A DNA stretch of 64,000 bases from an uncultured Bacteroidales bacterium. GTDB taxonomy: Bacteria; Bacteroidota; Bacteroidia; Bacteroidales; Muribaculaceae. Below the pieces are notes generated by a model. It had not been told where the DNA came from. It worked only from the letters and a program-made list of their open reading frames with translations, and ran no database searches. Positions 1-64,000 of this stretch are shown piece by piece. Numbering within the stretch: position 1 is the first letter of the stretch; the number at the start of each line of letters is the position of its first letter. The position numbers and the translations under genes are program-made. The DNA lies in assembly GCA_947573135.1 (NCBI GenBank), contig CANPDU010000001.1:124001-188000 (forward strand), given 5' to 3'.

Positions 1-739
1 GTTGAATGGCTTCGGCCGCTTTGCCGGGATCCGCGCCCGGTGTAAGCGCAATTTCTATGGCGCTTGCCTCTGTATCATAGTCGAGCATGCGCCTTGCATC
101 GTCGAGCGGTATGATTATACGGTCATTGTCGACATCCGACTGGTCGACCTGAAGCACACCGCTGACTATCAGGTTCGAATGCCTCAGCGAGCTCTCCGGG
201 TTAGCCGGATTGATCCGGCCCTTGCGGCGCGGCACGTACAGTTCGGCCGTCGTCGCCACCCCGGGTCTGAGCCCTGTCCGGTTGGCCACACCTACCGACA
301 GCTGCATGCAGCCTGTGGAATCGAATGAATTCACATAGGCGCCGTCGATGACCACTTCGCTGAGGTCGACCACGCTGTCATAACCGTCTCCGACAGCTTT
401 AAACTCGACCGGTATCTGGGCATAGTCGCTGATAAGCATTCCACGTTCTTCGATCACAGGCACCGCAGCGGCGACCATGGTGACATCTCTCAGCCGTGCT
501 GCCAGCGAATCCGCGCCGGCAAAGCTCTTGCCTGTCGCAGCAATGATTCTGATGTCGGGGTCGGTCTTCGACAGATGATCCTCCGACAGACGTCCGAAGC
601 CGTTGAACACCGACAGCACGACGACTATCGCCGTCGTCGCTACTGCGACACCGGCGATAGCAATCGATGATATTATATTGACGGCCCGATGCGATTTTTT
701 CGAAAAAAGATAGCGCAGGGCTATGCGTAGACTTAGCAA
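1..739 (-). CDS. LolC/LolE-like (FtsX family) ABC transporter permease, 5' part only
   Basis: This gene is missing from the ORF track because it runs off the window edge. The minus frame is open from a TTG at 739 to base 1. The product begins with a run typical of lipoprotein-releasing permeases (ALRYLFSKKSHRAVNIIS), followed by a hydrophobic helix ending in VLSVFNGFG, then a soluble periplasmic MacB-type core domain with no further helix in the visible part. Family knowledge: such permeases, with an ATPase, extract lipoproteins from the inner membrane or act as MacB-like exporters. The start is uncertain because no ATG lies in frame after the rbfA stop; TTG at 739 is the best placed. It lies 37 bp downstream of rbfA, so it is probably co-transcribed with it. 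Confidence 0.85.
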   Translation of the reverse strand, partial: MLSLRIALRYLFSKKSHRAVNIISSIAIAGVAVATTAIVVVLSVFNGFGRLSEDHLSKTDPDIRIIAATGKSFAGADSLAARLRDVTMVAAAVPVIEERGMLISDYAQIPVEFKAVGDGYDSVVDLSEVVIDGAYVNSFDSTGCMQLSVGVANRTGLRPGVATTAELYVPRRKGRINPANPESSLRHSNLIVSGVLQVDQSDVDNDRIIIPLDDARRMLDYDTEASAIEIALTPGADPGKAAEAIQ

Positions 740-776
740 GACTGTTGCGGATAAATGGTTGGCGGTCCGGGACCGA

Positions 777-1112
777 TTATTTTTCGAGCAGTTTGTCGAT
801 ATTTTCTATATAATCGAGCGAATCATCGAGATAGAACTGCAGTGCCGGCGTTTTGCGCAGCTGATAGCGCACACGCTGGGCGAGCTCGTAGCGTATCGTC
901 TGAGCGCTTTTATTGATGCTGTCGATCATTTCCTGACCTTTGTCCGACGGGAATACAGACAGATATGCGCGCGCGATCGAAAGATCGGGTGACACACGCA
1001 CGGCGCTGACCGATACCAGTACTCCGTGAGTCTTGGCGGTCTGCTGGCGGAAGATTTCGCTTAATTCTTTCTGTATGAGACGGGCTATTTTTGCTTGGCG
1101 GTTTGATTCCAT
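777..1112 (-). CDS. rbfA: Ribosome-binding factor A (RbfA)
   Basis: This 111-residue protein matches the usual RbfA length and pattern: an N-terminal RQAKIARLIQKELSEIF helix, a central strand with VSAVRVSPDLSIARAYLSVF, and a C-terminal PALQFYLDDSLDY motif. RbfA is a KH-fold protein that binds the 30S subunit and assists late 16S rRNA maturation and cold adaptation. It is the first gene of a minus-strand unit continuing into the permease, and a -7-type box lies 65 nt upstream of the ATG. The start agrees with the family. Confidence 0.96.
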   Translation of the reverse strand: MESNRQAKIARLIQKELSEIFRQQTAKTHGVLVSVSAVRVSPDLSIARAYLSVFPSDKGQEMIDSINKSAQTIRYELAQRVRYQLRKTPALQFYLDDSLDYIENIDKLLEK

Positions 1113-1176
1113 TTTATTTACGGGTTTTATGTATTATGATATATTGTAAGATATATGTATAACACCGTTGCTGATG

Positions 1177-1184
1177 CAAAGTTA
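1177..1184 (-). promoter_or_regulatory. Probable promoter -7 box for rbfA
   Basis: The minus strand reads TAACTTTG, matching the Bacteroidales -7 consensus TAnnTTTG, 65 nt before the rbfA start. No clear -33 TTTG is seen at the usual spacing. Confidence 0.55.
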
Positions 1185-1213
1185 GCAATTTGGGAGGTGA
1201 ATTCGGTTGTTAT

Positions 1214-1264
1214 AAGGTTAAAAAAAAATTACTCGTCATCACGACGAATAATCTTTTTAACCTT
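1214..1264. repeat. 51-bp near-perfect inverted repeat
   Basis: The arms AAGGTTAAAAA and TTTTTAACCTT pair perfectly, and the inner parts (ATTACTCGTC against GACGAATAAT) pair with one mismatch around a short loop. It sits between two divergent genes, where an ordinary terminator is not expected. It could be the terminator of an unseen small RNA, a transcribed leader structure, or a miniature palindromic element. Confidence 0.7.
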
Positions 1265-1324
1265 AAATCTAATACCATGAAAAACACGATGCAAAATTAT
1301 GAATTTTATGTTTTACAACATACA

Positions 1325-1347
1325 TCTTGAACAAGAAATTTTCTTGA
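1325..1347. promoter_or_regulatory. Operator-like dyad upstream of the aminotransferase
   Basis: The 15-mer CAAGAAATTTTCTTG is an inverted repeat with 7-bp arms, preceded by a further TCTTG half site. It lies about 100 bp upstream of the -7 box of the aminotransferase gene. The binding protein is unknown. Confidence 0.5.
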
Positions 1348-1440
1348 TTTTGCATTATTTAACAGTGGTATATCCCGGCCTTTTTTTCAACTGTTCCCAA
1401 TAAAAGACTAATTCATACCGATTTTCTCGGATTTAATGCG

Positions 1441-1448
1441 TAATTTTG
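1441..1448 (+). promoter_or_regulatory. Promoter -7 box of the aminotransferase gene
   Basis: TAATTTTG matches TAnnTTTG. It overlaps the 5' end of the longest ORF (1436), so transcription should start near 1455, and the first usable ATG is then 1475. Confidence 0.65.
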
Positions 1449-1474
1449 TGCGTATTTCAATTACAGATAAAAAA

Positions 1475-2674
1475 ATGCCTAAAGTATCAAACCGCGGCGA
1501 AATAATGCCCGCATCTCCTATACGCCGCCTCGTGCCGCTTGCCAACGACGCCATTCGCCGTGGCATCAAGGTTCACCGCCTCAACATCGGTCAGCCTGAT
1601 GTGCCGACCCCTCCCGAGGCTTTCGAGGCCCTTACGCGTCTCGATCGCGATGTTCTCGAGTATAGTCCTTCCGAAGGTCTGCTGTCTTTGCGGCAGAAGC
1701 TTCAGCAATATTACAAGCGTTTTAACATCGACGTCAATGTCGAGGATATAATTGTCACTACCGGAGGCTCAGAGGCCGTGCTTTTTGCGTTTATGGCCTG
1801 CCTCGATCCCGGCGATGAGATTATTGTCCCGGAGCCGGCTTATGCCAACTACATGGCTTTTGCAATTTCGGCCGGAGCGAAGATTGTGACTATTCCCTCG
1901 AGCATCGACGACGGTTTCGAGTTGCCTTCTGTCGAAAAATTCGAGGAACTCATCACTCCGCGCACAAAAGGCATCCTCATCTGTAACCCCAATAACCCGA
2001 CGGGCTACCTTTATACGATGAAAGAGATGCTTCAGATCCGCGATCTCGTCCTCAAATACGATCTCTTCCTCTTCTCCGACGAGGTTTATCGCGAGTTCTG
2101 CTACACGGGCGCACCTTATATTTCGGCTTTCCATCTTCCCGGCATCGAAGACAAAGTCGTGCTGATCGACTCCGTGTCCAAGCGTTACAACGAGTGCGGC
2201 ATCCGCATCGGTGCGCTCATCACCAAGCATGCCGAACTCAAGGCCAATGTTATGAAATTCTGTCAGGCCCGTCTGAGTCCGCCTTTGCTCGGCCAGCTTG
2301 TCGCTGAAGCCAGCATCGACACTCCCCAGGAATATATGCTTGCCACATATAACGAATATGTCGAACGTCGTAAATTTTTGATTGACAAGCTCAACAAGAT
2401 CCCCGGCTGCTACTCTCCTATCCCTATGGGAGCGTTCTACACTGTCGCCCGCCTGCCGGTCGACGATGCCGACCGCTTCTGTCAGTGGTGTCTGAAGGAA
2501 TTCCAGTTTGAGGGTGAGACCATCTTCATGGCTCCGGCTTCAGGTTTCTACACTACTCCCGGCATGGGGCGTGACGAAGTGCGCCTCGCCTACGTTCTCA
2601 AGCGTGAGGATCTTGCCCGCGCCATGGTTGTTCTCGAAAAGGCCCTCGAAGCCTATCCCGGACGCACGATCTAA
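1475..2674 (+). CDS. PLP-dependent aminotransferase (class I/II, AspC-like)
   Basis: This is a fold-type I aminotransferase of about 399 residues. Visible family marks include LNIGQPDVPTPPEA near the N terminus, TTGGSEAVLFAF in the cofactor-binding region, ICNPNNPTGYLY, FSDEVYREF (the Asp that contacts the pyridine nitrogen), and DSVSKRYNECGIRIG, whose Lys is the expected Schiff-base residue. The substrate cannot be read from sequence; aspartate or an aromatic amino acid are the usual options. I use the ATG at 1475 (MPKVSN) rather than 1436, because a -7 promoter box covers 1441-1448 and because close relatives, as I recall them, start with MPK. The 3' end overlaps the convergent oxyR-type gene by 4 bp. 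Confidence 0.93.
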   Translation: MPKVSNRGEIMPASPIRRLVPLANDAIRRGIKVHRLNIGQPDVPTPPEAFEALTRLDRDVLEYSPSEGLLSLRQKLQQYYKRFNIDVNVEDIIVTTGGSEAVLFAFMACLDPGDEIIVPEPAYANYMAFAISAGAKIVTIPSSIDDGFELPSVEKFEELITPRTKGILICNPNNPTGYLYTMKEMLQIRDLVLKYDLFLFSDEVYREFCYTGAPYISAFHLPGIEDKVVLIDSVSKRYNECGIRIGALITKHAELKANVMKFCQARLSPPLLGQLVAEASIDTPQEYMLATYNEYVERRKFLIDKLNKIPGCYSPIPMGAFYTVARLPVDDADRFCQWCLKEFQFEGETIFMAPASGFYTTPGMGRDEVRLAYVLKREDLARAMVVLEKALEAYPGRTI

Positions 2675-3597
2675 AGTTTTATACCATACTGCGCAATCCT
2701 GCGGTTCAGCATACCCTCCGGCATAAATCGCCGGAGGGTATCTGTTATTGTATTGAGCATATTCTGACGTATGCAGTCGTCCTTTATATAGAGTGACACA
2801 CGTCGTTCCGACAGGTAGTCGCCCTCGATGCGTCTTACGTTTTTGCGCTGGCGTTCGTTGAGCAGCGCCACATGCATCTCCGGTATGATTGTGTATCCGC
2901 CGTTGCGGTCTACTATTCTGATGAGAGTGTCTATGTTGCCGGCTTCATAGATCTGTTTCCCTTTGGCCCTGGCCTTGCAGAAACTGAACGCGCTTTCTCT
3001 CAGACACTGGGCCTCTTTGACTATCCACATGTTCTCATGCTCGAGATCTTCGGGTCTGAATTCATTTTGATCTCTTTTACAGTCTTCCGACAGGTAGACT
3101 AAGAATTTTTCAGTGTAGAGCGGTATTTCGAAAATTCCGTCGCGTACATTTCCGCTTATCGTAATTCCGGCGTCAAGTTTGCCGTTCGCTATTTCGTTGA
3201 GCATATTTTCTGTCCTCATTTCCTCGACTGTGAGCGACACCTGCGGATAGCTTTTCAGATATTGTCTGATAAACTCCGGCAGGATATAAGGCGCTATGCT
3301 CGGGCTTGCCGCCAGCCTGAGCGGTCCGCTGACACTCCCTTTTTCCTCGGCGACTATTTCGCTGATGCGCGACGCCTCTCTTACTGCCCGTTCGGCCTGG
3401 ACGATGATTTTTGCTCCGGTCGTTGTCGGTGTTACTTTCTTGTTGCTTCGGTCGAATATTCTGACATCGAGTTCGTCTTCAAGTTTGGCAAGCATTGCGC
3501 TGAGTGTAGGCTGGGTTATTCCGCAGGCTTCGGCAGCGAGCGCAAAATTGCGGCAGCGGTTGAGTTCGATGACGTATGTGAGCTGTTGAAGTGTCAT
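2671..3597 (-). CDS. oxyR: OxyR-type LysR-family hydrogen peroxide sensor/regulator
   Basis: This 308-residue LysR-family regulator has an N-terminal winged helix (about residues 1-60, FALAAEACGITQPTLSAML) and a C-terminal co-inducer domain. The decisive feature is the pair C198 and C207 in EAQCLRESAFSFC. They sit nine residues apart with the same surrounding pattern as E. coli OxyR C199 and C208, which form the peroxide-responsive disulfide. RNGGYTIIPEM also matches the OxyR C-terminal part. OxyR oxidised by peroxide activates catalase, peroxiredoxin and iron-protection genes. It is divergent from the 4Fe-4S membrane protein, and the space between them holds OxyR-like half sites, so autoregulation and control of that neighbour are likely. 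Confidence 0.9.
   Translation of the reverse strand: MTLQQLTYVIELNRCRNFALAAEACGITQPTLSAMLAKLEDELDVRIFDRSNKKVTPTTTGAKIIVQAERAVREASRISEIVAEEKGSVSGPLRLAASPSIAPYILPEFIRQYLKSYPQVSLTVEEMRTENMLNEIANGKLDAGITISGNVRDGIFEIPLYTEKFLVYLSEDCKRDQNEFRPEDLEHENMWIVKEAQCLRESAFSFCKARAKGKQIYEAGNIDTLIRIVDRNGGYTIIPEMHVALLNERQRKNVRRIEGDYLSERRVSLYIKDDCIRQNMLNTITDTLRRFMPEGMLNRRIAQYGIKL
2711..2741 (+). terminator. Intrinsic terminator embedded in the convergent regulator gene
   Basis: ATACCCTCCGGC and GCCGGAGGGTAT form a perfect 12-bp stem with a 7-nt loop, followed by a T-rich run. It lies 37 bp past the aminotransferase stop but within the last codons of the minus-strand LysR-type gene. Confidence 0.75.
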
Positions 3598-3601
3598 TAT
3601 G

Positions 3602-3649
3602 ATAGATTTTATCTATGCAAAGATAGTGATAATCGTTAGATAGTCTATC
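3602..3649. promoter_or_regulatory. Putative OxyR operator
   Basis: ATAGATTTTATCTAT fits the OxyR half-operator ATAGnTnnnAnCTAT exactly (3602-3616). A second ATAG follows after 6 nt, and the palindrome GATAGTCTATC lies at 3639-3649. The array fills the space between the divergent oxyR-type gene and the ferredoxin-type gene, directly before the latter's -7 box. Confidence 0.65.
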
Positions 3650-3659
3650 TTTAATATCT

Positions 3660-3667
3660 TATTTTTG
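3660..3667 (+). promoter_or_regulatory. -7 box of the 4Fe-4S membrane protein gene
   Basis: TATTTTTG matches TAnnTTTG, 29 nt before the ATG at 3697 and just downstream of the OxyR-like half sites, an arrangement that suits activation. Confidence 0.6.
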
Positions 3668-3696
3668 CACCGTAATTCTTTTCTATTATTAATTCT

Positions 3697-4392
3697 ATGG
3701 CAAAAAAACAATTCCATCGTCATCTTGAAGTAAAAGGGCTGTCGCTCTACTGGATCCTGCTGATATATCTTGTCGTCGGCTTCTTTTATCCCGTAATTGG
3801 CCTTCTGGCGCTGATATGTATGATTGCGCCAGTGGCGTTTGCTGTGCGCAGGGGTCGTTGGTGGTGCGGCAATGCTTGTCCGCGCGGCAACCTTTATGAC
3901 CGGTTGCTTTCGAAATATTCGCCTCATAAGCCTATCCCTGCTTTTGTCCGCACATTTGGTTTCCGTCTGTTCATGGTGCTGTTTATTTTCACCATGTTCG
4001 GTGTGCAGATGTATTTCGCATGGGGCGACTGGGTGGCCATGGGCCGCGTGTTCTGGATGATAATACTGATCACGACAGTCGTCGGCGTAACGCTTTCGTT
4101 TATTTTCGCTCCGCGCACATGGTGCTCGTTCTGCCCTATGGGTACTCTTTCAAACTGGGTCACTCCGCGCAGCGGACGGCTGCCTGAAAAATACCGCCGC
4201 GTTTTTGTTAAATCGACCTGCCAGATGAAATGTAAGAGCTGTTCGCGTGTCTGCCCCATGCAGCTCACGCCTTATGACTCCCGCGGCAACACGGAGGGTT
4301 TTCTCGATCCCGATTGCATAAAGTGTGGCAGATGTACTGTTGCGTGCCCCATACAGATCATGACTCTGACGCGCACTCCTCCCGAGTTGTAA
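3697..4392 (+). CDS. Membrane 4Fe-4S ferredoxin-type protein (NapH/RdxA-like)
   Basis: This 231-residue protein has about four membrane helices (roughly residues 16-50, 85-110 and 115-140) and a cysteine-rich cytosolic tail. Motifs in order: WWCGNACPRGN, TWCSFCPMGT, CKSCSRVCPM and CIKCGRCTVACP. The last two clusters fit two [4Fe-4S] centres, and the first two are the CxxxCP motifs of the NapH/RdxA/CcoG group. Members move electrons between quinol or ferredoxin pools and periplasmic or maturation enzymes. The exact partner is unknown because no reductase sits beside it. Its position opposite oxyR, with OxyR-like sites in the shared promoter, suggests a role in oxidative stress or microaerobic electron disposal. 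Confidence 0.8.
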   Translation: MAKKQFHRHLEVKGLSLYWILLIYLVVGFFYPVIGLLALICMIAPVAFAVRRGRWWCGNACPRGNLYDRLLSKYSPHKPIPAFVRTFGFRLFMVLFIFTMFGVQMYFAWGDWVAMGRVFWMIILITTVVGVTLSFIFAPRTWCSFCPMGTLSNWVTPRSGRLPEKYRRVFVKSTCQMKCKSCSRVCPMQLTPYDSRGNTEGFLDPDCIKCGRCTVACPIQIMTLTRTPPEL

Positions 4393-4416
4393 CGATTGGA
4401 TTAATATAAAACAGAA

Positions 4417-4444
4417 GTCGCCGGATCCGCACGGACCCGGCGAC
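4417..4444. terminator. Bidirectional terminator hairpin
   Basis: GTCGCCGG and CCGGCGAC pair around an inner partly pairing loop. It lies between two convergent genes (4Fe-4S protein and sigma factor). Confidence 0.6.
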
Positions 4445-4527
4445 GATGTGTTTAAACTTGAATCCTGGTTATGAGTGTTGGGATAAACGATAAAATTTTC
4501 TTTTGTCTCTGCGCTTTTTTGCTAAAG

Positions 4528-5031
4528 TTATCTGTAGTCGGAGAAACGCTCCTGAAGTTTCTTTCTGGCGAAGAAGATGCGGCTTTTGACGGTGCCCAGG
4601 GGCAGATTCATCTTTTCGGCGATCTCGTTGTACTTGTAACCGGCGACATGCATCGAGAAGGGTATTCGGTATTCGTCGGCGAACTCGTTTATTGCGTCTG
4701 TAATCTCCGAAGCACCGAACGAACCTTCGGGCGTCTCGAGTCCGGAGTCCTGCGAGAGGTTCAGGTGATACAGGTTTTCGGTAGTGTCGACCACAGTAGC
4801 CGCCCGCCCGGCGCGGCGGTAGTTGTTGATGAAGATGTTCCGCATGATAGTGAACACCCATCCTTTGAAATTTGTGTTGTCGGCAAACTTGTCCTCGTTG
4901 TCGAGAGCTTTTAGAGTAGTGTCCTGGAGCAGATCGTAAGCGTCGTCGCGGTTCGAAGTGAGCATGTAGGCGAAGTTGAGGAGGTTGCTCTGGAGATCCA
5001 TCAGATTGTTTTGAAATTTAACGCTTGCCAT
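4528..5031 (-). CDS. ECF-type RNA polymerase sigma factor
   Basis: This 167-residue sigma-70 family protein has region 2 (residues about 10-75, with NRDDAYDLLQDTTLKAL and FKGWVFTIMRNIFINNYRR) and region 4 (about 110-165, with YNEIAEKMNLPLGTVKSRIFFARKKL). These are the -10 and -35 recognition modules of group 4 sigma factors. No anti-sigma gene or SusC-type partner lies beside it, so it is not a PUL-type sigma/anti-sigma pair. Upstream is a well-formed housekeeping promoter (TTG-N19-TAGATTTG), so its expression looks primary-sigma driven. The regulon is not evident. Confidence 0.92.
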   Translation of the reverse strand: MASVKFQNNLMDLQSNLLNFAYMLTSNRDDAYDLLQDTTLKALDNEDKFADNTNFKGWVFTIMRNIFINNYRRAGRAATVVDTTENLYHLNLSQDSGLETPEGSFGASEITDAINEFADEYRIPFSMHVAGYKYNEIAEKMNLPLGTVKSRIFFARKKLQERFSDYR

Positions 5032-5114
5032 AATGTGAAATTTTTATCGTTAGAAAAATGAATTGTCGAGTTGGTTTTAAAACATGTGATTTATGTTACA
5101 AATCGATTACGATG

Positions 5115-5144
5115 CAAATCTACGACTGAAAACTGATTTGTCAA
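5115..5144 (-). promoter_or_regulatory. Promoter of the ECF sigma factor gene
   Basis: The minus strand reads TTG-N19-TAGATTTG, agreeing with the Bacteroidales -33/-7 spacing, and leaves a leader of about 80 nt. Confidence 0.6.
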
Positions 5145-5364
5145 GAGTTTTAAGGTTAAAATATGTGAAAACAGCAGAATATACCGTTTGGAGCGATTAA
5201 ACATGTAATAATCAATGCAATAAACTGTTTCAAAAATAATACAAAATTGTTACAATGGCCTGAGAATGTATTTCGATCCGTTATTTCTTCTCCTTGACGT
5301 TCCTTGCGCCTTCGCGCGATTTAAAACTCGCTTGATCTCAAAAAAATTTAAATTTACATCAATA
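5145..5364. other. AT-rich intergenic spacer
   Basis: Between the two divergent promoters there is AT-rich sequence with no ORF worth calling. A short GC-rich piece (TTGCGCCTTCGCGCGA, near 5305) faintly resembles the interspersed element near 56.5 kb. Nothing else was recognised. Confidence 0.4.
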
Positions 5365-5367
5365 TTG

Positions 5368-5398
5368 TTGCTCTTTTGCAAATTTGATTGTATCTTTG
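5368..5398 (+). promoter_or_regulatory. Promoter of the S24 repressor operon
   Basis: TTG-N20-TATCTTTG matches the Bacteroidales -33/-7 pattern, 31 nt before the ATG at 5430. Confidence 0.65.
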
Positions 5399-5429
5399 CT
5401 AATCGTTAAACAATTAATAATCTATTATT

Positions 5430-6152
5430 ATGGAGTATCCTGATCTCATCAACAATCTCGCGGAGCCTTCGACAACCGCGACTGAAGTCGAACGTATTAA
5501 ATACCTCATAAAACTGATCCGCAAGAATCAGGCTCAGTTTGCCGAAATGATCGGCATCAATCCTTCTAATATTTCAAAAGTCCTTTCAGGTAAAATTCCC
5601 GTCAGCGACTCTCTGATCAATCGTATTGTGGTCAATCTCGGAGTTTCGAAACAGTGGCTTGTCCACGGCACTGATGTGCCGTTCCCTCGTTATCAGGGAC
5701 CGGCTACTCTCGAGGGGTCGGGAAATTGTGTGCAGCCTCTCGGGCGCTCAGGCGGCGCGCCGGTCTACGACATCGATGTGACTGCAGGAAGCGCTAACCT
5801 CAGCCGTATGCTGACTTCTGAGCACGTCATCGGACGCCTGATGATACCCGGCCTAAATCCTGAGCTTCCCATCGTAAAAGTCTCGGGCAACTCTATGTCG
5901 CCGCGCATCAATAACGGTGCCTATATCTCGATTCGCTATGTCAACAACGACGATCCAATTCTCTGGGGCCAGATCTATGTCGTCATGCTTGAGGACTACC
6001 GCATGGTGAAATATGTCCGCCGCCACAACGATGCTGACAAGGTCATCCTTCACAGCGAGAACCCCAATTTCGACGACATAGTCATAAAGCGAGATCAGAT
6101 TGTCGGCATGTTCCTTGTCGAGTCGATCCTTAATTATGAGATCGTCGGCTGA
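5430..6152 (+). CDS. XRE-family repressor with LexA-like S24 peptidase domain
   Basis: This 240-residue protein has an N-terminal Cro/cI-type helix-turn-helix (about residues 20-75, [21 protein letters not shown]), a linker, and a C-terminal S24 autoprotease domain (about 110-240). The catalytic pair is visible as S155 in SGNSMSPRI and K194 in YRMVKYVRR, and a candidate Ala-Gly self-cleavage bond is at 119-120 in DVTAGSA. Such proteins are cleaved on RecA filaments during DNA damage and then release their targets. It is not LexA itself, whose helix-turn-helix differs. It heads an operon and overlaps rnhB by 17 bp. Its targets are unknown; it could act on the phage-derived genes at 19-33 kb, but no shared operator was found at its own promoter. 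Confidence 0.88.
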
Positions 6153-6756
6153 GCATAATCCTCTTCCGCCGTGTAGCCTTACCGGTGTAAATGAGGCCGG
6201 ATGCGACGAGGCCGGACGCGGTTGTCTTGCCGGACCGGTATTTGCGGCAGCCGTCATTCTCCCCGACGGTTTCAGCAATCCCCTGCTCAATGATTCAAAG
6301 CAGTTGAGCGAAAAGCGCCGCTATGAGTTGCGCGATGTGATCATTCGCGAGGCCGTGGCCTGGAGTGTCGCTTCGGTTGACGCTGCTGAAATCGACCGCA
6401 TCAACATTCTCAACGCCTCTATTCTGGCTATGCATCGCGCCCTCGACGGTCTTTCGGTTCGTCCCGGAGCTGTGATTGTCGACGGTAACCGTTTCAAGCC
6501 TTACGGTGACATTCCCTGGATTACGTTTGTCAAGGGTGACGGCCGCTTTGCCAACATTGCGGCTGCCTCGGTCCTTGCAAAGACTTTCCGCGACGATTTC
6601 ATGATAGCCGCTCACAATGACTGGCCCGTATATGACTGGGCGGTCAACAAGGGCTATCCCACCAAGGCGCATCGTGCGGCGATTGCCGCCCACGGCCCGT
6701 CGCCGATCCATCGCATGACTTTCCGCCTGCTTGATCCTCAGCTCGAACTGTTTTAA
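6136..6756 (+). CDS. rnhB: Ribonuclease HII
   Basis: RNase HII nicks RNA in RNA-DNA hybrids and starts removal of single ribonucleotides from DNA. Motifs: [14 protein letters not shown] (the catalytic Asp-Glu), [11 protein letters not shown], a central VDG, and [21 protein letters not shown], the usual RNase HII core with its further catalytic acids. Length (206 residues) is normal. I choose ATG 6136 (MRSSAEHN), which overlaps the end of the S24 gene, over the longer ORF start at 6100, because the extra 12 residues lie wholly inside the upstream gene and are not family-like. Confidence 0.95.
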
Positions 6757-6766
6757 CTGATAAAAA

Positions 6767-7543
6767 ATGGGAAAAAACAAACTGAAAAAATTTGCCGATA
6801 TGGAGACGATCGATTTCGTCTTCCAATATCCTTTTTCTCGTCTGCAGCAGGAGGGTTTTCCGCTGAAAGGACGATGGCGCAGCGATTTTTTCCACAACGA
6901 TAATCCTCTTGTGCTCGAACTTGGCTGCGGCAAAGGTGAGTACACGGTCGGTCTTGCGCGCCGCTTCCCCGGTAAGAATTTCATCGGTGTCGACATCAAG
7001 GGTGCGCGCATGTGGACCGGGGCGTCCGAAGCGCGGACCGAAGGTCTGCCCAATGTTGCTTTCGTGCGTACCTCGATCGAGCTGATCGACTCATTTTTCG
7101 CGCCCGGCGAGGTCTCCGAGATATGGATAACTTTCCCCGATCCGCAGATGAAGAAGGTGCGCAAACGCTTGACTTCTACTCGTTTCATGGAGCTCTACCG
7201 CAAAGTGCTGCACGATGGCGGCACTATCCATCTGAAGACCGACAGCCCATTTCTCTACCGCTATACAAAACTCATGACCGCTCTCAATTCTCTCCCTGTC
7301 AGTGCCGACACCGATGATCTCTATTCTTCGGGTATTGCCGGCGACATACGCGATATCAAGACGCATTATGAGCGTCAGTGGCTTGCCCGCGGGCTCACTA
7401 TCAAATACATTCGCTTCGCGCTCCCGGCCGGCGGTGCTTTGGCCGAACCCGACGACGACATCGAGCCTGACACTTACCGCAGCTATTCACGGGGCTATAT
7501 TCAGATGCCTCAGCTCTTCGAAAACTCAAATCAAAATGACTGA
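6767..7543 (+). CDS. trmB: tRNA (guanine-N7-)-methyltransferase
   Basis: TrmB makes m7G46 in tRNA variable loops using S-adenosylmethionine. The 258-residue protein shows the SAM motif [15 protein letters not shown] (about residue 45), the acidic strand [10 protein letters not shown], the hallmark [14 protein letters not shown], and a C-terminal THYERQW block. It lies 10 bp after rnhB, and its stop overlaps the start of mrp, so the four genes around it should share one transcript. No anomalies. Confidence 0.95.
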
Positions 7544-8654
7544 TATGACTGACAACAATCCATTATATCCCAAACTTATCCTCGATGCCCTCGCTACTGT
7601 CCGCTACCCCGGAACCGGCAAAAATCTTATCGAGGCCGGTATGGTCGAGGACGATCTCCGCATCGACGGACGCAAAGTAAGCTTCTCGCTGATCTTCGAT
7701 CGCCCGACCGATCCGTTTTTGAAATCTGTAGTTAAAGCAGCCGAAACGGCTGTCCATACTTTTGCGGCAGCCGACGCCGAGGTGACCGTCAATGTGAAGA
7801 CGCGTGCCGCCGCTCCCGCGCCTAAGTCTGATCCTCTCCCGGGGGTTAAGAATATTATAGGTATTTCTTCCGGTAAGGGCGGCGTCGGCAAGTCTACCGT
7901 TGCGGCCAACCTTGCCGTGGCTCTTGCACGCGAAGGTTATAAGGTAGGACTGCTCGATGCCGATATTTTCGGGCCGTCTATCCCGAAGATGTTCGGAGTC
8001 GAGGACGAGCAGCTCTACATGCATGAGGTCGACGGAGTCAACAAGATCATTCCCGTCGAGCGCTACGGTGTCCGCATACTTTCGATCGGCTTCCTTGTCG
8101 ACCGCAACAGTCCTGTCGTTTGGCGCGGTTCGATGGCATCTAATGCTCTGAAGCAGCTCATCGAGCAGGGCGACTGGGGCGATCTCGACTATTTCCTCAT
8201 CGACATGCCTCCGGGCACGAGCGACATCCACCTCACTCTTGTCCAGACTCTCGGCATAACCGGTGTAGTCATTGTCTCTACTCCACAGCAGGTCGCGCTG
8301 GCCGATGCCCGCAAAGGCATAGCCATGTTCACTGACTCCAAGATCAATGTTCCCGTTCTCGGCATCGTCGAGAATATGGCCTGGTTCACTCCCGAGGCTC
8401 ATCCCGACGAACGTTACTATATTTTCGGCAACGGCGGCGCTACGGAGCTCGCCCGCGAACTTGATGTGCCATTGCTGGCATGCATTCCGCTTGTGGCGGC
8501 TGTCGGACGCCATAGTGACGACGGCGAGCCTGTCGCTGTCGGCGACAGCCTGTCGGCTCAGGCGTTTATACATTTGGCTCATGAGGTTGTTGACGCTGTC
8601 GGCCGACGCAACCGCGACCTTCCGCCGACGCAAAATGTCAAAGTGAAAAAATGA
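7536..8654 (+). CDS. mrp: Mrp/ApbC-type Fe-S cluster carrier ATPase
   Basis: This P-loop ATPase of 372 residues has an N-terminal MIP18/DUF59-like domain (about 1-90) and a deviant Walker [22 protein letters not shown]. It also has [25 protein letters not shown] and [15 protein letters not shown]. The family moves assembled Fe-S clusters to apo-proteins. The C-terminal CxxC cluster-binding pair of E. coli ApbC is absent here: the matching stretch reads [20 protein letters not shown], without Cys. I recall other Bacteroidales Mrp proteins being similar. The ORF track start (7302) lies inside trmB; ATG 7536 overlaps the trmB stop, as is normal for a coupled gene. Confidence 0.92.
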
Positions 8655-9076
8655 AACAGAAAGTTTTGATCCTCAACGGCCCGAACCTCAATCTTCTCGG
8701 CCGCAGACATCCCGAAATATACGGTCACGCCACACTCGATGATATAATCGCCGGTCTGTGCATGACTTTCCCTGACCTCGTCATTGACCATTTTCAGTCA
8801 AATCACGAAGGCGAGCTGATCGACCGCATACATCAGGTCGGTTTCGATCCCGATTATGCAGGCATTGTCCTGAACGCCGGTGCCTATACCCACACTTCTC
8901 TCGCTCTCGCCGATGCGATAGCGGCTGTTCCGCTGCCGGTTGTCGAAGTGCATCTGTCAAATATTTTTGCCCGCGAGGAGATACGTCGTCGTTCACTCAT
9001 AGCCCCCGTCTGCCGTGGCTCTGTAAGCGGCTTCGGCTCTAAATCCTACGAGCTGGCTGTACGCGCGCTCTTATGA
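8651..9076 (+). CDS. aroQ: Type II 3-dehydroquinate dehydratase
   Basis: Third enzyme of the shikimate pathway, converting 3-dehydroquinate to 3-dehydroshikimate. The 141-residue protein shows the type II marks LNGPNLNLLGRRHPEIYG (with the active-site Tyr), FQSNHEGELIDRIH, LNAGAYTHTSLALADA and VEVHLSNIFAREEIRR. Type II enzymes form dodecamers. It is translationally coupled to mrp (ATGA at 8651) and to the following GH3-family gene (ATGA at 9073). Confidence 0.96.
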   Translation: MKQKVLILNGPNLNLLGRRHPEIYGHATLDDIIAGLCMTFPDLVIDHFQSNHEGELIDRIHQVGFDPDYAGIVLNAGAYTHTSLALADAIAAVPLPVVEVHLSNIFAREEIRRRSLIAPVCRGSVSGFGSKSYELAVRALL

Positions 9077-10590
9077 TCGATTTCACTTCTGTAGCAAGGC
9101 CTCTTTTTGCGCCGAGGGTTCGTGCGGCTGCTTCATGGACCGGACACGTTGCCGATGTTCAGCGGCGTCAGCTCCGCTGGCTTCTGTCACGTGCGTCTTC
9201 GACTTTGGTCGGAGAACGCTATAATGTGCGCTCAGTCAGCGACTATGACGCCTTTAGACGCAGTTTCCCGATTGTCTTCTATGAAGATATTCGGGCTGAT
9301 GTCATGCGCATGGTAGCCGGTGAGCGCGACATTCTCTGGCCCGGACGGTGCCGGCGTTTCGCCCAGTCCTCCGGCACCTCCGACGGCAAAAGCAAATATA
9401 TCCCCGTGACCGACGACTCTCTCCGGCGCAATCATTATGCCGGCGGACGTGATGTCGTCGCTCACTATCTCGGGCTCTATCCCGACAGCCGCATCTTCTC
9501 CGGAAAAAGTTTTATCCTCGGAGGCAGCTATGCCAACGAGGTCGAGAGTCTGCCGGCCGGCGTCAGGGTGGGTGATCTGTCGGCCAACCTGATCGACAAT
9601 ATCAACCCGGTGGCCAATCTGTTTCGCATTCCTTCAAAGAATATCGCTCTCATGAGCGACTGGCACGAAAAACTTCCGGCTCTTGTCCGTGCTTCTCTCC
9701 ACGAAAATGTGACTAATATTTCCGGTGTCCCCTCGTGGTTCATGACTGTCATCCGTGAAGTCATTGCTGCTGCCGGTGCGTCTACAATCCATGATGTCTG
9801 GCCTGATCTTGAAGTCTTTTTCCACGGCGGCATATCGTTCGAACCTTACCGCGGGCAGTATGCGCGGCTGACAGATCCGGCCCGTATGCGCTACCTTGAG
9901 ACCTACAATGCCTCTGAAGGCTTCTTTGCTGTGCAGTCCACTCTCGAACCCGGCTCGATGTTGCTTCTGCTCGATGTCGGGGTATTTTATGAATTCATCC
10001 CACTCGACGCGATTGACGATCCTAACCCCGAGGCTATTCCGGCCTGGGAGGTCACGCCGGGCGAGACCTATGCTCTGGCCATCACTGCCTGCAACGGCCT
10101 ATGGCGTTACATGATAGGCGACACTGTCAGAATTGTCTCTGCCGATCCGCTCAAAATCGCTATCGCCGGACGCACAAAGCATTTCATCAATGCTTTCGGC
10201 GAGGAAGTGATGGTCTATAACGCCGATGCCGCTATTGCCGAGGCTTGCCGTCAGACAGGCGCGTCTGTCGCCAATTATACCGCTGCCCCCGTCTATGACG
10301 ACGGCGGTCATCGCGGTCATCATCAGTGGCTGATAGAGTGGACTGTTCCGCCGCCCGACATAGCCGATTTTGCCTCCCGCCTCGACCGCGCACTCCAGGC
10401 TGTCAATTCCGATTATCAGGCAAAACGCTCGGGAAATATTTTTCTCGACTGTCTGACTATTGACACAGCTCCTGCCGGACTCTTTGACCGCTGGCTGGAA
10501 TCAACCGGCAAACTTGGCGGCCAGCGTAAGATACCCCGCCTCGCCAACGACCGCCGCATAATCGATCAGCTCCTCAAAAAAATCCCCTAA
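9073..10590 (+). CDS. GH3-family acyl-adenylate/amide synthetase-like protein
   Basis: This 505-residue protein belongs to the GH3 family, known in plants as acyl-acid amido synthetases that adenylate a carboxylate and transfer it to an amino acid. Visible marks: SSGTSDGKSKYIP (the ATP-binding motif) near residue 97, a second nucleotide motif region around YNASEGFFA, and WRYMIGDTVRI plus GRTKHFINAFGEE in the hinge to the mobile C-terminal lid. Bacterial members are widespread in Bacteroidales but without a settled substrate. The ATGA overlap with aroQ hints at an aromatic or shikimate-linked acid. The gene ends directly in a 9-bp-period repeat array. Confidence 0.85.
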   Translation: MIDFTSVARPLFAPRVRAAASWTGHVADVQRRQLRWLLSRASSTLVGERYNVRSVSDYDAFRRSFPIVFYEDIRADVMRMVAGERDILWPGRCRRFAQSSGTSDGKSKYIPVTDDSLRRNHYAGGRDVVAHYLGLYPDSRIFSGKSFILGGSYANEVESLPAGVRVGDLSANLIDNINPVANLFRIPSKNIALMSDWHEKLPALVRASLHENVTNISGVPSWFMTVIREVIAAAGASTIHDVWPDLEVFFHGGISFEPYRGQYARLTDPARMRYLETYNASEGFFAVQSTLEPGSMLLLLDVGVFYEFIPLDAIDDPNPEAIPAWEVTPGETYALAITACNGLWRYMIGDTVRIVSADPLKIAIAGRTKHFINAFGEEVMVYNADAAIAEACRQTGASVANYTAAPVYDDGGHRGHHQWLIEWTVPPPDIADFASRLDRALQAVNSDYQAKRSGNIFLDCLTIDTAPAGLFDRWLESTGKLGGQRKIPRLANDRRIIDQLLKKIP

Positions 10591-10634
10591 AGACCTTAAA
10601 GACCTTAAAGACCCTATAGACCCTAAGGTCCTTA
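10590..10634. repeat. Five 9-bp tandem units (AAGACCTTA type)
   Basis: Units read AAGACCTTA twice, then AAGACCCTA, TAGACCCTA and AGGTCCTTA. The array begins at the stop codon of the GH3-family gene. A related seven-unit array lies at 33832. Confidence 0.85.
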
Positions 10635-10716
10635 TTAGCCCCCTTCAACTCCCCCCTAAAAAACCGGCCTTTTTCTTTTGCCGTTTTTTAATATTTTTTT
10701 AACTTTGTAATCCGTT

Positions 10717-12180
10717 ATGAAATACGGATTCGACAACGAGAAATATCTCAAAATTCAGTCCGAACACATCAAAGAGCGCATCGCTCAGTTCGGCAACAAA
10801 CTCTACCTCGAGCTCGGAGGTAAACTTTTCGACGATTATCATGCCAGTCGCGTTCTGCCGGGTTTCAAGCCCGACAGCAAATTGCGTATGCTCTCACAGC
10901 TGGCCGACCACGCCGAGATTGTCATTGTGATCAGCGCCGTCGACATTGAGAAAAACAAAGTCCGCAACGACCTCGGCATCACCTACGACATGGACGTTCT
11001 GCGTCTCCGCGACGAATTTCAGAAGCGCGGCTTCCTTGTCAGCTCCGTTGTCGTGACCCACTACAACGGCCAGAGCAGCGCCGACGCTTTCCGTCAGCGG
11101 CTCGACCGCCTCGGCATACGCACATATTGCCACTACACCATCGACGGCTATCCCACCAACGTCGACCTCATCGACTCCGACGAAGGCTTCGGACGCAACG
11201 ACTACGTCGAGACCACCCGGCCCCTCGTCATCGTCACCGCTCCCGGTCCCGGCAGCGGCAAGATGGCAGTCTGCCTAAGCCAGCTCTACAACGAGCACAA
11301 GCGCGGCATCGAGGCCGGTTATGCCAAATTCGAGACCTTCCCCGTCTGGAGCCTTCCCCTCAAGCATCCAGTCAACATCGCATATGAGGCAGCCACTGCC
11401 GACCTCAACGACGTCAACATGATCGACCCCTTCCACCTCGAAGCCTACGGCAAGACCGCCATCAACTATAACCGCGACATCGAGATCTTCCCCGTCCTCA
11501 ACGCCCTCTTCGAAGGCATCTACGGCGAAAATCCCTATAAATCACCCACCGACATGGGTGTCAACATGGTCGGATTCTGCATCAACGACGACGAAGTCTG
11601 CTGCGAGGCATCCAAAAACGAGATCATCCGCCGCTACTACACCGCCCTTAACTCACTTGCCAACGGCAATGGTAACGACAACGAAGTCAATAAGATAGCT
11701 CTCCTCTTCAAGCAGGCTAAGATCGACACATCATACCGCCGCACGACCACGGCCGCCAAAGAGCGAGCCGACGCATGCGGGCGTCCCTGTTCAGCTATCG
11801 AACTCGACGACGGTACCATCATCACCGCCGAGACCAGCGATCTGCTCGGTCCGAGCGCGGCCCTGCTGCTCAACGCCCTCAAGCATCTTGCCGGCATCGA
11901 CCACTCGATAAAGCTCATTCCCCAGCACATGATCGAACCGATCCAGCACACCAAGACCTCCTACCTCAGCAGCCATAACCCCCGGCTCCACACCGACGAA
12001 GTCCTCGTCGCCCTATCCGTGCTCAGCACCCACGACGAAAACTGCCGCCGCGCCCTTGCCATGCTGCCCGCTCTCAAAGGCTGCCAGGTCCATTCCACAG
12101 TGATGCTCGGCGAAGTCGACCGCAAGATCTTCAACAAACTCGGCGTCGGCCTCACCTGCGACCCCAAAAAGAAAAAATAA
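10717..12180 (+). CDS. DUF1846 family protein
   Basis: This 487-residue protein spans the full DUF1846 family, seen as FDNEKYLKIQSEHIKERI at the start, LYLELGGKLFDDYHASRVLPGF, APGPGSGKMAVCLSQLYNE (a glycine-rich loop in the middle) and HTDEVLVALSVLSTHD late. The family is conserved in many gut bacteria and structures exist, but the biochemical role is unsettled. It ends in a lysine run before an array of 9-bp repeats, and the next gene is convergent. It appears to be transcribed alone. Confidence 0.9.
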   Translation: MKYGFDNEKYLKIQSEHIKERIAQFGNKLYLELGGKLFDDYHASRVLPGFKPDSKLRMLSQLADHAEIVIVISAVDIEKNKVRNDLGITYDMDVLRLRDEFQKRGFLVSSVVVTHYNGQSSADAFRQRLDRLGIRTYCHYTIDGYPTNVDLIDSDEGFGRNDYVETTRPLVIVTAPGPGSGKMAVCLSQLYNEHKRGIEAGYAKFETFPVWSLPLKHPVNIAYEAATADLNDVNMIDPFHLEAYGKTAINYNRDIEIFPVLNALFEGIYGENPYKSPTDMGVNMVGFCINDDEVCCEASKNEIIRRYYTALNSLANGNGNDNEVNKIALLFKQAKIDTSYRRTTTAAKERADACGRPCSAIELDDGTIITAETSDLLGPSAALLLNALKHLAGIDHSIKLIPQHMIEPIQHTKTSYLSSHNPRLHTDEVLVALSVLSTHDENCRRALAMLPALKGCQVHSTVMLGEVDRKIFNKLGVGLTCDPKKKK

Positions 12181-12193
12181 TCCCTCATCCCCT

Positions 12194-12238
12194 CCGACCC
12201 GTCCGACCTCTCCGACTGGTCTGACCTGTCCGACATGT
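12194..12238. repeat. Five 9-bp tandem units (CCGACCTGT type)
   Basis: Units are CCGACCCGT, CCGACCTCT, CCGACTGGT, CTGACCTGT and CCGACATGT. The array fills the gap between two convergent genes. A sister array lies at 26406 and a related one, on the other strand, inside the coding region at 43085. Confidence 0.85.
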
Positions 12239-12258
12239 CTCCCATAGCCCCCTGACTC

Positions 12259-13608
12259 TCACCGCTCGCCGCCGCCGAGGGCGTGGTAGAGACTGATGAC
12301 GGCCTGGATCGCGGCGTAGCGGTCATTGGCTTCCGACAGCTCCGCGTCAAGCAGTCGCTGCTGTGCCGTCAGCACTTCGAGATAGTTGGTCGGAGAGTTG
12401 CGCATCAGCAGGCGCGTATTATGCACCGCTCCCTTCAGTGCCACGATCTGTTTTTTGTCAAGGATGAGACGCTCTACAGCCGTCTGCCACGACGACAGTG
12501 CGTCGTTGACCTCGATGCCGGCGTCGAGCAGCTTCTGGCTGAACGTCAGCGAGGCGATCTCGAACTCGGCCTTTGCCGTGCGCAGATTGGCCTCGTTGGT
12601 GCCACGGCTGAAAAGCGGCGCCGACAGCGAGCCCAGCGCATTGGCTATCCATTGCGAAGGATTGGCCACGCCGCTGCCCGACGTCGTTGTCCAGCCGAGG
12701 TTGCCCGACAGCCTGAGACTCGGATAGAATGCCGCACGGGCGACGTTGATGTCATAGAATGATTTCTGCAGATCATATTCGGCGGCTCTCACATCGGGGC
12801 GGTTGGACAGCATTGCGAGCGTGATTCCCGAAAACAGCGTGTCGGGAAACGACTGTCCGGCGAGCGACCCGCGGCTCAGATCGGCCTCCGGGTCGAGCAG
12901 CAGCGACCTGACGGCGTTCTCCTGAAGCATAATACGGTTGCGGAGTGTCAGCGCCGAATTCTCGACGTTCATACGGTTAGCCCGGGCCTGGAGCACGGCC
13001 GCCTCGTTTGACCGGCCGGCTCGCTTCAGCGCCTGCAGCACACGTATGTTCTCGTCCCACGTCTTGAGTGTCCGCTCGCTGATCGACAGCTGCTCGTCGA
13101 GCATCAGCAGCGTATAGTAACCGTTGGCAATCTCGGCCACCACCGACGTTCTGACGGCCTGAGCGTAAGCCTCCGCGCCATAGAACGACGCCTCGGCGCC
13201 GAGCCTGAGATTACGCTGACGCCCGAAGATATCGATCTCCCACGACGCCGACGGACCGATCGTAAACCGGCTTGCCGACTTGTGACCCGTGCTTCCCTCG
13301 GCGGCGATGCTCGCCGACGGCAGAAAAGCGAGCTGCGACGCCCGCAGGGTCGCGGCAGCCTCCTCGGTCCGCAGTTGTGCGACACGGAGATCCGTGTTGC
13401 GCTCCAGTCCGCGGTCGATCCATGACTGCAGACAAGAATCGGCAAACATCTCGCGCCACGACAGTGCGGCGAGCGGCGACAGTGTCGAGTCGTTGCGCCC
13501 CAGATCACTCACGTCATATTCGAGCGCCGGGCGCTCATATTTACTGTATAGACCGCATGAACTCAGCGCGGCGAGCGACAGCGCGGCGATGCAATATATT
13601 GATTTCAT
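12259..13608 (-). CDS. RND efflux outer membrane lipoprotein (NodT/OprM family)
   Basis: Third gene of the RND operon. The 449-residue protein has a lipoprotein signal (AALSSC, Cys near residue 18) and the two repeats typical of TolC-like channels: NTDLRVAQLRTEEAAA with SIAAEGSTGH, and RPDVRAAEYDLQKSFYDINVARAAFYPSLRLSG. It would form the trimeric outer membrane duct that receives substrates from the AcrA/AcrB-like pair encoded upstream. Its ATG overlaps the transporter stop (ATGA), so translation is coupled. Confidence 0.93.
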   Translation of the reverse strand: MKSIYCIAALSLAALSSCGLYSKYERPALEYDVSDLGRNDSTLSPLAALSWREMFADSCLQSWIDRGLERNTDLRVAQLRTEEAAATLRASQLAFLPSASIAAEGSTGHKSASRFTIGPSASWEIDIFGRQRNLRLGAEASFYGAEAYAQAVRTSVVAEIANGYYTLLMLDEQLSISERTLKTWDENIRVLQALKRAGRSNEAAVLQARANRMNVENSALTLRNRIMLQENAVRSLLLDPEADLSRGSLAGQSFPDTLFSGITLAMLSNRPDVRAAEYDLQKSFYDINVARAAFYPSLRLSGNLGWTTTSGSGVANPSQWIANALGSLSAPLFSRGTNEANLRTAKAEFEIASLTFSQKLLDAGIEVNDALSSWQTAVERLILDKKQIVALKGAVHNTRLLMRNSPTNYLEVLTAQQRLLDAELSEANDRYAAIQAVISLYHALGGGER

Positions 13609-16600
13609 TTTCTTTTCTTATTTGGCATTACACGTTCTTCAATTGTCTGGAACACAATAAACAGCACCGGCACCACAAACAGCAGGGCGACCGTGCCGAC
13701 AAGCATGCCGCCGACCGTGCCCACGCCGATAGAGATATTGCCGTTGGCGCCGACGCCGCTGGCAAACGCAAGCGGTATCATGCCGAAGATCATCGTCATC
13801 GAAGTCATCACGATTGGTCTCAGACGCGCGCGGGCAGCCGAAGTGACCGCGTCGACTATCGACATGCCGCCCTTGCGGCGCTCTGAAGCGTACTCCGTCA
13901 TCAGGATGGCCGTCTTGGCCAGCAGGCCTATAAGCATCAGCAGGCCGATCTGGAGATAGATATTGTTCTCCAGGCCGAACATACGGGCAAACAGAAAGCT
14001 GCCCGCCAGACCGAAAGGCACCGACAGAAGCACGGCCCACGGTATGAACAGACTCTCATACAGCCCGCAGAGTATCAGATAGATGAACACGACGCAGACA
14101 ATAAAGATAAACACCGTCGAGCTTCCCGACGAAGCCTCTTCGCGACTCATGCCGCCGAATTCATATCCGTAGCCGGCCGGCAGATTGGCTGCGCACACCT
14201 CGCGCACAGCCTCGATAGCCTCACCCGAACTGTAGCCCGACGCCGGAGTGCCGTTGACCTGGATCGACGAGAAAAGATTGAAGCGCGACAGACTCTGCGA
14301 GCCGTAGATCCTCTTCAGTTTCAGATACTGGCTTATCGGAGTCATGTCGCCCGACGAATTGCGCACGAAGATATTGGCCAGCGACTGAGTGTCGAGACGG
14401 AATTCGGGCGATGCCTGCACCATCACCCTGTAGAGCTTCGAGAAGCGGTTGATGTTGGACGCATACGATCCGCCGATATAACCCGAAAGCGCACTGAGCA
14501 CGTCGCCCGGCTGCACACCGTTGCGCAGCGCCCGGGCGGCGTCGACTTCGACAAGATACTGCGGATATTTGGTGTCGAACGATGTCGTCGCCCTCGCTAT
14601 CTCAGGCCTTTGATTGAGGTCGGCGATAATATTGTTGGTGATGCGCTGCAGATCTTCGATCGTGCCGCCTTTCTGATCCTGGACATGGATCTCGAAGCCG
14701 TTGCTCATGCCGTAGCCCGGAATCATGCCGCGGGTGAAAACAATGATGCGCGCGCCGGTGATGTCGGCCGTGCGGCGGTATATCTCGTCGATCACTGACT
14801 GTATGTCGTCGCCCTTTCCGGTGCGTTCGCTCCAGTCTTTAAGACGGATGTCGAACATTCCGCTCGACGATCCTACACCGCTCATCATGCCCCAGCCCGT
14901 TGTGCGTGAATAGATCTTGATCTGGGGTATATCGGAGATACGGCGGTCGATCTCTTCCATCACTTTGGTGGTCTCGACGAGGTTGGTGCCCGGAGGCGTC
15001 ATCACGTCGATGTTGATCGACCCCATGTCTTCCTGAGGCACAAGGCCGGTCTTGGTGTTGATCATCAGATAATATAGACTGCCCCCGGCCGCAAGCAGCA
15101 AAATAGCCACAAGCCATTTGCGCGCGATCATAAATCTGACGCCCGACGTGTATTTTGTAACCAGCCGTCCGAAACCGGCCTCAAATGCCGTGTGAAAGCG
15201 CGACGAGAAGCTCTTGCGGCCCTCTGTCGCGTGGGGCGTCATGATCAGCGCGCACAGCGCCGGACTGAGTGTCATGGCGTTGAGCAGCGATATGCCGACG
15301 GCTACGGCCATCGTCAGGCCGAACTGCGTGTAGAACGTTCCCGTCGTGCCGCCCATAAAGCTGACCGGAATAAACACGGCCATGAACACGATAGTCGTCG
15401 TCAGCAGAGCGGCCGTAATGCCGTGCATACCTTCTACGGTCGCCTCGTAGGGTGATCTGACACCCTCGTCGAACTTCGCCTGGACGGCCTCGACTACGAC
15501 TATCGCGTCGTCGACAACCGTGCCGATCACCAGCACCAGTGCGAAGAGGGTGATCAGATTGAGGCTGAAGCCTGCGAGATTGAGGAAGATAAACGTTCCG
15601 ATAAGCGACACGACGATCGACAGCGTCGGGATGACTGTCGCTTTGAAACTCTGCAGAAAGATATAGACCACAAGCACCACAAGCAGCACAGCCTCGATGA
15701 GCGTGCGTATCACCTTGCTGATCGAGGCGTCGAGAAAGTCTTTGGTACTCATCAGGTCGACCAGCTCCATGCCTTTGGGAAGCGTCTCGCGTATGCGCTC
15801 CACTTCTTTGTCGACCGCCTTGATGATTTCGTTGGCGTTGGATCCCGATGTCTGCGAGATCATGCACGTTGTGCCCGGTTTGCCGTTGACCGAACCGATA
15901 TATTCGTAGGACCGCGCGCCGAGTTCGACACGCGCCACATCCTTGAGTTTCAGCACCGATCCGTCGGGCAGCGCTCTGACGACAAGGTTTTCGAAATCGC
16001 TTTCGTTCTCATAGCGGCCGCGATATTTGAGCGTATAGCGGAACGTGTTGTCCGACTCGGCTCCGAGAGTGCCGGTCGGCGACTCGAGGTTCTGCTCGTC
16101 AAGCACCTTGCGGATGTCGGACGGCATCAGACGGTACTGTGCCATTTTTGCCGGGTCGAGCCATATGCGCAGTGAGTAGTCGGCGCCGCGGATGTCGACC
16201 TCGCCCACTCCGGCGATACGCGACAGCCGCGGCTCGATGTTGATTTTCATGTAATTGGACAGGAACGTGCGGTCAAACGTTTCGTCGGGGCTGTAGAGAG
16301 CCAGCGTCTTGATGCGCGAAGTCTGACGCTTGCGCACATTGATGCCGCTGCGCGTCACCTCGCCCGGCAGAAGCCCCTGGGCCGAGGCCAGACGATTCTG
16401 AACGTTGACCATGGCCATGTCGCCGTCTGTGCCCTGGCGGAAATAGACCTGAATGTTACCTGAGCCGTTGTTTGACGCCGACGACACCATGTAGATCATA
16501 TCCTCGACACCGTTGATGGCCTCCTCGATCGGCACTATCACACTCTTCTGGACAGTCTCGGCGTTGGCGCCGGCATAACTGGCGCTCACGCTGACCGTCG

Positions 16601-16724
16601 GCGGCGCGATCTCCGGAAACTGTTCGACCGGCAGCCCGGCCAGCGAAATCAGTCCGAGCAGAACGATTGCGACCGATATCACACACGACAGTATCGGACG
16701 GTCGATAAAAGTTCTGATCGTCAT
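13605..16724 (-). CDS. RND multidrug efflux transporter, HAE1 (AcrB) family
   Basis: This 1039-residue inner membrane pump has the usual size and plan: TM1 (FIDRPILSCVISVAIVLLGL), a periplasmic porter/docking domain, TM2-6 with the proton-relay Asp pair in VIGTVVDDAIVVVEAV, a second periplasmic half, and TM8-12. Drug/proton antiport through a tripartite complex is the family function; bile salts or hydrophobic antibiotics are plausible substrates but not readable here. It sits between the adaptor and outer membrane genes with ATGA overlaps on both sides. No local TetR or AraC regulator is present. Confidence 0.95.
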   Translation of the reverse strand: MTIRTFIDRPILSCVISVAIVLLGLISLAGLPVEQFPEIAPPTVSVSASYAGANAETVQKSVIVPIEEAINGVEDMIYMVSSASNNGSGNIQVYFRQGTDGDMAMVNVQNRLASAQGLLPGEVTRSGINVRKRQTSRIKTLALYSPDETFDRTFLSNYMKINIEPRLSRIAGVGEVDIRGADYSLRIWLDPAKMAQYRLMPSDIRKVLDEQNLESPTGTLGAESDNTFRYTLKYRGRYENESDFENLVVRALPDGSVLKLKDVARVELGARSYEYIGSVNGKPGTTCMISQTSGSNANEIIKAVDKEVERIRETLPKGMELVDLMSTKDFLDASISKVIRTLIEAVLLVVLVVYIFLQSFKATVIPTLSIVVSLIGTFIFLNLAGFSLNLITLFALVLVIGTVVDDAIVVVEAVQAKFDEGVRSPYEATVEGMHGITAALLTTTIVFMAVFIPVSFMGGTTGTFYTQFGLTMAVAVGISLLNAMTLSPALCALIMTPHATEGRKSFSSRFHTAFEAGFGRLVTKYTSGVRFMIARKWLVAILLLAAGGSLYYLMINTKTGLVPQEDMGSINIDVMTPPGTNLVETTKVMEEIDRRISDIPQIKIYSRTTGWGMMSGVGSSSGMFDIRLKDWSERTGKGDDIQSVIDEIYRRTADITGARIIVFTRGMIPGYGMSNGFEIHVQDQKGGTIEDLQRITNNIIADLNQRPEIARATTSFDTKYPQYLVEVDAARALRNGVQPGDVLSALSGYIGGSYASNINRFSKLYRVMVQASPEFRLDTQSLANIFVRNSSGDMTPISQYLKLKRIYGSQSLSRFNLFSSIQVNGTPASGYSSGEAIEAVREVCAANLPAGYGYEFGGMSREEASSGSSTVFIFIVCVVFIYLILCGLYESLFIPWAVLLSVPFGLAGSFLFARMFGLENNIYLQIGLLMLIGLLAKTAILMTEYASERRKGGMSIVDAVTSAARARLRPIVMTSMTMIFGMIPLAFASGVGANGNISIGVGTVGGMLVGTVALLFVVPVLFIVFQTIEERVMPNKKRK

Positions 16725-17830
16725 TGCGCTGCGCTTTTAGCGTTGATAACAGTCCCTTCCTTGATCAGGCCCGCGCCTTCCGACACAATCGTGTCGCCGA
16801 CCTGCAGGCCGCCGGTGACGACATACTCCCGGCCGTTGCTCTCGGGGAGCACCTTAATCTCGGTCGACACGGCGCGGTCGTCGACCACGCGGTAGACAAA
16901 CACCTTGTCCTGAAGCTCGTAGGTCGCGCCCTGCGGTATCACGATACAGTCATTGTAGACCGACGGTATGATGACCGAACCCGTTCCGCCGTCGCGGAGC
17001 AGACGGTCGGGATTGGCAAAGACGGCGCGGTAGCTTATCGCGCCGGTCGAATTGTTGATCGTGCCGCTGACGGCGTCGATGCGGCCTTTGACCGGATAAA
17101 GCTCGCCGTTGCTCATCACAAATTCCACCTCGGGCATCTCGTCGAGAGCCTGCTTCATCGAACCGTAGCGGCGCACCATCTCGAGCATCTGGTTCTCGGC
17201 CATCGAAAAGTAGGCATAGATCTCGCCGTTGTCGCTCACGGTGACAAGCGGTTCCGTATTGCCCGACTTCAGGAGCGTGCCGACACGGTAAGGAATCATG
17301 CTCGCCACGCCGTTGACCGGCGATTTGACCTTAGTGTACGACAGATCGGTCGCCGCCTTGTCGAGTTCGGCCTTTGCCAGACGCAGCTTGGCGTTAGCCT
17401 CGGCGAGCTCGTTTTTGGCAGTGTTCAGTTCAAACTCAGAAATGACTTTCTCCTGATAAAGCTCCTTGTTGCTCTCCAGCACCAGCTCGGCCGTCGAAAC
17501 CGACGCCTCGGCACTGTTGACATTGGCTCTGGCTATGTCGTAGGCAGCCTGAAATTTGGCCGAGTCTATCTCGAAAAGCACCTGTCCCTTGCGCACCTCG
17601 TCGCCTTCGCGTATGCGTATATGCGTCAGTATGCCGTCGACCTGCGGCCTGATCTCTACGGTCTGGCAGCCGGTGACTGTGGCCGGATAACTTGAGTTGA
17701 GAGTACGGTCGGCAGTCTCTATGACGAGTGTCGGATATGTGACGGGAGCCTTCTCTTCAGTTGACTTGCCGCCGCACGAGCAGAGCGAAAGCAGAAAAAC
17801 GCCCGATGCAAAAACTGTGATTTTATTCAT
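16721..17830 (-). CDS. RND efflux periplasmic adaptor (membrane fusion protein)
   Basis: First gene of the pump operon. The 369-residue lipoprotein has a lipobox LSLCSC (Cys near 19), a biotinyl-lipoyl motif (VEIRPQVDGILTHIRIREGDEVRKGQVLFEID), a helical hairpin of about 90 residues, a second lipoyl half (DLSYTKVKSPVNGVASMIPY), and a beta-barrel domain. It bridges the AcrB-like pump and the NodT-like duct. Its TGA overlaps the pump ATG. Confidence 0.94.
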   Translation of the reverse strand: MNKITVFASGVFLLSLCSCGGKSTEEKAPVTYPTLVIETADRTLNSSYPATVTGCQTVEIRPQVDGILTHIRIREGDEVRKGQVLFEIDSAKFQAAYDIARANVNSAEASVSTAELVLESNKELYQEKVISEFELNTAKNELAEANAKLRLAKAELDKAATDLSYTKVKSPVNGVASMIPYRVGTLLKSGNTEPLVTVSDNGEIYAYFSMAENQMLEMVRRYGSMKQALDEMPEVEFVMSNGELYPVKGRIDAVSGTINNSTGAISYRAVFANPDRLLRDGGTGSVIIPSVYNDCIVIPQGATYELQDKVFVYRVVDDRAVSTEIKVLPESNGREYVVTGGLQVGDTIVSEGAGLIKEGTVINAKSAAQ

Positions 17831-17881
17831 TAGGTCTATGATATGGAGTAAAGGATATTAATGATTGGTCTATAAGAGGTT

Positions 17882-19321
17882 CTATTTGCGCGAGCGTCCG
17901 ACGGTCACCGTCTTGCCAGGCTTTACCTCGATCTCGGCTGTAACGATATGATTGCCTGCGTTATCGCTGCCCGTCACTGTCGGGAGCGCTTTTTTACCCT
18001 GATAGAGAGCATCGCCGTCGCCGACAAACGACGCGCGCCACGTCAGCGTCTGCGGTGTGTTGTTGGTAAACTCGGTCCGGTCATGGCCGACGTGTCTGAC
18101 AGTCACCGATCCGCCGAGCATCGGCACATCGCGGGCCGTCGACTCGGTCGACTCGCCGCCGCGGTAGCATGTAGCGACCGACATTTCAGACGCCGACGGC
18201 TGTATGCCCATCAGGCCGCAGAAGATGCCTTCGATCACCCCGTATGACACCTCGGGATAGTCGTTGCGCTTAATCGTCGTTAGCCCGGTAAGTATCTCAC
18301 GGGCAGCGTCGGCATAGCCCAGACGGTAAAGGAAAACCGGGAAGGCCGAAAGATTTTCGACGTTCCACGGCCGCGACATCACGTCGGCGACCGAAGCCTT
18401 CACCCTTTCGGGACGGTCGAGAGCGCCGATAAGCAGCAGGTAGGGAATGCCCTCGCCGCGGTGAAACTCCTTGTCCTGAGTGTAGTATGTGTTGTAACGG
18501 TTATTCTCTTCGTCCCACCACACGCTTTCGATCAGGTCGCCGTAACGGGCGGCTGTGCGTGCGGCAAAAGCGGCCTCGGATTCATTGCCGTTGCGCGCGG
18601 CAATTTTAGCATATGAATCATATGCGCATTTTGCTGCGCCGACAAGGTCGATGGCCACGGTGATGCCCGAGAAGTTCTCAGCATAAGACGGCAGCCCACG
18701 GCATGTGTGAAAGCCTTTCTTGCGGTCGAAAGGCTCGGGAGTGTTCATGAAGCGGCGGCGACCCATGATACTGTCGGGAGTGAGCGCCCAGCGGTCGGCA
18801 TAGTCATGGGCCGTGCGCTCATAGAAACCGACAAACGGAGGCGCCGACAGATACAGCTCGTTGCCGGTCCACTCGTAGACACCGTAACAAGCACGCATCA
18901 CGTCGAAATTGGCCGGAAGATTATACCAGAATTCCTTGTCGTTGCCGAAGTCGCACGGAGCCGGACGGTCGAACTTATCGATCTCCCAGTAGGAACACCA
19001 GTCCTTGCTCTCGCTTATGTTGGCGGCAATCTTGCCGAGCATATTGGCGTTGTGGCTGTCGAGACCGAGCAGACAGGCCCCGATAACCTGATGAGAAACG
19101 TCGCGCATACAGAAAGCGTCGCGTCCGGGCAAAGCGGCCTCATACCATATGCCGACCGGATCATCGGCGTCGTGGACATAACTGAGCGCCATGTCGCGCG
19201 CCCAGCGGTAAGTGTTTTCGAGCGTACTGTCGCTCGACTCAAAACCGGCCGGCGCCCCCGCGGCCGTCATGACAACTGCTCCGAGTGCCATCGCCCCAAA
19301 TATCAATCGTAAGTTATTCAT
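17882..19321 (-). CDS. Secreted six-hairpin glycosidase-like protein
   Basis: After a signal peptide (LIFGAMALGAVVMTAAGAPA) the product shows the repeated helical pairs of an (alpha/alpha)6 toroid: YRWARDMALSYVHD, GRDAFCMRDVSHQVIGACLLG, SYWEIDKFDRPAPCDFG and EFWYNLPANFDVMRACY. A C-terminal beta-rich region of about 90 residues follows. The AFCMRDVSHQ stretch resembles active-site regions of several toroid glycoside hydrolases, so a role in glycan cleavage is likely, but the family and substrate cannot be named. I prefer ATG 19321 (MNNLR) over 19345, because a -7 box ends only 6 nt before 19345. Confidence 0.7.
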   Translation of the reverse strand: MNNLRLIFGAMALGAVVMTAAGAPAGFESSDSTLENTYRWARDMALSYVHDADDPVGIWYEAALPGRDAFCMRDVSHQVIGACLLGLDSHNANMLGKIAANISESKDWCSYWEIDKFDRPAPCDFGNDKEFWYNLPANFDVMRACYGVYEWTGNELYLSAPPFVGFYERTAHDYADRWALTPDSIMGRRRFMNTPEPFDRKKGFHTCRGLPSYAENFSGITVAIDLVGAAKCAYDSYAKIAARNGNESEAAFAARTAARYGDLIESVWWDEENNRYNTYYTQDKEFHRGEGIPYLLLIGALDRPERVKASVADVMSRPWNVENLSAFPVFLYRLGYADAAREILTGLTTIKRNDYPEVSYGVIEGIFCGLMGIQPSASEMSVATCYRGGESTESTARDVPMLGGSVTVRHVGHDRTEFTNNTPQTLTWRASFVGDGDALYQGKKALPTVTGSDNAGNHIVTAEIEVKPGKTVTVGRSRK

Positions 19322-19350
19322 TTTTAATTGACTACATTTTTTCACTTCTA

Positions 19351-19358
19351 CAAAATTA
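19351..19358 (-). promoter_or_regulatory. -7 box of the glycosidase-like gene
   Basis: The minus strand reads TAATTTTG, matching TAnnTTTG, immediately 3' of the last of three 33-bp-spaced repeats. Confidence 0.5.
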
Positions 19359-19441
19359 CAAAAATCTGCACGAATATTTCAGCAAATTGGACAAAAATCT
19401 GCACGAATATCGGGGCGAATCACACAAAAATCTGCACGAAT
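19358..19441. repeat. Three direct repeats at 33-bp spacing
   Basis: ACAAAAATCTGCACGAAT occurs at 19358, 19391 and 19424 with an exact 33-bp period and unrelated spacers of about 15 bp. The spacing is close to three helical turns. The repeats lie directly upstream of the glycosidase-like gene and just past the terminase stop. Confidence 0.85.
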
Positions 19442-19457
19442 CGGACTTGGCGACTTT

Positions 19458-21332
19458 TTACCAGGCATATCGGTTGAGGTCGGAGAGGCGGGGGACGCCC
19501 GACAGCGCCGGGATCTCGTAGATGACTTGCAGGGCGAGCGCACGGGTCATCAGCATGTCGTCGTGATAGCCCCGCCGGGCGCCGAAAGCGCCTCTCTCGT
19601 CCTGACGGTAGACAGCGAGCTCATAGCATGCTCCAGCCGAATTCTCGACATACTCGTGCTCGCGCACGGCGCGGACGAGACCGTTGATCAGAGCGGCCTT
19701 TGTCGCGCGGTTGGTGTGAAAACCTATGCGCCACGAGGTCACAGGCGAACCGTCGTCGGATCTTGAGCGCCGGTAGAGATTATGATAGCTGTCGGCAAGC
19801 CGCTGAAGGACATAACCGTTCGATCCGCCGCCGTTGCCCGACTCCGACTCGAGGGAGTTGCTCTCGATGACGAGGAGAGCCTCGTTGTAGCGGACCGCCA
19901 CGACACGGGCTATGTCGACCAAAATGTCGTGATCGACGTGTCCGCGCCACTGTGCGACGACCTCGTGACGGTCAGAGAAGGCGTCGCAGCGCCTCACCAC
20001 TGCAATGACCGACCAGTCGGCCGAGGCGGTGCGTCCGCCGACATCGACGGCCACAACATATTCGGCTCCTGGGCGCGGCTCCTCCCAGATCTCCAGCTCG
20101 CCGCCGGGACGGTCATATAAAGCGTCACCTACAACGGCGCAACGTCGCTCCGGCTCGCGGCAGTCCTTGAGCAGGCGGTCGATATCAGCCTGGTCGAACA
20201 CTCCGGCGTTTGTGGCGCCGAAGGCCTCAGTGTCGGTTGAAGGATATTCGGCGTAGAGTTTCTGAATGTCTTTGTCGGCACGGGCTTTCTCGCGGTACCA
20301 GTTGATCTGTTCGAGAGTGCATCCGAGTCGCCACAGATTGAGCTCGCGGTCAGACAGCGACGCGACAAAGTCTGCCGGGGGCACCGAAAGCGGCAGGGTG
20401 TTGGTCTCGACCTCAAACCAGGCGACAAACACCGGTCGCTTGTCGCTCTCGCCGTTTTTGGCGCGCTGCCACTCCTCGTAGAAGTAGTTGCCCATGCCGT
20501 TGGCGGTCGACTCCATGGCCACGAGCGAGTAAGGAATGAGAGCTACCGATCCGCAGACACTGCGTATCAGATCGTTGGGCGACTGCGAGGGGGTGTCGCG
20601 CCAGAAAGCGGTCTCCGACAGATGAGCCATCGCTATGTCGTAGCCGCGGATCGCATCCTGAGCCTCGCTCGACGTGACGGCCACGCGGCAGCCGCGTCCG
20701 GCAATCTCGCGGACGTTGGACGACCCTTCGAAAGGCTTGAAAAGCAGTTTTGTCTCACCGTCGTCGCCGCCGTCCCACATGTCGGCCGGATAGTCGCGCA
20801 CAAGCTCGGTGTACATGCGCCGGATATTGACCGCGCTGTCTTTGTTATGGCAGCATATGAGCGAACTCCAGTTGGGGAGCAGACACATCTGGATCCATGC
20901 CATATAGTTCTGTATCAGCGTCGAGCATCCCCACTGGCGCGCCTTGAGCACGATGATGCGTATCGGACGGCCGGCGAGGCGGTCGGCCTCGAGGACGGCG
21001 AGCACCTTGCGCTGCCCCCGGTTGAGCACCAAGGGTGTCAGGCGCCAGCCTGTCTTGGGCTTGATCTTCACGCAGGTGACACACCAGTATTCGAAATCGT
21101 AGCGGCAGCGCAGTATGCGCCACTGTTTCTCGCCCGAAGCGACGGCATAGAGCGGATCGTCGAGCATGGCGCGCGGCACACGCGCCCTTGACAGCCCCCT
21201 GACCGGCGTATCGACCTCAACGCGGTCGCCGAAGCACGATATGCCCGCTACGGGGTCATAATCGTCGGTCCGGGCGGCCTTGCGCCTTTCATTTTCGGCG
21301 ATAAAAGCCGGAATGTCTATTCTCTTTTCCAT
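19458..21332 (-). CDS. Phage-type terminase large subunit (packaging ATPase/nuclease)
   Basis: This 624-residue protein carries all expected terminase marks. In the ATPase half these are the Walker A variant KARQWGCST (residues 130-138) and the acidic LSETAFW block (238-244). In the nuclease half they are the metal-binding acids D430 in VAVDVGG, E490 in LLVIESN, and HDD (590-592) in GYHDDMLMTRALAL. Terminases pump DNA into a procapsid through the portal and cut it. Nothing suggests decay: full length, intact catalytic residues, no frameshift. It is the second gene of the left phage-derived operon, 4 bp after the 832-residue gene. The portal and capsid genes lie 7.5-12.8 kb away on the other strand. 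Confidence 0.92.
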   Translation of the reverse strand: MEKRIDIPAFIAENERRKAARTDDYDPVAGISCFGDRVEVDTPVRGLSRARVPRAMLDDPLYAVASGEKQWRILRCRYDFEYWCVTCVKIKPKTGWRLTPLVLNRGQRKVLAVLEADRLAGRPIRIIVLKARQWGCSTLIQNYMAWIQMCLLPNWSSLICCHNKDSAVNIRRMYTELVRDYPADMWDGGDDGETKLLFKPFEGSSNVREIAGRGCRVAVTSSEAQDAIRGYDIAMAHLSETAFWRDTPSQSPNDLIRSVCGSVALIPYSLVAMESTANGMGNYFYEEWQRAKNGESDKRPVFVAWFEVETNTLPLSVPPADFVASLSDRELNLWRLGCTLEQINWYREKARADKDIQKLYAEYPSTDTEAFGATNAGVFDQADIDRLLKDCREPERRCAVVGDALYDRPGGELEIWEEPRPGAEYVVAVDVGGRTASADWSVIAVVRRCDAFSDRHEVVAQWRGHVDHDILVDIARVVAVRYNEALLVIESNSLESESGNGGGSNGYVLQRLADSYHNLYRRSRSDDGSPVTSWRIGFHTNRATKAALINGLVRAVREHEYVENSAGACYELAVYRQDERGAFGARRGYHDDMLMTRALALQVIYEIPALSGVPRLSDLNRYAW

Positions 21333-21336
21333 GGCA

Positions 21337-23832
21337 TCAGTCTTTTATATAGCTTAAAGTTACAGCTGAGATCACCGTGTCGGGCGATACACGCCCCTGG
21401 AACGAGACCGCCGCGCGGCGCAGCGGCAGAGCCGGCAGGGCAACTTTCAGCGGCGAAGCCTGACGGCCGTCGAGGCTCAGTCTCAGCGACGGCGAGGGCT
21501 CTTCGTCGGCTGTGCTGACGCGCCTAACGGCGAGCGATCCGTAGGCGACCGACCGCGAGCGCATGTCGAAAGTCAGTCCGACCGGCCTGACAAAGTCGTC
21601 CGAAACGCTGATCGCGCAGTCCCAGCGGACATAGACCGAGCCGGCGGCGGGCGTCTCGGCTCCGAGACGGCAGAGACTGCCGCCGACGACAGCATAAGCG
21701 TCGAGCGACGGAGACCGGACCGCATCGTCGCGCGTGGCCGACTGCAGCGTCGAAAGATCGACCACAGCCGTGAGGCCGTCAGCGGCCGCAGAGCCCCAGA
21801 GCTCGTCTCTGACAGGATCATAGGCCAGCACATCGGCATCGAAATCAGACAGCAGAGTCACCGCGCGCGAAGCCCCGACTTCGACCAGGTTCCCCGACGC
21901 AACGGCAAGCAGGCGCCCGGCGGCATCGGCGGCCGCATGCCGCCCGACCACTCCGCGACTGTCGACAAGGCTGACACTCAGCGAGGCGCCTGAAAGGGTC
22001 ACCGCATATATGCCCCGGCTTGTGAGCGCCGAGAAACGCACACGCGAGAAATCCCAGCTCGACTGTGAGCGCGACGCCGGAAAGAGAGCGCTGACCTCGC
22101 CGTCGCCTACGGGAGCAAGAGACACTGCCGCCGTCGGAGCGTCGGCACGCGCAGCGGCGACAAAGCCCGGCAAAGGCTTTCTGACCCGGCGTTCGGCCGG
22201 AATGACGAAGGTCTGCGCCTCGCCTTCGGGCACAAAGGGTGCGAACCCGGGACTGACATAGACCGACATGTCGCCCGAGGGCAAAGGCGTGAGCGGCACA
22301 GTGGTACGGCGGACCTTACCTCCCGCACTGACAATCAGCGTCATCGCCACGGCGTCGGCCGACGGATAGCTCAGCACGGGGTTGAGTTCGGCAGGCGCGC
22401 CTTCAGTGCCCTGCGCCACGGCCACAAGCTGCTCGTCGCCCGAGGCAAAAGTTACGGCGACAGCCGATCTCCACGCTCCGGCCCCGGCACGGCTACCGGC
22501 AAAAAAGTCGGCCGACCAGCCCCTGAAACGCAAGGCTTCGAGCGAACCCCAGAGCACATTCCCGGCCGCCGACGCACAGCAGGCGGCAGCAAAAGCATGA
22601 GGCGGAGAGATACGCGACTGTGAGTCGGAGACGGTCTCGGGGCGCCGCGCCAGAGCTGCGGCCACCGCGCGGCACTCGTCGTCGACGCCCGAATAAGGCA
22701 GCGTCAGCCGAGGCTCGCAGTCGATCACAGAGCCCTCGGCAAACGGGCCTCTGATCACAGCGACAACCTGCTCTGCGTCGGCCTGCACGGCAAGCATCCG
22801 GCGCAGACGCGACTCTCCGGCAGCGGCATTACCCGAGCTCACCGACAACCCGGCGCCCGGCATCGTCAGACGCAGCATCGTTCTGTCGGCCGGATCGTTG
22901 ACGAGCACGGCCACAGCCTCGCCCGAGGGATCGAAGGGATGGAACTGCGGACAGGCGAGTATCTCTATACGGCTGACCGCCGCAGCCATAGCCTTGCTGA
23001 CGGGGCGGCTCGACACGACGGCCGGACGCCAGCCGCGCGCCGCTATCTCATAGCCGTCGAGCGTACGGCGGTCGTCGCTCGTAACAGCCACGGGAGCCGT
23101 GAGTCTGCCGCTGTCGCGAGGTCCGAGCAGCAGAGGCGGCGAAATGCAGAGCGTCGAACCGTCGTGACTCACAAGCCGGTAACGCACAATCGCCGGAGCG
23201 CAGCAGACGCCTGCGGCAGCCGCCTGTGAGACCACTTCAGTATAAGCCCGGCGCAGATCGCCGGTGACGGCGCGGCGGTCACTGTCGTTGAGCGGCTCCG
23301 AGGCCGAAGAATAGTCGCCCGACAGACGGCGCGGAGCGACCGTCGCCGTGCAGTCGGCAGTCTCATGTGCGGTCAGCGACAGGGCTGTCCATTCCGAGGG
23401 ATCGATAAGCAGCCATGCGCTTTCGCCGGCGTCGTAGGCCATGCGGCGCGGCCCGTCGGCGGTCATGACGGTCAGCATGTCGCCGAATGACACGGCGCAG
23501 CTGATCTCCGAGTCGGTGACGGCGATAAGGCTGACGCTCTCGGTCGACACGACGCCGGCGCCGCAGTCGGCTCCGACGAGGTCAATAGCTCCGAGGCGGC
23601 ATCCGTCGGCGACAATAAGCATCTCGACGCCAGGAGCCGGCGACATCTTGGTGAGCGGCCACCAGGCTCCTTCGGCGACGGGCTCGGGACGGCCTACGGG
23701 ACGCAGCACGGTCTCGCCGGTCGGCAGGATTTCGGTTCGCAGATTATGACATCTCATTGTGGCGCTTTTTGCTGACGGGGCCACTTTCGCCATGATGCCG
23801 CGCGCGGCGGCTCTAATTTTTGAAGGTCTCAT
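21337..23832 (-). CDS. Unrecognised 832-residue protein, phage-derived operon
   Basis: First gene of the left phage-derived operon. It is rich in Ala, Ser, Val and Arg, with many short beta-strand-like stretches and no signal peptide or membrane helix. It starts with a basic segment (MRPSKIRAAARGIMAK). Repeated patterns such as VLAYDPVRDELWGSA and DAYAVVGGSLCRLG suggest beta-propeller or beta-sandwich blades, as in tail or fibre-like structural proteins. Co-transcription with the terminase and the phage-type promoter point to a virion role, possibly tail or adaptor, but this is inference. I use ATG 23832 instead of 23898, because the longer start lies upstream of the -7 box at 23877-23884. 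Confidence 0.6.
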   Translation of the reverse strand: MRPSKIRAAARGIMAKVAPSAKSATMRCHNLRTEILPTGETVLRPVGRPEPVAEGAWWPLTKMSPAPGVEMLIVADGCRLGAIDLVGADCGAGVVSTESVSLIAVTDSEISCAVSFGDMLTVMTADGPRRMAYDAGESAWLLIDPSEWTALSLTAHETADCTATVAPRRLSGDYSSASEPLNDSDRRAVTGDLRRAYTEVVSQAAAAGVCCAPAIVRYRLVSHDGSTLCISPPLLLGPRDSGRLTAPVAVTSDDRRTLDGYEIAARGWRPAVVSSRPVSKAMAAAVSRIEILACPQFHPFDPSGEAVAVLVNDPADRTMLRLTMPGAGLSVSSGNAAAGESRLRRMLAVQADAEQVVAVIRGPFAEGSVIDCEPRLTLPYSGVDDECRAVAAALARRPETVSDSQSRISPPHAFAAACCASAAGNVLWGSLEALRFRGWSADFFAGSRAGAGAWRSAVAVTFASGDEQLVAVAQGTEGAPAELNPVLSYPSADAVAMTLIVSAGGKVRRTTVPLTPLPSGDMSVYVSPGFAPFVPEGEAQTFVIPAERRVRKPLPGFVAAARADAPTAAVSLAPVGDGEVSALFPASRSQSSWDFSRVRFSALTSRGIYAVTLSGASLSVSLVDSRGVVGRHAAADAAGRLLAVASGNLVEVGASRAVTLLSDFDADVLAYDPVRDELWGSAAADGLTAVVDLSTLQSATRDDAVRSPSLDAYAVVGGSLCRLGAETPAAGSVYVRWDCAISVSDDFVRPVGLTFDMRSRSVAYGSLAVRRVSTADEEPSPSLRLSLDGRQASPLKVALPALPLRRAAVSFQGRVSPDTVISAVTLSYIKD

Positions 23833-23873
23833 AGGTTGATGAAGTGTATGATTTAGGTTAATAAATTTTTCTG

Positions 23874-23938
23874 CTGCAAAGTTACGGCGCAAAAACACCG
23901 TATTGACAGCAAAATCGGACGACTGTCCGATTTAACAC
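23874..23938 (-). promoter_or_regulatory. Promoter/operator of the left phage-derived operon
   Basis: On the minus strand this reads GTGTTAAATC, then the perfect dyad TCGGACAGTCGTCCGA, then ATTTTGCT, a 23-nt spacer, and the -7 box TAACTTTG. The same module, with identical spacing, precedes the right phage-derived operon at 28391. Confidence 0.75.
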
Positions 23939-24014
23939 GCACTTTTTGAGTAAAAAAGTGATAACCCGGGCTTTAGAGCCTGAAAATTTTTCAGACAAGT
24001 CTGCTGAAATGACA

Positions 24015-24047
24015 GAGGGCGCTCCGTCAGTAATGACGGGCGCCCTC
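24015..24047 (-). terminator. Terminator hairpin after the secreted-protein gene
   Basis: GAGGGCGC and GCGCCCTC flank a further CCGTCA/TGACGG pairing, making a long GC-rich stem 31 bp past the stop at 24078. The T tract after it is weak. Confidence 0.65.
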
Positions 24048-24077
24048 ACGGTTATAGCGGATTGTTGATCCTGATTA

Positions 24078-25235
24078 TCAGCGGATCACCTGTTTGGTGA
24101 CTTTGTCGCCGCGGCAAACGATGAAGATACCGTTTTCGGGGTTGTCAACGCGCACACCCTGGAGGTTGTAGTAGACAGCCTCAGCTTCGGCAGCCTCGAT
24201 ATCCTCGATGCCGCTCGACTGTGCGGGAGCGTAGCTTACAACGTAAAGCGACGGAGCATTGTTGTAGACTGTAACAACGATAGTAACATCATATGTGCCG
24301 GCTTCGACCGATGCCTGTTCATAGTTGTTGCGGAATGAGAGCTCAACATCGCCGACTTTGCCGGTGAAATTAGACTTGGTTGCAGGAGTAGCCTCAGCAA
24401 AGACAACGTCTTTTACAACGACAACGCTGTTGACGAGATCGGTTGTGATGTCGGCGGCTGCGACGGCCTTAGCAGTGAAAGTGCCGGCGGTTGTAGCGGG
24501 AAGAGCGTCAAATTCGATTTCGGGAGTTGCACCGTTATAGAGTTTGTAAGTGCCTTCCCAACCTGCGGGAATAACATCGCCTACAGAGAGTGTGTTAGAT
24601 CCGTAAAGCTGGATGAAATCGCCGGCTTCGTCACAAGCAAATACATTGCTGTTTCTAACAAAACCGACAGTCAGAGCATAGTCAACAGCGATTTTAGTTC
24701 CTGTTGCAAGAGCCTTTGTGGCAGCTACAGACGCAACTTTAGTCGCTTCGGGTTCGGGTTCCGGTGCGACTTCAGTATCACTGACAACAATGCCTGTCAC
24801 ACGGAACTGGTTGGCCGATGCAGTCATAGTCACAGTCTTGGCGGCAGTAGTGCTTGAGATAGTGAGAGTCTTGGCTGTAGCATCATACTTCTGAGTCCAG
24901 CCTTCGCTGACTGTCTGCTCACCGCCGTAGTTGCCACCCTGGGAAGAGAGTATGACATTTTTGAAATCGAAATCAGCGCTGCTGATCACAATTTGAGCTT
25001 TCTTGTAAACACGAATCTGATCACCGGGTTTAATCAAAGCTGTAGACGATTCATGTTTGATTGTTTTGATAGTGAAAGTTTTTTCGCCTGCTTTGACTGT
25101 TGTTTCAAAACCATTAGCATCGCCTGTCCATTCAAGAGAAGCATAATTGTCTGCTCCGAAGATAGTGTACTGCTCAGCGTTGGCACCCATTACACCAACA
25201 GCCGCAACTGCAATTGAAAGTAAAAGTTTTTTCAT
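24078..25235 (-). CDS. Secreted repetitive protein with a C-terminal sorting-like tail
   Basis: This 385-residue protein has a signal peptide (MKKLLLSIAVAAVGVMGANA), low-complexity Thr/Ala-rich beta domains and an acidic linker (PEPEPEA near 160). The last 30 residues have the form YYNLQGVRV-x-NGIFIVxxGxKVTKQVI, a tail common in Bacteroidales secreted proteins and similar to type IX secretion sorting domains. Its function is unknown; it may be a surface or extracellular adhesin-like protein. It lies 36 bp after the endonuclease/phosphatase gene and may share its transcript. Confidence 0.75.
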   Translation of the reverse strand: MKKLLLSIAVAAVGVMGANAEQYTIFGADNYASLEWTGDANGFETTVKAGEKTFTIKTIKHESSTALIKPGDQIRVYKKAQIVISSADFDFKNVILSSQGGNYGGEQTVSEGWTQKYDATAKTLTISSTTAAKTVTMTASANQFRVTGIVVSDTEVAPEPEPEATKVASVAATKALATGTKIAVDYALTVGFVRNSNVFACDEAGDFIQLYGSNTLSVGDVIPAGWEGTYKLYNGATPEIEFDALPATTAGTFTAKAVAAADITTDLVNSVVVVKDVVFAEATPATKSNFTGKVGDVELSFRNNYEQASVEAGTYDVTIVVTVYNNAPSLYVVSYAPAQSSGIEDIEAAEAEAVYYNLQGVRVDNPENGIFIVCRGDKVTKQVIR

Positions 25236-25271
25236 AAAAAAATAGATGTTAGTTAACAGTTAATTATTTGG

Positions 25272-26330
25272 TTATTTTGATTTTGGTTTCATGTAGCGGA
25301 TGAGGAGGATTTCGGTCGGGAAGTGGTCGGAGTAGCCGTTGAGATATGATCCCGACGCGAATGTGCGCCGCGGATAGCCCTGACGGTTGCCTTCGGTGTC
25401 CTTGAGAAAATCTTTGTTGAGCACATCGGCGCGGTAGAAGTGCCAGCGGTCTTCGGGAGCGTTGGCAATGTTGCCCGATATGATTATCTGGTCGAAGAGG
25501 TTCCACTGGCTCTTGTAGGCGAGAGTGCCGATGCCGGAGTCGAGTTTGCGCCAGAATGGGTTATAGAACTCATGGTCACCTACGCCGTCGGCGTCACGCT
25601 TGGCGCCGAGCACTTTGGCACACGATTTGTCCATGGGGTCGTCATTGAGGTCACCCATGATGATCACGCCGATGTTGGGATCGACGCGCCAAAGCGAGTC
25701 GGCGATCTGCTTCGACAGGGCCGCGGCAGCCTCACGGTTGGGCGACGATTGTTCCTGGCCGCCGAGACGCGAAGGCCAGTGGTTGACAATCACGGCGATG
25801 CGTTCGCCGCCGATGGTTCCGACGACACACATCTGGTCGCGTGTGCGGAAGGGTATGGTCGTGAGGCGGTGGTTGGTGACGCGCTCAAATTTGAACATTC
25901 GCGGATTATAGAGCAACCCGACATCGACGCCGCGCGCATCGGGCGAGTCGTGATGGACGATCTGAAGGTTCCACGGTTTCAGTTCGGGCTGTGCGACAAG
26001 ATCCTCAAGCACCGTGCGGTTTTCGATCTCGCTCACGCCGACAATGGCCGGACCCATAGGTGTGCCGGGCGTGGTGAACTGCGAGATGGCATATGCGAGA
26101 TTGTGGAGCTTGGCGTTGTATTTCCGCGAATCCCACTGTTTCTGTCCGCCGGGAGTGTATTCGAGGTCACGGTTTTCGGGATTGTTGGGTATGGTGTCAA
26201 ACAGGTTTTCAAGGTTATAGAAAGCGATACCGACCATCTGGCGGCGGCCTTCAGTATTGTTTTTCCGGGCTGTCGCAACAGAGAGAACGGCGATCAGCAC
26301 AATGGCAAAGGTAAAAAATCGTTTCATCAA
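25272..26330 (-). CDS. Exported endonuclease/exonuclease/phosphatase family protein
   Basis: The 352-residue product has a signal peptide (FFTFAIVLIAVLSVATA) and the EEP fold marks AFYNLENLFDT, GVSEIENRTVLEDL (the metal-binding Glu), VNHWPSRLGG, IIMGDLNDDP and a terminal GYSDHFPTEI with the catalytic Asp-His. EEP enzymes cleave phosphodiesters in DNA, RNA, phospholipids or inositides. With a signal peptide this one acts outside the cytoplasm, so nucleic acid or phospholipid scavenging are the likely options. Confidence 0.9.
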   Translation of the reverse strand: MMKRFFTFAIVLIAVLSVATARKNNTEGRRQMVGIAFYNLENLFDTIPNNPENRDLEYTPGGQKQWDSRKYNAKLHNLAYAISQFTTPGTPMGPAIVGVSEIENRTVLEDLVAQPELKPWNLQIVHHDSPDARGVDVGLLYNPRMFKFERVTNHRLTTIPFRTRDQMCVVGTIGGERIAVIVNHWPSRLGGQEQSSPNREAAAALSKQIADSLWRVDPNIGVIIMGDLNDDPMDKSCAKVLGAKRDADGVGDHEFYNPFWRKLDSGIGTLAYKSQWNLFDQIIISGNIANAPEDRWHFYRADVLNKDFLKDTEGNRQGYPRRTFASGSYLNGYSDHFPTEILLIRYMKPKSK

Positions 26331-26405
26331 TCTACGGCTTGGTTTTGAGACCGTAAAGATAAAAATTTTTTATTTCAACAGCAAAAAAAATTTACAGGCC
26401 TAAAT

Positions 26406-26450
26406 CAGACAGGTCTGACTTGTCCGACCCGTCCGCCTTGCCCGACTTGC
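26406..26450. repeat. Five 9-bp tandem units (CCGACTTGT type)
   Basis: Units are CAGACAGGT, CTGACTTGT, CCGACCCGT, CCGCCTTGC and CCGACTTGC, immediately past the stop of the DUF1573 gene. Same family as the array at 12194. Confidence 0.8.
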
Positions 26451-26455
26451 CGGCC

Positions 26456-27523
26456 TCAAAAGATTTCGCCGACGGCGCGGATGGTGCGGACCGGGTCGGC
26501 CGGGTCGTTGGTGATGACTGATATGCGGGCGTTGAGTATATCGCCGCTGATCGCCGACGGATCGGCTGTGACAGTGATCACGGCCGATTTGCCGGGCTTG
26601 ACGGTCGTGCGGCCGATCGTGACACCGACGCCTCGGTCGACAGTATAGACGCGGCGCACTTCGAGCGGCGAGCGCCCGTCGTTAGTGAGGGTCACTTCGC
26701 GGCTGACACGGCCGCCCGAGCGGTCGATGCGCCCGAAATCCACAGCTCCGGCCGACAGCGAGGCTGCTGGAGCATCGGCGCGGTCGTCGTCGCTGAGCGA
26801 ACTGAAATCTTCCTGTATTATAGCGGTGAAAGGCACGGTAAACTCACGGCTGCCATCGGATACACGCAGCGAGTCTTCGAGCAGTCCCCACTCCTCGGTC
26901 TCGCCTGTACGCAGAAAGCAGATCATGGTCAGCTGCTCACCGGGCCCGACGGTCTTAGGCTCGAAACTGACGTCGACATAGCGCGGCTTGGCCATGACTC
27001 GCGGAGTGATGCTGTCGGCGCTGCGATTGTAGGCCTCGGAGTAGACGGTCTTGAGATGAGGACGGTCGACGCGGCCGAACATCACGGCTCCGTCGCGGAA
27101 CTTCAGCGCGCCCTTGTCGACGGGATAGCGGCCGGCGACGCTCGTCTGCGCTCCGATCACCACGCCTCGGATCGTCAGCCGGGTCTTAGGCGCGTTGGAG
27201 GCCGTGGTCTCGACGCTGACCGTCTTGCGGAAGCGGCCGGGACGTCCCTCGGGATTGTAGGCGACGGTGATCGAGGCGGTGTCGCCCGGAGCGACGGCCT
27301 CAGACGGATAAAGCGGACGCGTGCAGCCGCACGACGCACGGGCAGCGATGACGGTCACCGGCGTGTCGCCGGTGTTGACAAAACGGAAGTCACAGCTGAC
27401 GGCGCCATGGTCTTCGTCGAAGGCTCCGAAATTGTGGTCGACGCCGAGCCATGTTATTTCAGATTCTGCCGAGGCGGCAAACGAGACACATGCAGCGCAT
27501 GCCAGACTCAATATCTTTTTCAT
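26456..27523 (-). CDS. DUF1573 domain exported protein
   Basis: This 355-residue protein has a signal peptide (LSLACAACVSFAASA) and two or three Ig-like beta domains. The first contains the DUF1573 signature (FRFVNTGDTPVTVIAARASCGCTRP, then YNPEGRPGRFRKTVSV). A second such domain near the C terminus has VTLTNDGRSPLEVRRVY and ISVITNDPADPVRTI. These ASH/MSP-like domains usually mediate protein contacts in the periplasm. No enzymatic motif is seen. It lies between the channel and EEP genes on the same strand. Confidence 0.88.
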   Translation of the reverse strand: MKKILSLACAACVSFAASAESEITWLGVDHNFGAFDEDHGAVSCDFRFVNTGDTPVTVIAARASCGCTRPLYPSEAVAPGDTASITVAYNPEGRPGRFRKTVSVETTASNAPKTRLTIRGVVIGAQTSVAGRYPVDKGALKFRDGAVMFGRVDRPHLKTVYSEAYNRSADSITPRVMAKPRYVDVSFEPKTVGPGEQLTMICFLRTGETEEWGLLEDSLRVSDGSREFTVPFTAIIQEDFSSLSDDDRADAPAASLSAGAVDFGRIDRSGGRVSREVTLTNDGRSPLEVRRVYTVDRGVGVTIGRTTVKPGKSAVITVTADPSAISGDILNARISVITNDPADPVRTIRAVGEIF

Positions 27524-27601
27524 CTTCTACTTATATATATATGAGCTTGTATATATGAGCTTGTTTAATATGTGCAAAGATACGCATTTTTCACATTCCG
27601 G

Positions 27602-28303
27602 TCACGCACGGCCGATTTCTTCGCGTTCTCGCCGGCGCCGCTGCAGATATTTGGTGACGATGTCGCCGAGATAGACCGTGAAAAGCGGAAACATTATCAC
27701 ACCCATGCCCGAAAGTACGGCGGCGAGTATCTTGCCGGCCACTGTGACCGGATTGACGGGAGCGCCGATGGTCGTGGCTTCGAGACTGCACCACCACAGC
27801 GACGACCAGTAGTCGGTGATGTCGGGATTGACGGGCTGCTCCTGCTCGAAGAAGATCAGCGAGGCGAAGTAGACCATCAGAAACACTATGCTGACATATG
27901 ACCAGAAGATGCCGACAATCTTCGACGTCGACACGTAGCTGATAACCAGCGCCATGGCATAGGCCGCCCGGACCAGGGGAATGAAGCGCACGAAATAGAT
28001 CTGCTGCTCGTCGAGCTGCACGTGACAGTAGGTGATGATGTTGAGATAGGGTATCGAGACGAGCAGAAAGAATATATTGTGCCAGAAAAAACGGCGTCTG
28101 TTGTCGGAGAGCGCCATCTGGGCGAAAAATTCGATGATGAAGATAATACACACCCATAGCTGGAAACGCATGTAGACCGGGTTGGTCAGAAACGGTTTCT
28201 GAAGAAAGGTATCTATCGAAATAAACAGTATCAGAGCCACCGACAGACCGAGAACGATCCACCGCAACATGTTGCTGATATCACGCTTGACATTTTTTTT
28301 CAT
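27602..28303 (-). CDS. Ion channel of the voltage-gated potassium channel superfamily
   Basis: The 233-residue protein has four or five hydrophobic helices, a voltage-sensor-like segment (YFVRFIPLVRAAYAMALV), a pore helix SLWWCSLEATTIG and a final TM helix, followed by a basic tail (YLQRRRREREE). The topology fits a six-helix or shortened K-channel subunit. The filter is unusual: where TVGYGD is expected it reads TIGAPV, so potassium selectivity is doubtful and a different permeant ion is possible. It is divergent from the right phage-derived operon, whose promoter lies 88 bp upstream of its start. Confidence 0.8.
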   Translation of the reverse strand: MKKNVKRDISNMLRWIVLGLSVALILFISIDTFLQKPFLTNPVYMRFQLWVCIIFIIEFFAQMALSDNRRRFFWHNIFFLLVSIPYLNIITYCHVQLDEQQIYFVRFIPLVRAAYAMALVISYVSTSKIVGIFWSYVSIVFLMVYFASLIFFEQEQPVNPDITDYWSSLWWCSLEATTIGAPVNPVTVAGKILAAVLSGMGVIMFPLFTVYLGDIVTKYLQRRRREREEIGRA

Positions 28304-28390
28304 TTTCGACGCACTTTTTTATCGTTGTTGAAACGCTGCATAACTAACACACCGTCACACGATAATGTTCGCTCCGGCGGCTTTTTCGAT

Positions 28391-28455
28391 GTGTTAAATC
28401 GGACAAACGTCCTATTTTGCTAAAAATCATGAAGAATTGCATTATAACTTTGCAG
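28391..28455 (+). promoter_or_regulatory. Promoter/operator of the right phage-derived operon
   Basis: The element is GTGTTAAATC, dyad TCGGACAAACGTCCTA (5 of 6 arm pairs), ATTTTGCT, a 23-nt spacer and -7 box TAACTTTG (28445-28452). By eye, 28 of the first 31 bases equal the left module, and the 11 bases TAACTTTGCAG are identical. Confidence 0.75.
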
Positions 28456-28519
28456 ATGTAAATCAAACCTAATTAAAATCACTTTTGACAACCCAATTAT
28501 TAACCTCAACATTTTTATT

Positions 28520-28804
28520 ATGGAAACTTCTGAAACCATCAGCAACACCGAAGAACTTCAGCCGGAAACCACGGCCGAAAACAATGCCGGCGCCGGTCAG
28601 GACACTGCCGGACTGGAACGCCTTCTCGAAGAGGCCGAGCAGCGCGGATATCTCCGCGGTCGCAACGAGCGCATCGAGCAGGAGGTGATGAACCCTCTGG
28701 CCGCCACAGCTCCGGCCGATGACAGCGGCGACGGCGACGACGACGAAACCTGCCCGAGCTTCCTCGCCCATCTCCGCCCCGGCTTCTGGGACTCAGTCAA
28801 ATAA
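28520..28804 (+). CDS. Small acidic protein, possible scaffold, phage-derived operon
   Basis: The 94-residue product is very acidic, with a Glu/Thr-rich N terminus, a central amphipathic helix (LERLLEEAEQRGYLRGRNERIEQ) and a poly-Asp segment before FLAHLRPGFWDSVK. A short helical acidic protein placed directly before the capsid gene is the usual position of a scaffolding or head-assembly factor. No homologue is recognised, so the role is inferred from order. The ATG lies about 65 nt after the phage-type promoter. Confidence 0.65.
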   Translation: METSETISNTEELQPETTAENNAGAGQDTAGLERLLEEAEQRGYLRGRNERIEQEVMNPLAATAPADDSGDGDDDETCPSFLAHLRPGFWDSVK

Positions 28805-28882
28805 AAATGCGTCGGAGACGCAAAACAATTCAGAAACAACTCACAAATCAATCATTAACTCACTAAAAAATTTATTTACATT

Positions 28883-30163
28883 ATGTCTACACAAATTCTC
28901 AACGGCGAAAATTCAGGTCGCCACATCGTCGACGGTCCGCTTACCGTCGCAGTCAGCAACGAAGCCGCTCCCGGCCTTATCCGCAACGCAATCGACCAGC
29001 GCATAGTCAAAGTGCGCCCGATGTCGACGCCCATCGATCAGCTCTCACGCTGCGCCGGCGCAAGACCGGCCCGGTCGATGACCGTAGAGTACTACTCGGT
29101 CGATCCCAAGAAAACACAGTCGAAGGTCGAGGCCGACGTGGCCGCAGGCATCGGCAAACGCCGCTCCGACGGCATCTATACCCACAACATCATGACCGAA
29201 GACGACAACCTCTTCGAACCCTCCGAGACTCTCATGCTGCCGACGGTCATGGTCCACAAGACAGCCCGTTCGGCAGGCGAGCCGCTTGTAGTCTACGTCA
29301 CGGCGCGCAATGCCGACACCGGCCTCGAAGTCATTGCCGTCAACGCCGACATCGCCGAGACCGGCAAGCCTGCCATACCGGCCATCGCCAAAGGTTCGCC
29401 TGTCGTAAGGATGGGACGCGCTGCCAGCGAACTCGACGTGCAGACGCCTCAGTTCCAGGCGCTCCCTACCAAGACAGACAATAATTGTCAGATATTCAAA
29501 ATGCAGGTCGAGGAAAGCACGTTCCACAAGATAGCCAACAAGGAAGTGGGCTGGACCTTCTCCGACCAGGAAGAGGCGGCAATCATCGACATGCGCCTCG
29601 GCATGGAGAAAAACTTTCTCTTCGGAGCAAAGTCGAAGATCATCGACCCCAACAAGCACGAAGAGATATATCTCACCGGCGGCATCTGGCAGCAGGCCGG
29701 ACGCGAGATCGACGTGACGCTCGACGACTTCACCGAGAAAACTCTGATCGATATCGCCCAGGCGGCCTTCACCGGCAACTGCGGCTCAAAACGCAAGATA
29801 CTGCTCTGCGGCTCCGAACTTATGAGTATCATCTCGAAGATCGACTGCCAGCGCATACGCCGCGCCTCTGACTCGACCGTCATCTGGGGGCTTGAGTTCA
29901 GCCAGATCGTCACCAACTTCGGCAACATCTTCGTCGTCCACTCGGAGATCTTCGACCAGTGCGGCCACGCCTGCGACGCCATGGTCATCGATCCCGACTA
30001 TCTGACAAAGTATGTCCACATACCGTTCCACACCGAGAAACTCGACCTGCGCCGATCCGGCACACGCAACACCTCGGCCGTGGTGATCACCGAGGCTTCG
30101 TGTGTCGTGCTCCGCTATCCCGACGCCCACCTGCGTGTCAACGGTGTTAAAGTCGCCGACTGA
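28883..30163 (+). CDS. Major capsid protein (SU10/DUF5309-like, HK97 fold)
   Basis: This 426-residue protein has the layout of SU10-type major capsid proteins: an N-terminal stretch RNAIDQRIVKVRPMSTPIDQ, a mid region with WTFSDQEEAAIIDMRLGMEKNFLFG, the family-like KILLCGSELMSIISKID, a FGNIFVVHSEIFDQCGH block, and a final MVIDPDYLTKYVHIPFH followed by a tail-strand region VVITEASCVVLRYPDAHLRV. It would form the icosahedral or prolate shell. There is no protease gene and no long delta domain. It is intact and lies between the acidic protein and a putative connector. Confidence 0.82.
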   Translation: MSTQILNGENSGRHIVDGPLTVAVSNEAAPGLIRNAIDQRIVKVRPMSTPIDQLSRCAGARPARSMTVEYYSVDPKKTQSKVEADVAAGIGKRRSDGIYTHNIMTEDDNLFEPSETLMLPTVMVHKTARSAGEPLVVYVTARNADTGLEVIAVNADIAETGKPAIPAIAKGSPVVRMGRAASELDVQTPQFQALPTKTDNNCQIFKMQVEESTFHKIANKEVGWTFSDQEEAAIIDMRLGMEKNFLFGAKSKIIDPNKHEEIYLTGGIWQQAGREIDVTLDDFTEKTLIDIAQAAFTGNCGSKRKILLCGSELMSIISKIDCQRIRRASDSTVIWGLEFSQIVTNFGNIFVVHSEIFDQCGHACDAMVIDPDYLTKYVHIPFHTEKLDLRRSGTRNTSAVVITEASCVVLRYPDAHLRVNGVKVAD

Positions 30164-30165
30164 CC

Positions 30166-30744
30166 ATGATCACCGAATACTCTCATCTTCAGATGCTCCA
30201 GACCTGGCGCCGGTGCGCCGGGCTGGAGTCTTCGGCGAGCGACTGCTCGGTCGGGCGCTTTGACGGCACCGATGTCGACCCCCGGCTGTCGGCGATGATG
30301 CGGCAGTGGTATCTCGGACTTCTCGACAGCGGCGATCCCTGCCTCACCGGACCGCCGGCCGACGCCACTGATCTCGTATCTCCGGTCATGACCGACGACA
30401 GCGACAGGCAGGCCGTGATTGCGGCCGATCCTTCGGTCAGGCGCCTCACTGCCGTCAGGCTCTCGGGCTGGAAACGCCCGGCCGTGATCGCCGATGCCGA
30501 CAGCATCAGAGCCACACTGGCGCTGCAGCACAACCGGTTCTCGCGTGCAGGCACGACGTCGCCGCTGGCGTGGCGCAACGCCGACGGAACGGTATGCGTC
30601 TGCCCGGCCGACAAAGATTCGACCGTGACCGCCGCCACGGCGTTTGTCGACACCGGCAGCGAAATCTACCGCCTCGACGAGCGGGCACTCGCGACCATTC
30701 CTATTTATATCAGCAACCATCAGACAACAAGCATACTCCTATGA
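30166..30744 (+). CDS. Putative head-completion/connector protein, phage-derived operon
   Basis: The 192-residue protein starts 2 nt after the capsid stop and overlaps the portal ATG (ATGA), so it is translated with both. It has no signal peptide or membrane helix. The N-terminal helix (YSHLQMLQTWRRCAGLE) and a mixed alpha/beta body are seen, but no family motif was recognised. Position between capsid and portal suggests a head-tail adaptor or neck protein; this is inference only. Confidence 0.65.
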   Translation: MITEYSHLQMLQTWRRCAGLESSASDCSVGRFDGTDVDPRLSAMMRQWYLGLLDSGDPCLTGPPADATDLVSPVMTDDSDRQAVIAADPSVRRLTAVRLSGWKRPAVIADADSIRATLALQHNRFSRAGTTSPLAWRNADGTVCVCPADKDSTVTAATAFVDTGSEIYRLDERALATIPIYISNHQTTSILL

Positions 30745-32168
30745 TGACCCCCGACACCAACCTCCAAGTGCTCACCGCCGCACGCGACGCGTGGCTCGCA
30801 GCCTCTTCGTTCCGTCAGCGGCGCGACCGCTACAAACGCTACACCTACGGCGATCAGTGGAGCGATCCGGCCGTCGACCACCGCGGGCACCCGGTAGCCG
30901 AAGCCGAACTGCTCAGCCGCGACGGCCGGAAGCCGCTGACCAACAATCTGATCCGCCAGATCGTTAAAATCGTGATCGGTCGCTACCGCACGGCCAGCCG
31001 CGACGACGGACGCTACTCTGACGACAGCCGCGCGTTTGTGAGCGACAACCAGCTGCTCGAACTCGACTGCCGCATGCTCGAGGAATTCCTGATCTCGGGC
31101 TGCGCCGTGCAGCGCGTCAGCCGCGAGACCCGCCGCGGCCGCAACAGGCTGTGGATCGACAATGTCGACCCGCGCGCATTTTTTGTCAACGCCTACCGCG
31201 ATCCGCGCGGCAACGATATCGAACTCATCGGCATGCTCCACGATCTGCCGTTTCCCGAAATCGTGAGCCGTTTCGGCCGTGGCAGCCGTCAGCGCGCCGC
31301 AGCTTTGGCCCGGTCCTACGCCGTGACGTCGGCCGACCTTGCCTTTGCCTCGCCGCGGATGCTCGGCGAGCCTGACGGCGATACTTCCGACTTCTTCAAT
31401 GCTCCGGCCGGACGATGCCGTGCGATAGAGGTCTGGACTCTCGACTGCCGCAACACCATAGTCTGTCACGACCGCCGCGACGCCCGGGCATTCAAGGTCG
31501 GCAACTCGGCGGCCGCCAGAGCCTCGATCAGAGACACCAACGACCGCCGCAGACTCAAGGGCGAGCTGGCCGTCGACTCGCGGCAGTCGCTCGACTTCGT
31601 ATGGCACTGCCGCTGGTTTGCTCCCGACGGCTCGCTGCTCGCGTCCTACGACTCGCCCTTCGCCCACGGCTCACATCCCTTTGCCGTAAAACTCTATCCT
31701 CTGACCGACGGCGAGATCCACTCCTTTGTAGAGGATGTCATCGACCAGCAGCGGTCGATCAACCGCATGATCGTGATGATCGACCATATCATCGGATCGT
31801 CGGCCAAAGGCGTGCTGCTCTTTCCCGTCGAACAGAAACTGCCCGACTACTCCTGGGAAGACATCTCCGACGCCTGGGCCAGATCCAACTCCATCATCCC
31901 TGTCACAGGTCGCAGCGCCAACATGCCTCATCAGGTGGTCAGTTCGGGCGCCGACTGCGGCGCATATCAGCTGCTCGCCCTCCAGATGAAGCTCTTCGAC
32001 AACATTTCGGGCATCGGCGACGTCGTGGCCGGACGCAATGTCTCGCCTTCGACCGGCAACGCCGTCTACGAAAACCAGTTGCGCAACTCCATCATCGGCC
32101 TGACCGACCTGCTCGACTCATTTGCTGCCTTCAAACGAGAACGTGATAAAAAGGCAGAAAAATTATAA
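30741..32168 (+). CDS. Phage portal protein
   Basis: The 475-residue product resembles portal proteins: an N-terminal helical stem with RRDRYKRYTYGDQW, then KPLTNNLIRQIVKIVIGRYR (the entry into the portal core), then a wing region with IDNVDPRAFFVNAYRDPRGNDIELIG. Late marks are HSFVEDVIDQQRSINRMIVMIDHIIGSS and a C-terminal helix region (LLALQMKLFDNISGIGDVVAGRN). Portals form the dodecameric vertex through which terminase drives DNA. I use ATG 30741, which overlaps the upstream stop; the ORF track start (30570) lies inside the connector gene. It is intact and matches the terminase encoded 9.4 kb away. Confidence 0.85.
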   Translation: MMTPDTNLQVLTAARDAWLAASSFRQRRDRYKRYTYGDQWSDPAVDHRGHPVAEAELLSRDGRKPLTNNLIRQIVKIVIGRYRTASRDDGRYSDDSRAFVSDNQLLELDCRMLEEFLISGCAVQRVSRETRRGRNRLWIDNVDPRAFFVNAYRDPRGNDIELIGMLHDLPFPEIVSRFGRGSRQRAAALARSYAVTSADLAFASPRMLGEPDGDTSDFFNAPAGRCRAIEVWTLDCRNTIVCHDRRDARAFKVGNSAAARASIRDTNDRRRLKGELAVDSRQSLDFVWHCRWFAPDGSLLASYDSPFAHGSHPFAVKLYPLTDGEIHSFVEDVIDQQRSINRMIVMIDHIIGSSAKGVLLFPVEQKLPDYSWEDISDAWARSNSIIPVTGRSANMPHQVVSSGADCGAYQLLALQMKLFDNISGIGDVVAGRNVSPSTGNAVYENQLRNSIIGLTDLLDSFAAFKRERDKKAEKL

Positions 32169-32195
32169 TCACACAATTTTTATTTGCTTTATATC

Positions 32196-32226
32196 TTGCT
32201 TTATTGAAATTATTGTTATAAATTTG
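32196..32226 (+). promoter_or_regulatory. Promoter of the duplicated-domain gene
   Basis: TTG-N20-TAAATTTG, 27 nt before the ATG at 32254. It lacks the TCGGAC dyad of the two phage-type promoters. Confidence 0.55.
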
Positions 32227-32253
32227 CACGCAATCTAACCATAACTCACGACT

Positions 32254-32682
32254 ATGAACCGTAAAACTCTAATCCAGCTACGCGACGAAGACTTCACAGA
32301 ATGTCTGCGTTCGACAATCCTGCGGCACCAGCGCGAACGCCGCGACACAGCCGCGGCCGCCATCATCTCGGAGGCTCTCGCCTCGCGTCCGCGCCGCTAC
32401 TATCTCTCCTACTCGACCGTCTCGACCCAACTGTCGCGTCTGCGCGGCAAAGGCCACCTCAAGACGGCCGCCAACCGCAAAAGCACCCTTGCGCGCAGCC
32501 AGTGGGCCGACATCAGCTCGGCCGTCGACCGCTATCTCTGCCGCAACAAACGCGCCACGATCGGCGAAGCCATCACCCACGTCGTCAACTTCGAGCGGCC
32601 CAAGCGCTTCTACATCTCCGACAAGCGCGCCCGCGAACTCTTCCGCTGCGTCAGCCGCCGCACCTACAGCCTCGTCGGCTGA
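32254..32682 (+). CDS. Small basic protein with an internally duplicated domain
   Basis: The 142-residue protein is strongly basic. Two 49-residue halves align without gaps: the first contains RPRRYYLSYSTVSTQLSRL and the second RPKRFYISDKRARELFRCV, each preceded by a helix with an Arg-rich turn (RERRDT and RNKRAT). A tandem winged-helix or helix-turn-helix arrangement that binds DNA is a reasonable guess. In phage terms it could serve as a terminase small subunit or a regulator, but no family was recognised. It follows the portal gene after 85 bp, with its own promoter. Confidence 0.7.
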   Translation: MNRKTLIQLRDEDFTECLRSTILRHQRERRDTAAAAIISEALASRPRRYYLSYSTVSTQLSRLRGKGHLKTAANRKSTLARSQWADISSAVDRYLCRNKRATIGEAITHVVNFERPKRFYISDKRARELFRCVSRRTYSLVG

Positions 32683-32752
32683 CCGCATCTCTGACCCCGA
32701 TTCACCCCCTTGTCATTCACTTATTCAATTCATCTCTGACCGTTCACTTGCA

Positions 32753-33190
32753 ATGAAAATCTCAATTTCAATCACCTCTGTCATCGACGACATCTGTGCC
32801 GACTCTGCCATCAGAGCCATCTTTAACCGCCGCGACACCGTTCCGCCGCTGCTCACCGGCGACCACTGCGAGGCCCTGGGCCGGGTAGTGGTCACGGCCG
32901 CGGCCATGACTGCCGGACGGCTCGCCGCGCGCCTGACGAAATTCGCCGTCAGTGAAGCCGACGGCACCATCGGCTTTGAGGTCGCCGACACCACGCGCGT
33001 CCGTCCCGAAGCGCTGCGCCACTACCTTGAGACCGCGGTGAAATTCGCCGCGATGTATCTCGTCGCAGTCCCGGCCGGCGACACCGCCGCGGCCGACAAC
33101 TACCTCCGCTGCCACAACCTCACCCTCGACAGCGCCGCCACAGCCCTCGACTCCCGCCCCGCCCTCACCCTCCGCCCCCACTACTGCTGA
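32753..33190 (+). CDS. Hypothetical protein downstream of the phage-derived operon
   Basis: The 145-residue protein is Ala-rich, with no signal peptide: a helical N-terminal part (ITSVIDDICADSAIRAIFNRR), a central segment FAVSEADGTIGFEVAD, and a helix EALRHYLETAVKFAAMYLVAVPAG. The ORF track start (32489) lies in the preceding gene's frame shadow; ATG 32753 is the first plausible start. Base composition matches the other phage-derived genes, which supports grouping it with them. Function unknown. Confidence 0.6.
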   Translation: MKISISITSVIDDICADSAIRAIFNRRDTVPPLLTGDHCEALGRVVVTAAAMTAGRLAARLTKFAVSEADGTIGFEVADTTRVRPEALRHYLETAVKFAAMYLVAVPAGDTAAADNYLRCHNLTLDSAATALDSRPALTLRPHYC

Positions 33191-33222
33191 AGCCCATCCC
33201 CCGAAAAAATCAGCAAAAATAA

Positions 33223-33253
33223 TTGTCTGATCATATGATTGTCGCTATCTTTG
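33223..33253 (+). promoter_or_regulatory. Promoter of the four-helix-bundle gene
   Basis: TTG-N20-TATCTTTG, with a palindrome ATCATATGAT inside the spacer. The transcript would start after the TTG used in the ORF track (33239), which moves the gene start to 33281. Confidence 0.6.
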
Positions 33254-33280
33254 CTTAACAATACTAATACCGATTATGAG

Positions 33281-33829
33281 ATGAGCGAACTGATACCGGC
33301 CGGCCACGGCAATTACAAGCAGTTGTTGAGCTATCAGAAGACTGATGTTATCTACCGGATTACATATTTCTTTTGTCACAGCTTTCTGCAACGCGGCGAC
33401 AGGACTATCGACCAGATGGTGCAGGCTGCCCGCAGCGGGAAGCAAAACATAATCGAGGGTTGCGCCGCTTCTTCGACATCAGCCAAAACCGAGATCAAGC
33501 TGGTCAACGTCGCAAAGGCAAGTCTGAAAGAGCTGCTGGAAGATTTTGAGGATTACCTGAAGACCCGCAACGCCCGGCAATGGGAAAAAGGAAGCGCTGA
33601 GTATGAGACCATGCGGCGGCTTGGCAGAGACCACAATGACGCCGAATTCTTCATGAAAATCGTCGAAACCCGGCCGCCGGAGACCATCGCCAATATGGCG
33701 ATAATACTGATCAATCAGGCTGATTATCTGCTTTACCGCCAGCTTGAACGGCTATCGGCTGACTTTGTTGAAAACGGCGGTTTCTCGGAGCGCATGACGG
33801 CCCTCCGCCGCAACAAGAGAAAATATTAA
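33281..33829 (+). CDS. Four-helix-bundle (S23/Avd-like) suffix-domain protein
   Basis: The 182-residue protein contains the S23 four-helix-bundle pattern: YKQLLSYQKTDVIYRITYFFC, then RTIDQMVQAARSGKQNIIEGC, then KIVNVAKASLKELL-like helices, plus a C-terminal extension typical of Bacteroidales suffix-domain members. Relatives are encoded in 23S rRNA intervening sequences or serve as Avd, the accessory protein of diversity-generating retroelements. Neither an rRNA gene nor a reverse transcriptase is in the window, so this is a stand-alone member of unknown role. It ends just before a 9-bp repeat array. Confidence 0.82.
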   Translation: MSELIPAGHGNYKQLLSYQKTDVIYRITYFFCHSFLQRGDRTIDQMVQAARSGKQNIIEGCAASSTSAKTEIKLVNVAKASLKELLEDFEDYLKTRNARQWEKGSAEYETMRRLGRDHNDAEFFMKIVETRPPETIANMAIILINQADYLLYRQLERLSADFVENGGFSERMTALRRNKRKY

Positions 33830-33831
33830 CG

Positions 33832-33894
33832 CTGACCTTAAGGTCCTTAGAGTCCTTAATGTCCTTAGAGACCTTAAAGTCCTTAAGGACCTTA
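33832..33894. repeat. Seven 9-bp tandem units (AGGTCCTTA type)
   Basis: Seven consecutive 9-mers of the pattern nnG(A/T)CCTTA run from 2 bp after the four-helix-bundle stop to 27 bp before the next gene. Same family as the array at 10590. Confidence 0.85.
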
Positions 33895-33921
33895 TAAAAA
33901 CTAAAACTAAAAATAAAAACG

Positions 33922-34890
33922 ATGAAAAAGCTTACAAGTCTGTTTCTGGCAGCGGCGGCGATCGCCCTGCCGATGATTGCCCGGGCCGCTGACCGCAGCG
34001 CAATGGTAAAGGAGACCTACGATTATGCCGTCAAGGACGGCGACACTCTCCGTCTCGATGTCTACTACAATCCGACAGTTCCCTACGAAGGCAAAAGACC
34101 GATTATCATATTCTCGTTCGGCGGAGGCTGGGAAGCCGGCACACGCGCCGACGGCGGAGGTAGCTACACACCGTTTCTCAACACTATGACCGACTACGGC
34201 TATGTGACCGTCGGCATCGACTACCGTCTCGGATATCTCAAGTCACGCAAGACGGGCAAGGTCGAAGATATATCGATCTGCCAGAGCCTCATCACACGGC
34301 AGATGGACCACAATATCTATAAAAACGTCTACGACGCCATAGCCCAGGGAGTCGAGGATCTCTACGACGCCACAAGCTATATGGTCGAGAACGCCGACCG
34401 CTGGTGTGCCGATCCCGAGTGTATTGTAATCGGAGGCATAAGTGCCGGCGGCGTCAACTCCATCACCGCCGAAAATCTCAGTGCCAACGGCGACCCGATG
34501 GCAAAAAAACATCTGCCCGAAGGCTTCAGATATGCCGGCGTACTGTCGGGATGCGGCGCCATATGGCATGATCTCGACAAACCGGTGAGCTGGAAACGCA
34601 TGCCCTGTCCGACAATGTTTATCCACGGCGACAGTGACCGCATCGTGCCCTACGACCAGTGGACATGGGCCGAGCACGGTTTCAGAATCGACGGCGGCAG
34701 CAGTCTGGCATCGTTCTATCGCGACAACAATCTGCCCTATATGCTGGTCAGCGGCACAGGCGGCGACCACGACTTCGGCGGCATAGCCTTCGCGCGCAAT
34801 CAGGATCTCATCAACCTGTTCATCGACAACTTCGTAGTCAACAAGCGACAGGCAGCCATCGAAATGGTCGAAACCCCGCTGAAAAAATAA
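33922..34890 (+). CDS. Exported alpha/beta hydrolase (esterase-like)
   Basis: The 322-residue protein has a signal peptide (LFLAAAAIALPMIARA) and the alpha/beta-hydrolase plan: oxyanion region IIIFSFGGGWEAG, nucleophile S174 in GGISAGG, acid D239 in HGDSDRIVP and base H283 in GGDHDFGG. It looks like a carboxylesterase or acetyl-xylan-type esterase acting on dietary or host glycans, but the substrate is not readable. It appears monocistronic, with a repeat array immediately upstream. Confidence 0.85.
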   Translation: MKKLTSLFLAAAAIALPMIARAADRSAMVKETYDYAVKDGDTLRLDVYYNPTVPYEGKRPIIIFSFGGGWEAGTRADGGGSYTPFLNTMTDYGYVTVGIDYRLGYLKSRKTGKVEDISICQSLITRQMDHNIYKNVYDAIAQGVEDLYDATSYMVENADRWCADPECIVIGGISAGGVNSITAENLSANGDPMAKKHLPEGFRYAGVLSGCGAIWHDLDKPVSWKRMPCPTMFIHGDSDRIVPYDQWTWAEHGFRIDGGSSLASFYRDNNLPYMLVSGTGGDHDFGGIAFARNQDLINLFIDNFVVNKRQAAIEMVETPLKK

Positions 34891-34910
34891 AAGGCGGTTG
34901 CGAAAGTGAT

Positions 34911-34942
34911 TTTGGTGATTTCGGCGAAGTTTTGTAATTTTG
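34911..34942 (+). promoter_or_regulatory. Textbook Bacteroidales promoter for the YqeY-like gene
   Basis: TTTG-N20-TAATTTTG fits the -33/-7 consensus without mismatch, 36 nt before the ATG at 34979. Confidence 0.75.
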
Positions 34943-34978
34943 CATGTTATTGTAAATTTATCTGTCATACAATAGAAA

Positions 34979-35431
34979 ATGGATCTGTTTGAAACTATCA
35001 ATGCCGCCATCAAAAGCGCGATGCTCGCACGCGAAACTGTGCGTCTGCAGGCTCTCCGCGGCATAAAGAAAGAATTCCTGGAAGCAAAGACCGCTCCGGG
35101 CAGCGACGGCACCCTCAGCGACGAGACCGCAACCAAAATACTCGTCAAAATGGCCAAGCAGCGCCGCGAAAGCGCCAAGATATATCAGGAACAAAACCGT
35201 CCGGAACTCGCCGAGACCGAACTCGCCGAAATGGCTGTCATCGAAGAGTATCTGCCCAAAGCCCTCACCGACGAGGAGCTGACAGCCGAACTCGAGAAGA
35301 TCATCGCACAGGTCGGAGCCACAGGTCCTCAGGACATGGGCAAGGTGATGGGCACAGCCACAAAGGCTCTCGCAGGCCGCGCCGACGGCCGCGCCATCTC
35401 AGCCAAGGTGAAAGAACTACTCCAGAAATAA
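34979..35431 (+). CDS. GatB/YqeY domain protein
   Basis: The 150-residue protein is a stand-alone GatB/YqeY domain: an N-terminal helix with AIKSAMLARETVRLQALRGIKKEF, the ILVKMAKQRRESAKIYQEQNRPELAE helix pair and a C-terminal QDMGKVMGTATKALAGRADGRAIS. The domain is also the C-terminal tail of the amidotransferase subunit GatB, where it touches tRNA. Stand-alone members are of unclear function. It lies 24 bp before serS, consistent with a tRNA-related role. Confidence 0.93.
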   Translation: MDLFETINAAIKSAMLARETVRLQALRGIKKEFLEAKTAPGSDGTLSDETATKILVKMAKQRRESAKIYQEQNRPELAETELAEMAVIEEYLPKALTDEELTAELEKIIAQVGATGPQDMGKVMGTATKALAGRADGRAISAKVKELLQK

Positions 35432-35455
35432 TCCCAACTCAAAGGCACAAACATA

Positions 35456-36727
35456 ATGCTTACTCTACAGCAAATCAAAGAAAATCCCGAGCAGATAGTA
35501 GCGCGTCTGGCAGTCAAAGGTTTTGACGGCAAAGACGCCATCGCCCGCATCATCGCTCTCGACGAGACCCGCCGTCAGCTTCAGCTTAAGAACGACAATG
35601 CAGCCGCCGAGCTTAAAAAACTCGCAGCATCGATAGGCTCGCTGATGAAATCAGGTCAGAAAGAAGAGGCCGAAAAAGCCAAAGAAACCGTCGCCTCACT
35701 TAAGGAAAGCCAGAAGACAATAGCCGACCAGCTCGCCGAAGCCGAACACTCGATCACCGAAATCCTGCTGTCGGTGCCCAACGTTCCCTGCGCCATGGTT
35801 CCCGAAGGACGCACGGCCGAGGACAACGTCGTCGAGAAGACCGGCGGCCCGATGCCCGATCTGCCCGAGGACGCGCTGCCTCACTGGGAACTTGCAAAGA
35901 AATACAAGCTCATCGACTTTGATCTCGGCGTGAAGATCACCGGCGCCGGATTTCCCGTCTACACCGGCAAAGGCGCCAAACTTCAGCGCGCGCTGATACA
36001 GTTCTTCCTCGACGAAGCGTCGAAAGCCGGTTATCTCGAAGTGCAGCCGCCCTATGTCGTCAACGAGGCATCGGGCTACGGCACAGGCCAGCTTCCCGAC
36101 AAAGAAGGTCAGATGTATCACTGCAACCTCGACAACCTCTACCTGATCCCGACCGCCGAAGTGCCGGTGACCAACCTCTATCGCGACGTGATCCTCACCG
36201 ACGACCAGCTGCCGGTGAAGAACTGCGCCTACTCGGCCTGCTTCCGCCGCGAAGCCGGCAGCTACGGCAAGGATGTGCGCGGCCTCAACCGCCTGCACCA
36301 GTTCGACAAGGTCGAGATCGTCCGCATCGAAAAGCCCGAGAACTCGTATGCCGCACTCGAAGATATGAAAGACCACGTGCAGGGTCTTCTCGAAAAACTC
36401 GGGCTGCCCTGGCACATACTGCGTCTCTGCGGCGGCGACATGAGCTTCACCTCAGCGATCACCTTCGACTTCGAAGTTTGGTCCGGCGCACAGAAACGCT
36501 GGCTTGAGGTTTCGTCAGTGTCAAACTTCGAGACCTATCAGGCCAACCGCCTCAAATGCCGCTATCGCGCCGAAGACAAAAAGACACGTCTGTGTCACAC
36601 CCTCAACGGCTCGGCTCTCGCGCTGCCGCGCATCGTAGCAGCCATGCTCGAGAACAATCAGACACCCGAAGGCATCATTGTGCCCGAATGTCTGCGCAAA
36701 TACACAGGCTTTGACATTATAAACTGA
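35456..36727 (+). CDS. serS: Seryl-tRNA synthetase
   Basis: SerS charges tRNA-Ser with serine. The 423-residue class II synthetase has the N-terminal antiparallel coiled coil (about residues 28-105, rich in Lys and Glu) that holds the long variable arm of tRNA-Ser. Then come motif 1 (near GAKLQRALIQFFLDEA), motif 2 (NCAYSACFRREAGSYGKDVRGLNRLHQFDKVE) and motif 3 (TLNGSALALPRIVAAMLENNQ). Length and motifs are standard. A strong intrinsic terminator follows. Confidence 0.97.
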   Translation: MLTLQQIKENPEQIVARLAVKGFDGKDAIARIIALDETRRQLQLKNDNAAAELKKLAASIGSLMKSGQKEEAEKAKETVASLKESQKTIADQLAEAEHSITEILLSVPNVPCAMVPEGRTAEDNVVEKTGGPMPDLPEDALPHWELAKKYKLIDFDLGVKITGAGFPVYTGKGAKLQRALIQFFLDEASKAGYLEVQPPYVVNEASGYGTGQLPDKEGQMYHCNLDNLYLIPTAEVPVTNLYRDVILTDDQLPVKNCAYSACFRREAGSYGKDVRGLNRLHQFDKVEIVRIEKPENSYAALEDMKDHVQGLLEKLGLPWHILRLCGGDMSFTSAITFDFEVWSGAQKRWLEVSSVSNFETYQANRLKCRYRAEDKKTRLCHTLNGSALALPRIVAAMLENNQTPEGIIVPECLRKYTGFDIIN

Positions 36728-36790
36728 AGCAAACAGAACAACAGACAGAAATAGATTGAATCAACCTTTATCAAAGAATTGTTTTCCATT

Positions 36791-36826
36791 AAGACACGTG
36801 CTTTTGTAAGTACGTGTCTTTTTTAT
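36791..36826 (+). terminator. Intrinsic terminator of serS
   Basis: AAGACACGT and ACGTGTCTT pair, followed by TTTTTTAT. It lies 64 bp past the serS stop. Confidence 0.85.
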
Positions 36827-36897
36827 GCCGTGAACCTTTTACGGGGAAGAGATTGTTATACTACAAGCTATAGTTTATATCAAAAAGAAAAAAGTTT

Positions 36898-37425
36898 ATG
36901 AAAAAGATTTTACTCCCGGCAGCTATTGCTGCAGTCATAATTTTCGGATCGTGCTCCGGAAATTCTACTTCGAAACAAGAGTCGGATCTCAAAACAAAAA
37001 TTGAAAACTGTACCAACACCGACAGTATCGCCGCTTATGTAAACGATGCAAAAGCCTATGTCCAGAAACTGGTAGACGAAGGCAAAGTAGACGAAGCCAA
37101 GAAATATCTTGCAGAGATCGAACCTGTGGTACAGAAAAAAGCGCCCAAACTCGCCGGAGCTTTTGAAGCCGTCAAGAGCGTAGTCGACAAAGTACCGTCG
37201 GCAGCCTCCGACGCAGTAGATAAAGTCAAAGACGCAGCTTCGGCAGCAGGCGACAGCATCAGTTCGGCAGCCCAGACCGCCAAAGACGCAGCAGCCGACA
37301 AATACAATGACGTCAAGGATGCAGTAGGCGAAAAAGCCACTGAAGTAAAAGAGGCCGTAGTCGACAAAGCTGTCGAAGTGAAAGACGCAGCCAAAGACAA
37401 AGTCGACGACCTGCTCAAAAAGTAA
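36898..37425 (+). CDS. LEA-like repeat lipoprotein
   Basis: The 175-residue product has a lipoprotein signal (AAVIIFGSCSG, Cys near 19), a short helical domain, and from about residue 95 a low-complexity amphipathic region of imperfect 11-residue repeats built on DAAxDKxxDVKDAV and EKATEVKEAVVDKA. This composition (Ala, Lys, Asp, Val; no aromatics) resembles group 3 LEA and apolipoprotein-like proteins that coat membranes or proteins during drying or osmotic stress. Its place in the envelope follows from the lipobox. Flanking terminators make it a single-gene transcript. Confidence 0.75.
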   Translation: MKKILLPAAIAAVIIFGSCSGNSTSKQESDLKTKIENCTNTDSIAAYVNDAKAYVQKLVDEGKVDEAKKYLAEIEPVVQKKAPKLAGAFEAVKSVVDKVPSAASDAVDKVKDAASAAGDSISSAAQTAKDAAADKYNDVKDAVGEKATEVKEAVVDKAVEVKDAAKDKVDDLLKK

Positions 37426-37484
37426 TTATCACAAAAATCACCATCGCCCCAGCCATAACAAATATTGGGGGACGGGGTCATATT

Positions 37485-37520
37485 ACGACGGAGATCCGGG
37501 GTAACCCGGGTCTCCGTCGT
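37485..37520 (+). terminator. Strong terminator hairpin
   Basis: ACGACGGAGATCCGGG and CCCGGGTCTCCGTCGT form a nearly perfect 16-bp stem with a GTAA loop, about 60 bp after the LEA-like gene. Confidence 0.8.
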
Positions 37521-37589
37521 CGATTATAAAAAATTTGTTACAGACCGATATTTTACGACCGAGCTTCCCGATTATTGAATTAAAGTTCA

Positions 37590-37597
37590 TATCTTTG
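37590..37597 (+). promoter_or_regulatory. -7 box of the Na/Pi cotransporter gene
   Basis: TATCTTTG matches TAnnTTTG, 67 nt before the ATG at 37664. Confidence 0.5.
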
Positions 37598-37663
37598 CAA
37601 CAAATTGTAAACAATGTTACAAAAATGATAAGAGCGTGCCAAACGCCACTCAAATCTTGACCA

Positions 37664-39484
37664 ATGGACTATAGCTTACTCAAATTCCTTGGCCTTCTTG
37701 GCGCCGTGGGTCTGTTCCTTTACGGCATGAAGGTGATGAGCGAAGGTTTGCAGAAAGCGGCAGGCGACCGTCTGCGCGGCATACTTTCGGCAATGACAAA
37801 AAACAGATTTACGGGCACACTGACCGGCTGCGCCATCACGGCTCTGATCCAGAGTTCGTCGGCATCGACCGTCATGGTTGTCAGCTTTGTCAACGCAGGC
37901 CTGATGACGCTGGCCCAATCGATGGCCGTGATCATGGGCGCAAACGTCGGCACGACGTTCACCGCGTGGATCATCGCCCTCTTCGGCTTCAAGATGGACA
38001 TAGCGGCCGTCACGCTTCCGCTGATAGGGCTGGCGGTAGTGCTTCTCTTCACAAATAAAAGCAAAGCGAAATCGATGGGAGAATTCCTGATCGGCTTCGC
38101 TTTTCTGTTTATGGGCCTTAACCTGATCAGCGACAATGTGCCCGACCTGCAGAGCAACCCCGAAATGTTTGCCGTGCTTAAAAACTATGCCTCGATGGGC
38201 ATAGGATCGATACTGATCTTTCTTCTTGTCGGCATCATAGTCACAATGGTGATCCAGTCGTCGGCCGCGACATTCGCCATCACGCTTATCATGTGCAGCA
38301 AGGGCTGGATCACGTTTGATCTGGCGTGCGCGCTTGTGCTCGGCAGCAATATCGGCACTACGATCACCCCTATCCTCGCGTCGCTCAGCGGCAACACTGC
38401 GGCCAAGCGCACCGCTATGGGACACCTGCTGTTCAACTTTCTGGGCACACTGTGGTGTCTGTGCATCTTCGTACCGTTCGCCGACTTCAATGCGTGGCTG
38501 ACCGAAGTCATCGGTCAGGGCGACCCGACCCAGCTCTACCGCTACGTGACTAATCTCGAAGCCACTAATCCGGAGATTTACAACCACCTCTTCGACAATT
38601 CACTTCCGCAGGGCCACGACGTACTGGCCAACATCGCGAGAATGCAGATGAGCGTGTCGTTCGGCCTGTCGATCTTCCATACGACATTCAATCTTGTCAA
38701 CCTTTCGATCATGATCTGGTTTACAAAGCTCTATGTCAAGATCGTAGAGCGTCTCGTTCCGGCAAAACACGGCGAAGACGAGGAATTCACCCTCAAATTC
38801 ATCTCGCGCGGTCTTCTCAACGCATCCGAGCTCAATATCGCCCAGGCAGAAAAGGAAATGGCGCTCTACGCCGAACGCGTCGGCCGGATGATGGATATCG
38901 CGCAGAATCTCGTTCATACCAAAGAGCGGAGCGAAGAGTTCACCAAACTCTATTCGCGTCTTGAAAAATATGAAGACATCTCCGACCGCATGGAAATCGA
39001 GATCGCCCAGTATCTTAACCGCTGCGCCGAAGGCCGTCTGTCGAACGAGGGCAAACTTCACATAGCCGCGATGCTCAACATCATCAGCGAGATCGAAAGT
39101 ATCGCCGACTGCTGTATGGGGGTCGGAAAGATACTGGAGCGCAAGCAGCAGAGCAACGCAACGTTTACGGACGAGATCTATCACAATATCGACGCTATGT
39201 ATGTCTATGTCAAAGACGCCATGAAGATGATGGTGGCACAGCTTCAGGACATAGAGAACGTCGGCGAACGCAAACTGATCGGATCATACAACAAGGAACG
39301 CGAGATCAACAACATGCGCAACGTTCTCCGAAGCACCAATATCGAGAACATCAACAACAAGCATTACGAGTATCAGGCCGGCATCTACTATATGGATATC
39401 ATCGGCGATCTCGAGAAAACGGGCGACTATATCATCAATGTCGTCGATACGATACGCGATCAATTCCGCCACGCCAAGGACTGA
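37664..39484 (+). CDS. Na/Pi cotransporter with PhoU-like domain (NptA/YjbB family)
   Basis: The 606-residue protein has two inverted membrane repeats with the paired signatures ALIQSSSASTVMVV and VIQSSAATFAITL, each followed by a conserved loop (GANVGTTFT and GSNIGTTIT) that forms the sodium and phosphate site. After about residue 370 comes a helical PhoU-like cytosolic domain (residues about 390-600, with three-helix bundles and ISDRMEIEIAQYL). The family moves phosphate with sodium, often as an exporter or low-affinity importer. Its downstream neighbours, a response regulator and an alkaline phosphatase, fit a phosphate theme. Confidence 0.92.
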   Translation: MDYSLLKFLGLLGAVGLFLYGMKVMSEGLQKAAGDRLRGILSAMTKNRFTGTLTGCAITALIQSSSASTVMVVSFVNAGLMTLAQSMAVIMGANVGTTFTAWIIALFGFKMDIAAVTLPLIGLAVVLLFTNKSKAKSMGEFLIGFAFLFMGLNLISDNVPDLQSNPEMFAVLKNYASMGIGSILIFLLVGIIVTMVIQSSAATFAITLIMCSKGWITFDLACALVLGSNIGTTITPILASLSGNTAAKRTAMGHLLFNFLGTLWCLCIFVPFADFNAWLTEVIGQGDPTQLYRYVTNLEATNPEIYNHLFDNSLPQGHDVLANIARMQMSVSFGLSIFHTTFNLVNLSIMIWFTKLYVKIVERLVPAKHGEDEEFTLKFISRGLLNASELNIAQAEKEMALYAERVGRMMDIAQNLVHTKERSEEFTKLYSRLEKYEDISDRMEIEIAQYLNRCAEGRLSNEGKLHIAAMLNIISEIESIADCCMGVGKILERKQQSNATFTDEIYHNIDAMYVYVKDAMKMMVAQLQDIENVGERKLIGSYNKEREINNMRNVLRSTNIENINNKHYEYQAGIYYMDIIGDLEKTGDYIINVVDTIRDQFRHAKD

Positions 39485-39575
39485 AGCGCATTTTTTTTGC
39501 CAAAAAAAGTATAAATTTCAAAAACAAATCTGCAACAAATCGGTTACTGAGGCCGCATGAAAAGTCGTTTTTCTT

Positions 39576-39583
39576 TATTTTTG
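39576..39583 (+). promoter_or_regulatory. -7 box of the response regulator gene
   Basis: TATTTTTG matches TAnnTTTG, 24 nt before the ATG at 39608. Confidence 0.5.
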
Positions 39584-39607
39584 CAATAGGTAATAAACCG
39601 ACAAAAA

Positions 39608-40306
39608 ATGCCAGTAACCCCGCTTGGAAAAATAATCATAGTCGACGACGACGAGAATATATCCTCGCTATTGAGCATAAATCTCAGCAGCGAAGGCTAT
39701 GATATCGTGGTCTACCCCAATGCAAATGACGCGGCGACATCAGATTTCAGCGGAGTAAGGCTCGTACTGGCTGACGCAATGGACAAGGAATACACCGGCA
39801 TCAGCCTCCTCAAAGATCTGAAAAGCAATCCACTCACAGTCCATATCGGATTTATCATCTGCTCGACGAGCGACAGCGAGCGTCTGATCATCGAGGCTCT
39901 TGACGCAGGCGCCGACGACTATATCGTCAAACCCTTCTCTCTGCGCGAACTTGTCGCACGCTCGAAGGCAGTGATCAGGCGACACGCGCGCAACGCCGAA
40001 CCGGCTCAGGGCACGACCATAGAGTTTCACTCGCTGAAACTGGACCTGATGACCAGACGAGTGACCGACGGCGACAAAGTGCTGACTCTCACCAAGACCG
40101 AATATGCTATACTCGAGCTGCTGCTTAAACAGGTCAATAATTATGTGACGCGAGCCGAGATATATAAAAATGTGTGGAAAGACGACATAGAGAAGTCAAA
40201 CGACCGCATCGTCGACACCAACATCTCGCGTCTGCGCAGGAAATTAGGCGACCTGGGAGGGAATCTTATCAACCGCTCGGGGCTGGGGTATATGATGAAG
40301 CTGTAA
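39608..40306 (+). CDS. OmpR/PhoB-family response regulator
   Basis: The 232-residue protein has a receiver domain (about 8-122) with acidic pocket D13-D15 (IVDDDEN), phospho-acceptor D56 in LVLADAM, a switch residue in CSTSDSE and K108 in YIVKPF. A PhoB-type winged helix follows (about 135-232), with TKTEYAILELLLKQ, RAEIYKNVW and the recognition helix RIVDTNISRLRRKLG. No histidine kinase is nearby, so it is an orphan. Its location between a phosphate transporter and a phosphatase suggests a PhoB-like role, but no Pho-box search was possible. Confidence 0.9.
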   Translation: MPVTPLGKIIIVDDDENISSLLSINLSSEGYDIVVYPNANDAATSDFSGVRLVLADAMDKEYTGISLLKDLKSNPLTVHIGFIICSTSDSERLIIEALDAGADDYIVKPFSLRELVARSKAVIRRHARNAEPAQGTTIEFHSLKLDLMTRRVTDGDKVLTLTKTEYAILELLLKQVNNYVTRAEIYKNVWKDDIEKSNDRIVDTNISRLRRKLGDLGGNLINRSGLGYMMKL

Positions 40307-40324
40307 TCCAGTCACTCCTGAGGA

Positions 40325-40382
40325 AAAGGCATCACGCAGAGATCGCTAAGAACGCAAAGGAGATGACTTTTCCTGATTTTGG
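40325..40382 (-). repeat. Short copy of the interspersed CGCAAAG element
   Basis: The minus strand contains AATCAGGAAAAGTCA followed by CTTTGCG...GCGTGA, the same order as in the tandem element at 56.5 kb. It lies between two convergent genes and its ends (AGGAAAAG and CTTTTCCT) can pair. Confidence 0.65.
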
Positions 40383-40433
40383 TTGACTGTCACGCATGTT
40401 GATCTGTTGCGCATCGCCGATGCGCCAGCAGAA

Positions 40434-41813
40434 TCAGAGTCCTGCGGCATTGAGGATGAGGCCGGGGAGATTGCAGTTGTTGTTGAGACCCGTGAATTTT
40501 TCTGAACCTACTCCTACGGCAAATACGGGCACCGGATTGCCTGTATGACTCAGGGTAGTGAAACCTATGCCGGCGGCATCGTTGACGAGCCGGAATACCT
40601 CGACTGCAAAAGAATTGAAATTGGCGTAGAGCGTTTTCTGATCCTCGCTGTTGCGCATTACGATAGCAGCCTCAAAAAGACTTTTCAACTTGCTTTCTTC
40701 GGTTTCCGACACGGGAATATGATCAAAGAGGCCGAAATTATCAATCAGATATTCTTTCATGTCTTCCCAACGGTAGACGCGTCGGTCGCGAGCGATCGCC
40801 TTGCAGTAGTCGCTGAACACTTCTTTGGAGACGCGCTGATAGCTGAATTTGTCAAGTGGAGCTTCATATTTTACTTTGGCGTTGCCCATTGCCATGCCGC
40901 CGGTATCGTGGTCTGCCGTCACGACAATCAGAGTCTCGTCGGGATGCTCGAGATAAAAATCATAGGCAAGACGGAGAGCATCGTTGAAATTGATGATCTC
41001 TTTAATGACAGTGCCGCCGTCGTTGCCATGAAGGGCATGATCGATGTTGCCACCCTCGACCATCATGAAGAAGCGGCCCGGGGTATATTTTTCGAGGTGG
41101 CTCAGACAGGCCTCGGCCATCATCGGCAAGGTCAGACGTCCTTCGATCGAGTCGATGGTATAACCAATGTTCCACGGCGAACCGTCTTCGGGCCCCGTGA
41201 GCATAATGCGACGCGCGTTGATTTTGTCGATTTCATCAGGGCCTGCTACGACCTGAACATCGTTGTCATGCATGACCGTAGTAAAATCCTGCTGCGCTGT
41301 CTTGAGCGGATATGCTCCCGCAATGAATTCATAGTCAGACTCAGCCGCATGTGCAGCGATCTGCGGGAGCATCGAACGGTTAGCGACATGGGCATAGAAA
41401 GCACCCGGAGTTGCATCATACTGCGAAACAGAGGTGACGATGCCGACACCATAACCGAGATCATGTAACTTTTTGGCGACCGACTCTACGGGTACAGTGT
41501 CGGGGTTCATGCCGAGCATAGAGTTACGCGTCTTGGTGCCTGTGGACAGAGCCGTGCCCGCAGCGGCAGAGTCAGTGACAGGCGAATTGGCCGAATAGGT
41601 CATGCACCAGCTGACGGCAGGAAACTGCATCATGGTCAGGGGCTTGTCATTTTTCAGGACTTCGCGGTTATAAGTTTCGGCAGCCATGACGGGCCCCATG
41701 CCCATGCCGTCGCCAATGAAATAGAATATATATTTGGCATCGGCGGCCATAGAATTTAAGCCGCAGGCAATCATCATCGCGGCGGCGAATATTATTTTTA
41801 ATCTCATATTCAT
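40434..41813 (-). CDS. Alkaline phosphatase
   Basis: The 459-residue exported phosphatase has a signal peptide ending near SMAADA, the metal site FIGDGMGMG (Asp near 35), the nucleophile S82 in the classic VTDSAAAGTA, the metal ligands in MMVEGGNIDHALHG, and VTADHDTGGMA, with the final histidine ligand in TTLSHTGNPVP. It hydrolyses phosphomonoesters in the periplasm. An adjacent promoter (TTG-N20-TAAATTTG) drives it alone. It is convergent with the orphan response regulator. Confidence 0.96.
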   Translation of the reverse strand: MNMRLKIIFAAAMMIACGLNSMAADAKYIFYFIGDGMGMGPVMAAETYNREVLKNDKPLTMMQFPAVSWCMTYSANSPVTDSAAAGTALSTGTKTRNSMLGMNPDTVPVESVAKKLHDLGYGVGIVTSVSQYDATPGAFYAHVANRSMLPQIAAHAAESDYEFIAGAYPLKTAQQDFTTVMHDNDVQVVAGPDEIDKINARRIMLTGPEDGSPWNIGYTIDSIEGRLTLPMMAEACLSHLEKYTPGRFFMMVEGGNIDHALHGNDGGTVIKEIINFNDALRLAYDFYLEHPDETLIVVTADHDTGGMAMGNAKVKYEAPLDKFSYQRVSKEVFSDYCKAIARDRRVYRWEDMKEYLIDNFGLFDHIPVSETEESKLKSLFEAAIVMRNSEDQKTLYANFNSFAVEVFRLVNDAAGIGFTTLSHTGNPVPVFAVGVGSEKFTGLNNNCNLPGLILNAAGL

Positions 41814-41826
41814 TATTATTTACATG

Positions 41827-41857
41827 CAAATTTAATAAATTTGCGCCAATCAGGCAA
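41827..41857 (-). promoter_or_regulatory. Promoter of the alkaline phosphatase gene
   Basis: The minus strand has TTG-N20-TAAATTTG, leaving a short leader of about 10 nt before the ATG at 41813. Confidence 0.65.
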
Positions 41858-41903
41858 GAAGGGGTTTAAGGTCTTTTAGGGTCTTTGGGGCGATTATATA
41901 TGA

Positions 41904-41929
41904 AAAGCCCGCCGGTGGGGGCGGGCTTT
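41904..41929 (-). terminator. Terminator of the caspase operon
   Basis: AAAGCCCGCC and GGCGGGCTTT pair perfectly (10 bp) with a 6-nt loop, 22 bp after the transglutaminase-like gene. Just beyond it a short GGTCTTTTAGGGTCTTT stretch resembles the 9-bp repeat family. Confidence 0.8.
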
Positions 41930-41951
41930 GTGATGATGAGATTATGGGGGA

Positions 41952-43466
41952 TCATTTGTAGATGTGGTCGATCTTGGGCTGTGTTTTTACGAAGGAGGGC
42001 ATACACATTCCGGAGCGTGATCCGATGAATGTCGGATCGGAGATGTAGAAGCGTGCGCCGTCGTAGTCGTAGCTTGTGCCTTTGATGTCTTCGTCGAGAC
42101 GGACCGCAGCACTCTCATGGCCGGGGTAGGCGATGAGGTGGTTTTCGACACCGAGAACGTTCCACAGCATATAGGTGTAGAAAATCGAGCGGTCTTCGCA
42201 GTCGCACTTGGGGTAGTAGAGTATCTCTTCGAGGAAGTAGGGTTTCTCGAAGCCGTGGAAGTCGCCGTCGGTGGCGTACTCGAATGCACTCTGAGTGAAC
42301 TGGAGGAGTTTGTCGACGGCCTCGCGGCGCGGCAGTCCCTCGAGCTGGGATTTCAGCTGAGCAACGAGGTCGGCGCGGAGGTCGGCGTTGACAGTTGACT
42401 CTGCGAAGTCGGTCATATCCATCTGGGGATAGCGGTAGAGGAAGGGGAAGATGTTCTCATTGACCTCGCCTTTAAGCTCTATGCCGTTGTAGGAGAGGGC
42501 AAATGGTTTCATCTTCACGGGTATGTTCAGACCAGATAGATGCAGGTCGACGGGTGCGCCGAGGTCAGCGTCGGAAGGGAGCTGACATGTGGCTATGCGA
42601 CAAGCCGGATCGAGAGTCATGCCTTCGGGCTGGAACACATAATATTTATGGTTGTCGAGCTTCAGGAAGGGGCGGGCATATACGTGCTGGCGGAACGGCA
42701 CCAGAAGGAGTGGAATGGTGTTGTCGCCGACAGCGATGCGGACGTCGTAGCCCATGTTGGCAAGGAGATAGTGCTGTAGGGCGACGCGCGCAGTAGGATC
42801 GGCCTTTGAATAGCGGCTGTTGACGTAGGCACGTACCATCTCGAAAGTGAGATAGTCGTTGAAGGAATGCTCTTCGGCGAGCTCTTTGAGGGCCGGGATC
42901 ACACTCTTGGCGTCGGCGTCGGCAAATTCGCGCCACTGACGGGCGTAGTCTTTAGTTGATTTGAGCTGACGGTCAAGCGTTAGCGGGCTGTCGGTGACAT
43001 TGAGCTCGATGCTGTAATAGGGGAAGGAGAAGCCGGGAGACTTAGCAGGAGGGAGACTAGTCGGGGCTTTAGCTTCAGGGGGACGAGTCGGACTTGTCGG
43101 ACTTGTCGGACTTGGCTGGGTTGGCTGACTTGGAGGAGTCGGGGCCGGGGGCTTTCTCCAGGGTTTTGGTTTGGCCGGTTTTTCCGGGGCCGGGACGGGC
43201 TGGTCGACAGGGGTGATGTCGACCGGTTTAACCGGTGCTGTCTTGGGTTTAGGAGTCGAATAACGGTCTTCACCCTTGAATTGCTCATAGTCTCGCCAGG
43301 CAGCTTCGAGGAAGCGGTCGTAGTCGTCAAGGACCGACTTGCGGAACTTGTTGTAGTCGTCAAGCATACCTTTTCTGAATTCGGAGAATGACGCGGGCGG
43401 CTCGGCGACCGCGTCATTTCCGAAGGTCAGAAATGATAAGGTGATCAAGAGCAGAGATTTTTTCAT
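41952..43466 (-). CDS. Exported transglutaminase-like protein with a Pro-rich linker
   Basis: Last gene of the caspase operon. The 504-residue product has a signal peptide (LLLITLSFLTFGNDAVA), a helical charged segment with repeated DDYNKFRKSVLDDYDRF units (about 28-66), and a Pro/Thr/Ser linker (about 72-143). A large C-terminal domain ends in a transglutaminase-like triad: C423 in KCDCEDRSIFY, H450 in YPGHESAAV and D477 in YISDPTF. The fold covers cross-linking, peptidase and peptide N-glycanase activities; which applies is unknown. The linker is encoded by a 9-bp-period repeat also seen in intergenic arrays. Confidence 0.82.
   Translation of the reverse strand: MKKSLLLITLSFLTFGNDAVAEPPASFSEFRKGMLDDYNKFRKSVLDDYDRFLEAAWRDYEQFKGEDRYSTPKPKTAPVKPVDITPVDQPVPAPEKPAKPKPWRKPPAPTPPSQPTQPSPTSPTSPTRPPEAKAPTSLPPAKSPGFSFPYYSIELNVTDSPLTLDRQLKSTKDYARQWREFADADAKSVIPALKELAEEHSFNDYLTFEMVRAYVNSRYSKADPTARVALQHYLLANMGYDVRIAVGDNTIPLLLVPFRQHVYARPFLKLDNHKYYVFQPEGMTLDPACRIATCQLPSDADLGAPVDLHLSGLNIPVKMKPFALSYNGIELKGEVNENIFPFLYRYPQMDMTDFAESTVNADLRADLVAQLKSQLEGLPRREAVDKLLQFTQSAFEYATDGDFHGFEKPYFLEEILYYPKCDCEDRSIFYTYMLWNVLGVENHLIAYPGHESAAVRLDEDIKGTSYDYDGARFYISDPTFIGSRSGMCMPSFVKTQPKIDHIYK
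43085..43138. repeat. In-frame 9-bp tandem array inside the transglutaminase-like gene
   Basis: Units GAGTCGGAC, TTGTCGGAC (twice), TTGGCTGGG, TTGGCTGAC and TTGGAGGAG encode the SPT/QPT-type Pro-rich linker. The minus strand reads as GTCCGACAA units, the same family as the intergenic arrays at 12194 and 26406. Confidence 0.8.
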
Positions 43467-43475
43467 CGGAGGGTG

Positions 43476-44111
43476 TTATTCAGCGAAACCTTCGCGGACA
43501 AACTCAGAAACTTTATTGGCATAGCGCTGAGCGGCTTCGCTCTCTTTAGCGGCATTTTCCATCGCGCGGATATGTGCTTTTGATGCTGCGCCTTCGCTGA
43601 CGATGAAGAAAGTCTCGATCTCGTAAGTGCCGTCGGGGTTGTTGCGGATGAGTGAGAAGCTCTGGTCCATCTCGCCTTTGATTTCTTTTTCAACGAGACG
43701 TTCGTATGCGGCATAGAAGTGTTCGAACTCGGCGTCAGTGTCGATGCCGTCACCTGCGAGGTCAGAAACTACACGGCCTTTGAGAGATGAACCGGCCTGC
43801 TGTGCGTAAGTTGCGCAAGCGTTGTTTATGGCCATCTGCTGTCCGACGTTTTTAGATTTGCTCTTAGTCGAGATACCCATCACTTCGCGACCGTCTTCAC
43901 CGAGTTTGTCGAGTTTCTCCCAGTGAGAGAGGAGAGCGACTTCGAGGCTTCGTGTGCTGCCGAAGAGCTGCCAACCTTCTTTTTTATAGCGTTTCATCAC
44001 TTCTTTGCGTTCTTTGTTGCGAGCTTTCTGGAGCTGTTTTGAGTTGTCAGCAGCGATAGCTGCGGGCATCATCATAATGAGGGTGAGGAGGAAAACAATT
44101 ACCTTTTTCAT
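43476..44111 (-). CDS. Small exported protein of the caspase operon
   Basis: The 211-residue protein has a signal peptide (VIVFLLTLIMMMPAAIA) and a helical, charged body with no recognised family. Stretches such as ARNKERKEVMKRYKKEGWQLFG, the central INNACATYAQQAGSSLKG and the C-terminal HIRAMENAAKESEAAQRYANKV suggest a periplasmic helical or mixed protein, faintly like LPP20-type lipoproteins, but it has no lipobox. It lies 9 bp before the transglutaminase-like gene and 55 bp after the DUF4384 gene. Role unknown. Confidence 0.75.
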   Translation of the reverse strand: MKKVIVFLLTLIMMMPAAIAADNSKQLQKARNKERKEVMKRYKKEGWQLFGSTRSLEVALLSHWEKLDKLGEDGREVMGISTKSKSKNVGQQMAINNACATYAQQAGSSLKGRVVSDLAGDGIDTDAEFEHFYAAYERLVEKEIKGEMDQSFSLIRNNPDGTYEIETFFIVSEGAASKAHIRAMENAAKESEAAQRYANKVSEFVREGFAE

Positions 44112-44166
44112 GATTTTGAAATTTAAAAAATTAATAATGAGGTTTTTTGATAAATTTAGTGAGAAA

Positions 44167-45039
44167 TTATTGTTTTGTGATCTCGAGGTGCATCACTTTC
44201 ATGGCCATTTTTGGGTCGCGTTTGCGGACTTTGGTGAGCCAATCGGTGAAGTCATCGTATGAGAGGGATCGTGGCGCAGAACCGGCGGCGCCATTGTCGA
44301 GGGCGCGACTGAACATTGTCGGCGAGAAGATTACATACATCTGGTTTCTCTCGACGTCGCCCTCGGCTGTAAGTATCATTTCGTCGGGTTCACCGAAAGC
44401 GCGGTCGGCTTTTTCGAGGTCGAAGAATACGTAGTCTTTATCGCGAGAAGTGCGAATTATGCCGTCGGAATTATTGGAGTACGGGAGCAGCGAGTAAACG
44501 TTGCGAGCATCGTCGACAAGATATACGGCAAGATATCCGGCTACGGGTGCTCGGAAGAATAGCTTCATGTCGTCGCCGTTTCGGAAACGAGTGTCGGCAA
44601 AGCGTTTTTCGTTGCCGTTGCGCAGTACTGCGGCGTCAAATTCGACGGCTTCGTTGGTGAGCCGGCGTGCGGTTCCACGGATGACGCATTTTACGACATA
44701 GTTGTCGTCGGCATCATGGGAGACAGTATATCGGGGCTCTCCTTCGTCGGCAATCCATTCGCCATTGACCTCGGTTCGGTTCAGCATCGAAAAGTAGTTG
44801 CTTTCGGTGTTGCCGGAGATCATGTCGCGCTGGTAAACGTCCTGAGATACAGTCGTTCCGAACTCCTTTGCCAGAGCAGCTATGCGGGCCTGCTCGAGGG
44901 CGAAACGCTTACAGTCGTTGAGCGAATGAGAGCTTTCGCCGTAGAAGGTGCTTTCGCCCTGAACGGTCTTGATGTCAGAGGCTCCGATTGAGAAAGCAAT
45001 AGCGCAAGCCGCAAAACATGTCATCAGTCTGCAAAGCAT
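44167..45039 (-). CDS. Exported DUF4384 protein
   Basis: The 290-residue product starts with a signal peptide (LMTCFAACAIAFSIGAS) and an N-terminal domain with repeated helices (SLNDCKRFALEQARIAALAKEFG) like flagellar-assembly or LPP20-type folds. The C-terminal DUF4384 beta domain follows (about 150-235, LFFRAPVAGYLAVYLVDDARNVYSLLP). DUF4384 domains often accompany caspase-like or kinase proteins in bacteria. It starts 2 nt after the caspase stop, so the two are co-translated. Confidence 0.82.
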   Translation of the reverse strand: MLCRLMTCFAACAIAFSIGASDIKTVQGESTFYGESSHSLNDCKRFALEQARIAALAKEFGTTVSQDVYQRDMISGNTESNYFSMLNRTEVNGEWIADEGEPRYTVSHDADDNYVVKCVIRGTARRLTNEAVEFDAAVLRNGNEKRFADTRFRNGDDMKLFFRAPVAGYLAVYLVDDARNVYSLLPYSNNSDGIIRTSRDKDYVFFDLEKADRAFGEPDEMILTAEGDVERNQMYVIFSPTMFSRALDNGAAGSAPRSLSYDDFTDWLTKVRKRDPKMAMKVMHLEITKQ

Positions 45040-45041
45040 GA

Positions 45042-47693
45042 TCAGCGAAGTTTATGAGACAGCCAGAGCGACGACATGTTGCCCGAGAGGGAAACCTGAG
45101 GGTTCTGAGGCTTTTTGTTGATGTTGTTTGACTGTTCCTTGACATTCTGAGTCACGAAGTCGCTCAGTTCCTTGAGAGTGACACTGCCTTTTGTCTCCTG
45201 GAGTTTTTTGAGGAGATAATAGGTGAAAAGGCCGTGGTTTTTCTCGCGGTAAGGCATAGCAGTTTCCTGGCCGGACGCCGCCGAGAGGACGAACATGTTG
45301 CCCTGAGGAGCCGCAGCCTTAGGCTTTATGGCAATGCCACGAGCAGCCACAAGCATTCCGTCGCCACGCTGTGCGCCGCTGAAGCAAGCGTCGAGGAAGA
45401 CAGATGTAGTGCGGGCGTTCATTTCCTGGAGCTCCTTATAGAACCGACTTAGCGCGAAGCAAGTCTCGGAAATTGTCGCATTCCCGTCGACGGGAATAAG
45501 GAACGCGTCTTTAGTAGCCTCGTCGGGCATGCCATGTCCGGCGTAATAGACAATCAGGTCGACATCTCCGTTGAGAGCGCTGACCGTGTTTTTAGCGTCA
45601 GCGAGCGCCTCGAGGAAAGTAGCGAGAGAAGCGTCTTTGTAGAGTTTTACGCGCTGAGCGGGAATGCCGAGCGTTTTTGTGCAGTATTCGGCAAAAATTT
45701 CGCCATCGTGAGATGCAGAAGCGACTTCGGCGACGTTGCGGTAGTTCTCGTTGGCAATAATCAGAGCCACAGCGTTTTCGTTAGGCTTGCGCACGACGGG
45801 GATGTTCTTGTCGACGTCAGACAGAAGGGTGATCTTCTTAGAAGATGAAGCCTGAATGTTGTCGGCCGTGAGGTTTGTTCCTTTTGTGTTGTCGATTATC
45901 GCGTTGAAGTCGACCGTCACGTCGGTGTAGGCATAAGTGGCCGCATCGTCGGCGTCGTATGTGTAGCTCTTGCCGGTGTTTGTGACGAAAGTTATTGAAG
46001 CCAGCTGAGTCTTGTCGTTTTTGATGTAGAACTTAGGCGCGCGCAGGGATATACTGTTCCAAGAAGAGTTGAAAAGCTCGGCTTCGTTGCCTTTCATCGG
46101 GACGTGGAGAGCGATATCGCCATAATCGGAAGTAATGAGGTAGGTCTCATTGTCGGGATCGTATTTGGCGAGTTTCAAGTCGTTGATACGCAGGTTGCGG
46201 CCGTACTTTTTGATATACTCCTGCTCAGCTTCCATACAAAGTCTCTGGTATTCGGCCTGAGCATTAACGTCGTTGACACGAGCGGTGTATGCGTCGATTT
46301 TCTCGAAAGTTCCGCGCTGAGCCCATTTAGCGAGGCCGTCGGTGACATAAGTGCGGCCGAATTCGCTGTAGGGAGGAACTTCGCCGAGGGCAACCGAGTT
46401 GCCGCCGGTGCTTGCAAAGTTAGCAGAGTTGTCTTCCTTGAAAGCAACCATAGATGGCATGACGGATTTTTCGGGTTCGTATCCGAGGGCGCGAATACGG
46501 TTGTTTATCTCGTCGAACTTTTCGGTTCGTCCGGTGCAGCCATAAGTCACTGCAAGGGCTTTCATATATTTCACAGAAAGAGGATCGTTGGCAAGAATTT
46601 CCTCAAATTTCGCTGCAGCCTCGTCGAAATAAGCGTTGCTCTGTCGTTTACTTCGCTTAGCGGCCTTTTCTTCTTCCTGCATAATGGCGTCGTTGTAATA
46701 GTAAACGCCGAGGTTGAAGAAATTGAGGGCCATATGCTTTACAATCGACATATTGTTGGGCTTCATTTCGTTGAGACGGCTGTAGACCTCCAGCGCACTT
46801 TTAAAGTCCTGATTGTCTTCGAAGAGCTGCCCCTGAATGTTCAGCAACTGTTCGTCGTCGGGCTTAAGGAGAATAGCTTTGTCGAGAAAATGCTGAATCA
46901 TCTCACCGTGGCCGCCTTCGATGCAGCACTGGAGTCCGAGAGTAATCATGTTATAGTTGGCAGGATATAGGATCATGCCTTCGGCCATTGATTTCATGCC
47001 ATGTTCGTACTGTTTGGCAAAAATACAGGCCTGGCCGAGATACATATAAATGTTTTCTCTCTGGTTTTCAGAACCGGTCGACAGGAATGTGTCGAAATAT
47101 CGAATAGCCCGGTTGAAATCCTTGCTGTTGTAAGCTCCAGATGCGGCATTGTAAGCGATGGTTGGCAACGATCGCATGTCGCGGAAGAAGTTCTCGCCCT
47201 GCATGCAATCGAGATCCATGACGTCGAGATATGCCTGAGCATATTTTGTCAGTTCGCGAGAGTTGCCAGCGGCGGAGTAGAAATAAGCACCGTCGAGAAG
47301 ATCCTTGTAAATGTCAATAAGGACAGCTTTGCTCGCAGGCATTCGCGGATTGTCGGGTATCGAGTCGATGACCTTCAGGTTAGCCTGATAGCAGTCGTAG
47401 ACAATGGGGTAGTAATCTTTCTCATCGAAACCGTCGAAACGCATGGTGCGCAGACGCTTGTAGGTTTCTTCGGCGGGCACGACAAAGCTTTCGATTCGCT
47501 GAGCCTCACGCAGAGAGTCGAGATTGATGCTGTCGCCGATCGCTTCGATGTCGTTGCCTTCGGCAGGCAATTCAAGCGGCATCATAGCGGCCGGCATAGC
47601 AGGCGCGTCTGTTTCGGAGTCGCCCCCGGTGGCTGCGATGCAGACACCGGCGAGCGAAGCGATAAATAAAATAATAAGTGATAATCTAAACAT
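45042..47693 (-). CDS. Exported TPR-caspase (C14 family peptidase)
   Basis: The 883-residue protein has a signal peptide (LSLIILFIASLAGVCIA), an N-terminal helical repeat region of TPR type (about 90-420, for example YNSKDFNRAIRYFDTFLS and FKSALEVYSRLNEM), a beta-rich middle domain, and a C-terminal caspase-like domain (about 640-880). The catalytic dyad is plain: H720 in YYAGHG and C770 in DACFSG. Such clan CD proteases are usually Arg/Lys-specific (metacaspase-like) and often sit in conflict or cell-death systems, but those are cytosolic; this one should act in the periplasm or at the surface. It is the central gene of a seven-gene operon. Confidence 0.9.
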   Translation of the reverse strand: MFRLSLIILFIASLAGVCIAATGGDSETDAPAMPAAMMPLELPAEGNDIEAIGDSINLDSLREAQRIESFVVPAEETYKRLRTMRFDGFDEKDYYPIVYDCYQANLKVIDSIPDNPRMPASKAVLIDIYKDLLDGAYFYSAAGNSRELTKYAQAYLDVMDLDCMQGENFFRDMRSLPTIAYNAASGAYNSKDFNRAIRYFDTFLSTGSENQRENIYMYLGQACIFAKQYEHGMKSMAEGMILYPANYNMITLGLQCCIEGGHGEMIQHFLDKAILLKPDDEQLLNIQGQLFEDNQDFKSALEVYSRLNEMKPNNMSIVKHMALNFFNLGVYYYNDAIMQEEEKAAKRSKRQSNAYFDEAAAKFEEILANDPLSVKYMKALAVTYGCTGRTEKFDEINNRIRALGYEPEKSVMPSMVAFKEDNSANFASTGGNSVALGEVPPYSEFGRTYVTDGLAKWAQRGTFEKIDAYTARVNDVNAQAEYQRLCMEAEQEYIKKYGRNLRINDLKLAKYDPDNETYLITSDYGDIALHVPMKGNEAELFNSSWNSISLRAPKFYIKNDKTQLASITFVTNTGKSYTYDADDAATYAYTDVTVDFNAIIDNTKGTNLTADNIQASSSKKITLLSDVDKNIPVVRKPNENAVALIIANENYRNVAEVASASHDGEIFAEYCTKTLGIPAQRVKLYKDASLATFLEALADAKNTVSALNGDVDLIVYYAGHGMPDEATKDAFLIPVDGNATISETCFALSRFYKELQEMNARTTSVFLDACFSGAQRGDGMLVAARGIAIKPKAAAPQGNMFVLSAASGQETAMPYREKNHGLFTYYLLKKLQETKGSVTLKELSDFVTQNVKEQSNNINKKPQNPQVSLSGNMSSLWLSHKLR

Positions 47694-47717
47694 TGTTTTA
47701 AAGTGAAACTTATAGGA

Positions 47718-49802
47718 TTAGTAAACGTCGACAAGAGTAAACTCAGTCGTAATACGGCGGAATTCGGCGCCCTTGCCTTCAGCGACGCTGATATGATACT
47801 GATAGTCTGTGTTCATGTCCTTGAGGTTAGCGACGTTTTTGGTGAGGAAGTCGCAGACGCCGTAAGCACGGAGGAAGGCAAGCTGTTCGTTCTGCTTGAT
47901 GAGATCCTTTGTGTTGACGGAAATACCGGTCATCTGACCGTCCTTATAGACGATCTCGTTGTCGAAGTCGCCGTAAACTCCGTCATAAGGAATTCCGTGA
48001 ACGATAGGAGTTCCGTCGGCAGTACCCGAAATTTTGATGTTGATCTTCTTACCTTCCTTAATGTACTGAGCGAAGTCACCTTCGAATGCGTCTTTTACGA
48101 TCTTGAGCATAGCTTTGGCAGCTCCTGATTCGTCGATATGGTATTTGCCGGGGCCGAAGTCTTCGTGAACAGAGAAACCGGGCTCGACTTCATATGTGAA
48201 GCTGATGATGTAGTTGAGAATCTTTTTGCCGTTTGCGTCGAAGGATGGTTCGTAGCGCGACTCGACGGAAATGTTGGTGTGGTCGGTAATGACGTTCTGA
48301 GATTTAGCTTCTTCGACAACCTGTCGGCTGAGTTCCTGAAGTTTCATCTCTTCCATCTGTTGCTGCTGCAGCATTTCGATAGAAACGACATTGTCCTCGT
48401 CGTTCAGGAAGCTCAGCGGCTTGCGGTCGATGTTGTCATAGATGTATGATTTGCCTGTGCCTTTGTGTCGTATCTTTGCGTAGATGAGCTCGAAGTTGTC
48501 GTCGGGCATGATGCCGTATTTAGCATCGGTGAATTCGAGATCGTCGGCAGAATTGAAGTCAACGACTTCGGATTCGGGGACGGGGAGGAAGATCGAAGGC
48601 ATGTTGTCGAAGTCGACTTCGAGCATCTGGTTGGCGCGGTCATATTTACCGAGTGAGACTTCCGACATTGAAAGAAGGTTGTCGGCAAACTGAGTTGAGA
48701 TCTCGCCTTCGAACAGACGCTGCTGGCGTGCGCGGCTTTCGTCGTTGACACGGGCCCGGTACTGTTCCATAGTTTCACCGGGAGCCATCTTCAACCATTC
48801 GTTCATTCGTCCGGCAACTTCGTCGGCAATGAGTTTTCCGTAGAACGGAGCCATCGAAGTGATGCGCTTAACGGCCAGAGCGTTTGTGGTGTTGTTGGCG
48901 AGGAGAGTGTTGCGGTTGCTGTCGGGGATGAACACGAGTTCGGACATATTTCCGCCGGGAACGTCGATGATCTCCCGGTCGTTGTTGCGCAGGATGTTGA
49001 CAATCTCTATGCGGTCGGGGGCAACGGCAACGGCAACGTATTTGCCGTCGAAGTTGAAGTCGAAGTCAAGACCCTGACCGAGATCTTCGATAGAGTGTTT
49101 GAGGCCATAGCTGCGAGTATCATATATATTAAGGAGGCCGTCGTCGGTCAGAATGCCGAATTCGGAGTTGTCTTCAGAGAAAGCCATAGCGTTGACGGTT
49201 TCTTCGAAAGACCATGATTTACGGGGTTTGCGTTCTTCGAAGTTGTAGACGGTCACGTTATGGTCATTGGCGCAGGCGAGATAGTAGTTGTCGGAGCTCA
49301 TTATCATCTCTGTCGGGATGAAATCGAGCGGGAGAGTCTGGAGCAGCTTGTGAGTCTTAGCGTCGATGATGTGCAGCCCCTGATCTGTAGCGAGCAGTAT
49401 CTGACGGGCGTCGGGCGTGTAAGCGACAGCAGATGGGTTGCCGTATTTCTTGGAAGCGAATTTTTCAAGCCGCACGTCAACGATTGCGGTAGAGTAGAGC
49501 GCAGCTTCGGCGCTTTTGGGGTCTTGTGCGATAACAATGAAGTCGATGCCGGCGGGATTGACGGCGAGCTTGCGCAGAGGTTTGTTAACTTCGCAGAATG
49601 ATGTGCCGAGGAGGTCAACCACATTTTTGCCCTGAAGCATGTAGAGAGAAGTGAAATAAGGCTTGATCTCAGTGGGCGTGACTTTACGTTTGAAAAGGTA
49701 GTCGTTTTTCTGTGCGACAGAAGCCGGAGCAAAAGCGACCGACGCGAGGACGACAGCTGCGGCAGCTTTTTTCAGACCGTTGAAAGAAATGTTAAGGTTC
49801 AT
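47718..49802 (-). CDS. Exported beta-propeller-like protein of the caspase operon
   Basis: The 694-residue product has a signal peptide (AAAVVLASVAFAPASVA). It then has about seven WD40/YVTN-like strands (VAYTPDARQILLATDQGLHII, MSSDNYYLACANDHNVTVYNF and similar) up to residue 280, an extended helical and acidic middle, and a C-terminal domain of about 150 residues with YEVEPGFSVHEDFGPGKY and FLRAYGVCDFL. No enzymatic motif is seen; propellers of this kind usually form protein-binding platforms. It lies 24 bp before the caspase gene and probably scaffolds the complex. Confidence 0.75.
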   Translation of the reverse strand: MNLNISFNGLKKAAAAVVLASVAFAPASVAQKNDYLFKRKVTPTEIKPYFTSLYMLQGKNVVDLLGTSFCEVNKPLRKLAVNPAGIDFIVIAQDPKSAEAALYSTAIVDVRLEKFASKKYGNPSAVAYTPDARQILLATDQGLHIIDAKTHKLLQTLPLDFIPTEMIMSSDNYYLACANDHNVTVYNFEERKPRKSWSFEETVNAMAFSEDNSEFGILTDDGLLNIYDTRSYGLKHSIEDLGQGLDFDFNFDGKYVAVAVAPDRIEIVNILRNNDREIIDVPGGNMSELVFIPDSNRNTLLANNTTNALAVKRITSMAPFYGKLIADEVAGRMNEWLKMAPGETMEQYRARVNDESRARQQRLFEGEISTQFADNLLSMSEVSLGKYDRANQMLEVDFDNMPSIFLPVPESEVVDFNSADDLEFTDAKYGIMPDDNFELIYAKIRHKGTGKSYIYDNIDRKPLSFLNDEDNVVSIEMLQQQQMEEMKLQELSRQVVEEAKSQNVITDHTNISVESRYEPSFDANGKKILNYIISFTYEVEPGFSVHEDFGPGKYHIDESGAAKAMLKIVKDAFEGDFAQYIKEGKKINIKISGTADGTPIVHGIPYDGVYGDFDNEIVYKDGQMTGISVNTKDLIKQNEQLAFLRAYGVCDFLTKNVANLKDMNTDYQYHISVAEGKGAEFRRITTEFTLVDVY

Positions 49803-49846
49803 AAAGATTGAGTTATTGTGTTATAAATATATTAAGCGTTGTATTG

Positions 49847-50679
49847 TCAGAGCCTCAGCAGATAGACCGGGAGGTTGGTGTCGGGCTTTTCGTCTGACGG
49901 GGCTGCGATGAGTTGATTGATCTGCTCGATCAGTTCGTCAATGTCGAATCGGCAGTTTGTCATGATCATTATATGGCTTTCATCGGGCTTGAGTCCGGAG
50001 AAGTGTTCGCGTGCGATTGCCTGCCCCGGGAGTACGACGTAGCATCCCATGGGCTGTCCGAGTTCCGATATGTCGACGTTTCCGAGATCAGTCTCTTTGA
50101 TTTTTATGACGTTGAGATAGACAGGGAAGGGGCGGTCGTTGACAAGGCGGAACTGTTTGCCGGAATCGCCGAGTCGTCCGTGGAAAATCGGAGCCGGAAA
50201 ATCGATTGTGTCGGAAGCATCGGGGGAAATGATGGTTTTTGCGACATGAAGGGCGAGTGCGCGGGGTTCGACGACGAGGCTTTCTGCGCCGGGATCGTAG
50301 ACCTGCATAGACCGTTTTACGAGACCTTCGGTGTAGAGGCGTGTGTCTGTTTCGCCGCCTGAGTTGCTGAAGCGCATGCGGTCGTTGATGGCCCCGGTCG
50401 TTTTGGATGCCTGGCGTCGAGCATAATGCCCATTACGGATTTTTTGCCGTCGCTGACTGAAGCGAATATTTCTTTTGTCTTTTCGTTATAGATTTCGACT
50501 TTTGCGCCGGGCGCTATTTCAATTTCGTCGGTAGGCATAACTTTCATGCCTTTTTCGGGCTTGATCTGCCGTCCGCCCTGGATCAAGACGACATGGCCGG
50601 TGAAGTCATAGATGGAGTAATTGGCTTTCACCGATATCGCAAGGGCGAGAATTGCTAATATCACAGCAATGCGTTTCAT
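49847..50679 (-). pseudogene. FecR-like exported protein gene with a frameshift
   Basis: Two ORFs of the track (120 and 176 residues) are halves of one gene. The first half has a signal peptide (AVILAILALAISVKA) and a FecR/SH3-like strand pattern up to IMLDAR. Then the frame breaks at about 50420: the continuation in the other frame reads ASKTTGAINDRMRFSNSGGE and runs to the stop at 49847. One inserted or two lost bases explain it. The joined product would be about 277 residues. No slippery heptamer was seen, so a true mutation or sequencing error is more likely than programmed shifting. Its operon neighbours are intact. Confidence 0.8.
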
Positions 50680-50696
50680 GAGATCTGTCAGATGGT

Positions 50697-51881
50697 TTAA
50701 TTGTTGTTTGTGCGTGTTATCAGTTTATAGGGAATTCGTAGTCGGGATGCTATCCATGAGCCGATTGCGGCGAGTCCGTTCCAGATGTCGCAGGCGAACA
50801 CTCCGAATGCGAGCATCAGCAGGGAGTAGGAGAAATCAATCACCAGATTGTGGCTGACGAAACACCAGTAGCCGATCTGAACGGCTATCCACAGGAAGGA
50901 GAGCTGCATTATGCGTATAAGCAGTCCTTTGATGCCGCTCGAAAGGCTGACGTGAGTGATTACGATTATAAAGCACAGCACACAACCGATCAGCATGTTG
51001 GCTGCCTTTGGCAGCGATGTCATGTAGGCGCCGTCGAGTATTGTCGCGAGGGCATGGGCGTGGATCATCACGCCGGGCATAGATGATCTGACGGGGGTCG
51101 GATGGAGGTCGCCGCGCTCGTTCATGGCACCGACCAGGACAACGCGTCCGGTCAGTTCGTCTGACCGGTCGATGAGATCTGCGGGCTCAATTATGCGGAA
51201 ACGCCTCGAGTGGTATGTGATCATTTCGAGGCTTTTGCCGCGTTTGTTGAGTCTGTCGACGGCTTCAGGTGACACTTTGCCGGCGAGAGCGACGGCAAAT
51301 GACTGTATGTCGCCGGCTTCGGCGGTATGGAATACGGTCTGCATTTCGCGGATCATGCCTTTTTCGTATTTCGACGGCAGATCGGCGCCTGCAAATGTCG
51401 AAGTCGAGTCGGTGTGTGCGGCATAGAAGTATGACGCGCTTCTGACAGCGAATGAGTCGGGACGGTTGTCGAGACACTTCATGCCGAGTGGCTGTACGAG
51501 GGCGTGACAGTGCTTTATTGCGTCGAGCAGCACTTCGTCGCCGTCGCGCGGGTCGTCGAACATTGCGTCGAGCCCTATAGCGGCAGCTCCGCTGAGAGAT
51601 GCGACAGTCAGAATGTCGGCGATCTCAGCACGGTCGCTGTTGTCGATGTTGACGATGACGATATTGTCGTCGAGCCTGCTCACGGCTCGAGAGTCGGCAA
51701 CAAGATTGTAAAAATCGGGTATTGTGAAGTCGTTTCGTTCGGGAGTTGCAAACATAGCCGAGGTAGATGATGAAAAAGGCTGCATCAGAATCAGCGACAG
51801 TCCGAAAGCGAGCAACGTTATGCCTACGCCTTTTGTGAGGCGCATCGTCAGGAGTTTTTTGCGGCTGCCGGGTGCATTCAT
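50697..51881 (-). CDS. CHASE2-domain membrane protein without output domain
   Basis: First gene of the caspase operon. The 394-residue protein has one N-terminal helix (VGITLLAFGLSLILMQPF) and a periplasmic CHASE2 domain (about 40-290, with IVIVNIDNSDRAEIADIL, AAIGLDAMFDD, RVVLVGAMNERGDLHPTP and MPGVMIHAHALATIL). Three C-terminal helices end in a short basic tail. CHASE2 is an extracytoplasmic sensory domain normally fused to kinases or cyclases. Here no cytosolic output follows, so a signal would have to pass laterally or to the exported partners of the operon. Confidence 0.88.
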   Translation of the reverse strand: MNAPGSRKKLLTMRLTKGVGITLLAFGLSLILMQPFSSSTSAMFATPERNDFTIPDFYNLVADSRAVSRLDDNIVIVNIDNSDRAEIADILTVASLSGAAAIGLDAMFDDPRDGDEVLLDAIKHCHALVQPLGMKCLDNRPDSFAVRSASYFYAAHTDSTSTFAGADLPSKYEKGMIREMQTVFHTAEAGDIQSFAVALAGKVSPEAVDRLNKRGKSLEMITYHSRRFRIIEPADLIDRSDELTGRVVLVGAMNERGDLHPTPVRSSMPGVMIHAHALATILDGAYMTSLPKAANMLIGCVLCFIIVITHVSLSSGIKGLLIRIMQLSFLWIAVQIGYWCFVSHNLVIDFSYSLLMLAFGVFACDIWNGLAAIGSWIASRLRIPYKLITRTNNN

Positions 51882-51921
51882 GATTATGGCTGTGTGTGCG
51901 TAGTCGCTTATATTTGCGACA

Positions 51922-51929
51922 CAAAGGTA
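51922..51929 (-). promoter_or_regulatory. -7 box of the caspase operon
   Basis: The minus strand reads TACCTTTG, matching TAnnTTTG, 40 nt before the CHASE2 gene start. Confidence 0.55.
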
Positions 51930-52067
51930 ATGATTTTCTTTAAATTATAAAAATAAATTATTAATGAGAATCGGAGCGGTGATAGTGTCGGGAACGTACA
52001 AACCAGCGCCGGCAGGTCAATCTGAGGCCGGTCAGCAACGGCAAAAAAGTTTTTCCGCGTCAAAAAG

Positions 52068-52098
52068 TTGTCAGTTATCAAGATATTGTATAACTTTG
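52068..52098 (+). promoter_or_regulatory. Promoter of the DUF177-rpmF-fabH unit
   Basis: TTG-N20-TAACTTTG, 25 nt before the ATG at 52124. Confidence 0.65.
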
Positions 52099-52123
52099 CG
52101 GAGTTTTTCAAAGAAACGGACCA

Positions 52124-52720
52124 ATGGGAAAGTTCACTGCATATAAATTGCCGCTGAAGAGCCTTGCCAAGGGCAGTCATGAATTTGACTATGACCTGGG
52201 TAAGCAGTTTTTTGCCGACATGGAGAGCCAGGATATCCGCGACGCGGATGTAAAGGTGAGGCTGACAGTCGGTTATAACGGTGATGTCTACGATCTCACA
52301 TTCGTGTTTACGGGTGAGGTCACTGTGCTGTGCGACCGGTGTCTCGATGATCTTCATCTGCCAATCGACACGACCTATCATATCATGGTCAAGTATGGCG
52401 AGGATTTCAACGACGACTCAGACGATCTGCTCGAGATACCCGAGAGCGACAACTATCTTAATGTGGCTTACATGATGTATGACACAGTCACTCTGGCTAT
52501 TCCGATCAAGCATGTTCATCCGTTGGGCAAATGTAACCGGGCGATGAGCGCGATACTGAAGAAGCATCGCGCGCGGGCCACAGGCGAAGATGCCGATCTT
52601 GAAAACGATCTGATCGACGAAATGGACCAGATGGACGGCGGAGACGACGGAGTGTCGCAGCCGACCGATCCTCGCTGGGACGCCCTTAAGGGGCTTTCGT
52701 CGGAAGATAACGACGATTGA
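52124..52720 (+). CDS. DUF177 (YceD-like) protein
   Basis: The 198-residue protein has the YceD/DUF177 core: an N-terminal beta region, then EVTVLCDRCLDDLHLPIDTTY (the conserved CxxC-type motif), an acidic stretch, and IKHVHPLGKCN near the end. YceD-type proteins precede rpmF in most bacteria and are linked to 23S rRNA processing and ribosome assembly. The C terminus is unusually acidic (repeated Asp/Glu/Met). L32 follows after 89 bp. Confidence 0.92.
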   Translation: MGKFTAYKLPLKSLAKGSHEFDYDLGKQFFADMESQDIRDADVKVRLTVGYNGDVYDLTFVFTGEVTVLCDRCLDDLHLPIDTTYHIMVKYGEDFNDDSDDLLEIPESDNYLNVAYMMYDTVTLAIPIKHVHPLGKCNRAMSAILKKHRARATGEDADLENDLIDEMDQMDGGDDGVSQPTDPRWDALKGLSSEDNDD

Positions 52721-52809
52721 CAGGCAGTAATGACTCCTCCCGGGCGACCGTCCGCACCGTCAGAGGTCACGCTTATAAGAAACAATAAAAATAGAAAACT
52801 AAAATAACA

Positions 52810-52995
52810 ATGGCACATCCTAAACGCAAACAGTCAAAGACCCGTACAGCAAAACGTAGAACTCACGACAAGGCAGTAGCTCCCACGCTGGCCCTCTGCC
52901 CTAACTGCGGCGCATGGCATATCTATCACACAGTGTGCGGCGAATGCGGTTACTACCGCGGACATATCGCAATCCAAAAGGACGCTGCTGTCTAA
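52810..52995 (+). CDS. rpmF: 50S ribosomal protein L32
   Basis: The 61-residue basic protein starts with the invariant MAHPKRKQSKTRTAKRR and carries CPNCGAWH and CGECGYY, the two CxxC pairs of the zinc-ribbon form. It is a structural protein of the large subunit near the peptidyl transferase centre. The zinc-binding form implies normal zinc supply; no paralogue is seen here. Confidence 0.97.
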   Translation: MAHPKRKQSKTRTAKRRTHDKAVAPTLALCPNCGAWHIYHTVCGECGYYRGHIAIQKDAAV

Positions 52996-53073
52996 CGCAC
53001 TGCCTTTAAGGAGTTGATGCCGGTCGTAAGGCTAATGGCACAGCCAAGCAAACGCTTCTCTTAACCGCGCAGA

Positions 53074-53099
53074 CTCCGCTTGTCGCAGACAAAGCGGAG
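53074..53099 (+). promoter_or_regulatory. Hairpin between rpmF and fabH
   Basis: CTCCGCTT and AAGCGGAG pair in the 159-bp gap. It could be an attenuator that sets fabH expression, or a partial terminator; the T tract is weak. Confidence 0.45.
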
Positions 53100-53154
53100 C
53101 CACGGTCGAGAGAGCATTTTTCGTATCATTAAACAGACAAGCACATAATAATTT

Positions 53155-54141
53155 ATGCTTAATGCACGCATTTCGGGAATAGCATCTTATCTACCCGACG
53201 ACATACTCGACAACGAGATGCTTTCGAAGATGGTCGACACAAACGACGAATGGATCATGTCGCGTGTCGGCATCAAGCAGCGCCATATACTCAACATGGA
53301 CGGCGAAGGATCGTCGTATATGGGCATCAAGGCCGTCGAACGCCTTCTGGCGTCGACAGGCGACAAACCTGAAGATATCGAACTTATTATCTGCGCGACA
53401 TCCAATCCGGATTACCGTTTCCCGTCGACGGCCTCGGTGATCGCCTACGGAAGCAAGCTCGTCAATGCCTACGGCTATGACATTCAGGCTGCCTGCGCCG
53501 GATTTATCGTGGCAATGCAGGACGCGACGGCTTATATACGTTCGGGCATGTACAAGAAGATTTTGGTTGTCACCACTGAAAAAATGTCGTCGATGGTCAA
53601 TTATAACGACCGTGCCACCTGTCCGCTTTTCGGGGACGGTGCCGCCGCCGTGCTTGTCGAGCCCACGACCGAAGAAGGCGTAGGCGTGATCGATGCAGTG
53701 CTTCATGTCGACGGCGTCGGCCGTGACCATCTGCTGATGAAAGCCGGCGGATCTGTCAAGCCGACGACTCACGAGACAGTCGACGCGGGCGAGAATTTCC
53801 TCTATCAGGAAGGCCGTCAGGTCTACAAACACGCCGTGACCGACATGCTCACTTCGACTCTCGAAGTGATGAAGCGCAATAACCTGACAGTCGATGACAT
53901 CAGCTACCTGATCCCTCATCAGGCCAATCTCCGCATAATCGAGGCCGTGGCCGACCGCGCGGGTGTGCCTGCCGACAAGGTGCTTGTCAACATCGAGCAT
54001 ACCGGCAATACTTCGGCCGCTTCGATACCCATCTGTCTCGACGAGTACCGCAACAAGCTGAAGAAAGGCGACAAACTTGTGCTCACGGCATTCGGCGCCG
54101 GTTTCACCTGGGGCGCGATGTATCTCGTCTGGGGTCTTTAA
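53155..54141 (+). CDS. fabH: Beta-ketoacyl-ACP synthase III
   Basis: FabH condenses acetyl-CoA with malonyl-ACP to start fatty acid synthesis. The 328-residue thiolase-fold protein shows the catalytic Cys (C114) in QAACAGF, the second triad member in LIPHQANLRI, and Asn in IEHTGNTSAA, with GDGAAAVLVEP mid-protein. All are canonical. plsX is absent from the rpmF-fabH gap, as seems common in Bacteroidetes. Confidence 0.96.
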   Translation: MLNARISGIASYLPDDILDNEMLSKMVDTNDEWIMSRVGIKQRHILNMDGEGSSYMGIKAVERLLASTGDKPEDIELIICATSNPDYRFPSTASVIAYGSKLVNAYGYDIQAACAGFIVAMQDATAYIRSGMYKKILVVTTEKMSSMVNYNDRATCPLFGDGAAAVLVEPTTEEGVGVIDAVLHVDGVGRDHLLMKAGGSVKPTTHETVDAGENFLYQEGRQVYKHAVTDMLTSTLEVMKRNNLTVDDISYLIPHQANLRIIEAVADRAGVPADKVLVNIEHTGNTSAASIPICLDEYRNKLKKGDKLVLTAFGAGFTWGAMYLVWGL

Positions 54142-54169
54142 ACCGGTTCCGCGCTATAAAATTTACAGG

Positions 54170-54194
54170 AATAGCATCTTTTGAGGTGCTATTT
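54170..54194 (+). terminator. Terminator between fabH and era
   Basis: AATAGCA and TGCTATT pair with partial inner pairing, followed by TTTGTTT. It lies 29 bp after the fabH stop. Confidence 0.7.
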
Positions 54195-54229
54195 TTGTTT
54201 ATATGTAGATAACAAAAACAATTACAGAT

Positions 54230-55120
54230 ATGACTAACGGACATAAATCGGGTTTTGTAAATATAGTAGGCAACCCCAACGTCGGCAAATCGACTCTGAT
54301 GAACGATCTTGTCGGCGAGCGCATCAGCATAATCACATCCAAGGCTCAGACCACGCGCCACCGCATCATGGGCATCGTCAACACGCCCGAATATCAGATC
54401 GTGTTCTCCGACACGCCCGGTGTGCTGCAGCCCAAGTACAAGCTGCAGGAGAGTATGCTCGGCTTCAGCGAAGGCGCTCTGACCGACGCCGACATACTGC
54501 TTTATGTCACTGATGTCGTCGAGGATCCGACAAAAAATGCCGAATTTCTTGCGCGTGTCGCCAAAGAGACTATCCCCGTACTGCTGGTGATCAACAAGAT
54601 CGACCTGCTCAAGGGCAATGACGAGCTCGAAAAGATCGTCGCCCGCTGGAAAGAGCTTCTGCCCAATGCCGAGGTGTTTCCGACGTCGGCGCTCGAGCAT
54701 TTCAATGTCGACGGTCTGATGCGCCGCATCGTCGAGCTGCTGCCCGAAGCCGAGCCTTACTTCGGCAAGGACGCCCTGACCGACAAGCCGGCGCGGTTCT
54801 TCGTCACCGAGATCATCCGCGAGAAGATATTGCTCAACTATGACAAGGAGGTGCCTTACAGCACCGAGGTCGTCGTCGAGAAATTTGAAGAAAAAGAGAA
54901 GTCGATCCATATTATGGCCGTCATCTATGTCGAGCGCGACAGTCAGAAGGGTATTCTGATCGGCCGCGGGGGCGCGCGACTCAAGAAGGTCGGCACAGAG
55001 GCCCGCAAGGATATCGAGACCTTCTTCGGCAAGAGTGTCTATCTCGAGCTCTTTGTCAAAGTCGAGCCTGACTGGCGCAATCGCGAGAACAAACTGCGTG
55101 CGTTTGGCTATATCGAATAA
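54230..55120 (+). CDS. era: GTPase Era
   Basis: Era binds the 3' end of 16S rRNA during 30S maturation and couples it to the cell cycle. The 296-residue protein has G1 ([14 protein letters not shown]), G3 (SDTPGV), G4 (NKID) and a C-terminal KH domain with GRGGARLKKVGTEARKDIE. Length and motifs are standard. It is followed after 36 bp by the related GTPase Der. Confidence 0.97.
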   Translation: MTNGHKSGFVNIVGNPNVGKSTLMNDLVGERISIITSKAQTTRHRIMGIVNTPEYQIVFSDTPGVLQPKYKLQESMLGFSEGALTDADILLYVTDVVEDPTKNAEFLARVAKETIPVLLVINKIDLLKGNDELEKIVARWKELLPNAEVFPTSALEHFNVDGLMRRIVELLPEAEPYFGKDALTDKPARFFVTEIIREKILLNYDKEVPYSTEVVVEKFEEKEKSIHIMAVIYVERDSQKGILIGRGGARLKKVGTEARKDIETFFGKSVYLELFVKVEPDWRNRENKLRAFGYIE

Positions 55121-55156
55121 TTAAGTTAAATTTGCAAATAAATTTGTGAATAAAAT

Positions 55157-56473
55157 ATGAGCCAGCTCGTAGCAATTGTAGGCCGTCCGAATGTCGGCAA
55201 ATCAACCCTTTTCAACCGTCTGACGCGTTCGCGTACCGCGATTGTCGATCCGACGGCCGGCACGACGCGCGACCGCCAGTACGGCAAGGTCGACTGGAAC
55301 GGCCGCGACTTCTCGATCGTCGACACCGGCGGCTGGGTCGTGAACTCCGAGGATGTTTTCGAAGGTGAGATCAACAAGCAGGTCGAGCTTGCCATCGAGC
55401 AGGCTGATGTGATCCTCTTTGTGGTCGACGCCATGAACGGCGTTACGGACCTTGACGATCATGTTGCACGCATATTGCGCCGCTCGCGCAAACCTGTCAT
55501 ACTTGTCGCCAACAAGGTCGATTCGAATGACTGGCTATATAATGTGCCCGAATTTTATGCGCTCGGACTTGGCGAGCCGTATCCGGTGTCGGCTGTCAGC
55601 GGCTACGGCACGGGCGATCTGCTCGATGAGGTCGTGAAAGATCTCCCTGAGTCTGACGGATATGAAGAGGCGCTCGAGGAGATACCTAAATTCGCGATTG
55701 TAGGTCGTCCTAACGCCGGCAAATCATCGCTGATCAACGCCTTTATCGGCGAAGACCGCCATATCGTCACCGATATCGCGGGTACGACACGCGACTCGAT
55801 CTATACGCGTTACGATAAGTTCGGTTTCGATTTCTATCTTGTCGACACCGCCGGCATACGCAAGAAGAACAAGGTCAGCGAAGACATCGAATATTATTCG
55901 GTGATCCGCTCTATCCGCGCCATCGAGGCCTCGGATGTGTGTATTCTTGTGATCGATGCCACACGCGGCATCGAAGCTCAGGATGTCAGCATTTTCTCGC
56001 TCATTCAGCGCAATAAGAAAGGACTCGTGGTCGTGGTCAACAAGTGGGACATAGCTGAAGACAAGTCGCAGGCTGCGATCAAACATTTTGAAGAGGCTAT
56101 ACGCGCGCGTTTTGCGCCCTTCGTCGATTTTCCGATCATATTTTCGTCGGCTCTGACAAAGCAGCGTATATATAAGGTAGTGGAGACTGCGGTTCATGTC
56201 TATGAAAACCGCAGGCGTGTCGTCCCTACCTCTCAGCTCAACACCGTTCTTCAGGAAGACATAGCTGCTTATCCGCCGCCAAGCAACAAGGGTAAGTATG
56301 TGAAGATAAAATATATCACGATGCTCAAGGGCGCTCAGGTGCCGACGTTTATCTTCTTCTGCAATCTGCCTCAGTGGGTCAAGGAACCATACCGGCGATA
56401 TCTCGAGAACAAGATACGCGAGCACTGGGACTTCAACGGCACCCCCGTCAACGTCTTCATGCGGGATAAATAA
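55157..56473 (+). CDS. der: GTPase Der (EngA)
   Basis: Der has two tandem G domains and a KH-like domain and is needed for 50S assembly. In the 438-residue protein, domain 1 has [19 protein letters not shown] and NKVD, and domain 2 has [19 protein letters not shown] and NKWD. The C-terminal part has INTV-type KH strands and [10 protein letters not shown]. Intact and typical. Confidence 0.97.
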
Positions 56474-56517
56474 GCCAGTCAATGGCGCACAATTTTCCGG
56501 TCTAATACATCGCAAAG

Positions 56518-56835
56518 CTATGCCTATGTAATATCGCGCAAAGGCGCAAAGAGCGCAAAGTGAAATTATTGCTATTGGAATTTTGAATCAGGAAAAGTCA
56601 CAGGACACTAACAAAATGAATCTTTGTGACCTCAGCGACTTTGCGTGAAACACGCCTGCGTCTTCGCGTGTTTTTCTCCTATGCCTATGTAATATCGCGC
56701 AAAGGCGCAAAGAGGGCAAAGTGAAATTATTGCTATTGGGATTTTTAATCAGGAAAAGTCACAGGACACTAACAAAATGAATCTTTGCGACCTCTGCGAC
56801 TTTGCGTGAAACAGACCTGCGTCTTCGCGTGTAAC
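56518..56835. repeat. Two tandem copies of a repeat with 161-bp period
   Basis: CTATGCCTATGTAATATCGCGC starts at 56518 and again at 56679; about 154 bp of each copy is nearly identical. Each copy begins with CGCAAAG-rich runs and ends with CTTTGCG-rich runs, so it can fold on itself as a REP/MITE-like element. A shorter relative lies at 40325. The 600-bp gap between der and susC otherwise holds no gene. Confidence 0.85.
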
Positions 56836-56998
56836 AAACCTGCGTCTTTGTGCGGTTTTTTTGTGCGAGACAGCCGTCTTTTTAAATTTTTTGCCCGGGA
56901 TTGTTGCCAAAATGTAAATTTTTAGTCGCACAGGTGTTAATTACGATTGGGTAAACATTTATTAACACTTGCATATGCCGATTTCACGAAAAAATCTT

Positions 56999-57006
56999 TA
57001 ATTTTG
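56999..57006 (+). promoter_or_regulatory. -7 box of the SusC/SusD locus
   Basis: TAATTTTG matches TAnnTTTG, 70 nt before the susC-like ATG. No -33 element at the usual spacing was found, so activation by an outside regulator is possible. Confidence 0.5.
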
Positions 57007-57076
57007 CCAAACGATATCAAAAAAAATCATCTAAAATCCAATCCAAATCACAATAAAACCAATCATTTTTAATTCC

Positions 57077-60000
57077 ATGAGAATGAAACTTGCAAAAACT
57101 TTGAGGCTATTTGCTATTTTGCTCTCTGCTCTGATCGCTTTCGATTCTGTCGCTCAGTCGTCAGTATCGGGTACAGTCAGAGACGCTTATGGCGAAACAA
57201 TTCCCGGTGCAAGCGTGCGCGTGAAAGGTCATGACAATTACGCCGCGGTTACCGACATCGACGGTAACTTCTTGCTGAAAGTTCCTAACTTAAATTCGAC
57301 GATTGAAGTCAGCTACGTTGGCTACAAGGCTCAGGAGGTGGCGCTGAAAGGCCGCACGATGGTCGAGGTGACCCTTCTGGAAGACTCGCAGATGCTCGAA
57401 GAGGTCGTGGCTATCGGTTACGGCACCGCCAAGAAGGTGTCACTGACCGGTTCTGTGTCAGCGATCACATCCAAAGAGCTCAACTCTGCTCCGCTCACCA
57501 ATCCGTCGAACTTGCTTACCGGTAAGATCGCCGGTCTTACTGCCGTTCAGTCGACAGGCCGACCGGGTTCCGACGGATCTTCGATCCATGTGCGCGGTCT
57601 TAACGACTTCGCCGGCAGCGGTCCTCTCTGCATCGTCGACGGTGTGCCCGCAAACATGGATAATGTCAACCCTAACGATATCGAAAGCGTGTCAGTCCTC
57701 AAGGACGCCGCCGCAGCTATCTACGGTGTGCAGGGTGCCAACGGCGTTATTCTCGTCACCACCAAGCGCGGTAGCGAAAGCAAGGCCAAGATCAGTTATT
57801 CAGGCGTTATGTCGCTCGTTCACAACACTGCGATGCCCGAGCTGATGAACGCCAGCGAATATATGTACTGGCATAACCGCGCCAGCGAGATGGACGGTTA
57901 CACTCCGCGTTACACCGCCGACATCCAGCAGCAGGTGTTTGAGAACGCTCCCGGCACTGTCTACGGCGAAACCGACTGGCAGAAACAGCTCTGGCGCACG
58001 GCTCTCACCCAGCGTCACACTATCAGCGCCACAGGCGGTACGAAAAATGCCAAATATTTCGTCAGCCTCGGTATCCTCGACCAGGAAGGTACGATGAAGA
58101 AGACCGACTTCCGTCGCTACAATCTGCGCACAAACCTTGATGTTACCGTTGCCAAGGGTCTCACTTTCTCGGCTCAGGTTTCAGGTTACAAGGCCGAACG
58201 TTATAACGCAGGTTTCGATCTCGGCAACACTTACGCGTGGAACCCCGCTTTCGAGGCTACTCACGCTCTTCCTATCTTCAAGTCTACTTACAATGGTTTG
58301 CCTCTCGCGCAGACTTCGGGCGGCGACGGCCATTTCAACCCCGGAGCATCAATCGAGAATTCCGGATGGCAGCGTAACTACGACAATCAGGTTATGACCA
58401 ACATGAAGCTCGAGTATGACTTTGCTGAACTCGTGCCTATTCTCAAAGGTCTTAAGATCAGCGTATGGGGTAACTACTACTATGGTCAGACCAAGATCCG
58501 CAACTTTATGAACTCTTACGAGCAGATGGTTGTCAACAACACCGCTCCCGGCGAACCCGTGCTTATGCGTAAGCCCGGTACTACCGAAGGCGGCAGCTTC
58601 ACCAAATTCATGCAGGCAAGCGACGGATGGATCTTCCGTCCGCAGATCGACTATAGCAACACGTTCGGCAAGCACAGCGTAACGGCTCTCTATGTATATG
58701 AGGCGCAGAAAAACAGCAGCGACTCGATGCAGGCTACAGCCAATCAGTTTGCTGCTACCGATCCTATCGATATAAGCCTCGGCGTCTATTTCCCCAATAG
58801 CCTTGTAGGTGGCCATAGTTATACTTCAATTGTTTCTCACATCGGACGTCTCAGCTATGATTTTGATCAGAAATATCTCGTCGATTTCTCATTCCGTTAC
58901 GACGGTTCCTACAAGTTCGCTCCCGAAAACCGCTGGGGTTTCTTCCCCTCGGTGTCTGCAGGTTGGATACTCAGCTCTGAGTCTTTCATCAAAGACAATC
59001 TGCCCTGGCTCGACTTCCTGAAACTCCGCGCAAGCTGGGGTAAGTCAGGTAAGGACAATATCACTCCCTATCTTTTCAATGCCACTTTCCACACCGCCCC
59101 CAACAGCATCGTTTTCGGCGATACTGTCTACAAAAACTATTACACCAACACTTATCTGCAGCGTAATCTCAAGTGGAGCGTTACCGAGACTTATAACGTC
59201 GGTCTTGACTTCGACATCCTTGACCGTAAGTTCGGTGCCGAAATCGACGTCTTCTATCAGTACACCAGCAACCTCCTCGAAGGCGTTGCCGGTGACTATG
59301 CTCCCTCGCTCGGCGGTACCCATCCCAAGCAGGCCAACACTGGCGCAATGGACAACCGAGGCTTCGACTTCACCCTCAAACATCAGCTCTCTGTCGGACG
59401 TGATTTCAGCTATCGTCTGCGCGGAACGTTCGGATTTGCACGCAACAAAGTACTGAACCGCATCCTGACTCCGAGCTATCCGACTTCACTCCAGCCCCGC
59501 ATCGGCGAGTCGCTCGGTGTGCGCTACGGTCTTAAGTCTGCCGGTCTCTATCAGACTCAGGAGCAGCTTGACAACGCACCCCGTCTCGACGGCACATCAT
59601 GGCACGCAAGCTCTCAGGGTCCGCGTCTCGGTGATATCCGCTATGTCGATATCAACGGCGACGGCCGCATCAACTTCGTCGACAACAACAACGAAGTGCT
59701 CGATATGGTCCGCATCGGTTACGGCACGCTCCCCGAGATCACATTCTCGCTTAACGCCGACTTCAACTACAAGGACTTCTACCTCAACATGCTCTGGCAG
59801 GGCGTTACCCACTGCGACTATATGCTCGGCGGTAATGACCAGTATCAGTGGGTTGTCGGCACAATGCTCAATACCGCATTCGACCAGAACGGCAACGGTG
59901 TGAAATATATCGCCGAAAACAGCTGGACTCCCGAACATACAGATGCAAAATATCCGCGTCTGACAACATCTTCCGGCGGTAACAACATTCTTATCTCCGA

Positions 60001-60235
60001 CTTCTGGATGGTCAACGGCGAGTATCTCCGTCTCAAGAACCTCACTTTCGGTTACAATGTGCCCTCGAAGGTTCTCAGCCGTACTCCTTTCACCGGTGTC
60101 AATGTTTACGTTTCAGGTACAAACGTTCTGACATTCAGCCACTGCAAGTATGTCGATCCCGAAACTCCGTCTGCTACATTCAACCTTTACCCGCAGCAGG
60201 CAACATGGAGTCTTGGTCTTAACGTATCATTCTAA
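57077..60235 (+). CDS. SusC/RagA-family TonB-dependent glycan transporter
   Basis: The 1052-residue outer membrane protein has a signal peptide (AILLSALIAFDSVAQ), a carboxypeptidase-regulatory-like domain (about 30-110, SGTVRDAYGETIPGASVRVKG), a TonB-dependent plug starting near LEEVVAIGYGT, and a long beta barrel ending in an aromatic strand (WSLGLNVSF). It imports a glycan or peptide with the SusD-like partner. No STN domain for anti-sigma signalling is present, so regulation by an ECF pair is not indicated. Confidence 0.96.
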   Translation: MRMKLAKTLRLFAILLSALIAFDSVAQSSVSGTVRDAYGETIPGASVRVKGHDNYAAVTDIDGNFLLKVPNLNSTIEVSYVGYKAQEVALKGRTMVEVTLLEDSQMLEEVVAIGYGTAKKVSLTGSVSAITSKELNSAPLTNPSNLLTGKIAGLTAVQSTGRPGSDGSSIHVRGLNDFAGSGPLCIVDGVPANMDNVNPNDIESVSVLKDAAAAIYGVQGANGVILVTTKRGSESKAKISYSGVMSLVHNTAMPELMNASEYMYWHNRASEMDGYTPRYTADIQQQVFENAPGTVYGETDWQKQLWRTALTQRHTISATGGTKNAKYFVSLGILDQEGTMKKTDFRRYNLRTNLDVTVAKGLTFSAQVSGYKAERYNAGFDLGNTYAWNPAFEATHALPIFKSTYNGLPLAQTSGGDGHFNPGASIENSGWQRNYDNQVMTNMKLEYDFAELVPILKGLKISVWGNYYYGQTKIRNFMNSYEQMVVNNTAPGEPVLMRKPGTTEGGSFTKFMQASDGWIFRPQIDYSNTFGKHSVTALYVYEAQKNSSDSMQATANQFAATDPIDISLGVYFPNSLVGGHSYTSIVSHIGRLSYDFDQKYLVDFSFRYDGSYKFAPENRWGFFPSVSAGWILSSESFIKDNLPWLDFLKLRASWGKSGKDNITPYLFNATFHTAPNSIVFGDTVYKNYYTNTYLQRNLKWSVTETYNVGLDFDILDRKFGAEIDVFYQYTSNLLEGVAGDYAPSLGGTHPKQANTGAMDNRGFDFTLKHQLSVGRDFSYRLRGTFGFARNKVLNRILTPSYPTSLQPRIGESLGVRYGLKSAGLYQTQEQLDNAPRLDGTSWHASSQGPRLGDIRYVDINGDGRINFVDNNNEVLDMVRIGYGTLPEITFSLNADFNYKDFYLNMLWQGVTHCDYMLGGNDQYQWVVGTMLNTAFDQNGNGVKYIAENSWTPEHTDAKYPRLTTSSGGNNILISDFWMVNGEYLRLKNLTFGYNVPSKVLSRTPFTGVNVYVSGTNVLTFSHCKYVDPETPSATFNLYPQQATWSLGLNVSF

Positions 60236-60253
60236 CAAAAGAATTTTATCAAC

Positions 60254-61927
60254 ATGAACAAGATATATAAAAATATAGCTTTTGCGGCAGCGCTTCTTGT
60301 GTCGGCAAGTTCTTGCAATGATGTGCTCGACCTCAACGACACTTCTACTTTCGGAGACATTTCTGTCTGGAGCAGCGAGGCAAATGCCGACGCCTATGTG
60401 ACCGCAGCCTACAAGACTTTCAGCGATCAGTCAAATGTTTTTGTCAAGAGCAGATTTTATGACAGCTACAGTGATCTGATAAAGTCAAATATGTGGTGGG
60501 TCGAGCCGTTCAATCAGGCACTCCTCGATCAGTCGGCGTTCAGTAGCGGCAATGCAGGTCTTTTTGACTGCTGGAGCGCGGCATACGGCCGCATCAAGCG
60601 TACCAACAGCATGCTCAATGACCTCGAGCGTTACGGTCAGAAATGGGGCGAAGAGTGGTATAATATCCGCCGCGCCGAAGGCCGTTTCTGTAACGCAATC
60701 AACTACTTCTTCCTCGCCCGCGTCTACGGAGGCGTTGTGCTCCGCACCGACCACTCCGGCGGCGGCGGCTGGCTCGATGACGGAGCTTACGAGCAGGATA
60801 AGCATCGTGCCCGCATCAGCGAAGCTGATACTTATAAGTATATTCTCGACGAACTTCAGTGGTGTGCCGAAAATCTTCCCGAATCATGGCCTGATGCATG
60901 GGAAGGCCGTGCTACAAAAGGCACCGCTTACGCGTTTATATCGCGTATCGCTCTCTATGCGCAGGAATGGGAAACTGCCGCCAAAGCCGCCGAGGAATGT
61001 GCAAAATATTATGATCTTGTGCCCGACTATGCCAAGCTATTTGACGTAGGTTCCGGTCAGGACAACAGCAAGGAGATCATCTTCAGCATCAAGGGCGCTA
61101 AAGGCGTGATCAGGAATGGCTTTGACGGTGAAAACCGTCCCTACGGTGACCGCTCCGTTTATAACACCCAGACTCAGGGTTACAACAACCCGACCGCTGA
61201 ACTTGTCGACATGTATGAGTTTAAGGACGGAACTGCTTTTGACTGGAACACTTATAGCGCAACTCACGCTGACCCGTACACTGACCGCGAACCGCGTTTC
61301 CACGCAACTGTTATGTACAATGGCGCGCCGTGGGAAGGCCGTAAAATCCAGACTTATGTCGGCGGCACTGACGAGTATCGCGACTTCAGCATTGAAAATG
61401 CAGCCGACGGCCATACTGTGACAGGTTATTATCTCCGCAAATATCTGCAGGAAGGCAACACATCGTTCCCGACTGACGGCAGCTACAACACCGATATCGT
61501 GATCCGTTACGGTGAAGTGCTCCTTAACAAGGCTGAGGCTCTCGCCCAGAGCGGCAACATCCCTGACGCGCTTACCGCCCTCAATAAGGTTCGCGGCCGC
61601 GTGGGTCTTCCAGCTAAGACTATGGCTGATGCTTCGACACTCGACAGATTTATGGAACTTCTCCGCCACGAGCGCTGCGTAGAGCTCGCGGGTGAAGGTC
61701 TCCGCATCTGGGATCTCCGCCGCTGGCGTCTCGCCGAGAACGTGATCAACGGCAAGAATGCCCACGGTCACAAGATCACACGTCAGTCAGACGGCACTTA
61801 TAAGTATGAAGTAGTAGATGTCGATGCCGGCCGCAAACGCATCTTCCTGCCTCACTACTATTATCTGTCACTGCCTACGGGTGAACTGTCGCAGAACAAT
61901 CTCTGCGAAAACAATCCGGTTTGGTAA
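60254..61927 (+). CDS. SusD/RagB-family surface glycan-binding lipoprotein
   Basis: The 557-residue lipoprotein (SASSCND, Cys about 21) caps the SusC barrel and binds substrate. Typical marks are DLNDTSTFGD at the start, the helical TPR-like SusD core, YAFISRIALYAQEWETAA, the ITAE-type strand region, and the C-terminal RHERCVELAGEGLRIWDLRRW common to the family. It starts 18 nt after the SusC stop. Confidence 0.95.
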   Translation: MNKIYKNIAFAAALLVSASSCNDVLDLNDTSTFGDISVWSSEANADAYVTAAYKTFSDQSNVFVKSRFYDSYSDLIKSNMWWVEPFNQALLDQSAFSSGNAGLFDCWSAAYGRIKRTNSMLNDLERYGQKWGEEWYNIRRAEGRFCNAINYFFLARVYGGVVLRTDHSGGGGWLDDGAYEQDKHRARISEADTYKYILDELQWCAENLPESWPDAWEGRATKGTAYAFISRIALYAQEWETAAKAAEECAKYYDLVPDYAKLFDVGSGQDNSKEIIFSIKGAKGVIRNGFDGENRPYGDRSVYNTQTQGYNNPTAELVDMYEFKDGTAFDWNTYSATHADPYTDREPRFHATVMYNGAPWEGRKIQTYVGGTDEYRDFSIENAADGHTVTGYYLRKYLQEGNTSFPTDGSYNTDIVIRYGEVLLNKAEALAQSGNIPDALTALNKVRGRVGLPAKTMADASTLDRFMELLRHERCVELAGEGLRIWDLRRWRLAENVINGKNAHGHKITRQSDGTYKYEVVDVDAGRKRIFLPHYYYLSLPTGELSQNNLCENNPVW

Positions 61928-61963
61928 CCAATCTTATTTTCAGTATTAACATTGACAATGACA

Positions 61964-62407
61964 ATGAAAAAGATAATTAAAAGCACTTTGATCGCTCTTT
62001 TCGCCTGCGTGATGGCGAGTGCATTCTCAGGTTGCAAGGAAGCCGATCCGGAATTTGTGCACACTGATAATCTCATCAATCAGCTGTTCCTGAGCACCAC
62101 GCTTCAGGGCACACAGCATGCATTTACCATCGACGAATATGATGCCGACGGCAACAAAGTGGAAGGCAGCGTGACCGCAGAAATGGTCGATGGCGGATAC
62201 GGCATCGCTCACATCGAGTTTCCCCTTGCTCAGTTCGACGAAATTGACCTTACAAAAGTCTTTCTGGTCGCTCATGTAAGCTATGACGTGATCATCACTC
62301 CCGGTCTTCAGGGTGTGCATGACATCACCGGCGACGGCATCGTCATCGACGTCAGAGGCGGCAACGGCAAGGTGCGTAAATATCGTATCTACGGTACTTT
62401 TGAATAA
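61964..62407 (+). CDS. Small lipoprotein of the SusCD locus
   Basis: The 147-residue lipoprotein has a lipobox (SAFSGC, Cys about 23) and an all-beta body (FTIDEYDADGNKVEGSVTAEM, VSYDVIITPGLQGVHDITGDGIVIDV) with a pattern seen in DUF5018-like or DUF1735-like surface proteins of such loci. It is likely a surface glycan-binding or accessory factor. I use ATG 61964 (MKKIIK), because the track start is TTG at 61952 and the ATG-AAA-AAG form fits lipoprotein signals. Confidence 0.75.
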   Translation: MKKIIKSTLIALFACVMASAFSGCKEADPEFVHTDNLINQLFLSTTLQGTQHAFTIDEYDADGNKVEGSVTAEMVDGGYGIAHIEFPLAQFDEIDLTKVFLVAHVSYDVIITPGLQGVHDITGDGIVIDVRGGNGKVRKYRIYGTFE

Positions 62408-62426
62408 CTGATAAGCCTTTAACGGT

Positions 62427-63896
62427 ATGAAATTTACCAATTTGATCATATCAGCGGCGATTTGCCTGGGCGGCGCGTGCGGACTGGTTTCGTGCAGCGA
62501 TTTTGACTACGACGAGCAGCTCGAACGCACTGACATAAGCGAATTTTCGGTAAAGAGCGTCGGCGGCACTGTCTACAAGTCGACGATCGATGGCGATGTG
62601 ATCACAATCAAGGTCAATCCCATGGCCGACGTAGAGACTGAGCTGAAGGGTGCTATGCCATACTTCTATCTGCCGATGGGCGCTACTTGTGCGCCATCGC
62701 CGGTCGACCCTCAGGACTTCACTAAGGATGTCACTTATACCGTCACTTCAGGCAACGGAAAGAATCAACGTGTCTACACCGTCAAGTGGGGACCGAGTGA
62801 TCCGTTGCCCGACGGGGCCGGTTTCTCGATGGCCCGTCAGTTGTGCGAAGCGTTCTTCCCCGATCTCGGCTATCCGGGTGAGAAAGACAACTTCAACTTT
62901 GCTGACTCGCGTCTCTATGGCGACCTGAACGGTTATGTGGCCTTTTGCGGTAACGATCATATCGTACTCATGGCCCGTCAGTATTCAGATCCCGCATTCT
63001 CTGATCCGGCTCTGAACGTCCAGAATGTTGATCTTGCTTTTAAGGTGTTCGACGCTGACGATCTCAGTCAGGCCGGCAACCTTAACACAGGTTCGCTCGA
63101 CATCCGGCAGATCAAGGCTATTACCTCCGACTGGCAGGGAACGACCGTCGCTGTCGTCAAAAACGGCAACAAGGGTGAGTTCTACTACTGGGAGCGCTAT
63201 ACCGACGCTCCGACGCTCCTTGCCTCGACCGACGAAGATGTGGCTCCGGCGACCGATGGATCCAACTATATTCAGGTGGCCGGCGACATCACAGGCATTG
63301 CCAATATTACAGTCAATGCTCCGCGTGACATCGACGGGTCACAGTATATGATCCACGTTGAAAACGGTGTGATAACTGACACCCAGCTTATTAAGACCGG
63401 TTATCGCAGCGACGACGGAAATGGTTTCCAGATGATATCGCCGCTTAAACCCGATCTCAGATGCAGTTATCTCATCGGTGACACCGAAGGCAACGCTGCA
63501 AGCTCTATCAGAGTCTATGCCAACACTAACCGAGGCAACACTAAAGTCACTATGCCCGCAGTTCTTCAGAACATGTGGGAGGCTTGGTGGGTCGGTACAG
63601 GCGTGGCTCTTGCGCGCGGAGGCGCCCGTCGTCCATATGTATCGTCGATGTATATCAACGGCAAATACTATGGAGCTGTCATGCTCGGAACCGGTTGGTG
63701 GTGGCACAATGATATCGCCGATATCGATGACCTCACCACTCGCGTCGAGGGAACGGCTCAGTCATATGTCGTCAACTGCACGTGGAGCTTCGGCGGAACT
63801 TGCGACTGGTATTATGATCCGGAGACAAAGGAAGCCCGTTGGGTGACTTATACCGACCGTCATGGTATCAATACTGCAGCCATAACCTGCTACTAA
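62427..63896 (+). CDS. DUF5018-like lipoprotein of the SusCD locus
   Basis: The 489-residue lipoprotein has a lipobox (GLVSC, Cys about 23), an N-terminal Ig-like DUF5018 region (EFSVKSVGGTVYKSTIDGDVITIKV with YTVTSGNGKNQRVYTVKW), and a long beta-propeller-like C-terminal part that ends in Trp-rich stretches (GTGWWWHND). Such proteins commonly act as surface glycan-binding proteins next to SusD. No catalytic motif is seen. Confidence 0.78.
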   Translation: MKFTNLIISAAICLGGACGLVSCSDFDYDEQLERTDISEFSVKSVGGTVYKSTIDGDVITIKVNPMADVETELKGAMPYFYLPMGATCAPSPVDPQDFTKDVTYTVTSGNGKNQRVYTVKWGPSDPLPDGAGFSMARQLCEAFFPDLGYPGEKDNFNFADSRLYGDLNGYVAFCGNDHIVLMARQYSDPAFSDPALNVQNVDLAFKVFDADDLSQAGNLNTGSLDIRQIKAITSDWQGTTVAVVKNGNKGEFYYWERYTDAPTLLASTDEDVAPATDGSNYIQVAGDITGIANITVNAPRDIDGSQYMIHVENGVITDTQLIKTGYRSDDGNGFQMISPLKPDLRCSYLIGDTEGNAASSIRVYANTNRGNTKVTMPAVLQNMWEAWWVGTGVALARGGARRPYVSSMYINGKYYGAVMLGTGWWWHNDIADIDDLTTRVEGTAQSYVVNCTWSFGGTCDWYYDPETKEARWVTYTDRHGINTAAITCY

Positions 63897-63909
63897 TGTA
63901 ACTTAGCGT

Positions 63910-64000
63910 ATGATAACGATCATGAATATCAGAAATCATATCATCGGTGCAGCAGCGATCGCAATCGCGTTATCGGCGTGCAGCGACAATGCGTTGGACC
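63910..64000 (+). CDS. Lipoprotein, 5' end only, next gene of the SusCD locus
   Basis: The reading frame opens at ATG 63910 (or the second ATG at 63922) and runs to the window edge. It begins with MNIRNHIIGAAAIAIALSAC, a clear lipoprotein signal with Cys. The rest lies outside the window. It is probably a further surface protein or enzyme of the locus. Confidence 0.7.
   Translation, partial: MITIMNIRNHIIGAAAIAIALSACSDNALD

Follow-up and report, generated by a model that had tools for sequence, protein, structure and literature searches.

In Rhodobacter capsulatus, the activator GafA directly binds the promoters of both the structural cluster and the lysis cassette of the gene transfer agent RcGTA (PMC6363796). 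Six criteria for gene transfer agents (GTAs) have been published (Kogay 2022; PMC9662315): the first three concern particle proteins derived from caudoviricetes, full endogenisation, often at several loci, and mostly vertical inheritance or co-diversification, and the other three own genes that are not fully packageable, the packaging of mostly random host DNA and its delivery to other cells. Gut viromes carry experimental signs of chromosomal DNA packaged by gut bacteria, and patterns resembling generalised transduction or GTAs were seen in 46 contigs of a mouse faecal sample (PMC12946183; PMC7667829). Our searches of open-access papers found no GTA reported in Bacteroidota. The sigma-ABfr promoter of this phylum combines a -7 box, TAnnTTTG, with a TTTG near -33 (PMC7366714).

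The window analysed here, a stretch of 64,000 nt, derives from an uncultured Bacteroidales bacterium of the Muribaculaceae (GCA_947573135.1, contig CANPDU010000001.1, positions 124,001-188,000, forward strand), whose genome measures 2.85 Mb, and holds two divergent phage-type operons with the following features:

19458-21332, minus strand: large terminase subunit (TerL), PHROG 2, E 8e-22; downstream of the nozzle gene
21337-23832, minus strand: short-tail nozzle-like protein of about 831 aa, by AlphaFold and Foldseek; start codon ATG at 23832, some 40 nt beyond the -7 box
23874-23938, minus strand: nozzle-terminase promoter/operator module, score rank 3 of 18 in its own genome; 31-nt box at 23938-23908, dyad TCGGACAGTCGTCCGA at 23930-23915, 23-nt spacer, -7 box TAACTTTG at 23884-23877
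24078-28303, minus strand: four host-type genes between the operons, from the ORF list; by sequence DUF5689-like, endonuclease-like, DUF1573-like and ion-channel-like
28391-28455, plus strand: capsid-operon promoter/operator module, score rank 2 of 18 in its own genome; 31-nt box at 28391-28421, imperfect dyad at 28399-28414, 23-nt spacer, -7 box TAACTTTG at 28445-28452
28520-28804, plus strand: small acidic protein before the capsid gene, a probable scaffold by position; homologues in 62 examined capsid loci
28883-30163, plus strand: major capsid protein, SU10_MCP family, PF17236, E 9.7e-53
30166-30744, plus strand: p192, probable head-tail adaptor, encoded by a conserved gene that lies between those for capsid and portal and has homologues at 70 capsid loci
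30741-32168, plus strand: P22-like portal protein, PF16510, E 4.8e-16; PHROG 156, E 6e-36
32254-32682, plus strand: p142, all-helical, probable small terminase subunit by synteny with TerL
32744-33190, plus strand: p148, the capsid operon's conserved final gene, with homologues at 32 capsid loci

An earlier note on this DNA had proposed a promoter/operator module common to both operons, with 28 of the first 31 and 47 of all 65 bases identical between 23938-23874 on the minus strand and 28391-28455 on the plus strand; both counts are exact on realignment, and realignment and shuffle counts place the common module far above chance. Two details of that description hold in part: the 23-nt spacer is identical in length but not in its letters, which match at 8 of 23 positions, and the dyad TCGGACnnnnGTCCGA, claimed for both operons, is perfect at the terminase operon but broken at one position (GTCCTA) at the capsid operon. 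The exact core GTGTTAAATCGGACNNNNGTCC occurs in the window at the two operon promoters and nowhere else, against a shuffle expectation of 0.03 even when 3 mismatches are allowed. The module is laid out as a dyad box, TTAAATCGGACAnnnGTCC.ATTTTGCT, followed by 23 nt of unconserved spacer and by TAACTTTGC, which fits TAnnTTTG, the sigma-ABfr -7 box of Bacteroidota that is also contained in TAACTTTGCAG. To serve as a normal -33 TTTG box, ATTTTGCT would have to lie about 5 bp further downstream, and comparison with the standard sigma-ABfr promoter finds the -7 box at all sites and the TTTG shifted by about 5 bp. Such a displaced or missing -33 TTTG would be expected of activator-dependent promoters, and we read the module as a putative dyad operator beside a -7 box read by the primary sigma factor; the operator, most likely the binding site of a dimeric activator, would stand in for the missing -33 box, but the dyad box could instead bind a repressor.

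For the nozzle-like protein, whose gene adjoins TerL wherever it was found, no family was recognised in the profile libraries, and a PDB search by sequence alone returned no match for either this protein or p192. Its AlphaFold model (pLDDT 82.9) has as top Foldseek PDB matches the podophage nozzle and tail proteins of Pa223, SU10, Pam1, P22 (gp10), T7 and crAss001, at modest TM-scores of 0.2-0.4 that possibly reflect differently placed domains. Homologues of p192 also occur in Bacteroides temperate phages. A weak BlaI-like match had suggested p142 as the regulator; in a prophage contig (L367) its homologue directly precedes TerL, in Bacteroides temperate phages its homologues stand just ahead of that gene, and p142 is therefore a probable small terminase subunit (TerS) instead, its AlphaFold model (pLDDT 91.7) finding no match in the PDB. 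Just behind the capsid operon, 33239-33829 holds a gene for a protein of the 23S rRNA-intervening-sequence type (PF05635, E 3e-5, below the cut-off).

A genome-wide scan for the box, proposed in the same note and carried out with a sequence model built from eleven sites, returned 18 sites at E<=3e-6, followed by a gap to 0.05, and the reversed-pattern control gave zero matches in the same genome. The box is thus not confined to the two operons, nor are its remaining sites a random set of promoters: several precede phage-type genes (endolysin, holin-like, DUF6291-like and RecA-like ATPase genes). Besides the two operons, six of the 18 sites precede RecA-like AAA_25 ATPase genes and six precede copies of a small protein, MTDKTLHLTDKK..., with no family match; single sites lie before a DUF6291-like gene, before an Amidase_2 endolysin followed by a possible spanin, before a 187-aa protein that is holin-like by eye and matches no family, and before an ORF upstream of tilS. 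The six ATPase paralogues (MEHKF...; L029, L030, L031, L032, L034 and L115) have a degenerate Walker A motif, GPRxxDKT, and each is a lone gene. Copies of MTDKTLHLTDKK... (L003, L004, L006, L009, L010 and L102) have near-identical promoters and diverging C-terminal ends, and the family would stem from a recent duplication of gene plus promoter. At the tilS site (L116:9291-13493; G000:C5:65291-69493), an ORF of about 190 aa behind the regulon promoter reads in frame into tilS, so that either a short phage-type gene lies here or the promoter also drives the tRNA-lysidine synthase.

The capsid and terminase operons are core, usually single-copy and co-diversifying with the host in Muribaculaceae-type genomes. 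The capsid gene was found in 138 of 149 family genomes (106 of the 110 of high quality), nearly always as one copy, and TerL in 136 (104 of the 110); family capsid genes match at 40-58% identity and retain long open frames with few interior stops. Usually the two operons are unlinked, each flanked by unrelated housekeeping genes: in G007, G010, G094 and G096 they share a contig at distances from about 100 kb to nearly 1 Mb, and in G057 they are likewise far apart. Capsid and TerL distances follow those of AlaRS (Mantel r 0.61 and 0.74, respectively, p 1e-4, 27 genomes) as well as each other (Mantel r 0.74, p 1e-4, 27 genomes).

The exact dyad of our genome is absent from the capsid promoters of relatives, which keep the -7 box, because the boxes are lineage-specific: in most species the capsid and terminase promoters share a box upstream of the -7 element, and its sequence differs by lineage. 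The best ungapped score between capsid and terminase promoters was 13.84 for matched versus 4.45 for mismatched pairs (32 genomes, permutation p<=5e-5), and the own terminase promoter outscored all 31 others in 22 of the 32 genomes; in the other 10 some other pairing scored at least as well, to which absent or multiple boxes contributed. The AlaRS control was flat for capsid promoters (5.00 versus 4.94, p 0.42) and gave little signal for terminase promoters (5.50 versus 4.91, p 0.03). Unlinked operons sharing a lineage-specific box are what one regulator per species would be expected to produce, and we infer both such a regulator and the simultaneous expression of terminase and capsid genes that had been deduced from the window.

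In genus g6 the operator reads CATTATCGC, followed by 23 or 24 nt and TAnYTTTG, with 19 sites in G034, 16 in G090, 14 in G117 and 11 in G073, and the reversed pattern gave zero matches in 149 genomes. Behind this operator lie genes for the capsid, an endolysin, a holin (PF05105, above the cut-off), a DUF6808 (spanin-like) protein and an AAA_25 ATPase, and p192, portal and p142 form a separate operon that has a box to itself. The g6 regulon is dominated by small basic DUF6291-like proteins, of which each genome has about 5-8 (L294, L295, L301, L302, L305, L306, L309, L310, L315, L317, L320, L322, L324 and L325). The operator-promoter is also found upstream of genes for fructose-bisphosphate aldolase, gyrA and prolyl-tRNA synthetase (proS; L297, L298 and L311), which are possibly host genes recruited into the regulon.

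We consider it probable that the two 65-nt stretches are copies of one regulated promoter and that they belong to the regulon of a domesticated podovirus resembling a gene transfer agent. The fit to a GTA follows from the regulated promoter common to a dispersed and vertically inherited packaging motor, portal, nozzle and lysis genes. About 16 further copies of the module would constitute a regulon that switches on podovirus parts from unlinked chromosomal sites, namely capsid, portal, nozzle, terminase, endolysin, a holin-like protein and accessory proteins; upon activation, cells in a special state would make short-tailed particles, package chromosomal DNA for transfer and lyse. We count against the domesticated-podovirus reading that 12 of the 18 sites in our genome belong to two gene families and that ordinary genes (gyrA, proS and aldolase) stand behind some of the g6 sites.

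Across the order, the same 22 of 295 genomes carry both the capsid protein and TerL, and they come from Muribaculaceae and six or seven other families. Four of those other families have the set less dispersed: 14-46 kb separates TerL from capsid, fibre-like and lysis genes, and the intervening stretch holds housekeeping genes, among them rplU-rpmA in two families; no shared capsid/terminase box was found in four other-family genomes (G175, G235, G404 and G437). A fibre-like protein, as long as 1270 aa, belongs to the set in related families (L431, L432, L433, L429 and L430). In the capsid tree, Bacteroides temperate phages form a separate clade (100/99) and the chromosomal capsid clade is separate from most phages. 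The chromosomal clade is represented in IMG/VR by only five contigs: L367, which sits at its base, resembles a true prophage, and three others that we inspected are 6-10 kb fragments with the same mini-operons.

Real phages and a prophage exist whose capsid, terminase, p192 and p142 genes are homologous, and their two operons diverge as in the window; both facts would suit a decaying or rearranged prophage whose operons both retain the phage's own late promoter. This is nevertheless the least probable of the readings we weighed, given that the genes belong to the core, occur in about 95% of high-quality family genomes, usually once each, remain long open frames with few internal stops although at 40-58% identity, diverge congruently with their hosts and share their promoter architecture with 16 other sites. 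Hardly likely, too, is that the box is part of a mobile repeat with an outward promoter, its shared sequence stemming from copying and not from a regulon: gene-plus-promoter duplication fits the six near-identical promoters of one small-gene family and the six of the ATPase family, but the capsid and terminase copies agree in box and spacing and not in spacer letters, single-copy endolysin and DUF6291-like genes carry the box as well, and the pattern recurs in other species with unrelated boxes.

More weight, though still an unlikely place in our assessment, goes to co-regulated phage genes kept for another use, such as a particle of PBSX or killing type, a device for lysis, or a capsid for storing or exporting a cargo that is not random host DNA. 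DNA transfer is not proved by genes for capsid, terminase, nozzle and lysis by themselves, the promoter is common to multi-copy small proteins too, and a search of ten family genomes with a single fibre query, run without a positive control, found no tail fibre; against such a use, the conservation of TerL together with portal, nozzle and probable TerS argues that DNA is packaged. For the set as a putative GTA, the findings agree with three of the six published criteria (PMC9662315): the particle proteins are caudoviricetes-derived (SU10_MCP, P22 portal, TerL and nozzle fold), they are endogenised as unlinked mini-operons among housekeeping genes, and they are core, single-copy genes with Mantel r of 0.61-0.74 with AlaRS and a capsid clade separate from most phages. 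The regulon genes are spread over the chromosome, which would make their joint packaging unlikely, depending on head size. In several genomes the operons lie 100 kb to about 1 Mb apart instead of forming the contiguous, excisable unit of an active prophage and, judged by operon positions and phylogeny, the set is not one.

The evidence points to a previously undescribed gene-transfer-agent-like system, and we lean towards regarding it as, to our knowledge, the first GTA of Bacteroidota: a podovirus domesticated before several Bacteroidales families split, which in Muribaculaceae would be dispersed over about 14-19 loci per genome, each with a promoter of its own and linked by nothing but a species-specific operator, whose sequence would change at all loci in step as it evolves. 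The finding goes beyond what had been supposed, concerning a genome-wide regulon of a putative domesticated phage and not two operons. If this is true, a dominant gut bacterial family would count a machine dedicated to gene exchange among its core traits, and this could explain part of the DNA exchange observed in gut Bacteroidales. Its regulation would be unusual, one machine's scattered parts being tied together by an operator that has altered from lineage to lineage at many sites at once, and the co-evolution of transcription factor and operator would be directly measurable. The species-specific boxes offer a route to the missing genes and to the regulator.

Among known systems, the human gut-virome study assigned GTA activity to Oscillospiraceae and Ruminococcaceae, Muribaculaceae being named in neither gut-virome paper (PMC12946183; PMC7667829). 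The promoters share the -7 box TAnnTTTG with the sigma-ABfr promoter (PMC7366714) but have no TTTG at the -33 distance and a dyad operator just upstream instead. The Bacteroides temperate phages BF1-TP2, BS-TP4 and BKO1-TP3 (PQ571263, PQ571277 and PQ571269) resemble the set in capsid (39%), TerL (35%) and portal (34%), with p192 and p142 homologues in both phages examined for them, whereas these phages are contiguous genomes of 64-68 kb with a capsid clade of their own. RcGTA (PMC6363796), like the present set, consists of vertically inherited, phage-derived structural and lysis genes in the chromosome, and its one activator, GafA, on structural and lysis promoters may have its counterpart here in one operator at both operons. 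The head-tail genes of RcGTA, however, form one cluster of different ancestry, whereas the genes described here are podovirus-like (SU10-type capsid, P22-like portal and nozzle), are divided among many small operons and stand behind an operator whose sequence changes between species.
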